Shown piece after piece: positions 1 through 64,000 of a stretch of DNA of 64,000 bases (its first letter is position 1; each line of letters starts with the position of its first letter). The notes under the pieces are model-generated. The model saw only the letters and a program-made list of their open reading frames with translations. It had not been told where the DNA came from and made no database searches. This stretch comes from Parietichytrium sp. I65-24A (Eukaryota; Sar; Bigyra; Thraustochytrida; Thraustochytriidae), in contig BLSF01000055.1 in assembly GCA_012862575.1 (NCBI GenBank), forward strand, positions 3,698-67,697, given 5' to 3'. The translations under genes were made by a program, and so were the position numbers.

Positions 1-245
1 ATCTGAGACTCAAAGCCAAAATCAAAAGCATGAGAGAGCACATGTCTGGCGTGGACAATGTGGACTGGGTGCACGTATTCCCGGTTCGAAGTGAGATGAG
101 CCCTAAGGACATGCAGAAGATTCGCGAATCGTCTGACGTTTTGACCTTTGCGTTGTGCGAAGAGGATTTGAAAGAGCTGTACGGAAACATGAACATGTCG
201 CCAATTTTGTCTTTGAGAAAGATCGCGCCGGGGACGACAAAGTAA
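1..245 (+). CDS. 3' end of a truncated unidentified gene
   Basis: The reading frame is open from the window edge (codons in phase with base 3) and ends with TAA at 243-245. About 80 C-terminal residues are visible; they are mixed charged and hydrophobic, with no motif I recognise. The ATG at 30 is probably internal, because the frame is open before it. An A/T-rich stretch with AATAAA (about 245-250) follows at once and could serve for 3' processing. The rest of the gene lies to the left of the window, so no function is offered. Confidence 0.5.
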   Translation, partial: LRLKAKIKSMREHMSGVDNVDWVHVFPVRSEMSPKDMQKIRESSDVLTFALCEEDLKELYGNMNMSPILSLRKIAPGTTK

Positions 246-315
246 ATAAAAGCTGTAAATTTATTCTTGTAAAAACCAAGCAAGACCTATCACGTGGAGT
301 CTTTATTAGTCGGCT

Positions 316-890
316 ATGGCTGAAGTATGTGTAGATGATCCAACTCATCGAAGTCTGCGGCATTGGCGCTCCAATATGGCCTGTCGCGTTGCAGTTTGGA
401 GAAGCATTAACATGTTGTTGAGCACGTCGAGGAGCACTTTTCAGCAGGGAGACTCCAGTCGAATTCGAATTATAAACGCATGTCGCGACAATAGCACAGC
501 AAGCGTTAGGGACCATCAGAAATGTGGCAGAAGCACTTGTGTCGCTGACGGAGTGTTGAAATGGACAAGAATAGCCAAAATAGACAGCAGATCAGCTTGA
601 CATCGCGGAGCGCATCCTCAATAGGCAGCAAGACCGTGGTGAATACAGAAAAGCAGTCCGAAACACATGCCCAAGTTCAGGCTGCTCACCTGGAGCTTGG
701 CAGGTCCTCATTCTGCTTGGTCCAGGCGACAACGGCGAGATGGCAGGCGAATGCTTAATTCTTTGTTGGCCCTGCGAAGGAATATGTATGGCGAGAACCA
801 TGTCCATACGAGAGACGTGGCGAAGGCTCTCTCGGGTTGAAAATCACTGCCTTCGCGCATATTGCGAGGTACATTGGAGAGAAAGAGAGA
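316..890 (+). pseudogene. Decayed TPR (kinesin-light-chain-like) sequence, copy 1
   Basis: The stretch from about 510 to 890 is clearly related at the DNA level to the reverse strand of 41355-41880, which encodes a TPR protein fragment. Matching blocks include one reading VSLTEC (VSLAEC in the other copy) and one reading VQAAHLELG. This copy has several in-frame stops, changes of frame and an internal loss of about 100 bases relative to the other copy, so it cannot encode a normal product. The similarity runs to the same GA-rich tract at the far end of both copies. Upstream bases from 316 may be older parts of the same gene (ORF pieces such as IGAPIWPVALQFGEAL), but that part has no partner here. 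It looks like a relic of a multicopy host TPR gene family. Confidence 0.6.
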
Positions 891-1370
891 GATACTGGTT
901 CCTCTGCGCTCATTTTTGCCCCAGTTCTCATTCTCGTTCTCGTCACTCTCCTCGAAGGCCTCCGAGATGACCGAGATGAACGCCAGTGGGGAGCCGTCCA
1001 AAGAGCTTTCCGAAAAGCCACCGGAGGAGCCCTCGAGCGTCGAGTCGGACTATTCGCCGCTCAGGCTCTCCGAGCCAGAGGACACCGAGCCCTCTCCTTC
1101 AGAGCCCTCGTCCAGACTCGTGTCGGGTGCGAGCGCTATCTCAGATTTCGTTGCCGTATCTGAGAGTTGAACGAGATCCGAGATTGCCTGTTGCCGGAAA
1201 TTGCTTTCAAGTTGAAAAAGATATGAAGACGAGGGTACTCTAGAACTTTACGCTCCAGAGCGTGTACGTCCTAACATTTCGACTTCCATGTGTATACAGC
1301 TTGTTTATATATAGCATCGTACATATACTTTGTGCATCTCGCTTTTTCCAAGAGCATCATGTTGAACCGC
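891..1370. other. Gene-poor stretch with one acidic Ser/Glu/Pro ORF
   Basis: It starts with a GA-rich tract at about 880-895. On the plus strand a short frame from an ATG near 967 to a TGA near 1168 would encode about 67 residues very rich in Ser, Glu and Pro. There is no recognisable domain and nothing independent supports expression, so I do not call a gene. The remainder is likely the 3' flank of the minus-strand zinc-finger gene. Confidence 0.35.
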
Positions 1371-2747
1371 TCACCAACGTGGGTGTTTCGTTTTACAATT
1401 GCTGTTGTTTGAAATGAAGTTGAGACAGTTTCGCGAATCGTCGCTGCATGGAAAAGATGAGCCCTCAAGAGACCTCTTGCTCCCGCGCGCAACAATGAAA
1501 TAAGTTGGAGCGCACTCCGACTTGCCCCATTCCATGAGACCTCTCTCCGATCGCAAAGTCAACCCATATACATTGGGATCTCCTTCATACTTTTGGCTCA
1601 AAACGACGTCTTTGTGCGGTAACACTTGTTCGTCGTCATGCTTCTCCTGAAACGAGCGAAAAGCACTGCAAGCGCCAGCATTTTGAGAAGAAGTCGTATT
1701 TTCCTTGCCCTTGCAGCATTTGTCTCCTTGCTTCGAAATAAGTGTTTCCGTATGTCTTCGAAGTTGACCAACTTGCTCAAAAGTATTCCCGGACTCATCA
1801 GATTCTTGATCTTTCTGCTTTAAATGAACTGTTCTGACGTGTTTTCTCAGACTTCCAGCTTCCCCAAACGTCTTCCCACAGACGTCACACTCGTGATCTT
1901 TTTGCTTCATGTGAACTGTCTTGATGTGTCTTTGGAGATGCCCATCTTGTCCAAAGGTTTTTTGGCACTCCCTGCACTCGTAGCCTTTGCGTTTCAAATG
2001 AACGGTTTTCATGTGAGTCTGAAGGGTTCCAGCCACTCCAAATGTTTTCCCACATTCATCACACACGTGATCCTTTTGCTTCAAATGAACTGTTTTGATG
2101 TGAATTCGAAGGCTATCGGCTCGCCCAAAAGTTTTCCCGCATTCGTCGCACACGTGAACGTTCCGCTGCAGATGAGCTGTGTTAATGTGGCTTTGAAGAA
2201 TTCCAGCTTCTCCAAACGCCTTCCCGCATTTGTCGCACTTGTGATCTTTCTGCTTGAGATGAATTGTTTTGGTGTGCCTTCGAAGACTTTCAGCTTTCCC
2301 AAACGCCCTACCACACTCGCCGCATCTGTGATCTCTTTGCTTTAGATGAACTGTTCTGATGTGAATAATAAGATGTCCAGGGCGTGTAAACGTTTTTCCA
2401 CACTCCTCGCACCCATGGTTTTTCTCCGTTTGGCGATATTTTTTAAAACGCTTTCGAACAGTCCCAGCTGCTTTTATTAAAGCATGGTTTTTCTCCGTTT
2501 GGCGATCTGTTTTAAGACGCTTTCGAACAGTCTCAGCTGCTTTTACTAAAGCACGGTTTTTCTCCGTTTGGCGATCTGTTTTGAGACGCTTTCGAACAAT
2601 TTCAGCTGCTTTTATTAAAGCACGGTTTTTCTCCGTTTGGCGATCTGTTTCGAGACGCTTTCGAACAATTTCAGCTGCTTTTATTAAAGCATCAATCCCC
2701 GCGCCGCACCCATACTTCCTGTCACCCGTATCTTTGCGCTGCTCCAT
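1371..2747 (-). CDS. C2H2 zinc-finger protein with N-terminal 23-residue repeats
   Basis: The 458-residue protein starts at the first ATG of the frame (2747; the frame is open a few codons further up, without ATG). Residues 20-111 are four near-identical copies of a 23-residue basic unit (ALIKAAEIVRKRL...). From residue 112 there are seven intact C2H2 fingers (C-x2-C...H-x4-H, of the type CDECGKTF...H-I-K-T-V-H) and an eighth in which both cysteines are serine. The linkers read LKQKD instead of the classical TGEKP. About 110 residues of unrecognised, partly Cys-rich tail follow. The likely role is a nuclear DNA-binding (or RNA-binding) regulator; the target is unknown. The near-identity of fingers and linkers indicates recent expansion by internal duplication. 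Confidence 0.85.
   Translation of the reverse strand: MEQRKDTGDRKYGCGAGIDALIKAAEIVRKRLETDRQTEKNRALIKAAEIVRKRLKTDRQTEKNRALVKAAETVRKRLKTDRQTEKNHALIKAAGTVRKRFKKYRQTEKNHGCEECGKTFTRPGHLIIHIRTVHLKQRDHRCGECGRAFGKAESLRRHTKTIHLKQKDHKCDKCGKAFGEAGILQSHINTAHLQRNVHVCDECGKTFGRADSLRIHIKTVHLKQKDHVCDECGKTFGVAGTLQTHMKTVHLKRKGYECRECQKTFGQDGHLQRHIKTVHMKQKDHECDVCGKTFGEAGSLRKHVRTVHLKQKDQESDESGNTFEQVGQLRRHTETLISKQGDKCCKGKENTTSSQNAGACSAFRSFQEKHDDEQVLPHKDVVLSQKYEGDPNVYGLTLRSERGLMEWGKSECAPTYFIVARGSKRSLEGSSFPCSDDSRNCLNFISNNSNCKTKHPRW
2415..2690 (-). repeat. Four 69-base in-frame tandem repeats
   Basis: Four units of 69 bases each encode the 23-residue module at the N-terminus of the zinc-finger protein. The copies differ by only a few substitutions (I/V, E/K, R/H), pointing to recent slippage or unequal exchange. 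All keep the frame. Confidence 0.85.
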
Positions 2748-3446
2748 TCTCGCTGAGTGACTCACGCGCGTTCCCGAGCCCCGTCTCCACCCTATATCCT
2801 CGAGCGTTGTGCAGCAACTCTCCAGTTTCCAAGTTGGCTGTACCGGTACCGGTACTCACTGTCAATAACACATACTAACGGTACCGGTACCGGTACCAAC
2901 CCACTTTTTACCCTCCCCCGACTTCCCCGTCTCAAAAAAGATTTCCAACTAACTTCGTAGAACAACTTCGACCGAGAGGCGTTCAAGAGAGTGTTAGTTG
3001 GCCGTGCTCAGAGGCTCCCGTACCTCCAATATCCTCAGTCTCCAATCTTCGCTGCTCCACTTGCGCTTCATCCGCACTCCATTCGCGCTCCGTTTCCCAT
3101 CGAACGCAACCACTTGGCCCACCCACGTACTTTTACTGAGGATGGTACATCTGAGTACCGGTACGTACTCGAGCACCTTGTCATTTGACGCATTCGATCG
3201 ACACACTCGTCACATTTGACAGACATCATCATGATAATCATGATAATCATGTGATCACCATAATCACCATTCCAACAAACAATCAAACTAATCAAACTGA
3301 CAAAGTTGAAAGTTGAACGTCAATGCCGCTGTTCCCTTTGTTCCATTTATTCTCTTTGTTTCCTCTTCTCCTCGCCAAGTGCCAAGTGAGTGACAACATC
3401 GGTGAACTGGCGCGAGTGCTGCGAGTGCTGCGAGTGGCGCGGGAGC
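2748..3446. promoter_or_regulatory. Divergent intergenic region with GTACCGGTAC palindromes
   Basis: About 700 bases separate the start codons of the minus-strand zinc-finger gene and the plus-strand ATG17-like gene, so it should hold both promoters. Overlapping palindromes built on GTACCGGTAC occur at about 2840-2856 and 2880-2898, with another at about 3154-3170. An ATGATAATC repeat lies at about 3226-3250. No ORF looks real. The regulatory role is inferred from position only. Confidence 0.45.
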
Positions 3447-5012
3447 ATGGCCGACTGGTCAGCGGGAAAGCGTTCCGCGCGCAGCGCGCACGAGTTCGCG
3501 CAGAGCGTGTCTCGTAACGGCGGGGCCCTGGAGACGCACGGGGAGGGCGCGCTGCGCACGGTGCGCGGCTGGGCGGCCGACTCCACGCAGCAGCTGGCGC
3601 GCGATCGGGCGCTCCTCTCGCGCGCGGAGACAGTGGCGCGCGCGACGATGGGGCCGCTGCGCGAGGAGGCCCGCGAGCTCGCGGACGCAGCGCACGCCAC
3701 GCTGGCTGCGGCGCGCGCGGACCTGGACGCCGCGCTGGGCAAGCTGCGGGACCGGCCCCTGGACCGGTTCTTGTGCGCGGAACCGGAGGAACCGGAGGAA
3801 ACGCGCGGGACCGGGATGGGGATGGGGGCCGGGATGGACTCGGCGGGACACACGCTGGCCGCGTTCGTGGACTGGGACGCGCTGCACGCCCTGCATACGA
3901 GCCTGCGCCGCCGCGCAGAACGGATCTCCGCGGCGGCGAGCGCGGTGGGCACAGAGCAGGCGGCGCTACGAAGCTCGGCCGAGCAGATCGCGCGCCTCGT
4001 CGAGGATCTCTTCGCGCCGCCGGGATCGGCACAGCGGACTACGCGGGCCAGCAGCTCGACTCAGGACGCCTCCCAGGACCTCGGCGCCACTGAGACAGAA
4101 GGCAATGTGTTCGCCAATGCGGAATGTCGCGTGAACGAATGGGCCGCGGCGGTGGCGGAGAGCGCGAGTAAAGTGGCGAAAGTGAACGCGGCGCTGAAAA
4201 GCGGCTGTCTTGTGCTTGGCGAATTGTACGCGTGCTTTTTGCGGGACGCTTTCGCCGACCTCAGCATTGCGGAGAGCGCTGCGGAAAGTGGAACAAATGG
4301 CGCCAAGCCCATCTTGAAGGAAATCGGCACGATTTTGGGGAGATTTCGGCGGTTCACTGAGGATGAGACATTCGAAGGGCGAGCGCTGGCGGGAGACGAG
4401 GAAGGGGCCGAGGGCGTGGAGCTCGCCCACTCTCCAGATATCGGAGAGGAGCTTGCCCAACAGACTGCGATGTCACACCAGGTCTTTAAGAAAGGCCTCC
4501 AATTGATGGCCGCGGAAGTTGACGCGATCAAGGCCACTTCGGCCCTATTCTTGCATGCCCGGCAGGGCTACAAGGCGCAGGTAAACAAGAAAACGGCAGA
4601 ACTGCAGGCGCAGATTGAGGCTAGCGAGAAACTTGCTCATTCGCTTGTTGCCGATGCGCGATCTCTGCACGATCAGATTGTAGCAGAAGTCAAACAGTAT
4701 GCCGTGCTGAAAGAACACTACGAAAAATTTCTTGCAGCGCACGACAAGTCCCGCGCAGAACTTAAAAGGCGATGGGACGTGCTTGCAAGGGTGGAGCAAA
4801 TGGCCAAGTTGTACCAAGCAGAAATCAACGCGGTTTTGGAAACCGAGCGCAAGGAGCGGCAGTCGTATCATGATTTGTATGGGCAGTATCTTCCGGTCGG
4901 CTACTGCCCCCCTCTGCTGCCAGACCAGATAGACTGCCCAACCACGTTTCAGTTCGTCATCGCGAACCCCGACGACGCGCAGATGCTGCATGAGTGTATA
5001 GAAAAGATGTAA
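3447..5012 (+). CDS. ATG17-like coiled-coil protein (possible autophagy scaffold)
   Basis: The 521-residue protein is taken from the ATG at 3447 (start MADWSAGKR); the frame is open 19 codons further up, but that part reads as low-quality Cys/Trp-rich sequence. The protein is largely alpha-helical, with long predicted coiled coils, an Ala/Arg-rich first half and a more typical second half. Near the C-terminus a helix with ERKERQSY is followed by YGQYLP and a Pro-rich turn. This resembles the end of the ATG17-like domain (ATG11/ATG17/FIP200), where an ER-rich helix is followed by HGRYLP or similar. Members of that family scaffold the ATG1 kinase at the start of autophagy. The match is by pattern only; another coiled-coil family is possible. 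The first 900 bases are markedly GC-rich. Confidence 0.6.
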   Translation: MADWSAGKRSARSAHEFAQSVSRNGGALETHGEGALRTVRGWAADSTQQLARDRALLSRAETVARATMGPLREEARELADAAHATLAAARADLDAALGKLRDRPLDRFLCAEPEEPEETRGTGMGMGAGMDSAGHTLAAFVDWDALHALHTSLRRRAERISAAASAVGTEQAALRSSAEQIARLVEDLFAPPGSAQRTTRASSSTQDASQDLGATETEGNVFANAECRVNEWAAAVAESASKVAKVNAALKSGCLVLGELYACFLRDAFADLSIAESAAESGTNGAKPILKEIGTILGRFRRFTEDETFEGRALAGDEEGAEGVELAHSPDIGEELAQQTAMSHQVFKKGLQLMAAEVDAIKATSALFLHARQGYKAQVNKKTAELQAQIEASEKLAHSLVADARSLHDQIVAEVKQYAVLKEHYEKFLAAHDKSRAELKRRWDVLARVEQMAKLYQAEINAVLETERKERQSYHDLYGQYLPVGYCPPLLPDQIDCPTTFQFVIANPDDAQMLHECIEKM

Positions 5013-5393
5013 ATACATATGTATTAAAAATTTTGAGGATTTGTTGTGGCTGCAGTGTTGTCAAACAGAATACGGAAAGAGAGAGAGAAAGAACATTGGA
5101 AAACATGCCATCAAATCCACCAAACAAAAATGCAATATTAGACAAAGTCTCGTTTACTATTACAAGAGGCTGCATACAAATATTTGTACTTGACACGCGC
5201 GAGAGGCACTGAAAAAATCATTTCAGCTGTTTCCACTCCCTGCTTTCCTTTTTTAAAGCTGCCCGGCCTTTCACAGAAAAGAATACACAAGTCGGCAGCC
5301 AAACACCCTCCGAGAAAACATGAACAGATAAGAAAATAACAGTAAGGTCCACACAAAGACACACGCTAAGGAGCTCGGCAATGATGCATGCGA
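5013..5393. other. Convergent intergenic region
   Basis: This is 381 bases between two converging genes. It is A/T-richer than its neighbours, with AAATACATATGTATTAAA just after the upstream stop. No coding signal is visible; it presumably holds both 3' ends. Confidence 0.4.
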
Positions 5394-6284
5394 TTATATA
5401 AGCCGAATTCCGCCCTCACTGGCAGTGGCGGAGGACCTTGAGCCTCCATTGTCCAAAGGGCTTTCATCTTGAATGGCACCTTGGTCCATCTCCACTTGGT
5501 AGCGCTTTGTAGCGGCAGACCTTTTTTGCCGCGAGGTCGCCGAAGATAGCACGGATGACATTGAGGAGAAGGGGCCAGCCCCGGCGGATCTGCCCTTCGT
5601 TCTTTCAGCTCGACGTTTAGAGGTCTCCACGATGTGGTCGTAGGTAGTTTGGCCCTTACGGATGAGCCCAATGTGGAAAATCAAGAGTTGAGCCACAGCA
5701 ACGAAACACCCCCCAGCAAACAAGAGGTACGAACAAACTAATGCTAGCACCCCAGCCTGCTCGCCGGTCTGAGCCACACCGCGCGCGTACAGTGAGAGCG
5801 CTGCGAGAGCGGTAAGCGATTGCATTAGCGTCAAAGCAAATGCTGAAGAAAGCGTCATCATAAAGTAGCGATAGTTCTTTGATCCAATGCAAGTGTTGAG
5901 CCAAATACAATGATGGTCAAAGACCTGCACGCACTTGTCGCAAATCCGGCAGTGCTTGCTGCGCGAGTCCACTCGCTTCTGGCACACGTGGCAAAAGCTC
6001 GTCCGAACAACTCTCTGCCCGCCGCTTGCCAAGATGCCAGCCTCCGGTCCCTCTGCAGCGCTCTCGCGAAGATCCTGAGGGTTCACGCTCGATGTCAGGA
6101 CAGCGCTGACAAAAGTGCACACGAGCAGCAACCCATGCACGACAGCTGCTGACCAGAAACTCCCATCGTCAAGAATGCGGATAAGGATCACATAGAACAG
6201 CGAGCTCAGCCCCGCGAAGAGCAGCCACGATCCCACTTGGAGCGGGTGCAGCGGCATGGAAAAGCCATTCCGCCGTCTCACCAT
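5394..6284 (-). CDS. DHHC-type protein S-acyltransferase (palmitoyltransferase)
   Basis: The protein has 296 residues from the ATG at 6284 (MVRRRNGF). Two membrane segments come first (about residues 17-37 and 42-64). The cysteine-rich DHHC domain at about 98-140 has C-x2-C pairs, HCRICDKCV and the active site DHHC at 123-126, followed by WLNTCIG. Two more membrane segments lie at about 143-168 and 178-205. A TTYDHIVE sequence near residue 213 fits the family's TTxE region. These enzymes sit in Golgi, ER or plasma membranes and attach palmitate to cysteines of target proteins. The tail is Ser/Arg-rich and cytosolic. All catalytic features are present; substrates are unknown. The frame extends 61 codons above this ATG, but that part is not membrane-protein-like. 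Confidence 0.88.
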   Translation of the reverse strand: MVRRRNGFSMPLHPLQVGSWLLFAGLSSLFYVILIRILDDGSFWSAAVVHGLLLVCTFVSAVLTSSVNPQDLRESAAEGPEAGILASGGQRVVRTSFCHVCQKRVDSRSKHCRICDKCVQVFDHHCIWLNTCIGSKNYRYFMMTLSSAFALTLMQSLTALAALSLYARGVAQTGEQAGVLALVCSYLLFAGGCFVAVAQLLIFHIGLIRKGQTTYDHIVETSKRRAERTKGRSAGAGPFSSMSSVLSSATSRQKRSAATKRYQVEMDQGAIQDESPLDNGGSRSSATASEGGIRLI

Positions 6285-7276
6285 GATGCGCTCCCCGCAG
6301 AATCCTCTCTCTACCTGCACTTTGGAGCCCCGTCTAACCTTTTCTTCGTGTATGCGTGCGTGTAGGTGCCCCTCTGCCAACGCCAAACCAGCACTCGCGC
6401 CTCCTTCTCTGACATGCGCAGATCTAATGTCCACCCCGCGTCCAAACACAAGTCCTCCAGGACACACCCCTCCGAGTCAAACACAAAAGGAACGAACACA
6501 CTCGCCCGGTTTTGGAGTAAGTTCCAAAACAAAGGCAGCCACGAGTCAAGCCGAAACAGCAGTCCTCCTGCGCCGGCAAAACTGCACGACCGACCGCTCT
6601 CGCGCGCCTAGTCGGGATTTAGGCTTTACGTGCCCGCGTACACCCACAATTTGCCGATCGGCGTTTCCCCTTTCTTTCCACAACGCGGGGCTCCCTCTCG
6701 CCTGACCTTCTCTACCGCTTTCGGTAAGACCGGCCCAACTCAGCCCAACACACTGGCTTCCGAAATGGCTTAGTGCAATGAGATGAATGTACGCCCTTAG
6801 CGGGTTTTACGTTTTGAAATAGTCGTGTGGCCGTAGCCCTTCCACTAGCTGAAAGCTTGCATGCGCCACACAGGGAGAAGGTCGTTTAGCGAATTGGGTA
6901 GGATGGGACTAAAAGCTCAGCGGTCATCTGTTTCAGGTTTTGTAATCAGGTGAAAGCGATAGGTGCTGGCAATGGCTATTGATTGGTGTAGTGGCGGGAC
7001 TATAGGCATGGAGAGATATGACGCGTGCTTCTGCCTGTTTACGTCATGCCAGGACCTGGCGAAAGATGATTGATTGGCAAAAAATGGCAGAATCATCAAA
7101 AAATCAAGATGCAGAAAAACTTTTGCCTCCTGCTACGCTTGCGAAACTTGAGATTCCCGCTTGCGGTAAAGCGCAATTTTTGTTTGTTGAGAGAAACAAT
7201 AATTAAAAACCCACGTGAAACACATGCGCGCAACACATCGCTGGATCAAAAGTGAGAAAGAAGAACAACAGCAAGC
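6285..7276. other. Intergenic, no gene seen
   Basis: This is about 990 bases between two minus-strand genes. It holds the presumed promoter of the DHHC gene and the 3' end of the lectin gene. Short frames exist but none shows domains. AATTAAAA lies near 7200. Confidence 0.4.
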
Positions 7277-8404
7277 TCAGGCGCAAAGAGACTCCTCGGA
7301 AGACTCGCAAAAAGACCATGTCAAAATGTCCTGCGTAGACCACGAATGCCCCGTGGATCCTGTAAACCCAATAATCGCATCGTCACTCTCCAGCTTGAGG
7401 ACCGTGCTCAGATTTATGGGCATCGCCAGAAACGGAGAGGCGGAGTCGTCCATCCAAATTGCCAATGTTCCGAGCCGGTAGCCTTCGCCGTGATCTTTTG
7501 CAAACTGGAGTCCGTAATCAGAGGTCGTAAAATAGGGCATCAGATCCTCTTTCAAATATGGGTAGTAGACAACTCGAGCTTTGTGCGCGCGACCATCGCC
7601 AATCGAATACGGTCGAGGCGGGGCGAGTGCATTGCTTTCCGAAGAGTCTACCGTTCCCTCGCCGTTGGAAAAAACAGTAATGTGGTCGTCCACCAGGTCC
7701 CCTTGGTCAGGATTGTACCATGTGTCAAACTCGATAACGAGCGCATTTTCTATGCCCCCGAATCCGAGCTGATTGGCATTCCCGCCCAGGGCACTGGATC
7801 GCCGGCTGTCGCCCTGTATTACAAACGCAATTCCATCACCCCCGTGTACAGAACACGTCTGGTATTTCTTGGTGGAAAAACTGGGGTCTCGAACAATGGA
7901 GCACGTCCTCGAGAGTTCCGTAATTTTGAATGAAAATGTTGAGGTAAAGCCCTGCAAAACTTTGGCCGGCTCCTCTTTCCAGACTGCGCCAGCGAGGTTT
8001 GGTTTTGGCTGGGTTAGACGAAGGCGCACATCGCAATCTGCACTATCAATGCCGCTGTAGCCTCCCATGAAGCTGTCCTCGCGATGGCCGAATGAGGCTG
8101 CTTCCTCAAGTCTTTCCTCATCTGTGTCCAGCGCAGTCTCCGTCACGCTAAGCTCGGCCAACTCGGCGGACTCCTTCCATTGATAAAGCTTGCTTCCCTC
8201 CGTCCCGTGTCCGTGCTTTTCAGAGTACCCGTACGCTGGCTGTTGACGGTCATTCTCTGCTTGCGTCTCCTCACAAGAGCTGCTCACCGCGCTGCCAACC
8301 AGCGCGATACCCGTCGTGGAGTTCGCTTTCCAAGGATCTGCGGCTTTTGCCACGCTCGAGAGCGCGCAAACCACAAGTGCTAGACTATGCCACAACCTCC
8401 ACAT
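7277..8404 (-). CDS. Secreted L-type (legume-like) lectin domain protein
   Basis: The 375-residue protein starts at the ATG at 8404, which begins a clear signal peptide (MWRLWHSLALVVCALSSVAKA). After an acidic linker the rest matches the L-type lectin fold: a first strand region with FTSTFSFKI, then GGDGIAFVIQ, LGFGGI, ALVIEFDTWYN, DDHITVF, and finally AIIGFTGSTG with a closing WSF. The EFDTWYN and DDH residues correspond to the family's metal and sugar site. Such proteins bind glycans outside the cell or in the secretory pathway. No membrane segment or ER-retrieval signal is seen, so secretion is more likely than an ERGIC-53-type cargo-receptor role. Family assignment is good; the ligand is unknown. 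The frame extends upstream past the ATG, but the signal peptide fixes the start. Confidence 0.8.
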   Translation of the reverse strand: MWRLWHSLALVVCALSSVAKAADPWKANSTTGIALVGSAVSSSCEETQAENDRQQPAYGYSEKHGHGTEGSKLYQWKESAELAELSVTETALDTDEERLEEAASFGHREDSFMGGYSGIDSADCDVRLRLTQPKPNLAGAVWKEEPAKVLQGFTSTFSFKITELSRTCSIVRDPSFSTKKYQTCSVHGGDGIAFVIQGDSRRSSALGGNANQLGFGGIENALVIEFDTWYNPDQGDLVDDHITVFSNGEGTVDSSESNALAPPRPYSIGDGRAHKARVVYYPYLKEDLMPYFTTSDYGLQFAKDHGEGYRLGTLAIWMDDSASPFLAMPINLSTVLKLESDDAIIGFTGSTGHSWSTQDILTWSFCESSEESLCA

Positions 8405-9276
8405 CACGTCGCCGATACCTATCCAACTATCAAACACGGCACAATACTCTTGCGCTGCCAGCAACTGCGCGCATGCAGGCAGATGTGGGCGACGGATCTT
8501 GCGTACACTTGACGAGCATGCTCGCGTACCGCGTCCCACTTATGGCGTCCCACTGGGCTAGCTCGTGGGGTGGCTGGGTGTCGAATGTGTCGAAACAAAC
8601 TATGAGATGTTTGTAGCAGACAAGCAGTAGCTCCCGATGAACAAAGTGAGCGCGCTGTTGTTCGCTGTACCGGCGCGTAACGGTACTCTCTGCAAAGTCC
8701 CACGTTTCATTTGTGCAATGAAATTGTTTTTGATTCACAGTCAACATGAGATGAATGAAATCAGCACGGATTCATTGGTTGTTTTCGTTTTGACCGTGAT
8801 GGCTCAGGTTCTTTCTTTTGGGTCAAGTTTGCTTTCGCTTCAGGAAACGAATGATTGAACGGACGGTCGGATGGATTATTGAATGAATGAATGAATGAAT
8901 GAATGATGCGAAAAAGCAACCGAGTCACAAAGTACATGTGGTTCAAGGCGTTTAGATTGATAAGAGTGTAGAAGCGCACCTTTCTCGATATCGTCCGCAA
9001 GTTTGTTTTGTGTCTCGGGAGACAGCAAGCGCTGCGCACATTTGACAGCGACTGAGCAACAGCGTTGCTCATTGCAGAGTTTTTAAAGTTCAGGTTGCGT
9101 TGGCTTAAAGACCTCCAGGCAGCCATTGCAAGTACGCTCGCGTGGTGGCTGGCCAACACGTCTTCACTGTCAATTGACCACAAGCAATCAATCAAGCAGT
9201 GGAGAGAGGTCAAGAGAACACCCCCAATTGCAAGCTTTGATGACGAGGGGCGCCGCGAAAAGCGGTCGCTGGTGGT
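8405..9276. promoter_or_regulatory. Divergent region between lectin and dynein-docking genes
   Basis: About 870 bases with the putative promoters of both genes. It has CTGTACCGGCGCGTAACGGTAC at about 8666-8687, combining two motifs that recur elsewhere in the window (CCGG flanked by GTAC, and GCGTAACGG), and a GAAT microsatellite at 8881-8905. A 229-residue minus-strand frame overlaps the first exon and intron of the next gene and looks like chance. Confidence 0.4.
8881..8905. repeat. (GAAT)n microsatellite
   Basis: Six units of GAAT in the intergenic region. A similar tract lies just upstream of the acetyl-CoA synthetase gene (55649-55674). Confidence 0.9.
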
Positions 9277-11088
9277 ATGGAAGTGCAGACAGGCGTGCGA
9301 AGGAGCAGCGTCGCTGATCTTGTCCAGTCTCTCGGGTAAGTTTACCTTCTTGGTGTCCTTCCTGCTCTTGGAAAGGGGCGGACGACCTAACTGACGAAAC
9401 AATGTGGCTGCAGGGGAGCGAAGAAGGTTCAAACCGCCGGAGACCAGCATGGCGCACCTACCATCGCCAAAAGTCTAAGCAGGACCGGGTCTGAGTTGCA
9501 GAGCCCAGCGAAGCATGCTGCAGAAAACTTGGCCCAAGGGTTGAGCAAACTGCAGGACGAAGGAGACGAGTATACGACCAAAGTAGAGTACCAAGTAAAG
9601 CGACGCGAGGAGAATCGAGACGTCTGCAATCAGCTCCGCAAGTCCATTGACAAGATCCGCAAGGACTTGAATTCCCACGACACCAAAGCCGCGCTCAAAA
9701 GCACCATTCGTCAACTCGAACATCGCATCTACATCGCAAACAAAAGACGCAGCAATCTAGCAAATAAGGCCAGCGACTTGAAGGAGAAGGTTACAAATGA
9801 AAGGAAGGACGCTATGTACCAGGATACAAGAAGAGAAAGCTTGGAGGGAGAGCTAAAGCAAAAACAACTTGATGTCGCCAACTTGGTGGAAAATACAAAT
9901 ACAGCATACGAGAAGCGGGAGCATGCCCTCGAAACAATACAGGACCTGGAGAAAAAGCACGAACTCATGAAGGCCGAGTTCGAGAAGGAGTGGAATGCCA
10001 TGGGCACAGTCATGGACGAAAAGGAGGAAGCCTACCAGAAAAGGCTCACTCGTTTGCGCATGGGCTCTCCTAATGCTACCCGAGAAATGGAAAGCAACAT
10101 TATTGAGAAATTTCGAGCCGATGAGGTAAAGCTGAAGCGCGCTGTGATTGCTGGTAATTGGGTTGCGGCAAAGTCCAAAATTGCGACTAAAATTTACAAC
10201 GATAAAGTGCATACCTTTGAGGAGGCCTTCCAGAAGGTACAAGAAATGTGCGGCGTAAATTCTCTGGAAGATCTTATGGAGTATATGATTAAAGCCGAAG
10301 ACCGTAATTTTCGCGCGTTCAATCACCTGGCTGATGTGAATAACGAAATGACGGAGCTCGAAGTGACCATCACCTCTCTGCAGCAACAGATCGAGGACAG
10401 CCTTAATCAAACCTCCGTATACTCCAATTTTAAGCGGCAGGTGATTTTGGAGTTACAGGACAAGTTTAGCGTCGCAACACAGGAAGCAGAGCACCTCGAA
10501 CAGAACTTGAAAGACTTTTCGGAGAAGATTGACGCCTTCAAGCCTTTCGTTAAGGACTTGTTTAATCTCATAGATTGCTCCATGTTCCCAATCCCCGATT
10601 CGATGGACCTGGAGCACCTCACCGATACAGAGATGCTTCAGTGCCTGGGAATCATAGAACAGCGCACAAACGAAGTCATTCATTTGTTCAACTGCGTGGC
10701 GTCCGTTGCGAGAATCAAAGCTCGGTCGTTGGACAGCTACCAGACCTTTCACACTGCAGACGTGGACGTAGCTTCTCTTGGCGTGGAGTTTGCGACGAGC
10801 AGCATGGTTGGTCGGAGATCGTTGCTGCCAAGCGACTCTGGCGGTGTAAACACGGACCAAGGCAGACCTGCCAAAGCCAGAAACATGAAGACAGCCGCCG
10901 TGACCGGCCCACGGCATCCTCGCGGGTCTTCACGCGTCAAAGTTGTCCCTCCCGAGCTCTCGGCCTTTGAAATGGACGAACAGACAGAATCCCGAGACTT
11001 TAGCATCTTTGCCGCGCCGCCAGACGAAGACGAAGGTCCAGTTCACAGAGAAGACCTGGACCAAGAGTGGCTCCTACGCATGGCGTGA
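9277..11088 (+). CDS. Outer dynein arm docking complex protein (ODA1/CCDC63/CCDC114 type)
   Basis: The gene has two exons, 9277-9335 and 9414-11088 (577 residues). Exon 1 is 59 bases and encodes MEVQTGVRRSSVADLVQSLG; the frame continues across the intron into KKVQTAGDQ. Nearly all of residues 50-450 is coiled coil. Family landmarks are LQDEGDE near the N-terminus, a helix ending FEKEWNAMG, a segment with ...TFEEAFQKVQEMCGV..., AEDRNFRAFNH, and LGIIEQRTNEVI. All of these have counterparts in Chlamydomonas ODA1 (docking complex DC2). The protein anchors outer dynein arms to axonemal doublets, so the organism should have a motile cilium. The C-terminal 120 residues are Ser/Arg/Pro-rich and not conserved. 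The long second-exon frame has no ATG near its beginning, which supports the spliced model. Confidence 0.87.
9336..9413 (+). other. Intron (78 bases)
   Basis: The donor is GTAAGT at 9336, the acceptor TGCAG ends at 9413, and a CTAAC/CTGAC branch-site candidate lies about 25 bases upstream of the acceptor. The intron interrupts a Gly codon after its second base and contains an in-frame stop, so splicing is required. Confidence 0.8.
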
Positions 11089-11610
11089 GAAATTTCCTAA
11101 CTTAACCTGACTAAAATTGTATTTTTTTATCCCTCCCCTTCGGATGCAACTCGACGCGTTCACTCCTAGGAGCAGCTCAGAAAGTCTACCTCTGTGCCAA
11201 AGCGTTTCAAGTTCTGCATTGCGTCCATGTTTCAGATGCAACAAGAACGGACTAGCTAGCACTCAAGAATGCTGGCCCCAACCAAGTCAGAGCCACACAA
11301 TTCAATGCGAAGAACAGTTTCAAATGCAACAAGAACGGACTAGCTAGCACTCAAGAATGCTGGCCCCAACCAAGTCAGAGCCACACAATTCAATGCGAAG
11401 AACAGTAAAAGAGAAAATTGAAAGCTTTGCATTCTATCCAGTCCAAGCAATCATAACGAATAAACAACAGAACACAGGCCTACGTTTCGACCATTGGCAT
11501 TTTTTGTTCGGAACTCGGAAACACTTTTGCCCCAGGTTCTTTGTCCACCCCACAAGCCGACACCAATCAATAACACCACAGGCACACAATCGCCGCAGTC
11601 CAACTCACAC
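11089..11610. other. Convergent intergenic region
   Basis: The 3' ends of the dynein-docking gene and the small minus-strand gene meet here. The notable content is the 88-base direct duplication listed separately. No gene is visible. Confidence 0.45.
11231..11406. repeat. 88-base tandem duplication
   Basis: Two head-to-tail copies (11231-11318 and 11319-11406) are almost identical: the starts read TTCAGATGCAAC and TTCAAATGCAAC, and both run through GGACTAGCTAGCACTC to GCGAAGAACAGT. The near-identity implies a very recent event. Neither copy is obviously coding. Confidence 0.92.
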
Positions 11611-12081
11611 TCACTCCATCGCGCCCAGTTCTGAGCCGCTACCACTGCCACTGCCAGCGTCGTCATCCTGCATTTGATCCTCGGCATCGGCGACATCTTC
11701 AGTCTTGTCCATGTCTTTTTTCCCCATCCTGAACTTTTTGCTCTCGCGAGATTTGAGCTCTTTCAATTCAGCCTTGTGCTTTCTATGCTTCTCTTCCTCT
11801 AGTTCCACTGCAGCTCGCTGCGCTTCCACCATCGGTCCCAGCAACTCACTCGTCTTCGCCCTCGCCGCTCTTACCTGTTCTGCTAGTAGGTCGTAAGGCG
11901 TCCCTGTTCTTGGCTCGGGCAAGAGCCCGTGATCGTGCCGCCCAGTGTACTCGGTGGAATACTTATCGTGCAACGGCAAGTTCTCCCCGCCGTTAGAGCC
12001 GTTACGAGCGGTTATTTCTTCCGCGAGGACACTTTCGGAAAGTACGTGCTGGGAGTCCTCGCACCACAGGCGGACCTCCAT
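11611..12081 (-). CDS. Small acidic helical protein, unidentified
   Basis: 156 residues from an ATG at 12081 to TGA at 11611. The first 65 residues are mixed, with a YSTEYTGRHDHG stretch. Residues 70-125 are a charged helix (many K, E, R), and the tail is Asp/Gly/Ser-rich, ending in GSGSGSGSELGAME. The composition is coherent and unlike a chance frame, and the ORF sits alone between two genes. I do not recognise the family; a nuclear or cytosolic adaptor with a lysine-rich helix is as far as the sequence goes. Confidence 0.55.
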   Translation of the reverse strand: MEVRLWCEDSQHVLSESVLAEEITARNGSNGGENLPLHDKYSTEYTGRHDHGLLPEPRTGTPYDLLAEQVRAARAKTSELLGPMVEAQRAAVELEEEKHRKHKAELKELKSRESKKFRMGKKDMDKTEDVADAEDQMQDDDAGSGSGSGSELGAME

Positions 12082-12756
12082 ATTTACTTACGACGACTCT
12101 GATCTGGCCGGCGATTCGGGCAGGACCTGATCGACGGAGTTGTATAGTATCGCTGTAGCCACCCTCTATCGGTGAATTTATTTGGTCCGCGTACGTGCGC
12201 ACGTGCGCGCTATTCGGTAAGGGGGCGGTACAGCGTGCTACCACTGTTGTTGTTAGGGTAGCCGCCATGTCTCGGCCTGAGGGAGCGTTTCGCAGCGCGT
12301 TTCGATCGTGAACGATCACGAACATTGAACTGATCTCCATGCTTTTGTGTGTGTGTGAACGGATCTATGGATTTTTAATCATGCAATGTAGAAATGACAA
12401 AGACGTGTCGATCGAGCAGGGTTGAGAATGAGAGATGGAGAAGGAGTTGTGAATTGAATTATTAATGCAAAGTTAGCTCTCATTAGCGCAGGACGCCGTT
12501 CTCGAGGGATTCGTGACACACGGACCGACCCATCGATCGATCATGAGTGCAGCTCTTGCTTTTCTCGTTTGATTGATTGCAAGTTTTACAGCTTGCAAAG
12601 TTGCAAATTGCGCAAGCGCATTGGCTGGTGCTGCGCGTTGATGCTGGTGCTGCGCGTTGCTGCGAGCTCGTTGTTTCCGAGGCAAGGGCCTGTTTGGGTT
12701 GACTGGCGTTCTTCGCGAAAGCAGCGCAGCCTAGTTGGCGAAGAAGGCAGCGGCCC
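12082..12756. promoter_or_regulatory. Divergent intergenic region
   Basis: About 675 bases between the small acidic gene (-) and the LRR gene (+). It holds TACGTGCGCACGTGCGCGC near 12190, a (TG)n run at about 12345, and a 19-base unit GCTGGTGCTGCGCGTTGAT repeated twice near 12623-12660. No further gene is seen. Confidence 0.4.
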
Positions 12757-14355
12757 ATGTACTCTTCGGACTTTCACAGGTTTCGGACGGGCGATGGAAA
12801 GTCAATCAGCCACGTGCGGATGGTGACGGATCCGGACGTGGGCATTACAGTGTCCCCGGTGATCACAGACACAGAGCTGCGCAACATTCTCCGCGGTGGG
12901 GAGATGAGCTATATCAACTTTGAGAGTCTCGACTGGCTCGAGGAAAAGTGCTTCAAGGTCATCCCAAGATTGTGCGGAGAGCATCTCATCAGTCTGGTGT
13001 TGGACCGGTGCAAGGGAGTGACTGACGCTGTTTTGGAGGAGATTGGGTACAACTCCACCGCGATAGAAGAGCTCTCCATCCGAGGGTGCCCAAACGTTAC
13101 TATTCACGGAGTGAATACACTCCTCGCAAGCTGCACCCGAATTACCGCCCTGGACATTTCACTGAATAAAGAGCTATTTTGTTTGCCCATCAAGACTCCC
13201 GATGACGATCTTATCCAGCTCTATCGCGAAAGTGTGCCAGAGTGTTTGCAAGTCCAGACACAGATTCACACTTTCAAATATACGCATCCCACTGCGGAAA
13301 TACAATCTTCGCTTGATCGCTTCGTAATGCATATTCATCAACTCGAAAACCTCCACACTTTGCGGCTGGAAGGTGTACAGCATCCATACTTGATTCAGTG
13401 CATGTTTCCTCCTCGTGAACCAAACCGAACCGTACAAAATGGTGAAGAAGGCGGATCGGAGGACTCAGCAGAGGGGATCGAGGCGAATGTAGACGAGAAA
13501 GAGCTTGGCTCGGAACAGAAGGAAGCCGATCCCGAGGAGAAGGAGGAGAAGGAGGAGCTCCAAGGCGTGGAGGAGAGTAAACTCGCAGGAGCAGAAGAAG
13601 AGGGTGTTCCTGGTGAAAATAAAACAACTCATCCCGTCGACGAAGGCGGCGAGTATCAGTTTGTACCATTTGAGCCAAGGATGCCCAATTTAAAGGTTCT
13701 GTCCCTGGCTGGCGCTTCGATTTACTTGTTGCAAAGTGGAGCGTTGCGTTTGTCGAATGAAACAATGCAGAGGATGGCAGAAGACTGCCCAAACCTCGAG
13801 GAGCTGAATCTGTCTATGGTTTCCCATTTAAGGGGGCGCGCTATGTTGAGCTTGGCCAAGAACTGCAAGTCGCTGGAGCGACTGAATCTTTCCGGTGCAG
13901 ACCACATTCAGGACGCTGCTCTTGCCACGCTGATTCACGAGAACAGGACCACGCTTAAGCAGCTAATATTGGCCGGATGCAAGAACCTTGAAGGTGGTTT
14001 TGTGGACACCCTAGTGCAAGAGTGTGTGTTGCTTGAAGAGCTGAACCTTACAGGATGCACTTTGATCCCGCAGGATGTGCTCAAGAAGTTGGTAGGATGC
14101 AGAGCACTACAGAAACTGAACTTGACCTCATGCCACCAAGTCGACGCGCTGGTTTTTGGCGAGCTCCTCAACGAAGCGCGCACAAGCAGCCCTAATCTTC
14201 GCATCATCCGGCTCCGATCGAAACCAGTCGGGGACGCTAACAATAGCGGGATCGTTCCAAATTGGCGCCCTTTGCCGGCAAGCCAGCAGCTCCGTGCGAT
14301 TGCAAAGGACGGGCAAGGAAAGCGCAAAGCAGCGCCCAAAAAGAAGAAGAAATGA
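12757..14355 (+). CDS. Leucine-rich-repeat protein (cysteine-containing type)
   Basis: 532 residues; the ATG at 12757 is the only one near the start, and an in-frame stop lies about 55 bases upstream. Residues 60-150 and 315-480 consist of repeats of the form LxELNLSxCxxLxDxAL, typical of the cysteine-containing LRR subfamily (AMN1/FBXL). No F-box is visible at the N-terminus. A highly acidic, Glu-rich insert (about residues 225-300) separates the two LRR blocks. The end is basic (KKKKK). Such repeats act as protein-binding scaffolds, for example as substrate receptors. The lack of an F-box leaves the partner open. Confidence 0.8.
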   Translation: MYSSDFHRFRTGDGKSISHVRMVTDPDVGITVSPVITDTELRNILRGGEMSYINFESLDWLEEKCFKVIPRLCGEHLISLVLDRCKGVTDAVLEEIGYNSTAIEELSIRGCPNVTIHGVNTLLASCTRITALDISLNKELFCLPIKTPDDDLIQLYRESVPECLQVQTQIHTFKYTHPTAEIQSSLDRFVMHIHQLENLHTLRLEGVQHPYLIQCMFPPREPNRTVQNGEEGGSEDSAEGIEANVDEKELGSEQKEADPEEKEEKEELQGVEESKLAGAEEEGVPGENKTTHPVDEGGEYQFVPFEPRMPNLKVLSLAGASIYLLQSGALRLSNETMQRMAEDCPNLEELNLSMVSHLRGRAMLSLAKNCKSLERLNLSGADHIQDAALATLIHENRTTLKQLILAGCKNLEGGFVDTLVQECVLLEELNLTGCTLIPQDVLKKLVGCRALQKLNLTSCHQVDALVFGELLNEARTSSPNLRIIRLRSKPVGDANNSGIVPNWRPLPASQQLRAIAKDGQGKRKAAPKKKKK

Positions 14356-14870
14356 TGTCACTGCACCCTCTTTCACCAGTTCGTTCTTATACATTGCGTG
14401 GTGGTTGAAGTCACCGCGATGCAACCGCTTTGACCTTTTCACTCTGGCAAGAGCATGCTTTTAAATCTTATGCTTGTAAAGTATTAAAAAAAACTTCACT
14501 GCAATCTTTACGGCTTTTTGTTCTTGCATTTTGTGATATTTTACATACACATGTTCTGATTTGATCAATCAATATGAAAATACGCTTTATGTTTCCGTCT
14601 CCTCTTAGTTGTTAAGAAAATTACATTACGCTCTTTCTTTCTTTCTTACTCTCTCATGATATAATTTTTACAGTAAGAGGCCAAAATGACTTTTCACATG
14701 GCCGCGAGAAAGATGAGTATTCTCTATCTACAGCGACTTGCGCGCGAAGAAGACCTTCTGCAAGTACAAGTATAAATACACAAAAAACACAGCTGCAGTC
14801 CAGCTCTCCTCTAGCCTAGGGAACCAAACGAACTAGAGCACCACAAAACCCAAAGTCCGCCCGCCACAGC
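14356..14870. other. Intergenic, no gene seen
   Basis: About 515 bases, A/T-rich, with AATATGAAAATACGC and a CTTT microsatellite at about 14630-14648. It holds the 3' end of the LRR gene; nothing else is supported. Confidence 0.4.
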
Positions 14871-15557
14871 TCATGACAGCGTAGGCCCGGGCCTGCGCAC
14901 ATTCGGGTTACAGAACACCACCTTCCCGCGAGACACCGCATACATCGGCAAAGACTTGCGCACATGGCTCTTACAAGTGGCGCTCTCCACTTGCATACAC
15001 TCATCGCGATCATCGCGATCATCGCCAGTGTGGCCGCGATCTGTGCAAACAACATCAGCACCATCGCCATTCTCTTCACTTTCGCCCATTTCGCTATTCT
15101 CGCGAACGTGCTTGGTCGACAGCGAGTTCCAATTATACGTTTCGCGAAACCTCCCTCCCTTGCCATTCTTCCCATTCTTCCCATTCTTGCCAGCCTTGCG
15201 GGCGTCATCTCCACTTCTGGACGAAAACGAACATTCCCTGCGTTCTCTCACGTTCGCGAGTTGCCAAGCTGGCGCGCCTCTCTTCTCCGCGCTGTACGTC
15301 CGCCTCACTTGGCGGTCTCTGTGCGCGGTCCTCAGGACGGTGTTCCACAGCGCGTAGTCATAGTTACAGTCGCGGTCGTAGTTGCAGTTACAGTCGCGCA
15401 CAGAGCCGCCGTCTTCGCCGCGCTGCGAGGACACTCTCAGTCGCTTCAGCATACGTATGCACTCCCCGGAGAGGTCCTCGGAGAGGGCCAGCCCACTCAG
15501 GGCCAGGTCATCCACACCCCACACTTGCAGGCGCCCACGTTTCGACGCGCCCCGCAT
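14871..15557 (-). CDS. Doubtful ORF with Lys-Asn-Gly and Asp-Arg repeats
   Basis: 228 residues if started at the first ATG (15557). The frame is open up to 15713 and reads as a Pro/Ser-rich stretch but has no ATG there, so an upstream exon or a false ORF are both possible. It contains KNGKNGKNGKGG and DDRDDRDE runs and a dinucleotide-like region (DCNCNYDRDCNYDY). The opposite strand is also open for 217 codons but would encode an improbable Ile/Ala run. The minus-strand reading has the more protein-like composition. No domain is recognised. Confidence 0.3.
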   Translation of the reverse strand: MRGASKRGRLQVWGVDDLALSGLALSEDLSGECIRMLKRLRVSSQRGEDGGSVRDCNCNYDRDCNYDYALWNTVLRTAHRDRQVRRTYSAEKRGAPAWQLANVRERRECSFSSRSGDDARKAGKNGKNGKNGKGGRFRETYNWNSLSTKHVRENSEMGESEENGDGADVVCTDRGHTGDDRDDRDECMQVESATCKSHVRKSLPMYAVSRGKVVFCNPNVRRPGPTLS

Positions 15558-15713
15558 CCCCACACGTGCGCAGTGCGCCGCGGTGCTACCCTTAACTGTG
15601 TTTATATATATATATAGATGATCTAGGGCCTCGCTTGGTGTGGGAAGAAGTGTACGCGAGGACGGGCTGCGAGGCTCGGAAATGTCCTCGGAAGGAGGTG
15701 CTGGGTCGGGCAA

Positions 15714-16232
15714 AGTACGAGGGGGTTATCAGTCACTAGAGTAGGGGTTGGTTAACTAGCATACGGTGTGCCTCTGGCGTTGTCTAGCTAGTGGTTTTCA
15801 ATAGTGTTTGATAAGAGGAGAGCTGATAGAGAGTGGAGAGACTAATGTATTAACATGTCAGATGTGAGAAATGTTTGTTTACTTCGAGGTGATTGTGAAG
15901 GTGGATGGGAGGAATGTCGAATCAGATTGACGCGTGAAAACTGAAACAGTCAATCTAGATTCATTCACAGACGTCTGATTGACCTGGATGGAAGCGAAAG
16001 AATAGCAGGAACGGGAAGATGGGGTGAAGTGGACGACAATGACTCCTAGGAAGCAGCGCCAGCATGATGCCAAATCGAGCCACGCCTTTGTATTGATCGT
16101 CAAAGTAAGGTCCGCAAAAATCATAAAGTTCTTCATTTATGGATTTGGTTTACAACGTGGGATGCAAGTTCTACATTGGGGGGGGGGAAGTTACACATAG
16201 CTCGAATGGTTCCAATTACAATGGAAAGTCGT
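15714..16232. other. Intergenic, no gene seen
   Basis: About 520 bases, A/T-rich, probably the 3' flank of the EF-hand gene plus upstream sequence of the doubtful ORF. It ends with a run of nine G near 16181. No coding signal. Confidence 0.4.
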
Positions 16233-17069
16233 TTACTTGGTACCATTGATGCGCTGGGAAAGGCGCTGGGAGACGCGTTTGCCGAATGCAGCTGCGCGCT
16301 CAGCAAGCTTATTACGGCCAGAGGCAAGCTTGCCTGCCTCAGCATCAGCCTTCTCCTTCTCCTTGGTCTCAAGCTCCTTCTTTGACTTGGCGACTGCCTT
16401 CTTGACTGCTGCTGCGATGCGAGCCTCGACGGCGTTCACTTCGGTCTGGTCTTGCTGCTTGAGCTGTTCCAGCTCGTTCTTTGCTGCCATTCCTTGTACA
16501 CCTCCTTTCTCGACCTTGGCCTGAAGGGCTTCGATCTTTGCCTGGCGTTTTGCGTGCTCGACGCTGAACTCCTTCATGAGCCTCTCGAGGCCCTCGTCGA
16601 TTCCCTGTGGCACGTCGAAGAGCTCTTCGACAAGGCGGTCTCCGACTCCGACAAGGCCGATGCCATCGTTGGAGAGGTCGACGTCAGGCTCCATCTGGTT
16701 GCGAGCAAAGTACTCGCCGAGGATGAGAACCTTGAAGTGGAGGAGCAAAAACTCTGAAAAAGACAGGAATCCATCCCCGTCGACGTCCACGTCATTCAAC
16801 TCGGCCTTGCGCTGCTGTGCGGTGCGGGTCTTGCCGGTGTGCTGGAGGAGTCCAGCAGCTCCAGCAGGCGAGAGCTTGTCGCCCTTGGCGCTGTCATCCC
16901 CGGCGATGGCCTCCTTGAACTGCGTCGCAAGATCGAAGATGTCGCTGTACCTATCTCCCAGCGCGAACACAAAGCGCCTGCCGAAGAAAGCCGCCTGCTC
17001 GTCGATCGAAGTAGCTTGCAACTCCGCAAACTTCTTCACGAAGTTGTGTCTCTGCGCTACGGCTGCCAT
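16233..17069 (-). CDS. EF-hand protein with C-terminal coiled coil
   Basis: 278 residues from the ATG at 17069 (MAAVAQRHNFVKKF). One canonical EF-hand loop (DVDGDGFLSFSE) lies at about residues 95-106; the preceding helix and the stretch around DLSNDGIG (about 133) may be a degenerate partner. Residues 155-260 form a charged, Ala/Glu/Lys-rich coiled coil, and the tail is basic. The layout (N-terminal helices, central EF-hand, long coiled coil) resembles calcium-binding proteins such as Physarum CBP40/LAV1-2, but that is a loose comparison. The likely role is a cytosolic calcium sensor or calcium-triggered scaffold. Confidence 0.72.
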   Translation of the reverse strand: MAAVAQRHNFVKKFAELQATSIDEQAAFFGRRFVFALGDRYSDIFDLATQFKEAIAGDDSAKGDKLSPAGAAGLLQHTGKTRTAQQRKAELNDVDVDGDGFLSFSEFLLLHFKVLILGEYFARNQMEPDVDLSNDGIGLVGVGDRLVEELFDVPQGIDEGLERLMKEFSVEHAKRQAKIEALQAKVEKGGVQGMAAKNELEQLKQQDQTEVNAVEARIAAAVKKAVAKSKKELETKEKEKADAEAGKLASGRNKLAERAAAFGKRVSQRLSQRINGTK

Positions 17070-19865
17070 CTTGGATTATACAGAATCCCTCGTGTGCTCT
17101 TGCTCTTGCTCTTGCTTTTGCTCGTGCTCTTGCAATGCTGCTCTGCTCGAATCCCTTCCAACGCGATGGGGATCTGCTTCTGCTTGTCTTCTTCTCTGCC
17201 TATCCTATTCTCGGTCTGCTGGACTCGCTGCACTCGGTCTGTCAACTCGATCTATACCACGATCTGATCTTCCAATCATCAAAATTGACTATAACGCTCT
17301 CCAAGTGTATCCTATCTGCTCCATCGCTCATCCTTTTCATTCCTCTCGCTCTCCTACGGTCCACGGTAGGACCAACTATCGCTTTGCATTGCATTACATT
17401 GGAGTGGTGGGATCGCTACTGTGTGTACTAATCTCGCGATAGGCGCCCGGGTAGTGTCTGTCCTGGCGAGTGTGTTTTCAGGGTGCTACCTGTGAAACAG
17501 GCGAAACGGTAGTGTTGAGTATTGGTAGGTTTCGTTCGCCAAGAAGATGGGTAAGTGATGCTAAAGAAAATGGTAGGTGAGGGTGGGTACGCTAGCTAGC
17601 GAGGAGGTGGGAGCTGGAGTGGCGAAAACTATTGGATAACTTTAATGGGTGCTAGCTCTGGCGAACGAGTGTGTGTGTTGTTCTGTGTCGGATCTCCTAG
17701 TGATTTGGTATAATATGTGCTAGTGCGAGTGATAGTAAGTGGTAGAGACGTGCGTTGCGTTGTTCTCATCGCATTGCAAAGTGTTTGGGTTGATGGATTT
17801 GGAAATTGGAAATTGGAAATTGGAATTATGAAAAACCAAAGACTGATTTTAAAGTCACTGATTCCTCCCGCACTCGAACTAGTACTCAGTACATGACAAC
17901 GCATCGCTGACGTTGAATGGTTACGTGCGAGGGATCAAGAAGCGCTGTTCTTTCTTCTGGAAACCTATTCGCAACAACTGTTCTACATCAGAACAAAATT
18001 ACACACCGCTTGATTGAGGAGTGCACTCTCATCCATTCTCTGTGAATAGAATTTGGAATGAGCGCTCTACTACACTCCCTGATACTAAGTACTAGGAAGC
18101 GCTTGCTTCTTTCGTTTCTCCAGAATCTGGTACAGGTGAGACTACGAATCTCTTTATGCCCAGGGTAGTATCGAGAGGACACTCCACCAGTGCACACAAT
18201 TGTTAAGAAAATGCTGGATAACTCCTATTGAAACTTCGGCCAGTGTGCCTAGGATCTATCAAACAGAAGACTTAGAAGATCCCATTTTATAATTTTATGC
18301 TTTGGGGCTTTGACCAAATTCATTTTCAGAATTCAGATGAACATTGAGTTGAACAATCGAAAGGAGAGAATGTTGAATGTTTCCATGCAGCATTTGATCG
18401 CTGGAACGAGGGTAAGCAAACGCTCTCCGCGTTGACCGCATTGATGGAAATGAAAACAAAATGCCAGCGAGTGGCTAAGCTCTTACTTGGACTGGCGGAT
18501 GAGGGAATCAAGAGACGCTTCTTCCCAGATTCCACTCTTTCAGCCGTTGCACACTTGGAGCGGTTGCGGCAGTGTCAGCTCTCCATGAATGAAGACTTCC
18601 GAGTTATAAGTTATAAGTACTTCGTCTGTGATTTGCTGCAGCAGTCAGCTCAGATTACTGAGATTACAGTTATGAATTAGTTGAATGAAAGGCGCGAAAG
18701 AGCTGCACTAGCTGCACATTGGAATACATTGGAACGCGTCTGCGAGGGATGTCAGGTGTGCAAGTGAACGAGAGTGTTGGTCTGTGAGATTGCATTTCGA
18801 GTCGGGCAATCTTGCCTGCTTGAATCTCTTTCTGAATTCTGGCAAAGAGAAAGCCCGCAGGCGGTCTTTTTCCAGAGTCACGCCTTCGTTGCCGCATTCG
18901 CAGCTCTCAATCAAATTGAAATCCTTCAAACCAGAATATTTTTTCTCTCAAGGAGAATCCAACTGCTTTGCACAGCCCCCTCCTCTCTCCTCTTAGAGTT
19001 TTAACTTGCTGGTGGAATAGCCAAGAGGCAATTTAGTAGAGATAGGGAAAACTTGGATAGCGAACAAAACCATCTTTCCTTTGTTCGTGAGCAGAGCAGC
19101 TTGATTTTGTTCGTGATCAAACTGAATCACTCTTGTTCGCCCAATCACGCCAACGTCACCTAGTCTCCAACGTAGTCAAATTCAAAAAACGTCTCTGACG
19201 TCATTGCCGTCCCAATCCTCCACGTAATTTATAGATGCTTATAGAAATACGCTTTCTCCTGCTTGCGTAATTTCCTTCTCGAACAACTTTGGTCCCATCG
19301 CTCTACGACTCTCTAACGCGCCGCTAACCTCCTAGCCCACCATTGCCGCAAAAACGCTGATAAAAATCCTCGTCCCAATCGAACCTCGAACTCCGTCCTC
19401 CACCAGACGTTGACGGAATCTGCTACCATTCTCCATAGTCCTCCTACGCCATCCCTCCGCAAAGATCACTCAACCTAGTCCTCCGCTACCCTCCGCCACC
19501 CCTCCCACACTAGTCGCCCGCTACCCTCTCTCTTAGCAAACCGCCAACCAAACCGAAAAACCGCAAAACAAACCAAACAAGATACGTGATCCTAGCCGCC
19601 CACATAGGCAGCCGCCTAGCCCCGCGACCATACACGAGAGACCGGAGATAGAGAGTAGAGAGTAGAGAGAGAGAGACGCAGACACAACCGGAGACGCGCG
19701 CTGGGACGACTGGGACGACTGGGACAGTGTACGCGGAAGAAGGAAAGGACGAAAGTACGAAAGGAGGAAGCAGGAAGCAGGACCCATTTGTACGAGCAGC
19801 AGCAGCAGAGAGAGAGAGAGAGAGAGATCGGGAAGTAAGGAAGTTGAGGAAGTAGAGGAAGAAAG
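17070..19865. other. 2.8-kb divergent region, mostly non-coding
   Basis: It lies between the EF-hand gene (-) and CCT7 (+). Simple repeats: a TGCTCT array at about 17095-17134, a GGAAATT array at 17797-17824 and a GA tract at 19797-19827, only about 40 bases before the CCT7 start. A plus-strand frame at about 18350-18680 has a protein-like stretch (ALMEMKTKCQRVAKLLLGLA) but no clear start, and may be a gene remnant. Nothing else is supported. Confidence 0.45.
19797..19827. repeat. GA-rich tract upstream of CCT7
   Basis: An (AG)n run lies about 40 bases before the start codon, probably in the 5' leader. Similar tracts precede the vigilin-like gene. Confidence 0.8.
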
Positions 19866-21743
19866 ATGTCGCAGTTCTTGCAGCCGAGTATTATTTTGCT
19901 GCGCGAAGGCACGGACCAAAGCCAGGGAATCGGTCAGCTGATCAGCAACATCAATGCGTGCCAGGCGGTGGCCGATGTGGTGAAGACGACTCTGGGTCCG
20001 CGCGGAATGGACAAACTCATCTACGAGGGCGCGAAGGCGACGATCAGTAACGACGGCGCGGAGATTTTGAAGTTGCTCGATATTGTTCACCCTGCAGCCA
20101 AGGCGCTGGTTGATATCGCAAAGTCGCAGGACGCGGAGGTTGGCGATGGAACGACGTCGGTGACGCTGATCGCGTGCGAGATTCTCAAGCACAGCAAGGT
20201 GTTCCTCGAGGACGGGGTGCACCCGCAGACGATTATTGCAGGGCTGTCGGAGGCGGCACGGATGGCAGTGGAGCGCTGCAAGGAGCTGCAGAGAGGACCT
20301 GAGGTCATCGGAGCCGATGATGGCAAGCGCGTGATGCTCGAGCGCGTTGCAGGAACGGCGCTCAATTCCAAGCTCATCTGCAGCTACAAGGACTTCTTCG
20401 CACCAATGTGCGTGAACGCGATCAACAAATTGGACCCCAAGGACATCAATCTCAAGATGGTGGGCATCAAGAAGGTGACTGGAGGATCCGTCACCGACTC
20501 AATGCTTGTCGAGGGAGTGGCCTTCAAGAAGACCTTCTCCTACGCAGGCTTTGAGCAGCAGCCTAAGCGCATCGAGAACCCAAAGGTGCTATTGCTCAAT
20601 GTGGAGCTTGAGCTCAAGAGCGAGAAAGAGAACGCCGAGGTCCGCATCGAGGACCCAGCGCTCTACCAGAGCATCGTGGATGCTGAGTGGAAAATCATCT
20701 ATGAAAAGCTTGAAAACTGTATCAAAGCTGGAGCTAATGTCATCCTCTCCAAGCTTCCGATTGGTAAGTTTTTGTTTTGTCGAACTTTTTACAATTGCAA
20801 CGTGCGCGCGGAGGTTTATAAATATCTGATTTGTGTTTGCTGACTGTGTATCTATCTGTTCGTGCGCGTCTATGAAATCAACGCAACAGGTGACCTTGGG
20901 ACGCAGTACTTCTCCGATAGAAACTGCTTCTGCGCCGGACGCGTGCAGGACGAGGACATGATGCGCGTCGCTAGTGCGACCGGAGCTGTCATGCAGTCCA
21001 CTACCAATGATATTCCAAAGGAAGCCGTCGGCACCTGCGAAGTGTTCGAGGAGCGCCAGGTCGGCGCCGAGCGCTTCAACTTCTTCACCGGCTGCCCAGA
21101 GTCGAAGACCGCCACAATCGTTATTCGCGGCGGATCCGACCAGTTTGTGGAGGAGGCGCACAGGAGTCTTCACGACGCCCTTATGGTCGTCAAGAGGTCC
21201 TCAGAGAACCCAAATGTCGTCGCAGGAGGTGGCGCTATCGAGATGGAGCTGTCTAGGTACATTAGAGAACACGCACGCACTATTGAGGGCAAGAAGCAGC
21301 TCATCATGATGTCCTTCGCAAAAGCCCTCGAGGTCATCCCTCGCCAAATTTGTGACAATGCAGGTTTAGATTCCACCGATATTCTCAATCAGCTTCGCCA
21401 AAAGCACTTTCAGGAGCCAGAGGAAGGCCGGTGGTTTGGCGTCGACGTTAACAAGAGTGGAATCTGCGATACTTTCCAAAGCAACGTTTGGGAGCCTGCG
21501 TCCAATAAAATCAACTCTATTGCTTCGGCCGCTGAGGCCGCTGCCCTCGTTCTTTCCGTTGATGAAACTGTGCGCAACCCTCAGTCCGAGCAGGCACAGA
21601 TGGCCTCTCGTGGACAGATGGGACGTGGCAGGGGTGGCGGCGCCCCTATGAGCGCAGCCATGGGCGGTGCAGGTCTCAAGGGTATGGGAGCCAACATGGG
21701 CGGACGCGGAGTGCGCATGATGAAGGGCCGTGGGGGCAAGTAA
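19866..21743 (+). CDS. CCT7: Chaperonin CCT subunit eta (TCP-1 eta)
   Basis: Two exons, 19866-20763 and 20890-21743, giving 583 residues. The start [15 protein letters not shown] is followed by the group II chaperonin ATP-site sequences [11 protein letters not shown] and GDGTTSVT, then [11 protein letters not shown] and the eta-type [11 protein letters not shown], which is created by splicing. The C-terminal 50 residues are a Gly/Met/Arg-rich tail (GRGRGGGAP...), longer than in most eta subunits. CCT is the cytosolic hetero-oligomeric chaperonin that folds actin, tubulin and WD-repeat proteins. Assignment to eta rather than another subunit rests on overall likeness, including the N-terminus. 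Confidence 0.93.
20764..20889 (+). other. Intron (126 bases)
   Basis: Donor GTAAGT at 20764, acceptor CAACAG ending at 20889. It splits a Gly codon after its first base, and removing it restores the continuous chaperonin sequence LPIG-DLGTQ. The intron has an in-frame stop. Confidence 0.93.
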
Positions 21744-22054
21744 AATGTTTCTATTGCATTATCATTTCTTTTGCTCTCAATCTCTTATCTTTCCTTTTTT
21801 TTCTTTCTTTTTCTCTCGCTCTTTCCTTGATTTTATTCTTTGTCTACCTCTATTTCCTCCTCTTCTTTCGTCATGGTGGCGCTCCTCACCTTGCTGTTTC
21901 TCTAGAGTCTACTTCTGCACGAAACTTTCTTTCTTCACCGTACGAATTCAGAATTCAGAATTCACAGTCAGAACATACACCGTCAACGAGTGAGTGTTGG
22001 CCCAGCAACGCACAGTCCTCCGTTACACAGTCAGAACAAAACATGGGTGTCAAG
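21744..22054. other. Convergent 3' region
   Basis: About 310 bases, T-rich with pyrimidine runs just after the CCT7 stop, and a GAATTCAGAATTCAGAATTC repeat near 21943. No gene. Confidence 0.4.
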
Positions 22055-23149
22055 TTATTGCAGGTATTTGCCTAGCGCTATACCAGAGAGCATAATCCAG
22101 CCAATGTGTTTATTGGAGACAAAGCGCTCGTTCAAGTTCAATCTGTCATTCAGGTCCGCGGTTTTTATCTGCCAAGCCATATGCGCAGCCGAGAGCCCGA
22201 TCCCGGCGTGGAATGGAATGCTCTCACCAAGCCCGGCTGCGTGTCCAGCAAGGGTCCACAGCACCACGGTCGTTGCAGCAAAACCTCCAAGCACCACTCT
22301 AGCATTCTCTTCGCCGATCGTAAGGGCGGAGGAGTGAAGTCCCAGAGCCTGGTCGTCCTTTCGGTCCTGGTAAGCATAAATGGTGTCGTACATGAGCGTC
22401 CAAAAAGCCCCGCCGATATACAGGGGCAGCGTCACGCTGAGATCAAGGTCGCCCTGTACCGCGGACCAACCCACAAGAGCGCCCCAATTGAATGTGAGCC
22501 CGAGAACCGCTTGCGGCCACCTAGTGACCCGCTTGGCCAGTGGATACAACGCCACTGGCACCAGCGAAGCAGCGCCCAAACCGATGGTAAACATGTTGAG
22601 CTGCACAAGCACACCAAGCCCAAGCGAGCACTGAAGCCCAAGAAACGCAATCGCTTGCGCAGGCGTTACGCGCCCCGATGCCAGCGGCCTCTGACTGGTC
22701 CTCGACACCTTGCCGTCAATGTCCCGATCCCAAAAGTCATTGATCGTGCACCCAGCTCCTCTCATCACGAACGCGCCAACCGCAAAGAGCCCCATCAGCT
22801 TCGCATCGGGAACCTGGCCGGCGTTCCCAGCCAAAGCAATGCTCCACCACCCTGGGAAGAGCAGCAAGTACGTCCCAATCGGCCTATCCACCCGCGCCAA
22901 TTTCGCGTATGGCAGGACCGCCTCGGGCAAGTACTTGTCCGCCCACGTGCTGTTCTGATCCTTGTACAAGTCCTGCCCACCAGGAACTTTCGCGCACATG
23001 CTGCGTGCTAGCACACCAGCTACGCGATGCCCTGGCCATTCCCGTCTCCCAACGCACATCGCATTCTCCACATGGCTCCGCCGCCAAGCTCTCAAACCGA
23101 GCTGGGTGCATCCCCGACTTGCAAGTGTGCGCTTCAAACCACAAAGCAT
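22055..23149 (-). CDS. COQ2: 4-hydroxybenzoate polyprenyltransferase (ubiquinone synthesis)
   Basis: 364 residues from the ATG at 23149. The first 50 residues are Arg-rich without acidic residues, fitting a mitochondrial targeting peptide. The UbiA fold follows, with about eight membrane segments. Both prenyl-diphosphate/magnesium motifs are present: NDFWDRDID at about 137-145 and DTIYAYQDRKDD at about 255-266. ARVDRPIGTYLLLFPGWW near 85-102 is typical of the COQ2/UbiA branch. The enzyme attaches the polyprenyl tail to 4-hydroxybenzoate in the inner mitochondrial membrane. The long plus-strand frame opposite it is a shadow. Confidence 0.93.
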   Translation of the reverse strand: MLCGLKRTLASRGCTQLGLRAWRRSHVENAMCVGRREWPGHRVAGVLARSMCAKVPGGQDLYKDQNSTWADKYLPEAVLPYAKLARVDRPIGTYLLLFPGWWSIALAGNAGQVPDAKLMGLFAVGAFVMRGAGCTINDFWDRDIDGKVSRTSQRPLASGRVTPAQAIAFLGLQCSLGLGVLVQLNMFTIGLGAASLVPVALYPLAKRVTRWPQAVLGLTFNWGALVGWSAVQGDLDLSVTLPLYIGGAFWTLMYDTIYAYQDRKDDQALGLHSSALTIGEENARVVLGGFAATTVVLWTLAGHAAGLGESIPFHAGIGLSAAHMAWQIKTADLNDRLNLNERFVSNKHIGWIMLSGIALGKYLQ

Positions 23150-24441
23150 TTCCCCTGCTCACAAACTGATCCTATGTTCTATGTTCTATGTCTATCCGCC
23201 CGTCCCTCACTCACAACTGTGCGACTCTGTACACTTGCCGCGAGGTGTACGCGAGGACACTTGGCTAGCCGCGCTGGTAGAGGGACATTGGCAGTAAACA
23301 CAGAACAAAACCTAAGTATCTGAAATACAAACTCATTCTGCAAACATCTAAAATTCTAAATTCTCAAGTCTACAAATGTACAAAAATGTACCACAGAAAC
23401 TGACAGCTGCGCCACACATGCCGCCGAGTGTCGTGAACTCACGTCACTGTGGATCAAGTTTCGTAACAATAGAGTATATTCAACGTCACAATAGCCGCCT
23501 CTGTGACGACATAGTATTAAAGCATCTGTCCAGTTTGTCGGCGTTTTGTTATCCCTTTTGTTAGCACTTCTTATCTATGACCCCGATGGCCTCTAAGACG
23601 GTCTTTAACTCTTGAAAAGCGCGTCACTTGGACACCAATCACGTAACAACTGAGGCATCCGTCTGGTCGCCCGGATTTGGTGGAGAGAGAAGCCAAGGAT
23701 TTCTTTGTTTGTTTGACAGTGAATCACTGTTTCTCTCTCTCTAAAAAAAAAAGTCGAGAGTCTCTGGCCGGAAGAGGTACTCAGAACTTAGTACTCAGTA
23801 CTCAGTACCGGGACGAGGACGGGGGAAGGCGAACCACGGGGAGATATCTGTGCGCGGATAAAGGCTCGCGCGAGCGGACTCAACACTGGTGGACGAACTA
23901 TTTGAGCACGTGATTGATCCACTGATCCACTTTTGATCCACTGATCGACAGAGTGTCGGAGTGCGTGTTGCTCGGAGCAAAGGAAGGAAAGGACGTCGAC
24001 GGAAGACTTTGTCTGTTTGACACGTGGTTGTCTTGCTGCCTGACTCCGTGCGTAGCTGGGTGCGGACATTCGCTGCTCGAGATATATATATATATATATA
24101 TTATATATACTTTGTTATTTGGAAACACTCACGGCGGTCGGGTCTGTGGAGAAAACTCGGCTGGGGTGTCTATCTGTCTGTCCGTGTGCTGCGAGTGTCT
24201 TTGGCAGCTATCGTGTCGCTCTTGCGAAATTGAACGAAGGCTTGGAACGATTCCTGAAGACCCACACTCACGTTTGAATGGTGATCTATTAGAGACCAAG
24301 AAACACTGCGTTGTTTGCTGGTGAATCGCTGGGGTAGAAGCCCGGGCAGATAGGTAGATAGATAGAGAGAAAGAGAGAGAGAGAGAGATACACGCAGCGC
24401 CGGGCTTTGCCTTTCGCTTGCGTTGACCGGCTCGAGTAGTG
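23150..24441. promoter_or_regulatory. Divergent region between COQ2 and the vigilin-like gene
   Basis: About 1.3 kb. It contains a cluster of GTACTCAG units ending in GTACCGGG (about 23777-23812), a (TA)n run at 24081-24110 and a GA tract at about 24365-24390 just ahead of the vigilin start. It probably holds both promoters and a long 5' leader. No separate gene is convincing. Confidence 0.42.
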
Positions 24442-27400
24442 ATGGCAGAGCATTCAGTTAGATCAATCTCTGACCTGAGCGCGCAAAAGGATGAGATCTC
24501 AGATCGCCTGACCCGCCTCGCGGCGGAACAAAAAACTGTCGATGAACGCATCAAGGCTCTCGAACGGCAGATTAGAACGGAACAAAAGAGGCTCAAGGGC
24601 CACACCACCTATGAAATTGTCGACCAAAGACTTCGAGACCTCGAGAAGCGACGCTCGACCGCATCGCTATCTCTCTCGGATGAGAAAGCACTGCTCAAGC
24701 AAATGGACAAGCTCAGAAACGACAGACGTATATTGGATCAAGTGGAAACGCTCAAGCTTCAAATTGAGCAAATTAAACTTCAGAAAGAAGAGCTCATGCG
24801 CAAGGTAATTGGCAGCCGCCTCTTGCGCAAGCAAGTAGACCAGGACATGCAACAACTAGAACTCATCCGCCGGATTTCGCAAAATAAGGGCGGTGTGGTG
24901 ATCACGCCTGATATGATTGTGGAGCGCACGGAACTCATTCCAAAGGAGAGAATCGGTCAGTTCGTCGGGAAAATGGGATCAAATTTAACGAAAATGGAGC
25001 AAACACACTTTGTTTCGGTGGATGTCAGCAACGAGGGGTTTGTCACGGTCACTGGCGTAGAGGAGGATGTGTCTGCAGCCATTGCTTCCATTGCAGAGTT
25101 TTGCGCTGAGGTGATTGACGACCTGCCATTGACTCCGGAACAGCTCAAAATGTTAAAGAGTAATAAAGGTGCCCACCTGAAGAACATTGAAGCTCTGCTC
25201 GACGTGTCTCTTGTTCTCGTCCAAGACAAGTCCGAAAACGGTGGCTTCCTTAAAATGCGCGGCGTGCCGCACGCAATCAACCGTGTTAAAGGCGCGATTG
25301 CAGAGATTGCAGCAGAAACGAGTTACGTAGATGTCGCACCAAACGGCAAGTTTATGAAGACCTTATTTGCCAATGGTGGCGCCGAGCTGCATGCAATCGA
25401 AAAAGTATACGGCGTGGGCCTGCACATTGACCGCGCAGCAGGCAAGGTCAGCATCACTGGTTCCAATAAGCAGGTCGAATCCGCTGCGAAAAAGCTCCAA
25501 GATATGTCAATTGATTGCGAAGATGAGGTCCTGGAGATTGAACTCGAAGATCCGGAAGTAGTGTCTGTGATCATCGGAAAGAAAGGTTCCACTGTGCGGC
25601 AGATCCAGAGCGATACTGGCGTCAACATCAATATCCGAAAGCCCGAGGACGGCGACCCTTCGAGCAAAGCCGTGCTTGTGCTACGCGCCCCTCGAGCAAA
25701 GCTGGAGGCTGGAAAGCAGGCCGTGAACAAAATCATGGAAGCTTTTACCCGAGAAAACCTAACCCTTCGCTTCCCAGAAATATACCACAGCGCGCTGTAC
25801 GGGCAAGGGGGCTCCGTGATCCGTCGCATCCAGGAGGAGAGCGGGGCAAGCATCACCTTACAGCGTCGCGAGGCAAGGAGCGACGGGGTTATTAACGTCC
25901 TCATCCGTGGACCAGAAACTAACGTTAGGAAAGCTGCACTCGAGTTGCAATCCATTATCGACTCTCAGGCTAGCATTGAGATCCCAATTCCCGAGGAAGC
26001 AAAGCCTGCCCTCATCGGGCAAAGGGGTTCCGTCATTTCCAAGATGCAGAGAGAGACTGGAGCGAACATCTCCGTGCAAGATTTGAAGGCGGTAGCACGC
26101 GGAACAAAAGAGCAAGTAGATGCAGCCCGCGACCAAATCAAAGCTGCTCTTGACCGATTCTATCGCGAAAATAGGGTCCTGCTTGTGCTCTCAACGGCAA
26201 TTGGCACGCTCATTGGCAAGGGTGGCTCCACCCTGCGCAAAATTAGAGAGAGTTCCGGCGCCCAAATAGATGTCTCGATGGCCGGAGACACAAACACCAA
26301 CTCTGAAACTTCAAGTCAAAGGTCCGGCTCATCAAGCGGCCACGGAGCTGGCAATCATTCTCCAGGAAATCGATCATCTCCTCCAGCAGACAAATATGGC
26401 ACGATTGTGCCTGTCTGCTCAGTCCGTATCCGTGGCGAAGAGCGAGCATTGGATGCTGCTGTTCGCGAAATCACCGCGCTGATGGAGGATAGCCTTGTTC
26501 CCGAGGTGAACAGATTTGACTACCGTGAACTTTCCGTGCCTATTCCATCCAGTGAGGCGACCCGGAAATTGGTTGGCAAGAGCGGAGAAACGATTCGGGG
26601 TATCGAAGCGAATCTCAACGTGCGCATTACAGTCGAGCGGGATAGCGCCAGGGTTGTCATTCGCGGTAAGGCAGGGAACGACATCCTTTGCGCCAGAGAC
26701 ACCGTTCGAGATCTGCTTGAATCTGGCGTGTATGTGAAAAAGACTATGGCGATTGAAGCCGACTCACCGCTTTTATCTCTAGGCAGAGATGCTCTCGCGC
26801 AAAAGCGAATCCAAGAGGAGAGCGGGGCAACTATTCTGGCCAACTTCGAAGAGGGTGTCCCAATCGAACTTACTCTGGAAGGGACAGCAAGTGCAGTGCG
26901 CGCAGCAGATGAGATAATATCCGACCTCACGAAAGGTTACGAGAGGGATATGATCAAAGTCACTCCTGAGCAGTCCTCTGCTCTGTCGAGTTCAAGTCGA
27001 ACGAATCTGGACCGCTTAGAAGCAGCGTTCGGAATTCACATCACCATCGATGAGCAAAGGCATGTGTTGAGGATTTCCGGAGAGCCAAAGAACATCGCAC
27101 GTGGAAAGACCGAGATTTTGAGGCTCTTGCGATTCTTCTTCCCCGAACAGGTAAAAAACATACAGCTACCATCCTCCGCCATTCTTCCCACAATAATTGG
27201 AAAGAAAGGCTCCACCATTAGAAAGATTCAGCAGGATCATGAGGTCAGCATAAGCATCGATCGAGAGATCAACGCGGTTGACATTATTGGCTCTTCCGCT
27301 TCGTCGGTGCTTGCCGCCACCCGAGCTGTTCAAGAGATCGTTGACCTTTGGAACAAGGAGAATGTGTCGATCAGCATACCATATGAAGCTATCCCGTATA

Positions 27401-28677
27401 TCATTGGAAAGAAGGGCTCTGTTATTCAAAATATCAAACAGCAAAGCGGGGTCCAATCTGTTGACGTGGATCGCGACAACTTAAAAGTGCGGCTCAAAGG
27501 TGATCCTGACGCTATCTTGAAGGCACTTGCAATGGTAAATGACCTTGTGGAGAAATTTGAGCGTGAGAATGGAGCCATGTCAATACCGCCCGAGTTCGTC
27601 TCATTCGTTATTGGAAACAAGGGTGAGAGAATACGCGCGTTACAAGTCCAGACTGGCACGTCCATTCGAATTGGAAAGGACAACAATATGGTGTATATCC
27701 AAGGCCCTGAGTCCTGCATTGCTGCTGCAAAGTCCGAGCTCACGACTCTTATCGCAGAGCAACTGATAGTTCAGGAAAGCAGAGAGCGGAAACAAACTGA
27801 GCGCCGAGCAGCGAGAGAAGCCAGTGCCCGTCCAAGGCAAGAGCCACAACCAACCGCAGGTGATGCGCCGGCGATCAATTTGAATCAGCCTGCCGCTTCG
27901 TATGCGGAGAGGGATTCGATGGGCGTACACTTCAACGTTGGCGACGCGCTCAAGAGAGACGTAAACGAGTCTTCTTTCAACTATTTACCATCGCTCACTC
28001 TCGGTGTGCCAGTGGAACTTGACACGACACGACTTCGTCAAGAAGCTTACTTTCAGCCTCGCCCGAAACCACACGTCAGTGTTACTCACGACGAGCAAAC
28101 TTATCCTTCTCCCCAGCAACCTATTCTCACGGGCACTGACGTTATGGGTATCTTGCTAGGTCAGTCAACTTCGCAAGACATCTCGTCTGCAGGTCAGACA
28201 CTTTACGGTTCGAGCCCGCCAGTTGCACCGCAGCCATATCCACTTCCCCAAGTGCAAATGTCCACTCCCGCAACCTTTCCACCAGCAGACTCCGTCAGCG
28301 CTCTTCCAAGCCTCTCCGGGGAGAATTTCGACTCTCTTTTGAGCGCTCAGCATCGCTCGAGCCAAACCACGAGCGGATATGAAACCGGGACGTCGGCGCA
28401 ACCGCAGCCTTTTGCACTGGATCAGTCAACATTTTCGTATGGCGGTCTTGGCAGCGGGGCGGACCTTTCAAAGGAACTGTTGTTCCATTCACCCCTCGGT
28501 AGTAGCACAATCGACAGTTTTCACACGACCACCACTAACGCGCCAGGACATCGAGATGTATACAATGAGAAGCCCCAGGGTCCACGCACCGGAGCCAATA
28601 GCGCAAGAACAAGCTCTTCTGGCGCGAACGGTTCCTACTATACTGGAGAAGGCGGGTACACAATTCGGCTCTCTTGA
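24442..28677 (+). CDS. Vigilin-like protein with 13 KH modules and a BFR1-like coiled coil
   Basis: 1,411 residues from the ATG at 24442. Residues 5-150 are a coiled coil with LSLSDEKALLKQMDKL, a pattern typical of BFR1-family proteins. From about residue 165 to 1110 I count 13 KH modules. Nine keep a GxxG loop (GKMG, GKKG, GQGG, GQRG, GKGG, GKSG, GKKG, GKKG, GNKG) and four are degenerate. The module near residue 590 carries a Ser/Gly/Asn-rich insert in its variable loop. The last 300 residues are Pro/Gln/Ser-rich and disordered. Vigilin/Scp160 proteins bind RNA on ER-bound polysomes. In yeast Scp160 works with the separate protein Bfr1, so the N-terminus here may be a natural fusion. No intron is seen across 4.2 kb. 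Confidence 0.88.
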   Translation: MAEHSVRSISDLSAQKDEISDRLTRLAAEQKTVDERIKALERQIRTEQKRLKGHTTYEIVDQRLRDLEKRRSTASLSLSDEKALLKQMDKLRNDRRILDQVETLKLQIEQIKLQKEELMRKVIGSRLLRKQVDQDMQQLELIRRISQNKGGVVITPDMIVERTELIPKERIGQFVGKMGSNLTKMEQTHFVSVDVSNEGFVTVTGVEEDVSAAIASIAEFCAEVIDDLPLTPEQLKMLKSNKGAHLKNIEALLDVSLVLVQDKSENGGFLKMRGVPHAINRVKGAIAEIAAETSYVDVAPNGKFMKTLFANGGAELHAIEKVYGVGLHIDRAAGKVSITGSNKQVESAAKKLQDMSIDCEDEVLEIELEDPEVVSVIIGKKGSTVRQIQSDTGVNINIRKPEDGDPSSKAVLVLRAPRAKLEAGKQAVNKIMEAFTRENLTLRFPEIYHSALYGQGGSVIRRIQEESGASITLQRREARSDGVINVLIRGPETNVRKAALELQSIIDSQASIEIPIPEEAKPALIGQRGSVISKMQRETGANISVQDLKAVARGTKEQVDAARDQIKAALDRFYRENRVLLVLSTAIGTLIGKGGSTLRKIRESSGAQIDVSMAGDTNTNSETSSQRSGSSSGHGAGNHSPGNRSSPPADKYGTIVPVCSVRIRGEERALDAAVREITALMEDSLVPEVNRFDYRELSVPIPSSEATRKLVGKSGETIRGIEANLNVRITVERDSARVVIRGKAGNDILCARDTVRDLLESGVYVKKTMAIEADSPLLSLGRDALAQKRIQEESGATILANFEEGVPIELTLEGTASAVRAADEIISDLTKGYERDMIKVTPEQSSALSSSSRTNLDRLEAAFGIHITIDEQRHVLRISGEPKNIARGKTEILRLLRFFFPEQVKNIQLPSSAILPTIIGKKGSTIRKIQQDHEVSISIDREINAVDIIGSSASSVLAATRAVQEIVDLWNKENVSISIPYEAIPYIIGKKGSVIQNIKQQSGVQSVDVDRDNLKVRLKGDPDAILKALAMVNDLVEKFERENGAMSIPPEFVSFVIGNKGERIRALQVQTGTSIRIGKDNNMVYIQGPESCIAAAKSELTTLIAEQLIVQESRERKQTERRAAREASARPRQEPQPTAGDAPAINLNQPAASYAERDSMGVHFNVGDALKRDVNESSFNYLPSLTLGVPVELDTTRLRQEAYFQPRPKPHVSVTHDEQTYPSPQQPILTGTDVMGILLGQSTSQDISSAGQTLYGSSPPVAPQPYPLPQVQMSTPATFPPADSVSALPSLSGENFDSLLSAQHRSSQTTSGYETGTSAQPQPFALDQSTFSYGGLGSGADLSKELLFHSPLGSSTIDSFHTTTTNAPGHRDVYNEKPQGPRTGANSARTSSSGANGSYYTGEGGYTIRLS

Positions 28678-29058
28678 TTGCGCAGCAAAAGTAGTGGTGA
28701 AATGCAAATTTCGAATGCTTCGAGCGTCGACCTTCGTTGCATTGGCTACTCTCTATTCTTTAAACTCGTCAGCTATGGAATAAAAATGGAATCATTTTTT
28801 AGAAAAAGAAAACCACCAACGAAAGCTTGACGGGTACTTCTGGAGGAAACAACTACATCCACGGACTCAGTTCGTTCCGAGTAAAGAGAGACCGGCGAAG
28901 ATGCTGGTTTGCCTTTCATCTAATTCAAACTTGCTGTAAAGAATGGTGTGCACGGAAATGCATACTTTTTGTGTTCAAATAAATCATAATATTGTCAAAA
29001 AGGCTCAGGAAAGAAATGGGCTACAGTGTTTCTGAAAACCTAGACCCTCCCAATCCGA
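28678..29058. other. Convergent intergenic region
   Basis: About 380 A/T-rich bases with AATAAA-like signals (about 28781 and 28978). Probably the 3' ends of both large genes; no coding signal. Confidence 0.4.
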
Positions 29059-32000
29059 CTATTTCTGTACAGAGGTTGCCAAGGGCCCAAAAAGCAAGCC
29101 TTTCAAAACCGAGGTTGTTTTCGTCGTCCCCGCACCTGGCTGGGGTGCACGTCGCCCAGGAACAATCGCCTTGCAACGTACCGTGTAAGCGAGCAATCGA
29201 GCATACACATCTGCCATCATTTTTTGAACCTCGTTAAAGCGGAAGCAACTTCCGCCAACGTTATTCCCAAGCTGTACCGGGTCATCTACAACAAGCACAG
29301 GAGGTGGCATCATCTGCGTCTCGAGGCCTGATTTCGCCTGGAAACGTTTTCCAATTATCGGGGCGAACCTTGTGAAGCCTGTTGCTCGAGACGGGACGCA
29401 TACAATAGCTTCCTCGCGCGGGTCGAATTCTGTGCCATACAACTCAAGGAATTCGAGCAGAAGCTCGCCCAATCTGTGGTCCGCTTGTGCATCGAATTCT
29501 CCCAGATTCGAACCGTCTAAATCGGAGCGCTGCTCAGAAAAATTGGGATAAAGATCGTCCGCATCGGCAAAGCTTCGTCGACGGCTTTGTTGTTGTCTGT
29601 TTCTGGATCTGTTGAGCGAAGCGACGATGAGCAGGACCAGCGCATATGACCCGAGGCCGCCTGTAAAAGGGTCGCTAAGCTGCATGTTTGCCAGCATTTT
29701 CTTCAGAGCAAGAGTGAGCGGCACGAGAATTCCGTGATGTTCTTGGGCCAAAAGCTTGACATACTCCACTGTTGCGACGCCAGCGTGCGATGGAAGCGCA
29801 ATTGTAAGGTCGACATTTAACTTCGAGCCGTCCGATGTTGCAGACGATGCGGTCGTCAGTTTGATCAGCGGCATTCTCGCTCTGTCTAGAATCTTTATTT
29901 GATCTACCCACGCAGCATTTACCATGACACGACCTAAGATCCTGCACATCATGGAGCCATTCAGTTCGGCATGATCCTCGCTTGTGAAAATGACCAGATC
30001 GACGTCTGAAAGGTGCGGCACAACCAACCCGGTGGCAAAGCTCCCAAATATGTCCACGCGCACTTCATATCCAAAGCAATACGTCGCTACGCGGCGGACT
30101 CGCTCTTGGATTTCCTTTACTGAAGCTTCCAATTTTGTGGTACCAACCTTGCACTCTTCAGCAAAGGTCACCAGTTCAAGGTGTAGCTTTCGATTCAAAC
30201 TTCGAGCCTGTTCAGTCATATGATGTTGCAGACTGCGAACGTGCGGGGGTTCCACAGGAACTGGATCGGCCATTGACACAGTTCGGCGACCGACCCTTTT
30301 CCGAAAGGGGCCGGCAAACTCAAAACCGTACCTTGCTTCGCCCCCGGCGTATGTTTGAGCGCTTTTACCGCTTCCGTCGCCCCCCCCATTGCTGTCTTGA
30401 ATATCCTCTCCTTCTCTGTCGACTTTGAATGACGGGGACTGGTCATGCTCCACCTCTGTAGTCACTGATCCCCCATCATACGTCTGGTAGCCTGTGCTTT
30501 GAGTTAACGTGGACGATGATCGGAAGCTGGCGTCAGCACCCTCGCGATCTTCTGCTTGTGTCTCTGTGCTTGGTTGCCTGCAGTGCTGAGAGACCTCTGA
30601 ATGGACAGATGATCCCCGGAACCGAAGGTGAGTGCCCTCGGCAGCTGTTGAGAATTCAAGGTACGGGTCGAACTGCCCAATACTGCTGGCTGACTCCTTC
30701 CTGCCAAACGCCTCTCTTCGCAGATTGGGGCAAGATTTGCTTCGCCGAATCGGTACAATTACCGAACCGACTGCGCCAGGCTCTCCCAGCGTTGACTGCC
30801 TTGCCAACTTGGCCTTGCTGGATGAAAAGCTTGTGACCGAGCGAGCTGGAGCATGAGATGTTGTTGAGCTGGCTTGTTTGTGCGGCGTGCCAAACGTTCC
30901 GGTGGAGACACTATTATGCAGTTCCTTTTCAAGCTTCTTGAGGGCACTCTGCTCTGCCTGCTGGCGGATCGCCTCAATTTCAACTGCCTTGACAATCCAC
31001 TCTGCGTTTTTGCTGTTAATCAACGATTCCCGATTCTTGTAGATCGCATCGACGCTTGGCACTGCAGCAAGTGAGAGCGAGGGCGAGCGCGATTTTGTCC
31101 TCTGCGCCATGGACTCCAAACTCCCTTCGCCAGCGAAGAAAGAGTGAAGTGAGGTTAGGCTATGGGAGTGCCGGTGGTGGGGCGCAATGCCTTCCACCCC
31201 AAGCTCCTGAGCCGGTACTGATCCAGAAGATGCGGCTTTGTTGAGAGGATTAGGAAACACGCTCACGTTAGAAAGCCCGTCGAACGAAAAACGCTGATTC
31301 CGGAGAGTTGGTGCTGTTCGAGGAAACATTGGCGTCGAAGGAAGCGAGAATGATCCCATCTCGACGCTTTCGCCAGGGACAGCTGATAAAGTGGGGGAGT
31401 GCACGCTTGTATTACCCTGGCTCTCGGGGCTCAAAGGCGGTTCAACGTTAGACTCCAGTGCGGGGCTAGTAGACAGAGGTGGGACCGGGGACATTTGGGG
31501 GCTAGATATCACCTCTTGCAATGAGCGCGGGATCGGCGACGTAGACCTAGATCTCGCAGCATTGACCTCCATGAAGAGTTGCCGGTTCGCCACCGACTCT
31601 ACTCCTTCGGGGTTGGCGAACGAGCTTAATTCCATTTCGATAGTCGAGGACCTACGATGCTTCTTCAACTCTCCTTGGTGAAGACTTTGCCCGTCTGACG
31701 TCGCTACGATGCTTTCTGCGACACTGATGTCGCCGGTGGAGTTTCTAGTGCCCATTCGTGCGTCAATCAAGCTTTGGAGCAAGCGCTTGTACTTTTCGGA
31801 CCGCTCCATCTGGGAGGAATCTTCGGCTGCGTTCGTAAGCCTCCTTTGCCGCTCATTCTCGGCAGCAACAATGGCAAATGTTTTGTTTTTCGCCCGAATT
31901 GCCTCTTCTTCCTCTTGCCTAGAAGCGGGGGCAAATTTGCACACGTTGAAATGTTTGGACACCTCTGACCTCAGCATCGTTTCTGTGCAGCCCATTACAG

Positions 32001-34566
32001 AGTAAGGGCAAACAATTTCGTAGGAGTCCAAGTCGAAAGGCGCATTCGGAGAGAAAGAGTCAAAGTCAAAGTCCGAAGGGTCCACATCGTCATTCTGGAA
32101 AGAGCACTTGAGAAGATGACCAGGAAGCATTGCGCGGGAGCAGCGGTGGGTACAGCCCACCACTTTGTAGGGACAATCTACGATTAAATCCAGAGGGTTG
32201 TACAGGGATAGGTACTCCTCGTTTCGATCAGCATCGATATCATCGTTAGACTTTGCTCGGAATGGGCACTCTTCCAGGTGAACTTCGAGTGCGCTCCGCA
32301 TACAAGTGGTTCCGCACCCGAGGATTGTGTAAGGGCAAACTACTTCGTAATCATCAGTGAAGGGCATGTACCCATCGTCCTTGGCACGGCGCCTCCTTAG
32401 CCTTTGTTTCCTCTTTTGTCGCTTCATCCTCTTCTCTGATCTCATCGCCGTGCTTTCCGCACCCGTGGATGCCGTGTCTTCATCGGATTCGCTTGTCGAG
32501 AGAAATTCCAGCTCACTACCATAAACGCTATCAAGGTCGCTGCTCGTCCCCAAAGACTCGAGGGTTTCCGAGTCTGACAGCTCGGAGCTCGTTGATAAAG
32601 ATGCGGTGTCCGAGGCGAGACTTTGCCCTTTCAAAGTTGGCTCATCAGTTGCGTTCTTTGATCTTAGCTTCTTTTTCGCTTCACGCTTTTGCTCCCGCTC
32701 TCGCTTCCGAATCGCCGCGAGGACTATGTCCGCGTCTGCGCCGCGCTTGATGCGCCTCGTTCGTTCGGTTTCCTCCTGCTGTATGGTCCACCTCTTCCAC
32801 TGTTCTCGATGCTGGTTTGCGCGTCGCTCAAAAGCGCGGTCGCGTCTTGTCTGACGCCTTTGCTCTCTCTCAGTGGCTTTAACAGCCCACTCAATCCTTC
32901 GGGCTCGTTCTAATCGCTCCTGATAGGCTTCGCTCTCCAGCTCTGCGATTCGGCGAGCGCGCTCGGTCTCTGCCATCATGATCGCCCGCTGCACACGTAT
33001 CTCGCGTTCATGGTCGTATTTTCTGTAGATCTGGGACAAGGTATTAGACTTTAACGTCTCCATGTGCTCCTGCAAGCTGTGCTCAATTCTCTCGGGCACA
33101 TCAAAGGAAGACCACGATCTAGAGCGAATCTGGGCAGAGCTATGGATGTGAGAGCCGATTCCTGGTACTTTGACAAGTGACACGTTCTCATTTCCACTAC
33201 TACATGAGGATGTGCTCACACTTGAAGAGTGCGGAGAAGCATACGCCCTGCGTTTTTGCGTGTCAGGATTTGGAAGGGCTTTGGCCAAGTCTTGGACAAG
33301 CAGTTCGAGGCTAAGTGAGTCCATCGCTCTCTGATCTTCTCCGGAAGAATTCCCCCTCACATACTCTGTGCTGTCCGGATGCACGAGCTTTTCGCCGTTA
33401 AAGTCATAGAGTGGATGTCTGTACGTTTGGCCTTGCCCTATGTGCACGGGAGGAATCCCCTGATACATACTTTGACCCGGTGCGTACTGAGGAATTCCCG
33501 GTCCTGGCGGCGTTGTAGGGTGTGACGAAGCTCGAAAGGGTTCGAAAGGTTGCGAATGCTGAGAAAGGTTACTGTGCCGAAACGCGCGCTGCAGATTTCT
33601 ATCTGGTGAGCCAATTGTCTGGGCACCAAAGCCAGGCGCCCCAGAATTACCTGTATACATGGATTGCCCTGCTGTCTCGAAGAACCCGTTGCCTGTATAT
33701 GCCAAGTGCTGCTGCATCATCGAGATTGACACCGGCACCATTGTTGGAGGAGCAAGTTCGCTACGGGAAGTTTGCGGCGGTGGGCCTCTCGCTACAGGGT
33801 ACGCCGGTGGTTTGCGATGGGTGTTAGGTGGCTGAGGGATTGAACTAGGAGCTGTGCCGTGGAAAATGCTCGGGCGGGGAACAGCCGAAGGTGCACCATT
33901 GCCATAAAGGTAGCCCATGTCAACATCGGCGTGGAAGGGGCTTCTTGCATATGTATTTCCTTGAGAATATGTGGGTGTGCTGCTCGCCAGAGCGCCACGG
34001 CTTTGTATAAAGTGCCCTTCTACGGCATTAACGACGGCATCTACGCATTCCAACACAATTTCGCGAACTAGAACCACGATCCCCGAGTCCTCGATCTCCA
34101 TATCAAGAACAGATAGCGCGGCGATTGACGCAGTTGCCTCCGCATTGACAAGTGGCAGCCGTGACTGCCTCCAGCCAAATCTTGGGGAATCCAAGTACTC
34201 TTCCTGGTCGTCCGCCTTCTTTCCCTTCTTTTTGCGACCGCGTCTTCTCCTTCTGCCTGAGCCAACACCAGGAACAGACTCTTGCTCAGCAGCTGCCACG
34301 TCACCTTCCTCAACCGGCTCCTCTTGATCTGGTGTCTCCTTTGAGTTGTCGTCGTTTTCAGCAGCTCGAGTCTCAGTGCTCTGCACAGCGTGAACATCGA
34401 CCCCCTCCCCTTCTGTGGTCCCGTTCTTTTGAGGCTTTTTCCTTCTTCGTTTCCGTGGTCCGCTGTGTGATTTGCCATACTGCTCAATCTTCAACAACTT
34501 TTTGTCGATTTTGGATGTGTCATTGGTACCGACACTCGCGGTGGATCCCCCCACGGACTCTGCCAT
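29059..34566 (-). CDS. TRAF-type zinc-finger / TRF4-like nucleotidyltransferase fusion
   Basis: 1,835 residues from the ATG at 34566 (MAESVGGST), in one uninterrupted frame. The N-terminal 90 residues are Lys/Arg-rich and nuclear-like. A low-complexity Pro/Ser region and an Arg/Glu-rich helix (about 500-625) follow. Three TRAF-type zinc fingers lie at about 740-770, 793-825 and 850-882, each of the form CPYxxxGCxxxxxRxxxxxHxxxC. After a long Ser-rich linker comes a nucleotidyltransferase domain (about 1460-1760) with GSFATGL, the DxD pair in SDVDLVI and the third Asp in LNVDLTI, then a PAP-associated region (DPFTGGLGSYALVLL, and LGELLLEFLELYG). This is the catalytic core of non-canonical poly(A)/poly(U) polymerases (TRF4/PAPD5). 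All three carboxylates are present, so it should be active. Usual family members have 400-700 residues, and I know of none with TRAF fingers. Confidence 0.85.
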   Translation of the reverse strand: MAESVGGSTASVGTNDTSKIDKKLLKIEQYGKSHSGPRKRRRKKPQKNGTTEGEGVDVHAVQSTETRAAENDDNSKETPDQEEPVEEGDVAAAEQESVPGVGSGRRRRRGRKKKGKKADDQEEYLDSPRFGWRQSRLPLVNAEATASIAALSVLDMEIEDSGIVVLVREIVLECVDAVVNAVEGHFIQSRGALASSTPTYSQGNTYARSPFHADVDMGYLYGNGAPSAVPRPSIFHGTAPSSIPQPPNTHRKPPAYPVARGPPPQTSRSELAPPTMVPVSISMMQQHLAYTGNGFFETAGQSMYTGNSGAPGFGAQTIGSPDRNLQRAFRHSNLSQHSQPFEPFRASSHPTTPPGPGIPQYAPGQSMYQGIPPVHIGQGQTYRHPLYDFNGEKLVHPDSTEYVRGNSSGEDQRAMDSLSLELLVQDLAKALPNPDTQKRRAYASPHSSSVSTSSCSSGNENVSLVKVPGIGSHIHSSAQIRSRSWSSFDVPERIEHSLQEHMETLKSNTLSQIYRKYDHEREIRVQRAIMMAETERARRIAELESEAYQERLERARRIEWAVKATEREQRRQTRRDRAFERRANQHREQWKRWTIQQEETERTRRIKRGADADIVLAAIRKREREQKREAKKKLRSKNATDEPTLKGQSLASDTASLSTSSELSDSETLESLGTSSDLDSVYGSELEFLSTSESDEDTASTGAESTAMRSEKRMKRQKRKQRLRRRRAKDDGYMPFTDDYEVVCPYTILGCGTTCMRSALEVHLEECPFRAKSNDDIDADRNEEYLSLYNPLDLIVDCPYKVVGCTHRCSRAMLPGHLLKCSFQNDDVDPSDFDFDSFSPNAPFDLDSYEIVCPYSVMGCTETMLRSEVSKHFNVCKFAPASRQEEEEAIRAKNKTFAIVAAENERQRRLTNAAEDSSQMERSEKYKRLLQSLIDARMGTRNSTGDISVAESIVATSDGQSLHQGELKKHRRSSTIEMELSSFANPEGVESVANRQLFMEVNAARSRSTSPIPRSLQEVISSPQMSPVPPLSTSPALESNVEPPLSPESQGNTSVHSPTLSAVPGESVEMGSFSLPSTPMFPRTAPTLRNQRFSFDGLSNVSVFPNPLNKAASSGSVPAQELGVEGIAPHHRHSHSLTSLHSFFAGEGSLESMAQRTKSRSPSLSLAAVPSVDAIYKNRESLINSKNAEWIVKAVEIEAIRQQAEQSALKKLEKELHNSVSTGTFGTPHKQASSTTSHAPARSVTSFSSSKAKLARQSTLGEPGAVGSVIVPIRRSKSCPNLRREAFGRKESASSIGQFDPYLEFSTAAEGTHLRFRGSSVHSEVSQHCRQPSTETQAEDREGADASFRSSSTLTQSTGYQTYDGGSVTTEVEHDQSPSFKVDREGEDIQDSNGGGDGSGKSAQTYAGGEARYGFEFAGPFRKRVGRRTVSMADPVPVEPPHVRSLQHHMTEQARSLNRKLHLELVTFAEECKVGTTKLEASVKEIQERVRRVATYCFGYEVRVDIFGSFATGLVVPHLSDVDLVIFTSEDHAELNGSMMCRILGRVMVNAAWVDQIKILDRARMPLIKLTTASSATSDGSKLNVDLTIALPSHAGVATVEYVKLLAQEHHGILVPLTLALKKMLANMQLSDPFTGGLGSYALVLLIVASLNRSRNRQQQSRRRSFADADDLYPNFSEQRSDLDGSNLGEFDAQADHRLGELLLEFLELYGTEFDPREEAIVCVPSRATGFTRFAPIIGKRFQAKSGLETQMMPPPVLVVDDPVQLGNNVGGSCFRFNEVQKMMADVYARLLAYTVRCKAIVPGRRAPQPGAGTTKTTSVLKGLLFGPLATSVQK

Positions 34567-36011
34567 CCCAGATATCCGCCAATTCGCCACTTGGCGTCGC
34601 CCCTGTGTGTGCGCGAGCGGCTTTTTTTTCTTGTTTATGTAACTCTTTTCAGTTCAATGACATGACTTAGCGAGGGGGGCCTACATGCGTTGATTACCTG
34701 GCTTCCTCAGTTTTTGCAAATATATGTATTTATGTCCAAGCGACCGCCCTAAGAAACCAGATATTAAAGTTCCGCACCCAAGCAGCCACACCCTTTCGGC
34801 CAGCAACGTCAACCAATGGGCCTTGGCCTCGACGCAAGCAGGTGGGATCCAATCAGTTCCTTTCTAGCCTGTTGATATTTCTAAATCAACACAGTGACTC
34901 AAGCAAATAAGCAAACAAGCTCAGCAAGCAAGACCAAGTGTCCCCTTCGTCTGGCTTACGAGCTCACAATCCCTCGCAGCCAGATCAGATCAGATCAGAT
35001 TATATTAGATCGGACTCGGCCGTCCACTTTGTCTCGCCTAGACAGCTCTACAAACGGAAATAGCGAGGGAATACCGGTGCCCGAGTACCTGTGCAGCTCC
35101 CACTCTGCAAGCCGTTGAGCCACCAGGTGCTGGCGCGCGTTGCCAAGCAAATGTAACAATTCCTGTCCGCCCGCGTCCCGCAACTCCGCGATCTTGCAAC
35201 GGCGTAACGGCGTAACGGCTGTCCCAAATTGCCGAGCGAGCGCAAACGTTTCCAATAGAGACTATAGAGACGTGCAACGGGAGTTGCACTGCCTTCTTCG
35301 CAGAGCGTTTTCGGAGAGTCCCCGGGGTCTCTCGGCCGTTCGCCACTGCCTTTCACTTACAGCTCCCCACAGCTGGACTCGCACGGCCGGCGCGTAACGG
35401 CTAGTATACAAACGCGACAATGTGCCGAGGGGTACGCGCGAGTGTGAGTAGTGTGCGTAGTGTGCGTGAGATATTGGTAGGGAAGAAAGCGGAGAAGCAA
35501 AGAAGCAAAAGCGTTTCTTTGGTCGAGCATAGCACATTGTGTATGTAGCACATCGTCAGAGAGTGTAGTGTGTCCCGCTAAGAAGACGAGATTTACAGAT
35601 TTAATTTACAGTTAATTTAATACTGACGTAAGATCGCCCTGCACATTATGCATTGAGATGTGGTGAACATGAACATGAACATGAACCTGAATAGAAATGA
35701 GCTCTTGCCGGTTTTTTGGAAGCAGAGGAAAGGGAGCAAGGAGCAGGGATTGAGCAGTGAGTTAATGGAATGCGGCAGTGGCTCTGGTGTGAGGGTGTAG
35801 AGAGCGGGATGGAAAAGGAAAGTGGAGAAGTTTGCTTCGCTCGTCCCTTACCTCTTTCAAGTGAGTCGATGGTGTCAAGGATGCAGAATCGTAAATGCAG
35901 AGCTGGGGTTTGGTAGCATTCGCGCCAGAACCTCACGTCCTGCAATCAAGTGACAAATTTTCTTCTTTCAGACGTCAAAAGATTTTTACACAGCGAGACA
36001 GTTTTGACACT
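34567..36011. promoter_or_regulatory. 1.4-kb intergenic region
   Basis: Promoter side of the polymerase fusion gene and 3' side of the seven-helix gene. It contains GCGTAACGGCGTAACGGCTG at about 35202-35221 and GCGCGTAACGGCT near 35389, sharing GCGTAACGG with the region upstream of the lectin. There are also AGATC repeats near 34985 and an ACATGA array near 35665-35690. No gene is supported. Confidence 0.4.
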
Positions 36012-36977
36012 TTAGAGTTTGTCTTCGATATTTTCGTCCTCAAGCTCGGGGCTGGGGACGATGCTAGACTCTTGCTCCCTTGCAGGAGCCAGACAAATAA
36101 AAGCTAATAGGCCCTGCTCTTTCGCGACGGAAGAGCGGAGGGAGCGCATAAATAGGACGGCACAGAATACAGCAAGGGCGATGAAAACGTTGAAAACTGG
36201 CAGAAGCTGAAAGCCGCCAAGGTCGACACAGCGAAACATCAAGTTCTCGGGCACCCAAGCGGAAACAGCAATGACCTCAAAAACTAGACCAAGGGCAAGG
36301 AAACGGCCTGCCCCCTTTGGTTGTGACCTCCTTCTTCTAGAGATTATGTAAAGCACCAACAGACCGATGTGTATTATGACCGGAATGGCGATGGTTATCC
36401 CCACGTGCATTTTGTTGCGCACACTCTGTTGCAGCAGCAGTGCGTACAGAAACATAAACAGGCCGCCCAAAAATAACACAAACCTAAACAACAAGGCTGT
36501 GGCGATCATGAAAAGTAACGAGACCTCCAGTACTGAAACGGTGGCAGCGTACGCTGTTGCAAGCCCCGGACAAGCGTTCGTGCACGCATGCTTGAGCAGC
36601 ATCGCGCATCCCCAGCCAAGCACCGCCACTCCCATCCCGGCAACCGTAAACCTGCTTCTCGCGAACGACACATTCGCGCCGCCGATTCTCCGCTCGTCCG
36701 CATCTCCATCTCCATGTCCACCCCGCAGCTCCGTCTTGCCCGGCTCGGAGGCGAGCAGTCCTGCGCACACAAAGTACCACCCTACGATGATCGGCACGAC
36801 CGCGGCGGCCGCGCTTTGAGGCTCGCGCAGGAGGCCATCTTCCGCCGCGCTTTCGCAATGTATTCGCTGCTGCGGGCTCGGCCAGAGCCCATCTTGCTCG
36901 CGCAGCAGCACTCCCGCCACGCCCACACCCGCTACCACAGCGCACGCACCGCCCACCACCGCCGCGCATGCGCGCAT
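36012..36977 (-). CDS. Seven-helix membrane protein, unidentified
   Basis: 321 residues from the ATG at 36977 (MRACAAVVGG). The frame is open for 81 codons above this, but that part reads as non-membrane, Arg-rich sequence, includes an ambiguous base and overlaps the divergent neighbour. About seven hydrophobic segments are visible: residues 5-26, 60-78, 110-130, 150-182, 192-214, 228-245 and 255-275. A His/Asp/Gly-rich loop (GGHGDGDADERR) follows segment 2, and the cytosolic tail is acidic. I do not recognise the family; a receptor-like or Frag1/THH1-like membrane protein are guesses. Confidence 0.65.
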   Translation of the reverse strand: MRACAAVVGGACAVVAGVGVAGVLLREQDGLWPSPQQRIHCESAAEDGLLREPQSAAAAVVPIIVGWYFVCAGLLASEPGKTELRGGHGDGDADERRIGGANVSFARSRFTVAGMGVAVLGWGCAMLLKHACTNACPGLATAYAATVSVLEVSLLFMIATALLFRFVLFLGGLFMFLYALLLQQSVRNKMHVGITIAIPVIIHIGLLVLYIISRRRRSQPKGAGRFLALGLVFEVIAVSAWVPENLMFRCVDLGGFQLLPVFNVFIALAVFCAVLFMRSLRSSVAKEQGLLAFICLAPAREQESSIVPSPELEDENIEDKL

Positions 36978-37181
36978 TCTGCTATTACGCGACCGCCCCC
37001 CCTCCCACACCTGCGCCTCTCTTGAGTGTCGCCGCACTTCTTCAAGTACTGAAGTTGCTTGCACACAAGTACGCCAAGTCCTCACAACCAGACAAGTTAT
37101 ACACAAGTTTACAAAAAAAGAATTTCCCCGGCACGAGGCTAGGAGTGAAAGGAGGCGGCTACCGGGAACGGTAAGCGAGGG

Positions 37182-38252
37182 GTGTGCGCCGGAAAGAGNG
37201 AGGATGGGGAGGACGAGCAAGGACGGCAGAAGAGGTTGGCGTCGGAGATTGTGCAGCGGCTGCGAAAGCTAGCAGAGCGGCAGCGGCTGCAGCAAGATGC
37301 GAGATCTGGAGAGGAAGACGTGCATGAGGCGCACGCAGAGCTGATTCCGATACTTGAAGAGGCCATCTTTACGGCGGACGACAACACGATGCGCAAGGTG
37401 TACGCGGAGATCTATGGCGGGGAAACGGGGGACGCGTCTGGATTCGATGCGATGCGCGAGTCGATGGTGGAATTGTCCAAGGCTTTTGGGGTGGCCTGGA
37501 GCCGGCCCGAGAGCGCCAAGCTCATCCCGCGGTTCATGCACACGTACGGGGTCGACGAGAGTCTTTTGCGCAGACCTGTGGAGGAGTTTGAAAGTTTGAA
37601 CGAATTTTTTTACAGGGACATTGACGTGGATGCTCACCGGCCGATGCAAGCAGGCGCAGGGAGAATGTCGGCCATAGCAGATGCTGATGTAATGGTGTTC
37701 AAGCCCTGGGATACAATGCGTGGGCTAGTGGTCAAGAACAGATCTTTCACTGTGGAGGAGTTTCTCGGCGGTTCCAGCACAAACTTTGGCCGTGACATGG
37801 ATGGTGGTACGGTCGTTTGCATTCGTTTGCACCCGCGCCATATTCACCGCGCCTACGCGCCCATGGACGCTCTGCTTGGCGAGCCATGGCGGGGTGGGAT
37901 AGCCTACCACACAACGAAACCTATAGGCATCGAACATCCTGAAATTGATACCTTGTGCGAAAACAAGCGAGTTGTTCTTCCCATGATCACGGAGACCGGA
38001 AGCACGTTTTATTGTGTTTTTGTCGGCGGTCCGCTGATCGGGAGCGTCAACTTAGTTGCACAGCCTGGCGAGCACGTGAAACGTGGCCAGGAGATCGCAT
38101 ACTTTGCATACGGAGGAAGCGCAATATACTTGTGCTTTCCTGTAAATTTCGAGGAGATCGACTGGCATCTCCCGGTGAATAAACCGCTCTCGGAGTCAGT
38201 CGAAGTGAAGCTGCGGAGCACGGTAGGTCAGCTGATGGGCAGAGCGGTCTGA
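37182..38252 (+). CDS. PSD: Phosphatidylserine decarboxylase
   Basis: The frame gives up to 356 residues. The beginning is uncertain: no ATG lies upstream in frame (a stop is at 37146), an ambiguous N is at 37199, and the first ATG (37389) would cut into sequence that already looks coding. An assembly error at the N or an unseen first exon is likely. The decarboxylase is clear: LNEFFYRDIDVDAHRPM, RLHPRHIHRAYAP, VGGPLIGSV, HVKRGQEIAYFAYGGSA. GGSA is the self-cleavage site (Gly-Ser, where the pyruvoyl group forms). In most PSDs the RLxPxDYHRxH motif carries a catalytic Asp; here the matching position is His. The enzyme makes phosphatidylethanolamine from phosphatidylserine. No obvious targeting peptide or membrane segment is visible. 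Confidence 0.87.
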   Translation: MCAGKXEDGEDEQGRQKRLASEIVQRLRKLAERQRLQQDARSGEEDVHEAHAELIPILEEAIFTADDNTMRKVYAEIYGGETGDASGFDAMRESMVELSKAFGVAWSRPESAKLIPRFMHTYGVDESLLRRPVEEFESLNEFFYRDIDVDAHRPMQAGAGRMSAIADADVMVFKPWDTMRGLVVKNRSFTVEEFLGGSSTNFGRDMDGGTVVCIRLHPRHIHRAYAPMDALLGEPWRGGIAYHTTKPIGIEHPEIDTLCENKRVVLPMITETGSTFYCVFVGGPLIGSVNLVAQPGEHVKRGQEIAYFAYGGSAIYLCFPVNFEEIDWHLPVNKPLSESVEVKLRSTVGQLMGRAV

Positions 38253-38428
38253 TGAAATAGCGACGAACAAAATTTGCTGCTCAGGTTGGTTCACGATTGG
38301 CGGCCAAAGTATCGACAAAATGCAAGAGGACAATAAAAATGGCGGAACGAGAGTTACAAGGTACACGGATTGGTGTTTTTAAAAAAGAAAGATTACAAAC
38401 TGTCGAAAACAACATGATGTCCGGTAGA

Positions 38429-40681
38429 TTAGTTGGCAAGTAGGGTTACGGTATTTGCAGAAGCAAAAGAGTCGATCTCGGGATCGTCGCGGGTTGTCTC
38501 ATCTGTGAGAGCCATAGAATTGGTGCGCAGAGCCTGAGGGTCTTCGCGCTCCTCGTTAATTTTTTGATTGTCCTCATCGTCGTTGTTGGAAGGTACGTCA
38601 TGGTTCGTGAACGAGTTGAGATCCACAGTCACCTGCCTATCAGATATACTGGTGGACGACGCGGAGCTGCTATCATCCGTTCGCATGTGATCAAGCCCAA
38701 CGACGCGGTGATTTGCAGACGCGGTGGCGAAATACTGCACTCTCTTTGTGTCGGTATTGTCGGAGTGAATCGCGTTGACTTGCGCGGAAGAGTTTTCCTC
38801 AGAGCGCGAAAAAGAATTGCCAATAGCGCTTCTCGGTGTTCCAACAGCAGGTTGAGGAGTCGCACGGTCGGGAGATTTCGTGGACACATTCCCAGGCGCT
38901 GGTGAAACCATCTCTTCGTGATCCGTGCTCTGGTAAACTTCGGAGCAGTCATCACTTATGCCGTCGTCTTCGCTGAAAAAGTCGTCATCGTTTTCGAAGC
39001 GAAATTTAGTCGAAGTCACGCGCTGAATAGTATCACAATCCTCTTTGCTCATGATTTCAATAAAATTTTCCACCGTGAGTTTGTTACCGAGACCGCGTTT
39101 GCTGTTTTCGCGCGCAACTTTGGCGACTTCCTCGTTAACGTAAGTCGTATCTTTGATCTGCTGCGTGAACATTGCTTTCAGCTCCTCAAGGTCAATGTAC
39201 CCGTCGTGATCATAGTCGAGGCGCTCAAAAGCATGCCGTACCACAGTTTCGTTCTGATAATAGCTTTCGTTCAGCGCCGCGGCGATGAACTCGTTAAAAT
39301 GAATCTGGCCGGTCTTGTCAAAGTCCATGGCATCGAAAATCTCCCGTACCTCCTCGCTGTTGAGTCTGGAGTGACTTGTGAGCTCCTCGCTCAATTCTTC
39401 GAAAGAAATGTAGCCATCCGAGTTTTTGTCAATCATCTTGAAAGTTTCCTCCAGGTCCTTTATCTCGTCGTGAGACAGGCAGTAAGCCACTGCTTGGAGT
39501 GCGATACGTTTAAATTGTGTGTCTTTGGCGTAAATATATAAACTGCGAACGGTCTCTTTGTCTAGTCCACACTTGCCCAGGCTGCCGTCCGAGCTGGTGA
39601 CATCTTCAGGACAGAGCCATGGATGGTTGAGCGCCTCCTTGGCGGTCATACGCTGGCGAGTGTTCTTCACTAAGCACTTTCGGACAAAGTCCTTGGCTTC
39701 CTCGCTGATTGTCATCCACACTGGCTTGGCCATGGAGTAAACGCCTGTCAGAGCAGAAGCCATGATCTTTTGCTCAGAATCGCCCTTGAAAGGCGGGGTT
39801 CCGGAGAGAAGCATGTACACGATTACGCCGAGGGACCACACGTCGCACTCCACTCCATAATTCTTCTTTAGAACCTCCGGAGCGATGTAATACGACGAGC
39901 CAACCACATCGTGCATCTGATCCGCGTCGCTAGAGTCGTATTTTACAGACAGCCCAAAGTCGATAAGAACCAAGTCATCCCCGCCTTTGTCGCGATAAAC
40001 AAAATTTTCGAGCTTCAGGTCACGGTGAACGATCTCGCGGGAGTGAAGATAGGCTATGGCGCTTGTCATTTGCCTGGTGACGTAGCGCGCCTGGCTCTCC
40101 GAGAATCTGCCGCGCTTAGACTCGACTGTAAGCCGCTTGAATAGCTCGCCGCCAGCGAGCAGCTCCATGACAAGGTACATGTTCAAACCTTCCTCTTCAT
40201 AAGTTTCGTACAGCTTGGCAATATGCGGATGATCCAGTTTGGAAAGCACCAAAATCTCATCCAGCAACTCTTTCTTGCGGTGCTCAGACATGTGCTTTGA
40301 CAACCTAAGAATCTTGCATGCATACTTGCGCCCATCGTCCTTGCGGGTGACTACCCTCACAGTGCCCCAATTTCCAGAGCCTAGCCAGTTCTTGTCGTTC
40401 GGATCTGTAGGCCCGGCGGGATGCTTTCTTCTGTACGCCGACGGGGAAGACAGGCCATCGTAGGTCTTGCGGATGTTCTCCCCGAGATGCAACTGTACGA
40501 GAGCCTCATTGAGCGTGCTCATCTGCCTTTGAAACAGGGCTTGCCCTGTCAAGGAGTCCGACCTGCTCCTCCTCTTCGCGGGCGAGTTGCTGTTTCCGGA
40601 GTTGGCCTTAATCGCGCTCACGGGCTTGGAAACCCTCTTCTGGCCGCTCCCTTTCGCATCTTTTGACGACACGCATCCCAT
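38429..40681 (-). CDS. Calcium-dependent protein kinase (CDPK)
   Basis: 750 residues from the ATG at 40681. The start MGCVSSKD has the Gly2 and Cys3 of an N-myristoylated, palmitoylated membrane anchor. The kinase domain (about 98-360) has the glycine loop GSGNWGTV, the Lys in YACKIL, HRDLKLEN, DFGLS and APE. An autoinhibitory junction follows, then EF-hands with intact loops DKNSDGYISFEE, DFDKTGQIHFNE and DYDHDGYIDLEE, plus a fourth whose loop is degenerate. About 180 Ser/Thr/Asp-rich residues extend beyond the usual CDPK end. CDPKs couple calcium to phosphorylation and are known from plants, alveolates and some other protists. The intact motifs suggest an active, calcium-activated enzyme. 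Confidence 0.95.
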   Translation of the reverse strand: MGCVSSKDAKGSGQKRVSKPVSAIKANSGNSNSPAKRRSRSDSLTGQALFQRQMSTLNEALVQLHLGENIRKTYDGLSSPSAYRRKHPAGPTDPNDKNWLGSGNWGTVRVVTRKDDGRKYACKILRLSKHMSEHRKKELLDEILVLSKLDHPHIAKLYETYEEEGLNMYLVMELLAGGELFKRLTVESKRGRFSESQARYVTRQMTSAIAYLHSREIVHRDLKLENFVYRDKGGDDLVLIDFGLSVKYDSSDADQMHDVVGSSYYIAPEVLKKNYGVECDVWSLGVIVYMLLSGTPPFKGDSEQKIMASALTGVYSMAKPVWMTISEEAKDFVRKCLVKNTRQRMTAKEALNHPWLCPEDVTSSDGSLGKCGLDKETVRSLYIYAKDTQFKRIALQAVAYCLSHDEIKDLEETFKMIDKNSDGYISFEELSEELTSHSRLNSEEVREIFDAMDFDKTGQIHFNEFIAAALNESYYQNETVVRHAFERLDYDHDGYIDLEELKAMFTQQIKDTTYVNEEVAKVARENSKRGLGNKLTVENFIEIMSKEDCDTIQRVTSTKFRFENDDDFFSEDDGISDDCSEVYQSTDHEEMVSPAPGNVSTKSPDRATPQPAVGTPRSAIGNSFSRSEENSSAQVNAIHSDNTDTKRVQYFATASANHRVVGLDHMRTDDSSSASSTSISDRQVTVDLNSFTNHDVPSNNDDEDNQKINEEREDPQALRTNSMALTDETTRDDPEIDSFASANTVTLLAN

Positions 40682-41317
40682 TTGCCACGCCGATAGTCAC
40701 CTGCCAATGCCAATGCCAATGCCAATGCCAACGCCAAAACGTCACTCTTCAAAGCCGGAACCCACGCACGAGAAAAGACGCTCTACTAGTTCGCCTTCCT
40801 TGACCCCGATCTCGACCAAAAGCTCTCCCCGCTGGCAATTGTATTATACAATTTAGCAAAATTGGACCAGGCCCACAAATACTATGTTCACCTCCACGCC
40901 ACCTTCCCAATTGTATGTTTGTGTGTCTAGTCTAGAGATGCAAATGAACGCGTTTCTTTCTCTTGAACGCACACGCAACACCATACAAGCACTCGCTCCG
41001 CACTTGGTGTTTGCAATTTGAGATTTGAGATTTGAGTTCTGCGTAGTATGTCCCTCTTTCCGACGCCGCTTTTCTTTCTCCGTAGAGACCGTATGTCCAA
41101 GTGTACCTGCCAACGTGCTGACCGACTGACTGACTGACTGACTGACTGACTGGCGTACGTGCACACCTTGGCTCCTCTCGCGCAGCTCCACAATGGCGCG
41201 CACTCCCCGCAGCTGCTGACGTGCGATGCGCAACGCGTACCGAGTGTGCACGATAACGCGAAGAGCCTTTCTCTCTCTCTCTCTTTTCTCTCACTCTTTT
41301 CTTTTCCTTCTTTCCTC

Positions 41318-41354
<37 letters not shown>
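40682..41354. promoter_or_regulatory. CDPK upstream region with simple repeats
   Basis: Upstream of the CDPK (minus strand). It holds an AATGCC array near 40707-40730, a GACT array at 41121-41151 and a long (CT)n run at about 41320-41359. Frames here are translations of repeats. No gene. Confidence 0.4.

Positions 41355-41359
<5 letters not shown>
41320..41359. repeat. (CT)n tract
   Basis: About 20 CT units (GA on the minus strand), abutting the end of the TPR relic. The other TPR relic (316-890) ends at an equivalent GA tract. Confidence 0.92.
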
Positions 41360-41362
<3 letters not shown>

Positions 41363-41397
41363 GTTGCACCTCGAAAGCTGCGCGAAGGCTATGGATT

Positions 41398-41877
41398 TCA
41401 ACCCGAGAGAGCCTCCGCCACCTCTAGTGTACGGATATGGTCCCTGCCATTCATATCGCGTCGCAGGGCTAAGAGACAGGTTGATATTCGTCTACCATCT
41501 CGCCGTTGTCGCTCTGGGCCGAGTAGGATGAGAACCTTCCCGAGCTCCAGATGAGCGGCCTGAACTCGGACATGTGCATCGGTCTGTCCGAGATTGTTGC
41601 GTATTTTAAGGGCTTCCTCGATAGTAATTTTAGCACTGCCCAACTCGCCAAGCAGCCGCAAGGCGGCCCCTTTCGCAACTAACAGGCGCGATCTATATTC
41701 ACCACTGTCTTGTTTCTTATCGAGGATGTGCTCCGCCTTGTCAAGCCGGTCTGTCGCCTTTTTCGGCAGTCCTTGCCCATTGTAGCACTCCGCCAGTGAC
41801 ACAAGTGTTGCTGCCACCTTCGGATGGTCCCGTCCGCCGTCCGCCTTCTCTTGGATTCGCAGCACCTCTTCGGACAT
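41398..41877 (-). pseudogene. TPR (kinesin-light-chain-like) fragment, copy 2
   Basis: An open frame of 159 residues from an ATG at 41877. The first part, EEVLRIQEKADGG..DHPKVAATL, is a typical kinesin-light-chain-like TPR helix pair, followed by LVSLAECYNGQG and further helices (LRLLGELGSAKITIEEALKI). It covers only about three TPR units, whereas such proteins normally carry many more. The sequence upstream (41880-42100, with an ambiguous base at 42027) does not continue the repeats. I therefore treat it as a truncated relic of a repeated host gene family, although the frame itself is intact and a short expressed protein cannot be excluded. Confidence 0.55.
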
Positions 41878-42099
41878 CGGCAGAACGGAAGACAGATTGG
41901 CAAGCGTGCTTTGTTAATCAGAACTCATCTCGAATGCGATGATGTTTCCCTTACAGATGCGCCAAGTCGAGCGCCAGCCGGACTGATAGGTATAATTCGC
42001 AGAGCTTTGAACTCTGTAAACGTGCTGNCCGGAGTAGCAAGGGCGTATGAGTGCTTAGCTGAAAAGTGGCCGGTCATAGAAAATTATAGAAACCGATAG

Positions 42100-45000
42100 C
42101 GGACCCGCTAGTTTTGGTTTGTTCTTGTTTTTTCACAACACAACTCACATCCTTCCCATTCTTTCTTATCTTTGACAGTCACAGTCGATTGAAGCCATTA
42201 AAAGAAATGAAAGTGTAGTGAGTGTAAGTCAATAATTTTGTTTATCGCTCTCAAACAGCTTGAAGCGTTTGCGTTTGTATGGTTTGTTTTGGAATAATTA
42301 GTTGGAACCGAGTTTCTTTGCCTCGGTTCTTCTCGACCCATCTCGGTTCCTACAGAGCGAGAGCCGCGGGAGAACTCTTTGCCTCTCAGAGATTTCGGAT
42401 TCGGACATGTAATGAGTAATGAGTTAGTGCGTAGTCATGTCTCCGCTCTTTTCCCATAATGACCTTAAAACAATAACAATGCATTTTAACTTCTTTATTC
42501 TCACTTTTATTTCAATTCTCAAAACCCTCAAAACCAATCAATTGAAATTTCGGTTCCGTCTCTCAGTTTGCTTGGTTCAACTATGTTCAACTGGTTCAAC
42601 GTTGGTTGGAGTGACTTGTGGGGTTAGGGCGAACTCTTAAATCACTACCTAGCATTTCGTATAGTACGAGGTAGCGTTCTCTAAGAGCCCCACTGCAGCA
42701 ATGGGAAGAATTGCAGCCTAAACGTTTCGAGTGTGGAGGGGTAGGACTAATCACATGTGCACTACTATACAAACTCTATAGATATGTATAAGAAGGCGGT
42801 GATGCACAAGTTTTCGTGCTGGCATGCACTACAGTAAAGTACTAATGTACTAGCATGGTCGTTTGAAGAAGAAAGAAAAAATAAAGTTAGTGGTTAGTCC
42901 ACAATCAATTTTAAAACTCATCAAGTTTTAAGCTTGACTTGCGTGTTTTTCACTTTCTTTCAAAGCTTGATCTGAAATCTCATTGAATTGAATGAGCGAG
43001 TTTCGACATGTCTACTTTCCAAATGCTTTTCACATATCTACTTTCCAAATTCCAATGATTTCATTGATTCACGACTGAAATACACGAATCAATCGCACAT
43101 TTCCATTTCTAATCTCCACACATATTGTAAACATTAGAACTACCCCAACGCATGGGTCATATTACAAGACCTATCCAAATCCACCCGGTTCTCTGGTCGC
43201 TGCGTAATTAGTTACACTCTGAAAGGGTTTGACCGGGAGTGAAAGAAGATGCGGATCACGACGTCTTCAATCATTTAAGCTCGTGAAAGTAGTTCGAGTA
43301 GAACCAATCGACCTTCTATATTCTGTTTTGACTTTGAATTATTCTGAATTCTGGATTCTGAATACTGTAAAACTTCTGTTCCGTAAAACTCATGCGCAGG
43401 AGAGTCTCGACGCGTGGCGTACGGGCTTAGGGAAGTGCTACACTCAGGACCGCGAGGGGGCACATCAACGTTCGCCCGACGTTCCGACCAATTAATGTGC
43501 GAGGCATTTGCATTCTGTGTCTTGTTTCAGAAGCACGAGCGTACGCTCTTGAGGTCAGAGCATGGGCGCGGAAACGAGATCGCGTTTTGCTCACTCATTC
43601 TCAATGAGATCAATGAGCATGGATATAAAATAAAAAATTAAAAACTCGCAGTCGGATTGCTTAAAAATCCAAAATACAATCAAGTACTTGTTGTGGATTC
43701 TGGACTTGGTCTGCACTGATAAAGGGAAACAAGGGACCGACCTGAGAGACGCTATGTAGACACAGAAAGTGTGGTCCTCACTCGCGAAGCAACTGCTAAT
43801 CTGCAAGTGGAGTCGCTCATCCTCCGTCACGAGACACTTGGGATCCAGGGATCGATTACGATCGATAAATTCGTCCACTTACTTGAATTGGCGGAGCAAC
43901 ACGATCGAGTGGGTGGCCCGACTGGAGCCCTTTCATGAAATGTCTTTTAGAAGCCAGCCGAAGGATGCCATGAGAGTTCGCGATTGTGAAGAACAGGAGA
44001 GGACCCTGCTGGGTGTTCATCTTATTTCTCTTCTTTTATTTTATTTCTCTTCATCCATCAAATAGGCGTTTATACCCAGATATAAGGGGATGGGGTGACA
44101 ACTGCGGCGGAGAGAGCAACCTTGGAAACGAATATTTGGCGATGCGCCGAGTTACTCTTCCGCGGTTTTAAAACATGAACGATGGCTGCAACGTATGCGA
44201 GCGATGCGGCTGCGTACACATTCATTCTTTTCGGTTCATCCGACCGTTCAAAATTCGCAGCCTACAGCTCTACGAGCAAACATCAACAACGACGAGCTTC
44301 TATTCAAGCCAAGAAGCCTCGTGTGTCAGGATCCAAAAGAATATCTTTTGACAAAACGAACACTTTCGAAGCAGAATAAATAGAACAGGGAATACAACTA
44401 AAAACGCGCCATTCAAGTTGCGCATTTTGCGAGAACGGGCAATCGGATGCGCTTTCAAATCCGTTATCGAGCGTGACATAATGATTAAAAAAGGGAACGG
44501 AGTCTCACAGGTGAAGCAAGGGAGCAGACACTGTAAACTCTGTGCACGAAAGAAACTCCATCCGCTCCGATTTTTATTTATCAGTTAGTTAACCACCTTG
44601 GCGAGAGAAGAAAAAGCTTTCATTCGAGCCAAGAAGTCTCTTGTGTCAGGCTTAAAGAATATCTTTTGACAAAACGAACACTTTCGAAGCAGAACAGAAA
44701 AGGGAAGACGACAACTTTCAACGCGCCGTTCAAGTCGTGCAACTAGCGATTACGGGCAATCGGACGCGCTTTCGAATCCGTTGTCGAGCGTGACGATGAA
44801 GGAAGGAACAGCATCTCTCGAAAGCAAAGGGAGCAGACGACAAATTTGACCGTAAGCTCTGGTGAACGAACGATAGAAACACCATACTTAACGAGGAACA
44901 GTTGCCCGGTCCACACTTTAAGAAATGATAACACTTTTCATCAGAAACAGTAATCAACTGAAAACCCTCCAGCGGGGAGTGAGTGCAACAGGTGTGCTCT

Positions 45001-45168
45001 CTCTTCCGAGTACTGAGACTGCTGCAGTACCGTACAAAATCACCGAGGCCGCGTACGCTGCGCTTACTGACCTGTTTCTATTTCTACGTTAGCTCGCTGC
45101 TAACGCGTCGCGTACATGCAGCGTGTCCTCGCGCGGTCAGTTTACAGTTAGCCTGTGCCCGCTTCGAC
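42100..45168. other. 3-kb gene-poor region
   Basis: A/T-rich, with many stops in all frames. One plus-strand frame at about 43710-43930 has no ATG but reads like a helix pair (ESLILRHETLGIQG), reminiscent of TPR sequences. A duplicated block occupies 44301-44885 (listed separately). The end of the region is the promoter of the metallophosphatase gene and includes TACCGTAC-type motifs near 45028. No intact gene is seen. Confidence 0.45.
44301..44885. repeat. Diverged direct repeat, two copies about 320 bases apart
   Basis: Copy A (about 44301-44550) and copy B (about 44621-44885) share long stretches. Both have AGAATATCTTTTGACAAAAC followed by GAACACTTTCGAAGCAGAA, and later CGGGCAATCGGA with CGCGCTTTC. 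They differ by substitutions and small gaps (estimated by eye, not aligned). No clear coding frame is kept in both copies. Confidence 0.8.
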
Positions 45169-47286
45169 ATGGAGTCCAACGAGGCGTATGGCCTCTCCGA
45201 CTCGGGCTCTGAGATGGACTCGGACTCGGACTCCGAGCAGCTGGAGCTCGTCCCGCACTACTCTCCGTCTGCGTCCCCATCGTCCCATTCGTCCGAGTAC
45301 GGTCCCCGCGGTCAGTCCCATGATCAGTCCCAACAGCAGCAGCAGCAGCACTCGGACAATGGGCACCACAGGCGCCACGTGCACCGCGAGTATGAGGAAG
45401 GCGTCTTCGCGATGGTGTGCGGGAAACGCAAGCTGGCGGTCCTCGTAGCTGGCGTCGGAGGCTTAGTTGTGCTGATGCTGATGCTGGTGCTGGTGAGCGG
45501 GACGATGGGTGTGGCTGTAGGAAATGGGAACGAAAGCGGGGTCGAGAATGGGTCTGGCATCGGCGTTGGCCCTGGGAATGCCGGTGCGGACGTCGAAGGG
45601 GGTGGAGATGGGCGTGCGGGAGGCAAGGATAAGGAGGATGTGGAGAACGGGCATGTGTTCGTGCATACGCCGAAGAGCGACGATGGCGATGAATCTGTCG
45701 GGGACACGCTGGGGCACGCAGATGTGAGGCTCGGGTTCGATGGGAGCAAGTTTAGGAAGATCAGCCAGGTGCTCATGACACTGGCGGCCACGGACACGAG
45801 CTACATGTTCAGGTTCACGGTGGAGGAGCTGCAGGTCTTGCGGCAGGACAAAGAATGCCGCGAGCCGTTGGAGACCACTTTTGTGGTCAAGCTCTCCGGC
45901 GGGCAAGAACCGCTGTACGGCGTGGCGGAGCACCACGGATGCATCGTGTCGGAGAGCAAGGGCACCTTTTTGTGGCATTTTTACGGCGCCACGTTCCACG
46001 GCCTCGCGAGAAATACACAGTATACGTATGAAATCGGACAGCTTGACTTTGAGCATTTGGACGTCGGGAAGGGGCAGGCTGTCGGCGCAAGTGGGGTCTA
46101 CAGTGGCAAGTTCAAGACCATGCCTGAGAATAAGAAAGACGCCAAAATAATGTTCGTAGGCGACACCGGAACGGTGGGCCGCAAATATGTGCTTCCCCAC
46201 ATGGCCAAACACGCTGCGGGTATTGACGCCATCGTGCACGTCGGAGACATGGCGTACACGACCGATGTTGGAGAATGCTACACCGCGGAGATCACTGATC
46301 CAGAGTGCCGTTTTGATTGCCCACCTCACAACCCCAACTGCAAAGGGAGAAACCGTGCTACCGAACAACTTTTCTTGAAGTGGGTAGAGTTTTTCGAGGA
46401 CTTAGAGCCGCTCAGCTCCTCCATTCCTGTGCTGACAACGATGGGCAACCACGACAACGACCTCATTTGGTTCTTCAAGTTCCGTCCTCCTCATCCGACG
46501 AGCTACCGAAACGTGAATTATCGAGAAGATATCTCTCACAAATCTTTTGCGTATCTTAGCAAGTTCCAATCTTCCCTCAAAGGGAAACCCACTTTTACGC
46601 AGCAGGCATACCTGAACAGTGTCCTGCCTGAGAACTTCTTTTTCAGCGTGAATGTAGGCCCATTTCATATCATATCACTACAGTCTGAAGACAACGGCAT
46701 TAATCCGTACGAGCGTGCTAGTCAGGTGTCCGAAAAGTACGGAGCCCAAAATGACAAGAGGTTCGACCTGCATCTTGGTAAATCTTCAAAGCAGTTGAAG
46801 TGGTTGGAGAGCGACATCCGCAATGTTAACAAGACGGAAACACCCTATGTCATTGTGTTTTCGCATCGCCCGGTCCTGCACACCTCACATCATCATCCGA
46901 TGTGCGAATTGGGTGGAGATTGGTGGCGCTGCCGCATGCGCGAAACATACATGCCCGTCTTTGAGCGCCTTGGCGTCAGACTGGTCTTTAATGGGCACTC
47001 GCATCACTACTCTCGTTCAAAACCTGTTCATTACGACTCGGCTTCAAAGTCCATTCTCGTCACCGAAGGCGATGATGCCAAGCTGCGCTCTCCTTCCTAC
47101 CTCATTGTCGGGTGTGGGGGCTATCGCCTTTCACAGGGCTTCATGTTCACGCCAGACTGGATTGCCAATCGCAATGATAGGGAGTTTGGGTTTGGAATCT
47201 TGGAATCTAGTGACTCCGAGACAGATCTCAAGTGGACAATGTACGGGAGCAACAGCCAGACTGTGATAGAAACCGCGTCCCTTTAG
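45169..47286 (+). CDS. Membrane-anchored purple-acid-phosphatase-like metallophosphatase
   Basis: 705 residues from the ATG at 45169 (MESNEAYGLSD); the frame is open above this but has no ATG. An acidic, Ser/Gln/His-rich cytosolic part comes first, then one membrane segment at about 85-110 (LAVLVAGVGGLVVLMLMLVL), which suggests a type II protein with the enzyme outside the cytosol. A fibronectin-like domain precedes the catalytic domain. All seven metal ligands of the purple acid phosphatase family are present: GDTG (D332), GDMAY (D360, Y363), GNHDN (N427), SHRP (H566) and GHSHHYS (H610, H612). The family hydrolyses phosphomonoesters with a binuclear metal site. The substrate is unknown. A close paralogue lies at 51158-53293. 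Confidence 0.9.
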   Translation: MESNEAYGLSDSGSEMDSDSDSEQLELVPHYSPSASPSSHSSEYGPRGQSHDQSQQQQQQHSDNGHHRRHVHREYEEGVFAMVCGKRKLAVLVAGVGGLVVLMLMLVLVSGTMGVAVGNGNESGVENGSGIGVGPGNAGADVEGGGDGRAGGKDKEDVENGHVFVHTPKSDDGDESVGDTLGHADVRLGFDGSKFRKISQVLMTLAATDTSYMFRFTVEELQVLRQDKECREPLETTFVVKLSGGQEPLYGVAEHHGCIVSESKGTFLWHFYGATFHGLARNTQYTYEIGQLDFEHLDVGKGQAVGASGVYSGKFKTMPENKKDAKIMFVGDTGTVGRKYVLPHMAKHAAGIDAIVHVGDMAYTTDVGECYTAEITDPECRFDCPPHNPNCKGRNRATEQLFLKWVEFFEDLEPLSSSIPVLTTMGNHDNDLIWFFKFRPPHPTSYRNVNYREDISHKSFAYLSKFQSSLKGKPTFTQQAYLNSVLPENFFFSVNVGPFHIISLQSEDNGINPYERASQVSEKYGAQNDKRFDLHLGKSSKQLKWLESDIRNVNKTETPYVIVFSHRPVLHTSHHHPMCELGGDWWRCRMRETYMPVFERLGVRLVFNGHSHHYSRSKPVHYDSASKSILVTEGDDAKLRSPSYLIVGCGGYRLSQGFMFTPDWIANRNDREFGFGILESSDSETDLKWTMYGSNSQTVIETASL

Positions 47287-47927
47287 AATGCTTGCCGCGG
47301 CTACACAACCCGTTCAATACTTTTGTAGTTGCCTCGTGCAAATCTGTTTCACTGGCACCCTGTTAGACTAATCGGAATGTTTTGCTCATTTTGTTTAGCT
47401 CGTAAGCTTTCAGCTTGGCATTCTCGCTCTTCTAAACTCAACTCTTCTGATTGATTAAATTTTGTGACAACTCCGAGGACATAGCCCTGCTCGCGAAGCA
47501 GAACGGAAGACACGCTCACATCTGTCTTTTCAGGGTGTGAAGGCATCAACAAAGCTCTTGGCAAACTGAATGAGGCGATGGGTTTTCGTGCCACATAGTA
47601 GATGCGTTCCAGAGAAGCAAGGCTTTAGTTTGCATCTGAATCTCGAGTGAAGGAGACGCAACAGTGCCTACGGCGCCGACGGTTTCTGGCCGGTTGTTAG
47701 GGCAAGTATTCATTGGGTATACGCAGACGCAAATCACGACAGAAAGAATGCATTGGAATGAAGACGAACGCGGAGGACGAAACACAACAACAGGGCCAAG
47801 GGAGAAAGCAAAGATTCTTCAACTTTTACAAATGCAACGCATGCCACCTCACAAGCTTTTTTAACCGTCGTGTGTGAAACCGAGAGTTTATGGATATGGT
47901 GGCCAACAGATCATTATCGATTCCAAA
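47287..47927. other. Intergenic; one minus-strand frame of uncertain status
   Basis: About 640 bases between the converging phosphatase and dioxygenase-like genes. A minus-strand frame at about 47349-47625 has no ATG at its start but reads plausibly as protein (RALLMPSHPEKTDVSVSSVL, then REQGYVLGV), faintly like the beginning of ribosomal protein uS8. The rest of such a protein is not nearby. I regard it as a possible remnant or chance. Confidence 0.3.
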
Positions 47928-49382
47928 TTATCTGGATGCGAAAACGGCCACAAGAGCCGAGACAAAGGTAGTTGCTGCGAGTTCTCTTGGAACGCCACTT
48001 GATGGGACCAAGGTTTGCACCGGTGCGTTGCTTGGCGCAATTGTAGGTTGATACGTTGGGGATTTAGAGGGCTTATTTGTTGGTTCCGGCGTTGGTGCTC
48101 TAGTTTCATTTTGAAGGGTAGGAGCAAAAGTGGTCGGGCTCTCGGTAGGCGACGCTGTTGGACTGTACGTCTCGCAGGAGATGACACATCCCATGCAATG
48201 CCCGTCGGAATCATTGTGCCACACGAATCCGGTTTCCGGGTTGGAGCACACAAAGAGCTCGTCAGGAGTGTCGTCTGTGCAAGTCGTGGTGTTGCTCCAT
48301 GCACGGCATTGCATCCAGCAATAGTGCTCACCTGACTCACACGCTGTAGCCGAATCTTCGAGTTGGCGCCCTCCAGTGCAACCAACGCCCACGCTTGTAG
48401 GGTCTTTGTCCACCACTGCGCGTATCTCCTGTGCACGATGTTCTTTAAAAGTGTAGCCAGAAGACTTTACAATCGCATCCTGAGGTGGCATAAACATGCG
48501 CCCATACCACAGCCTCATGTCATCGCTTGGTGCTGCGGAGCAAGAGTCTGCAAGCGAAAGGGAGTGTGGAACAGGGCGGAAATGCGCCTTGCAACTTCCG
48601 AACCACGTCTCGCTGCCTTGCCCCATCATGAACACGAGTGCATCGCCGTTCTCGGCGAAACTAGGCCGGAGGGCTCTTCCATCGGCCGTCTGTACAGTGA
48701 AACCGAGAGCAGAATCGATGTCCTGAACATCGCTCCCGCCGTTAAGCCAGAGAGAAGGAAGGAACGCAATGAAGAGTCCTTCATCTGTGTGCATGTCGAG
48801 GGACTTCTGGCCAGTACCTTCGCAGTTTGCTTGGTATGCATGGAAATGATCGAGGTGTTCCCCACTCTGAACGAAATCTACCAAGTCGCGGTAGGGCAAG
48901 GTCGGGGACTCGGCGATTGGCGCATGGCGTTCGTTTTCACTCCCACAGATGGAGTCGAGTTGTCGCACAACCGCGTCAGACACCTTCGTGACCAAGTTCC
49001 TGAGCTTATCGCTCCATTCAGAGAAGTGCATGCAGGCACTGGGGGTTTCCTTCACGAAGACGTCTTTTATGCCAAAGGAGCTGGCGTCGCCATTCAAAAC
49101 TGTCGCAGCAAACGTCTTGCGAATCGACCCGTCCACCAAAGCAAACGTGGCCATGGTATCCGAATGCCTCAGGCACTCTGCCGCACTGAGCATTGCATTA
49201 TTGCGCATCTCGCGAAGACCCGGCACTCCGGTCACCTGAAACATGCCCTCCAAAGTTGCCGCTTGGGCAAGAAGTGCGGACGGATTGCCATGCTGGATAC
49301 CGGCAAAGTCAATCTCGGGCAGGACGAACTCGGAGCCAGCCGCGCCCATCACAATCGACCCAAATACCATGAGCTTGTGCAT
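47928..49382 (-). CDS. Secreted 2OG-Fe(II) dioxygenase-like protein, probably GPI-anchored
   Basis: 484 residues from the ATG at 49382, which begins a signal peptide (MHKLMVFGSIVMGAAGS). The next segment, LPEIDFAGI, looks like the start of the DIOX_N domain of isopenicillin-N-synthase-type oxygenases. The iron triad is suggested by HTD (H198, D200) and the His in RPVPHSL (H273). A Cys-rich module (about 345-410; CWMQC, CMGCVISC) follows, then a Pro/Ser/Thr tail (PTASPTESPT) like those on stramenopile surface proteins, and a hydrophobic end (ATTFVSALVAVFA) after a small-residue site, fitting a GPI-attachment signal. Dioxygenases of this class are normally cytosolic, so a secreted one is unusual. 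Activity is likely but unproven. Confidence 0.72.
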   Translation of the reverse strand: MHKLMVFGSIVMGAAGSEFVLPEIDFAGIQHGNPSALLAQAATLEGMFQVTGVPGLREMRNNAMLSAAECLRHSDTMATFALVDGSIRKTFAATVLNGDASSFGIKDVFVKETPSACMHFSEWSDKLRNLVTKVSDAVVRQLDSICGSENERHAPIAESPTLPYRDLVDFVQSGEHLDHFHAYQANCEGTGQKSLDMHTDEGLFIAFLPSLWLNGGSDVQDIDSALGFTVQTADGRALRPSFAENGDALVFMMGQGSETWFGSCKAHFRPVPHSLSLADSCSAAPSDDMRLWYGRMFMPPQDAIVKSSGYTFKEHRAQEIRAVVDKDPTSVGVGCTGGRQLEDSATACESGEHYCWMQCRAWSNTTTCTDDTPDELFVCSNPETGFVWHNDSDGHCMGCVISCETYSPTASPTESPTTFAPTLQNETRAPTPEPTNKPSKSPTYQPTIAPSNAPVQTLVPSSGVPRELAATTFVSALVAVFASR

Positions 49383-51157
49383 CGTGCTAAACTTTTCCCT
49401 TTTGAATTCGAGGTACTTGCTGCGTCGGTCTCTCACCGTGCGTGCGCGTGTACGTTCACGTTCACTTTCCTCGTCTCAGAGGCTCAATGTGATTCTGGGT
49501 CTGCTTGCAGGACAGCGCATTGTATGGACCGATCCCATGGGGCGCCATATCTACCCATGGACAAACGACTGGGTACTGAGTACTGAGCACTGCACTGTCT
49601 TCTTGCAAGACCAAGCTGCATCTCATCGCAGCGAAACGTAAGGAGAAGGTCGGCGTTTCCCTTCCTGCCTTCTCTCTCATGCTCGTGGCATCTCGTGGCA
49701 TCGCCTTGATACAAGAGAGGACGGAGAGAGATAGATAGACATAGACATAGAGAGAGAGAGAGAGAGAATGTGCGTGTGTGTGATGAGCAGTGGACGGCAA
49801 GACGTAACTTTATTCGCACCATCCCGCGCGACATTTGGCCGCACGGGACCGATAAGTCCCTGTACCATACCGGTACCATGGTACTCAGTACCCCACCCAT
49901 TCTCGACCAAGGCTCGTCGACACGGGTCCCAGCGCCAATGCAGGTTGACTAGGTTGACTACCTGCTTGTCCTTTTGTTTCACGACATTTGCTCCTCCGTC
50001 TCATTTGTCTCTTTCGTCTCACTAGCCTGTTTGGAAGAGCGCGGGAAGAGACGCACGGAATAAATAAATGGTTTATCTCGCTGCAACACGCGCTTCCTCT
50101 CGCAGCTCGCCAGTCTCCGTCCGCTCCCGATCTGACACGCACATGAACTCAAATGGTTGCATTGTCTATCGCGTGGAATCTATGATGGGCGAGTGAAAAA
50201 GTGGAGTTTGTTTTTAATTCTTCGACGGAATGGCTCGATCTGTCGTTCGATCTGTCGCATTCGCATTCTCATTCGCAGTCCAACACTCCTTTGAAGAATG
50301 TCGAAAAGACGCAGTTTGTGCGTTCAGTGAATCAGTGAATCAGTGAATCAGTGAATCAGTGTATCAGCCAACCAGCACAACCCGCACTGATAGAACTGAT
50401 ACACTGAGTGCGCAGGATACACAGGATACACAGGATACGCAAGATGAAGTGACGCCACGAAGTGCAGTGTAAACAAACACTATCGGAAGGTGTGGTGAAA
50501 GACATGCACGACATTTGAGTCGGGTACGCATCTCTTTCGAAATGCAGTAATCGCGGTAATAATGGCGGGCAGTGGAGAACGCAAAGCGGGGATGGGATGC
50601 TTTCTTCTTTCTTCTTTCTTCTTTTTTTGTTATTATCGTGTTGCTTTCTTTCTTTCTTTCTTTCTTTCGTACAGTTTGCAGATATTTGCTTTATGCTTTT
50701 TGCAGTTTGCAGTTTGCAGTTTGCGAAGCAATGTCAGTACTCGAGTAACTCGAGTACTCACTCTTTCATGGGTTTGCAAAACAACGAGAGTGGTAAAAGT
50801 GGTCCGGAAAAACATAGACGCAAGTTGGAAATCCTACTATTGATTTTGAAATTTGGAGAGTCTTTGCTTTGACTATTAGCTAGCTAGGCTAGAGCTGCCC
50901 AAATTCACGAATAGGCGTCTTTCCAGCGCTCGACGCCTCGACGGTTTTTTCGTTTCGCAGATTTTCTTCCTTCCCAGTCTTCCCAGAGTTCCTGTTTCCT
51001 CGCTGAACCCGCGGGGAACAGGAACGTTCCGGAACCGGTCCGCGGCGCGCCCCCCTTCCCTCCTTCCTCCTCCCTCCTTCCCCTCTTCCGCCCCGGGCTC
51101 CCTGCTACCGCCTCCCTACCGCGCACCCCTAGCAAAACGGCCGCGGGGCGCGAGAGC
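49383..51157. promoter_or_regulatory. 1.8-kb divergent region with palindromes and microsatellites
   Basis: It lies between the dioxygenase-like gene (-) and the second phosphatase-like gene (+). It contains (GA)n at about 49748-49768, GTACCATACCGGTACCATGG at about 49861-49880, an 8-base CAGTGAAT array at about 50324-50366, (TTTC)n at 50644-50668 and a GAGTACTC palindrome near 50752. No gene is supported. Confidence 0.42.
50324..50366. repeat. CAGTGAAT tandem array
   Basis: About five consecutive 8-base units, with one change in the last. Confidence 0.9.
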
Positions 51158-53293
51158 ATGCTGTGCGCGGACGACGCGAGCACGGGTTCTTCCGAGGCCG
51201 AGGACCTCCTCAACGACCCGCACGGAACGTTCCTGGAACTGCGCGGCCGTTCGTTCAGCGGCGATTACGACTATGAAGCGGCGGCGGGAGAGAGAGACGC
51301 GGCGGTTCTGCGGTCGGACCAGTCGCTGGCGAACGATGAGGCGACTTCGACTGCGGCGAACGTGGCGACTGCGGCGGAGAGCGGCAGTCCCCTAACTGCG
51401 GAGGACGCGGAGTGCGAGGAAGAGCTGCGGACGCTCAAGCTGGCGCGGCTGGCGGGGTACTCGGGCGGCGCGGAGCGCGTGGCGCGCGCGGTGGAGGGGG
51501 CGATGCGCTGGTGCCGCTGCGCCATGCTCCTCCTGCTCGCGTGCGTGGCCGCGCTCGCGCTCGCGCGCGACTCGCGCGACTCGGCTGGTGGCGGCGGCGG
51601 CGGTTCTCCCGCGCAGAACCCGGGCGGGGACGCGGGCGAGAACCCGCACGAGGAGCTGGCGGAGGTGGAGGGGATGTTCGTGAACCTGGAGGTGTACGCG
51701 GTGCGCGACGTGGTGCTGCGGCTGGGGCCCGCGGGGACGATGGTGGTGGCGTTCACGGTGGAGGAGGATCGCGCGGCGGCGGCGGCGGAGGCGACGGGCT
51801 CGCAGGAAGAGGGGTGCGCGGAACCGGCGACGGACATGTTCTTCGTGCGCGCCCGCGCGAGGAGCAGCGGCGCGGCACGAGCAATGGAGAGGGTCGCAGC
51901 AGCGAGGCACGTGGGGTGCGTCGCGGCGGAGGACAACGCGCGCCGCGTGTGGCACTTTTACGACGCCCTGCTCGAGGGCCTTCCCTCAGGAACCGTCTGG
52001 GCATACGTCGTGGGTCAGCTCTTCGACAGCCACGCCTCCCCGCAGGAGCTCCCGCAGACCAACGCGGGCGTATTTACCTCCTGGTTCCGCACTCTGCCGG
52101 CCGCCAGGGACCAGACGGTCGTGGCTTTCGTCGGCGAGACCGGCGCAGATGGCCGCGAATACGTGTTCTCCAGCCTGGCCGCCCGCGCGGGCAAGAACCT
52201 ACACGCGCTGGTACACGTGGGCAGCATGGCCGTCGCGGACGACCAGACGCCGTGCGAGGGCGCGGCACAGGGGTGCGAGTACAACTGCTCGGCTGCTTTG
52301 GGCGCCGGTAACGCGACGTGCGCCGGCACCCATCGCGCCACAGACCTGCGGATGGACCGGTGGGCCGCCTTCTTTGACGAAATCCAGCGAGTCTCCGCGA
52401 GGATCCCAATGCTGGTGGCAAGGGGTAGTATGGACAATGACCTTGTGTGGTTCTTCAAGTTCAGGCCCCCGGCCATACACCCGCACGACGCCAACGAGGA
52501 GCGCTTGCCAAGCAACGCCCGCCGCATCCTGGACATGTTTCGGACCACGCTCAAGGGCAGGCCGGCGGCGCTGCAACAAGCTTACCTGAATGAACTTCTT
52601 GCCGAGCCTTACTTTTACGAGACTTCCGTGGGGCCGTACCAGATTGTGTCGCTCCAAACCGAGGACAATGCCGTGGATCCCTTGGAATCCGGCGCCAGCG
52701 GCGACAGTTTCGATCAGTGGAGGTTCGACAGCCACTTTGGCCCGGCGTCCCCGCAGTACACCTGGGCCAAGCAGGTCCTTTCCGCAGGAAGTGCGGAGCA
52801 AAGTATCGGGCAATCATTAAAGTGGAAGGTCGCCCTCTCTCACCGGCCTCTGCTGCCCTCTTTTAAGGAAGCACCGGATTGCAGCGCCGAACGTTCTCTG
52901 CCGTGGTACAGATGCAAGTTCCGGCAGACGTATCTCCCTCTTCTGGAGGCTGCGCAAGTTTCGCTTGTAGTGAGCGGCCACGAGCACCACTACTCCCGCT
53001 CGAAGCCACTCGCGTACAATGCCACAGCGGACTCGGTCAGAGTGACAGACGTGGATCGGTGGCTTCCCACTCTGGCGATTGTGGGATGCGGCGGGAGCGA
53101 GCTGACAGCGACTTGGCGAACGGCGCAGGAACCAAACTGGGAGGCAATGCGAAATAATGATTATTATTGTTATAGCACGTTAGGTCCATCTGGCGGATCC
53201 AAAGTTCACTGGCGCACATTCGCGGCAAATAAAGGCGACAAAGTTCTGGACACTGTTGATCTGATCCCGGCAATAAATACTAGGGCACCGTGA
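51158..53293 (+). CDS. Purple-acid-phosphatase paralogue with lost metal ligands (pseudophosphatase)
   Basis: 711 residues from the ATG at 51158. The architecture matches the protein at 45169-47286: acidic cytosolic part, one membrane segment (CAMLLLLACVAALALA, about 115-130), fibronectin-like region, metallophosphatase domain. The two are plainly paralogous (e.g. HHYSRSKP, LVWFFKFRPP here and LIWFFKFRPP there). Four of seven ligands are replaced: GETG (Asp to Glu327), GSMAV (Asp to Ser356, Tyr to Val359) and GSMDND (Asn to Ser424). The adjacent catalytic His is Met425. The three His of SHRP and GHEHH (H562, H608, H610) remain. The frame is intact and the fold conserved, which argues for a non-enzymatic role, not decay. 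The first 1 kb is far more GC-rich than the sister gene. Confidence 0.87.
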   Translation: MLCADDASTGSSEAEDLLNDPHGTFLELRGRSFSGDYDYEAAAGERDAAVLRSDQSLANDEATSTAANVATAAESGSPLTAEDAECEEELRTLKLARLAGYSGGAERVARAVEGAMRWCRCAMLLLLACVAALALARDSRDSAGGGGGGSPAQNPGGDAGENPHEELAEVEGMFVNLEVYAVRDVVLRLGPAGTMVVAFTVEEDRAAAAAEATGSQEEGCAEPATDMFFVRARARSSGAARAMERVAAARHVGCVAAEDNARRVWHFYDALLEGLPSGTVWAYVVGQLFDSHASPQELPQTNAGVFTSWFRTLPAARDQTVVAFVGETGADGREYVFSSLAARAGKNLHALVHVGSMAVADDQTPCEGAAQGCEYNCSAALGAGNATCAGTHRATDLRMDRWAAFFDEIQRVSARIPMLVARGSMDNDLVWFFKFRPPAIHPHDANEERLPSNARRILDMFRTTLKGRPAALQQAYLNELLAEPYFYETSVGPYQIVSLQTEDNAVDPLESGASGDSFDQWRFDSHFGPASPQYTWAKQVLSAGSAEQSIGQSLKWKVALSHRPLLPSFKEAPDCSAERSLPWYRCKFRQTYLPLLEAAQVSLVVSGHEHHYSRSKPLAYNATADSVRVTDVDRWLPTLAIVGCGGSELTATWRTAQEPNWEAMRNNDYYCYSTLGPSGGSKVHWRTFAANKGDKVLDTVDLIPAINTRAP

Positions 53294-53458
53294 GTCTTCC
53301 GAACCGTTGGATGGGTTTGATGGTGTGTATTTGTATATGACTGGTCTTTTCTTCCCTCCCTCCCTTCTTCCCCCGGGAGTTGCACCCATCAAAAGTGCAG
53401 GCCAATAAGAGCGCAATTCAAGAGCTTGGCACGTAGCCGCATCACTCGCGCACTCTCT

Positions 53459-55632
53459 CTACTTCTTCTCTTCAAAGATGGGTGCGACCTTCTCGATGAT
53501 AACATCCACAACTTGAGGCTCAGCAAGGGTGCTGATGTCTCCGAGCTGGTCAGCTTCATTCGAGATAATCTTGCGAAGCACACGGCGCATCACCTTTCCG
53601 GAGCGGGTTTTTGGCAACCCAGGGACTGGGACGATGTAGTCTGGAGTGGCAAATGGCCCAATGACCCTGCGCACCTGCTGCTTGAGATCCTGAATCAAAG
53701 TAGGGGTCTCTTCCACACCAGCACGGCAAATGACAAAGCATGCGATACCCTCTCCCTTGACCTCATGTGGGAATGACACCACCGCTGCTTCTGCGATCTC
53801 TGGGTATGCAACAAGCGCGGATTCTGTGCATGAAGACGTTTGTAATAAATAAATAACAAAAAACCGTGTAAGTATAATGTTGATCTCGTCAGGCAGTCAC
53901 ATCCACAAGAAGAAGAAGGCGGCTCCTCGATCATAGGACGGCCAGATATGAGGCCACGCCAGGCCAGATGCAGAGCGGGGAAAAGCACAAGGAATCGTGA
54001 AAACTTACCAATGTCTGCTGAGCCAAGGCGGTGGCCAGATGTGTTGATCACGTCATCCACGCGTCCAGTAATCCAAATGTATCCGTCCTTGTCACGCATG
54101 CAACCATCTCCAGTAAAGTAGTATCCAGGGTATGGCCTCAGGTATCCGTTCAAGTAGCGCTCATGAGTGTTGTACACAGTGCGCGTCATCGATGGCCATG
54201 GTTTAGATACACAGAGAACGCCTTCTGACTCTTCGCCATTCACAGGCTCCAGCACCTTTCCGGAGGTTGGGTCAAGCACAGCAAGCTCGATCCCGAAGAA
54301 TGGAAATGTAGCACTGCCAGGCTTCATTGGGGTGCAGCCGGGGAGTGGGGTCACGATGATACCACCAGTTTCGGTCTGCCAGTATGTGTCAACCACCGCG
54401 CACCTCTTCTTGCCGATGTGCTCGTAGTACCACTGCCAAGCAGCCGGGTTGATTGGCTCTCCGACAGACCCAAGGACGCGCAGGGTACTGAGATCGTACT
54501 TTTCGATCACATCGGTCCCGTGCCTCATGAGCGCGCGAATAGCGGTTGGCGCAGTGTAAAACTGTGTGATCTTGTAGCGCTGAACGCAATCCCAATACCG
54601 TCCTGCGTCCGGATAAAGCGGGGTGCTTTCGAAGAGCAAGGTGGTTGCTCCGTTGGAAAGAGGGCCGTAGATGATGTACGAGTGCCCGGTGATCCATCCT
54701 GCGTCCGCCATGCAAGCATACACGTCATCTGGGCGGTAGTCAAAGATGTATTTGTGAGTCATGGAGGTGTACAGCATGTATCCAGCGGTAGTGTGCGCCA
54801 CGCCCTTTGGCTTTCCGGTGGATCCGCTGGTGTACAGGTAAAACATGGTGTCCTCAGAATCCATGGTCTCGGGTGGGCAGTATGGCTTCTGGCCCATCAT
54901 CTCTGGCTCCATCCAAAGATCGCGAGATTCATCGAATGGGACATCAGTACCTGTCCGCTTGAACACAAACACGCGCTTGATGAAGTCGCACCCTTCAAGT
55001 GCAGTGTCGACGCATTTTTTGAGCTGCACTTTTTTGCCGCCGCGAATGCCCTCATCGCAAGTGAAGACCCACTTGCTGTGAACATCGACAATACGGTCGC
55101 GGAGGGCGTCAGAGCTGAAGCCAGCAAAGACAACGCTGTGAGCGGCACCGATGCGGCAGCAGGCGAGCATCACGAAAACGACCTCCGGCACCATCGGCAT
55201 GTACACAGTGACTGGGTCGCCCTTCTTCACGCCCCACTTTTTGAGCACGTTGGCAATGCGGCACACGTATTGGAGAGTCTGGCGGAACGTAAACTTTTTG
55301 CAGTCGCCAGGCTCATCCCCCTCCCAGATGATTGCCACCTTGTCGCCATTTCCGGCCTCCACATGGCGGTCGAGGCACTGCACGGAGGCATTGAGCTTTC
55401 CGCCCACGAACCACGCCACGTCGCCTTCCTCGAGCGACCCGATCTGCACCGAGTCGTACATGCGCTCCCACTGCAGGAATTTCTTCGCGTTCTCATCCCA
55501 AAACCCGTTCGGGTCGCTGATGGACCGCTCGTACATCTGCTTGTACGCGTCCATGCCCTGAATGTGAGCGCCTTTCACGCTGTGCTCGTTCGGCTCCACC
55601 ACCACATCGTGCGGCACCTTTTGCTGTGTCAT
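53459..55632 (-). CDS. ACS: Acetyl-CoA synthetase
   Basis: Two exons, 54009-55632 and 53459-53823, giving 662 residues, the usual length. The start is the ATG at 55632 (MTQQKVPHD); the open sequence above it is translated GAAT repeat. Landmarks are the adenylate-forming P-loop YTSGSTGKPKGV, WQTETGG, GHRLGSADI joined by splicing to ESALVAYP, and the C-terminal SGKVMRR, whose Lys is the catalytic residue that is acetylated in regulated members. The enzyme makes acetyl-CoA from acetate, ATP and CoA. No targeting peptide or peroxisomal signal is seen, so a cytosolic location is likely. The long plus-strand frame opposite is a shadow. Confidence 0.95.
53824..54008 (-). other. Intron (185 bases)
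   Basis: On the minus strand the donor is GTAAGT beginning at 54008 and the acceptor GCACAG ends at 53824. It splits a Glu codon after its first base. Removing it joins SADI to ESALVAYPEIAEAAV, as expected for this family. Confidence 0.93.
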
Positions 55633-55648
55633 TTTCGCGCGACCGACC

Positions 55649-55674
55649 GAATGAATGAATGAATGAATGAATGA
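55649..55674. repeat. (GAAT)n microsatellite in the ACS 5' flank
   Basis: Six units of GAAT lie about 20 bases ahead of the ACS start codon, likely within the leader. Confidence 0.9.
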
Positions 55675-58600
55675 GAATATCGACAACGTCCGACGATCTC
55701 CCAATCGATGCCACTATGTATCGATCTGTCGATGATCTAATCAACCTCACCTGCTTCTCCAACCCGTCCACAATAGCCAAACGTCTCAACTAATTCACCA
55801 CCGCAGAAACAAACACCAGAACACCTTCTTCTGATCTCGCCCGACTGAGTTTGGGGTCTGCCAACCCGCATCTCTTTCCGCATTGGAAAGTGAATGAATG
55901 AATGTCCACGCTCATGCTATCTCTCTCCTGCTCCCACTCCACTTCTACTGAAAAACATAGCTATCCTTAGCGCCCGTGGTCTGCTTCCGACGAGCACAAG
56001 ATACTTTTACACAGGAGTACTACTAGTGTAGCTAGAGGATTACTTTATCGACTATATGTGCTGGATACCTGAAATTCTACAGTTTTATACAGTACGGTAC
56101 CTAGCACAGAGCTGGAAACCCGTGGATAGTGTTTGTGGTAGATAAGGGGTATCGTGGATCCAGACGGGAGAGGGGAGGGTGCTAGTGCATATGATAGAAT
56201 ATAATAGCTTAAGGTGGTGTAGACATCATTATCCGGATCGTTACACGAGGTTCGTACGAATCCCCAGTCGTGGCTATGATAATGATTCATATGGTTATTA
56301 CTATGAGGGCCGACCTCCTTCTATCCCGGCCGCTACTAGTTGACTAAACAGGCTATTGTATCACCACTAAGAGGGTCTACTAACGACAGACTGAGTCTGT
56401 CTTGTGTACTAGACTAACGATTATATAATAATGTAGCACTCGAGTATTCCCAGTTCAAAAGCTTTTCGGAACTGATCCTATCTCAAAATGGTATTTTTTT
56501 GTTTTGTTTTCGGTCAAATTCGGGCAATCTCATTCCAAAGAGCATTAGTATTGCCATAAGAGTCATCCCGATCAAGATCAAAATCACTCACTCACAGAAC
56601 AGCGGAAACGGGAAAGCAAAAGAGATAAGTTAGATAGATAGAGATAGAGAGGAGGAGAGAGATCCGAGTGTTCTGAGAGTGGCGCACTCTCTGTGCTATC
56701 TGCGCACAGCTCTCGTAAGCGCACGTCTAGCTCGCTGGCTAGGTGCTTGTACCAGGGATAGAAGAAAAAGAAATTGCTCTTCAGTTCCTTCGCGCATTTT
56801 CACAGTCAACATTTTGATTGATTGAGCGACAATTGGTTGACAGTGCGTGAGGTCCTTTCGTCCAAACACAAGGGCACTTTTTTCAATCGAAAAGAAAGAA
56901 AGAAAGCAAATGAATGGAAGAATGCAAATGAAAGGAAGGTATGCACTTTCGTATACTTTCGTGTCCGTCGAGGCGAGGTTCGTCGTCCTTCACATTCAAG
57001 TCAGTCAAGTCAGACGATCTTCAGCAAGCCACACGAACTACCTTTAGCTAAAACGCGCCCTCCTAATCCTCCAGGCGCCTCTTACCCAGGGCGCTAACTG
57101 CGCCCCTACCCATCCCAGGGTGTAGCTATGCGAGCTAGTAGGAAGGAAGATGCGGCTGCGTGGCAGTGCTGCGTAGAAAGAGAGATGGATAGATAGATAG
57201 ATAGATAGATGGATGAAGAGGAAGAGGAAAGAAGACGTGTTGGACGATCAGTGGGATCAGTGGGATGAGTGCAAGCACAGAGTACCAGGTACCAGGTATG
57301 GATGTCTTGGAAAGAGAGAAGTGCAACATAAGCTTAGTTCAACAGTTGAAATGAATGAGTTGTCCGACAAGTTCGCTTTGGTGTCTTTTGCGACTTTTGC
57401 GATGCGAATGGCTTCCTTTCTTCCTGCTCCTTTCTTGTTCAACGTGTTCTCTTTCTTTCCCTCTTTCCATTCTTTCCCTGCGGGTCTTGAGGAGAGCATG
57501 AGGAAGGAGAAGCAAGAGTTACTGATGGTAAGCAGTCTTCTATGAGAACGAGTCATCGGCAACAGATCGACGAACAAACAAACCCGCCCGTTGGCAGTGA
57601 CTGACTTCAAGTTCGAGCTTGAACGACTTCTCCATAAATCAAAATACAAATCAATTCGAAAACATTCATTTTGGTAAACGCACAAACGCACATGCTCATG
57701 ATAAATAAGCTGTTCTTGCTGAAGGAATTCAATACAGGTTATCTCGAAGCATCGAAGCACAAGACGCCCGCCTGCCAGTGTTCTCTGTAGTCGCTGTAGG
57801 CACTGTGGCGCGCAGTCGCGCAGCTGGTCGGGTCGGCCCTGCTCTTAGCACAAGTCGGTCGTCACTTTAACTCAGGAGTCCCCTGCGACAAAAGAAGACA
57901 CAAAGACCAGAAAGATAGATTGACAGACAGATTCATTCATGGTTTCATTGGTTTCATTGGTTTCATTTGTTTTATTCCCCCTCACCTCGTTATCGTTTCT
58001 CCTTTTTGCCCAAGCTGAACGTCTGAGATAAGCTTAGTCTCAGTCGACTCAAATGTCGGACGCTCGGGGTGTCTCGGAGAACGGAGAACGGAGGATGAGC
58101 GATAGTTTGATGGATTGATTGAGAGCGAGCCCAAGAGCGTCGCTGTCCCAACAGAAAAGAAAAACGAATTTTCTCATTTACACTGCTTTACTGTCAACAA
58201 CTTGAATGAAACAGGAAAAGAAAAGACAGACCCCATCCTGTACTCCGTATCCTGTTCGCGTCCGTCGTGTTGGCAGGCAAGTCTGTCTCGTGCTGGCATG
58301 TGCTGGCGCAGCCTGGCAGCAACACCAATAAAATCAATCAAGAGCTTTGTCTGCTTTGTCGTAAAATCATCCCGCGAACATCAGCGGATCGCACGCACGA
58401 CTCGCACGACCTCGTGAGGACCTTGCAGTGATCCGACTCGGACGACGGAGAACGAAAGCAGGAAAGAATCGAAGCATGGAAGAACGGCAAGTTGGACGCT
58501 ACAAGTTCGTTCCTCCTTCTGAACATTTCTGAATTCTGAATTCTGAACTCTGTAATCCCTGCTTTCTGCCTTCTGAGTCTGAATGTCAAATACAAACGAA

Positions 58601-61170
58601 CTCTTCTCTTTCACGTGTTTCTAATTAGTAAGGAAAGAAGGAAAGAAATAGGAAAGCCCGAGACAGCTCACGACAGCTCGCGGTGCCACAGTGTGCGACC
58701 TCAGCAACCACCTCAGTTCGCTCTGGATCTTGTCTCTGACCATTCTCCCGTGCCACAATAGCCACCATAGCCACAATAGCAACAATGTGCCACATGCTGG
58801 TACATATACATACTGTACATGCATGCCCACACACACACCATGACTTGGTAATTAGTACACTCTCGCTGGCAGCCAGGCAGGTCAGAAAGCTAGCTTACGA
58901 ACAGCTCGAACAATGCAGCCCAGCTCGCGTCAGAGCCTCGAGTCTACGAAAAGAGAAAGTGTGGTCACTCCGTTCCGATCGGCGGACATAGGCGGCAGGA
59001 AGGCAGTAATTGGGTGGGAGAAAGGAGAGAAAGGGAAGCAAGAAGCTCGTGTTCTGTGAGTTCTGTGCCGCAGTGAGCCGGCTGAAATTAAGGAGGCAAA
59101 AATGGTTGAGTAGCCAGCCAAGAGACGGTTCCTCGCGAATGGAGATGAATGGAGTGGTGCTGCGTGGTCGTGGTCTACAAATACTCGGGCACTACTCGCT
59201 AGAGAGTTGGGGTTGAAGGAGGAAAGGTGCAACTTGGATCATGTACTTGGGTACAGGGAAAGTTACGGCTGACTCAGAGATGGCCGCAATGGTCGAGCAG
59301 ATCAGGACAAGCCTGTCCACGCCGGATCGCATGACGCGGCGATTTGACTGACGAGAAACGCGGCTTGGCTTTCAAGGCTTTTGGATCTTGGTTTCTTAGA
59401 GATGCAAGTGGCGGAGGCTCATGCTCGATGACTTAGCCAGAGACCTTCTGCTTCGCCGAGCTCGCCGAGCTGTGAAAGCTTTGGCCAGGGCGAGCTCCAA
59501 GGAATAGGAAAAGAGATTCATCGAACGGGTGGCTCGTGGTGGTAAAAGATACTGCCTGGTGTGCAGCACATCCGGAAACCGATGGAGTTGGTTTGGATGG
59601 CAATATAGCACACAGATCCAGTTGCACCTTCTAATCGAGTACCGGTACCGCTAATTTTTCTGAATTCTGATAAAGTCAAGCTGAATCTAGTCTGGCTAGC
59701 AGACGACCCGTTCTCTTCGCGACGTTCAAATTTTTTCTTGCGCGGCGTTTCAGCTCAGCGCCACAAAGTAGTTGGTTGCCTGGCCGCCGTGCAAGCACCA
59801 CACAAACTACTCGAGTGCCCATACATGATTGGAAAACTAAGTGGTGCACGCTGGACAGCGTTGTGGTAGTACAGAATTTCACTTCCAAGTTTCTAGCTGG
59901 AAAGGGATCGATCGGACCGTTCAATGAATGTTCGTTTTACCGGTACATCTCTTGAAAGGGTTTGTACATTCGTGCGAGTCAGCTTTTCTTGAAGGGGTCT
60001 TTACAGTCGTGCGAGCCAGCTGTAAGGGGACGCGATATCTCGCTTGGATATCCCGCAAAGTTGCAGCGCCTGGAGTTCGCGCTCGAAGCCTCAACTCTGG
60101 AAAAACATTTCTTTTCACCATATTTTCGAACTAGTTCACAAAACGATGATTTCGGAACAGTCCCTTCCAAAAGGACCGGCAAATGAGATCCCCAACACGC
60201 GCACTAAAAAAGAGAGTTCGTCCCGCACATGTCTGCGCACATGTCTATCTTCTAATTAAAAAAGGAATGAATGAATTTCGGATCCGAACCCCAAACCCCC
60301 AAACGAATCGACAGAAAAAGCCTCGCTCACCCGTCCTCCAGCGGAACCCTTCCAACCGAACAACGAACAGCTCACGAACGCACGTGAAGCGGCACACAAA
60401 AAAATGAAGAGAAATTCGCTGGAAAATTGACCAAGAAAACCAATGAAAAAACGTCACTGCGGTCGGCCTCGCCACGTCCGCTATAAGCGCACCACCGCGT
60501 ACCCCGTAGCAGGGCTTACAGAACTATTGTCCAAACAAGCGCGGGGACGCGCGCGCGGTTGTTAGCGGAACGCGGCGTTTCGGCGGGGGCGGTATCTTAT
60601 CTTTTTTCTGTCGGCGTCGTAACCAACATGATGAACAAGTGAGTTGACTCATTCTGAAGATGATGACTATAATTATGATGATGATCTACGTGAACGGGAA
60701 CGGGAGAAGGGGGAACGTATGAGAGGGGGCGAGACGTCTGCGTGCGAATTTCGAGTGTGTAATGGTGTACGAGAGGAAGGTTTGTGCGGACTTTTGTCGC
60801 CGGCTACGGTGTGCGAGCTCTTCTAGCGCTGGTCCGCGAGGACGATTGAATGTGTGAAATTGGTTGTTTGTGTGTCTTGTCGATGTTGGAAGACGCAAAG
60901 TTTTTGGATCGATGATCTGCATTCATGCATCAATGTGTCAATGTATCCATGTATCCATGTATTCATGCGTCCATGTATCCAATGTTTCCATGTATCCATG
61001 CGTCCACGTGAGAGGAGAGATGCGGGCGAGATGGGAAGGAACGTGTTATTGTGGGCTGTTGTCGTGGATGGGACTGGCGGATTGCGATTGGGCAGGATGT
61101 GTTTCTGACTCTGGTTTTGGTGCGCTGTAAACGTGAATGTGAATGTGAACGTGAACGCAGATTTGGATCC
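55675..61170. other. 5.5-kb stretch without a convincing gene
   Basis: Many short frames, none with a domain. Contents: GATA-type repeats near 56630-56660 and 57185-57210; AGTACCAGGTACCAGGTA near 57285; a two-copy unit of about 45 bases sharing TCGTGCGAG near 59955-60023; GAGTACCGGTACCG near 59637; and ATGTATCC-type repeats at 60921-61008. A single plus-strand frame from 59241 to about 59650 reads like protein in parts (MVEQIRTSLSTPDRMTRR; LLLRRARRAVKALARAS) but has three stops, so it may be a gene remnant. A 167-residue minus-strand frame at 57257-57760 has no recognisable features. Confidence 0.5.
60921..61008. repeat. Imperfect ATGTATCC repeat array
   Basis: A run of 8- to 10-base units on the theme CATGTATC/CATGCGTC about 160 bases upstream of the PHD/HDAC-like gene, probably in its promoter or leader. 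A second array of GTGAAT/GTGAAC hexamers lies at about 61129-61158, closer to the start codon. Confidence 0.8.
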
Positions 61171-63720
61171 ATGGCGGAGGGGAACACTACACCAGAAGAC
61201 GATGCTTCGGATTCCGAAGGGTCTACTTTCATGCCTAGTAGGGGCCTGAAACAGGCCGGCGCGCGCCCAGAGTCTAGTTCCAAGCCTGAGGCCGCTCAAA
61301 AGCCGATCCCAAATCTTAGGGCATTACTCTTAAATCGCGAAATTGAAGATTCTGGAGAAGCCGACTCTGGAGCGGACGCATCGGCTCAAGATCTCAGAGC
61401 TCTGCTAATGCATGGCTCTGGCAATGCTTCGTCGCGCCAAGACTCAAAAACGGCGCGCCTTCACGGCAACGGGTCCGGTACTGGCACGCCAAGCTCAAAG
61501 GACGCCAGTCTAAAGAAAGTAGACCCAAGTCCCGATCTTCCGGGCCATAAAGGCCCTGAGGTTAGCAAGAGCAAAGTGGACCAGCCGTTGCCGACCAAAC
61601 AGCGCTCGACATCTACAGTGAGCCAGGGCGAAACGGAGGAGGAGAACGCCGTTGCGGAAATCATGGGTTCTCTGGTGCGGTCCGGGGACTCCGAGGAACC
61701 TCCAAAACCAATTTCACCGCGCTCTGGCAAGCCCGTGGAAGAAGTCGTGAGGCTTGAAGGAGTCTATGATGGCACAACGTGGAGCGGGGAGTGGTATTCC
61801 AGCAACGCACCAACGCTCAAGGCGTCATTCGAGTACACGCCGGATCTGTCGCACGAGATGGATGACGAAATGGAGGATATGCCCTGCGCGATTTGCTCCG
61901 GTGCCGACCCGGAAGGATTCTTGTTTTGCGACCTGTGCAATGGGGGTTTTCATGCAAAGTGCTGTAACATTGATAAAATCCCGGACGTAGAAGCGGACTG
62001 GCATTGTCCTAATTGTGTTCGAGTTCTTGAGACTTATGGAAACTCACTGCCTCCAAGCCGTTCGTGGAAGGGGTGGTTCGAGATGCGTTCAAACCGCGTT
62101 CAAGAGAGATTCGAGTTGTCCTTCAAGTACGTAGATGTGGCCCAACGGAAGTCGCAAGGGACAAAATCTGCAGTGGAAAAAATAGCCTCTGTAGCTGGCA
62201 AAGGGTTCAACAAGTTTGGGACATTTGAGATCGATGGAGAATTGTTGGTGGATAGTGCTATGCATATGTGCTGGATGAAGTGCAACAAGGTGTACATTGA
62301 GGCTCCAAAGAAACGCAAGGGGCGCCCTCCAAACTTGCTTGGGAAAAAGAAATCTGAAGGGGCGAAGAACAAACTCCCCAGAACGTCTTCCTTTATTGTG
62401 GAAGAAGAACCCGCCCGGGCTGTGGAGCCAGTGTCAAATGGAAAGAGGAAGGGAAGCGAGGCAAGCAATTCGCCTCGAATCTCAGATCCCGGCCCCAATC
62501 CGAAGCGCAAGCGGTCTGACCCTGCGGGAGGCCAACCACCAACAGTAGCCGTAGGAGCAGGTTCAAGTTATGGCGCGGAAAGAAAGTCTCCAAAGTCCGT
62601 GTATGCCGCGCAGCTGGACGAGGAGCATAACGCCCTCACCATCCGAAAGCTGACAGAAAAAATTGCCCACTTGGAGGCAGAGCTGCGAACTCTAAAGTCC
62701 AGCTCAAAAGTGCTGATGCTTACAGACCTTGACTGCTATCTTCCCATGCCTGTTCGCCAAGACGAGAGCTTCGATTCGGATCGGACCGCCAAAAAGAGCA
62801 ACGACAAAAGGATACCAGAGATCTGGCAACTCCTCACAGAAAACTACAGTGACCAAATCGTCTGGGTATCGGAGACCCCGCGGGCGCCGCTGGAAATCCT
62901 GCTCAAGGCCCATAGCCATACATATTACAGAAATCTGGTGGACCAAGCTTCCAAAAGTGATGACGCACATCTGTGCTTAATGGCTTCCCAGAAGGCCGCA
63001 GGTTGCATTTGTTTGGCCGTTCAAAGGCTGAGCACCCCGTCAGCAAATGTGCCGCAGACCAATTCTTTTAGTTCCTTCGTTTCTCTGAGTCCGCCTGCGG
63101 AAAAGTCAGCAAGAGCAGTGTGTCTCGTGAGCCCTCCCGGGCATAGCATAGGTTGCGAGGGACTTTTGGAGGATGCAGAGAAGGAGCTGGCGAATTCCTA
63201 CTTCAACTCGACTGCCATAGGAGCCATTTACGCGATGGAGAACTACTCCCATCGCGTGGCTGTTGTGGACCTCGGCCCAAAGCCAGGCTTTGGCACGGAA
63301 CAGATATTGTTTGAGTATCTCGCGAACTCAAAGTCGCGCAATGGAGCACTGTTTTTTGGGCACATGCACGCTTCCAAGTCTAACTCTCCAGTCAACCTGC
63401 AGAAAGCGTTGGGAGAGAACAAGTACTACTCGTCCAAAATGGTGCCACCTCTGGATCCGCGCAAGTGGAAGACAACCGTTTCGGAAATGCTCACTCGCAT
63501 CGCAGCCTTCAGGCCGACCCTCCTTTTGTTCTCTATTGGCAGCGATTGGCTCCAGCCGCCGAACAGAGGGACGCTCTCTTTGTCTGAAATTTCCTGGGCC
63601 ACCTCGGAGCTGGCAAACGCGTGCCCTCTTGCGATATCCGTGCTGGAAGGCGGCTTCGACCTGAGTCTTATTCAAGATGCCTTCGGAGCACACATGGACG
63701 GCCTTCTCACGATAGATTGA
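61171..63720 (+). CDS. PHD-finger protein with a catalytically degenerate HDAC domain
   Basis: 849 residues from the ATG at 61171 (MAEGNTTPEDD). Residues 1-235 are acidic and Ser-rich. A C4HC3 PHD finger (about 238-285) has CAIC, CDLC, HAKC and CPNC. A basic region (RKRGRP-like KKRKGRPP, KRKRS) follows, then a short coiled coil at about 490-515. Residues 515-845 follow the class II histone deacetylase fold: AHSHTYY, SPPGH (about 653), FNSTAIGAIYAM, VAVVDLGPKPGFGTE (about 700), LLLFSIGSDW and VLEGGFDLSLI (about 829). Active deacetylases have GHH, DxDxHH and GGY. Here these are GHS, DLGPKP and GGF, so two zinc ligands, one of the paired His and the catalytic Tyr are gone. It probably reads chromatin and acts as a scaffold. 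Confidence 0.83.
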   Translation: MAEGNTTPEDDASDSEGSTFMPSRGLKQAGARPESSSKPEAAQKPIPNLRALLLNREIEDSGEADSGADASAQDLRALLMHGSGNASSRQDSKTARLHGNGSGTGTPSSKDASLKKVDPSPDLPGHKGPEVSKSKVDQPLPTKQRSTSTVSQGETEEENAVAEIMGSLVRSGDSEEPPKPISPRSGKPVEEVVRLEGVYDGTTWSGEWYSSNAPTLKASFEYTPDLSHEMDDEMEDMPCAICSGADPEGFLFCDLCNGGFHAKCCNIDKIPDVEADWHCPNCVRVLETYGNSLPPSRSWKGWFEMRSNRVQERFELSFKYVDVAQRKSQGTKSAVEKIASVAGKGFNKFGTFEIDGELLVDSAMHMCWMKCNKVYIEAPKKRKGRPPNLLGKKKSEGAKNKLPRTSSFIVEEEPARAVEPVSNGKRKGSEASNSPRISDPGPNPKRKRSDPAGGQPPTVAVGAGSSYGAERKSPKSVYAAQLDEEHNALTIRKLTEKIAHLEAELRTLKSSSKVLMLTDLDCYLPMPVRQDESFDSDRTAKKSNDKRIPEIWQLLTENYSDQIVWVSETPRAPLEILLKAHSHTYYRNLVDQASKSDDAHLCLMASQKAAGCICLAVQRLSTPSANVPQTNSFSSFVSLSPPAEKSARAVCLVSPPGHSIGCEGLLEDAEKELANSYFNSTAIGAIYAMENYSHRVAVVDLGPKPGFGTEQILFEYLANSKSRNGALFFGHMHASKSNSPVNLQKALGENKYYSSKMVPPLDPRKWKTTVSEMLTRIAAFRPTLLLFSIGSDWLQPPNRGTLSLSEISWATSELANACPLAISVLEGGFDLSLIQDAFGAHMDGLLTID

Positions 63721-64000
63721 TCGCAAGAAGGGTCGATTGATTTACTTCGTTGGACAACAAGGCAGACTTAATACAAGAGTACCAAAGAATGGCCTTTGTT
63801 GCTTTTTTTTTTTTTTAAGTTACTTGTAAATTTCTGTTACTCGCCATGGCCATTTCTGGATGCAAAAGCAACCTTGCATCGACAAATCGTAAAGGCATAC
63901 CACTTGGCAACAGAAAGGCACGCATACAAACATTCGAACGCTATTTTATACAATCGGAACCACGCGCATTTATCCTTGGTGCACCTAATGTACGACGGTA
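63721..64000. other. 3' flank of the PHD/HDAC-like gene
   Basis: 280 bases, A/T-rich with a run of T at about 63806-63817. No coding signal up to the window edge. Confidence 0.4.

Follow-up and report, generated by a model that had tools for sequence, protein, structure and literature searches.

An open frame of the thraustochytrid Parietichytrium sp. I65-24A encodes a protein in which a complete PHD finger is joined to an HDAC fold of class II type with a degraded catalytic site. We consider it probable that this protein is a maintained adaptor of likely nuclear location, whose PHD finger would sit on H3 tails and whose zinc-less HDAC fold would serve as a protein-binding platform. The frame lies in the window, by which we mean the whole analysed stretch of 64,000 nucleotides (C55:3698-67697) from an assembly of 42.5 Mb in 172 contigs. 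The features of the frame are compiled in Table 1.

Table 1. Features of the PHD/pseudo-HDAC frame; positions are those of the window and residue numbers those of the encoded protein.
Feature	Position	Strand	Basis
Complete open frame for the PHD/pseudo-HDAC protein of 849 aa (P0001)	61171..63720	+	ORF reading
Beta-rich stretch before the PHD finger, residues 190-225	61738..61845	+	Single-sequence model of poor quality, showing three strands; pLDDT 60-73 in blocks of 10
PHD finger, residues 239-282, complete Cys4-His-Cys3	61885..62016	+	Pfam PF00628, PDB neighbours, comparison with the genome's further 25 PHD matches
Stretch following the PHD finger, residues 299-378, possibly rich in beta strands (tentative)	62065..62304	+	pLDDT under 50 here
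Basic stretch with KGRP core, residues 375-395; possible AT-hook or nuclear localisation signal	62293..62355	+	By eye
Possible short coiled coil or leucine zipper, residues 485-512	62623..62706	+	By eye
Domain of HDAC fold (class II type) with degraded catalytic site, residues 544-843	62800..63699	+	Pfam, AlphaFold2, Foldseek
GHS (657-659) for GHH: first His kept (H658), second lost (S659)	63139..63147	+	Alignments
DLGPKP (700-705) for DxDxHH: D700 retained, zinc ligands D and H replaced by G702 and K704	63268..63285	+	Alignments
GSD (790-792): third zinc ligand D792 kept	63538..63546	+	Alignments
GGF (827-829): catalytic Tyr to Phe (F829)	63649..63657	+	Alignments

The frame runs from ATG to stop over 849 codons with neither a stop nor a frameshift inside, which bears out the claim of the preliminary description that it is intact over 2.5 kb. 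In 300 base shuffles of the same stretch the longest open run reached 255 codons, with a mean of 119. The window contains 18 further long ORFs with codon-usage scores from 0.009 to 0.148, and the frame (0.033) falls within this range, at its low end. The alternative sense frames +1 and +2 have negative scores (-0.034 and -0.041). Of the three antisense frames, two reach 0.019 and 0.017 and thereby exceed the part of the ORF that comprises the beta-rich stretch and the PHD finger (0.009). Codon usage thus gives weak support for coding, since the score of the ORF is low and the antisense frames come close to it. That sequencing errors or the false join of a PHD gene to an HDAC gene created this arrangement is hardly credible, because both domains lie in one frame without a stop and the motif changes listed in Table 1 require a number of independent base substitutions, none of which disrupts the frame. 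A search of NCBIfam with the protein returned no family, and of five stretches in viral contigs that matched the pattern used to find relatives of the whole protein, none encodes a relative.

Elsewhere in the window, which has few introns, two proteins that look similar by eye are encoded close together on the forward strand. Pfam assigns the first (45169-47286) to the calcineurin-like and purple acid phosphatase families. For the second (51158-53293), which may be its diverged copy, no Pfam family reached 1e-5. On the reverse strand, a CDPK-like protein kinase with EF hands is encoded at 38429-40681, and at 47928-49382 a protein whose C terminus carries a PT/PS-rich repeat and for which Pfam gave nothing at 1e-5. 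The scarcity of introns and the CDPK-like kinase had suggested a red alga or another phototroph; searches for phycobilisome, linker and chlorophyll-binding proteins gave no match and lend this no support, although the assembly may lack plastid DNA. Outside the window, an open frame of 5583 codons (C66:8562-22499) encodes a giant polyketide/fatty-acid synthase, which the PfaA model matches four times within its positions 176-516, the ketosynthase part. Over the genome this model yields 13 partial matches, none of them above cut-off. Since 11 of the 14 bacteria and archaea used as controls also give matches below cut-off, these matches are no guide to a thraustochytrid origin.

The C-terminal domain matches the Pfam family PF00850 (Hist_deacetyl) with 53.9 bits (cut-off 27.9) over positions 4-296 of the 298 of the model, hence at near full length. 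AlphaFold2 predicts residues 500-849 with a mean pLDDT of 79.3 and a pTM of 0.84, whereby 151 of 350 residues reach 90 or more and four segments fall under 50. Since the input alignment consisted of 48 bacterial and viral-contig HDACs, all with intact sites, the model leans towards an HDAC fold, a bias that does not affect the Pfam match. A Foldseek search of the PDB with the model returned class II and bacterial HDACs, with 5ji5 as top match (E 4.5e-14, TM 0.67/0.76, rmsd 4.8, 18% identity), followed by HDAC4, HDAC7 and HDAC6. Over the structural matches identity is 16-20% and rmsd 4 to 6 A. In the viral fold collection BFVD, six matches at E 0.001 or better comprise five HDAC-like proteins and one arginase. 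A tree places the window domain in a group of nine rows, composed of class II HDACs of the same genome and bacterial HDACs (95/98), with its exact place in the group unsettled; the branch of the domain measures 3.94 changes per column, and owing to this length the tree tool flags the placement as unsure. The family profile, the tree and the predicted structure together mark the domain as a class II HDAC fold.

The active site was aligned in one and the same register by phmmer to 5ji5, by MAFFT with 12 HDACs of the own genome and by MAFFT with the 48 bacterial and viral-contig HDACs, the latter chosen from 83 loci of which three were dropped for stops and 32 were not chosen. In this register the substitutions GHS, DLGPKP and GGF are all present, as reported by the preliminary description, which had also noted the order and spacing of class II motifs. 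Its claim of a lost zinc site holds for two of the three ligands, whereas the third is retained. Hereby the ligands D, H and D of the canonical site appear as G702, K704 and D792, and the GF pair, which in HDACs forms part of the substrate tunnel, is gone as well and now reads A674-N675. In HDAC1 numbering, G702, K704 and D792 correspond to D176, H178 and D264, H658-S659 to H140-H141, A674-N675 to G149-F150, P705 to H179 and F829 to Y303. With two zinc ligands, the second His and the Tyr replaced, the canonical site cannot form as aligned, and deacetylase activity has presumably been lost; the exchange of Tyr for Phe is described as a deactivating mutation in HDAC10 (Y307F; PMC5454378).

Across the 48 bacterial and viral-contig HDACs 26 columns are invariant, and the window domain keeps half of them (P655, P656, G657, H658, D700, G706, G708, P782, G790, D792, E826, G827 and G828). 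The other 13 are lost and include the sites now occupied by S659, G702, K704, P705 and F829; as eight further invariant columns are lost along with these, the change is not confined to catalysis. The retention of H658 and D792 and the loss of the GF pair go beyond the preliminary description, as does a second pseudo-HDAC of the genome, of class I type, which is described below.

A purely structural role does not require D792 and H658, and their retention counts against an adaptor and would leave room for ligand binding by the domain. One such role would be that of a reader whose former pocket still takes up acylated lysine but leaves it uncleaved, and the protein would then read two marks; class IIa HDACs have been proposed to read acetyl-lysine through their 'pseudocatalytic' domain (PMC12383505). 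We regard this reading as unlikely for the window domain, in which two zinc ligands and the GF pair are replaced and the segment 660-674, directly after GHS, is modelled at pLDDT under 50. Class IIa domains, moreover, keep zinc. H658 and D792, together with a charged Lys (K704) at a former zinc-ligand position, might instead form an enzyme or ligand site of another kind. This too is improbable, given that in Pfam, the PDB and BFVD no HDAC-fold family or structure of alternative chemistry outscored the ordinary HDACs.

A gene with so long a branch, whose HDAC domain shares at most 27.1% identity with any of the 12 aligned relatives in its own genome, could also be in decay and on its way to a pseudogene. 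To account for neutral drift, we simulated substitutions only in a stretch of 291 codons from an HDAC of the same genome (L008), with 200 runs per step. At 50, 40, 30 and 25% identity the drifted stretch carried 6.8, 8.3, 9.7 and 10.5 stops on average, and at each step none of the 200 runs was still open. Set against the 849 codons of the window frame, which are open without stop or frameshift, this result points to a maintained protein, as the preliminary description had claimed. In line with this, the 13 kept invariant columns are mostly Gly, Pro and Asp. Decay is thus very unlikely. The branch of 3.94 changes nevertheless indicates that constraint is loose at the level of sequence, and change as fast as this would also fit weak constraint, which counts against the adaptor we prefer.

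The PHD finger is matched by Pfam PF00628 with 29.7 bits (cut-off 24), and its zinc residues are C239, C242, C253, C256, H261, C264, C279 and C282. At the position where readers of methylated K4 carry a Trp, it has a Gly (CNGGFH), and thus lacks this element of an H3K4me3 cage. Among the genome's 25 further PHD matches, six or more do carry the Trp (e.g. L122, L123, L124, L126, L130 and L134); ORC1B shares the Gly (CLGGFH). A candidate acidic wall is provided by E248, which aligns with a Glu of UHRF1. Sequence neighbours of the finger in the PDB include UHRF1/2, KDM5A/B, BAZ2A/B and ORC1B, and also MLL3, BRD1, PHF2 and PHF8. PHF2 and PHF8 are K4me3 readers, and the presence of these two and of MLL3 among the neighbours would speak against a reader of unmethylated K4.

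Acidic walls have been described for the fingers of BAZ2A, UHRF1, MOZ and DPF3 and are mostly mutually exclusive with the K4-methyl Trp, and unmodified K4 is read by the first PHD fingers of KDM5 proteins and by BAZ2A/B (PMC5415848). In ORC1b, a BAH domain and a PHD finger jointly read unmodified H3 (PMC6013494). The Gly at the Trp position, together with the alignment of E248 to the Glu of UHRF1, leads us to predict that the window PHD finger may read H3 unmethylated at K4.

For the stretches 190-225 and 299-378 on either side of the finger a family match was sought and none was found, and a single-sequence model of the finger with its flanks (mean pLDDT 39.6) is too poor for naming a fold. 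The flanks may resemble a repeat with the pattern GxGxxxxGxFxIxG. Used as a query against the own genome, the finger with its flanks yielded three other matches, every one confined to the PHD part.

A profile search of the genome with PF00850 gave at least 20 matches, which we grouped into about 14 genes; this is a lower bound, as the best candidates only were scored. Thirteen HDAC rows were aligned at ten active-site positions, with a gene on contig C9 left out which is split over several matches. At all ten positions 11 of the 13 rows are intact, the exceptions being the window protein and a pseudo-HDAC of class I type (L018; C54:107532-108506, reverse strand; Hist_deacetyl 162.1 bits). Like the window domain, L018 belongs to the HDAC family and has lost its zinc site. 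Hereby all three ligands are gone, replaced by S, V and K, and the catalytic Tyr is replaced by S; unlike the window protein, it shows no PHD match within the frame read. In the tree it groups with L009 and L010 (100/99) and, not strongly supported, beside the intact L009 (93/70), with a branch of 1.65 versus 0.098. As the window domain falls into class II and L018 into class I, the two losses of zinc ligands are most likely separate events.

An insert after the GHH motif is common to the window domain and to four class II HDACs of the genome (L013, L014, L015 and L019 on C7, C12, C2 (883667) and C49) and absent from the other own-genome rows of the alignment, suggesting that the window domain derives from this group. 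In contrast to the window domain, these four have intact catalytic sites, and L013 and L014 carry ankyrin repeats, not a PHD finger. L013 (C7:196665-197756) combines in one frame its HDAC domain and ankyrin repeats with a C-terminal PAH (Sin3-type) repeat of 42.4 bits. The corresponding search with PF00628 gave 26 PHD matches, and among the matches found a PHD finger and an HDAC domain share one frame on C55 only, although a fusion split by introns would escape this comparison.

In conclusion, the reading of the preliminary description, a chromatin-reading pseudo-deacetylase, is supported as the best one: the fold is of class II, catalytic residues are replaced and the PHD finger is complete. 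In the adaptor we propose, the PHD finger would dock the protein on histone H3 tails, most likely those unmethylated at K4, and the C-terminal HDAC fold, without zinc chemistry, would act as a protein-binding platform. This platform would bring in an active deacetylase or a corepressor, as the HDAC domain of class IIa does with SMRT-HDAC3; alternatively, it might pair with a second HDAC fold, in the manner of the active and the pseudo domain of HDAC10.

To our knowledge, class IIa HDACs have no PHD finger, and we know of no combination of a reader and a pseudo-enzyme in one chain from animals, fungi or plants. In class IIa HDACs (HDAC4/5/7/9) a pseudo-HDAC domain recruits SMRT-HDAC3 (PMC4498904); the window protein would resemble them in using an HDAC fold as a recruiting module, and HDAC4 and HDAC7 are among its best structural matches. 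It differs in that the catalytic Tyr is changed to Phe and two zinc ligands are gone, whereas in class IIa the Tyr is changed to His (PMC12383505). The C-terminal PsiDAC of HDAC10 is an inactive HDAC-family fold kept in a multidomain protein (PMC5454378, PMC11532494), but its partner in the chain is an active polyamine deacetylase, while the window chain combines a PHD finger with a single HDAC domain and is thus not a tandem of the HDAC10 type. In the literature consulted, the pseudo-deacetylases described (HDAC10, class IIa) are from animals. A search for a PHD-HDAC fusion found none named, which is weak evidence of novelty at a partial coverage with most subscription journals outside it; in PMC10707265 the one PHD finger protein mentioned is a partner, PHF12.

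Pseudo-HDAC domains are known and PHD fingers common, and what may be new is the joining of both. We suggest, tentatively and with some doubt, that zinc-less HDAC folds became non-enzymatic chromatin subunits at least twice in this lineage, once from class I (on C54) and once from class II with a PHD finger, where reader and pseudo-enzyme in one chain would form a corepressor architecture. If this is true, the HDAC fold would have been reused as a scaffold more than once, as a PHD fusion and as a class I pseudo-HDAC of the same genome, and the PHD/pseudo-HDAC protein would offer a simple test for a chromatin role of the HDAC fold apart from catalysis.
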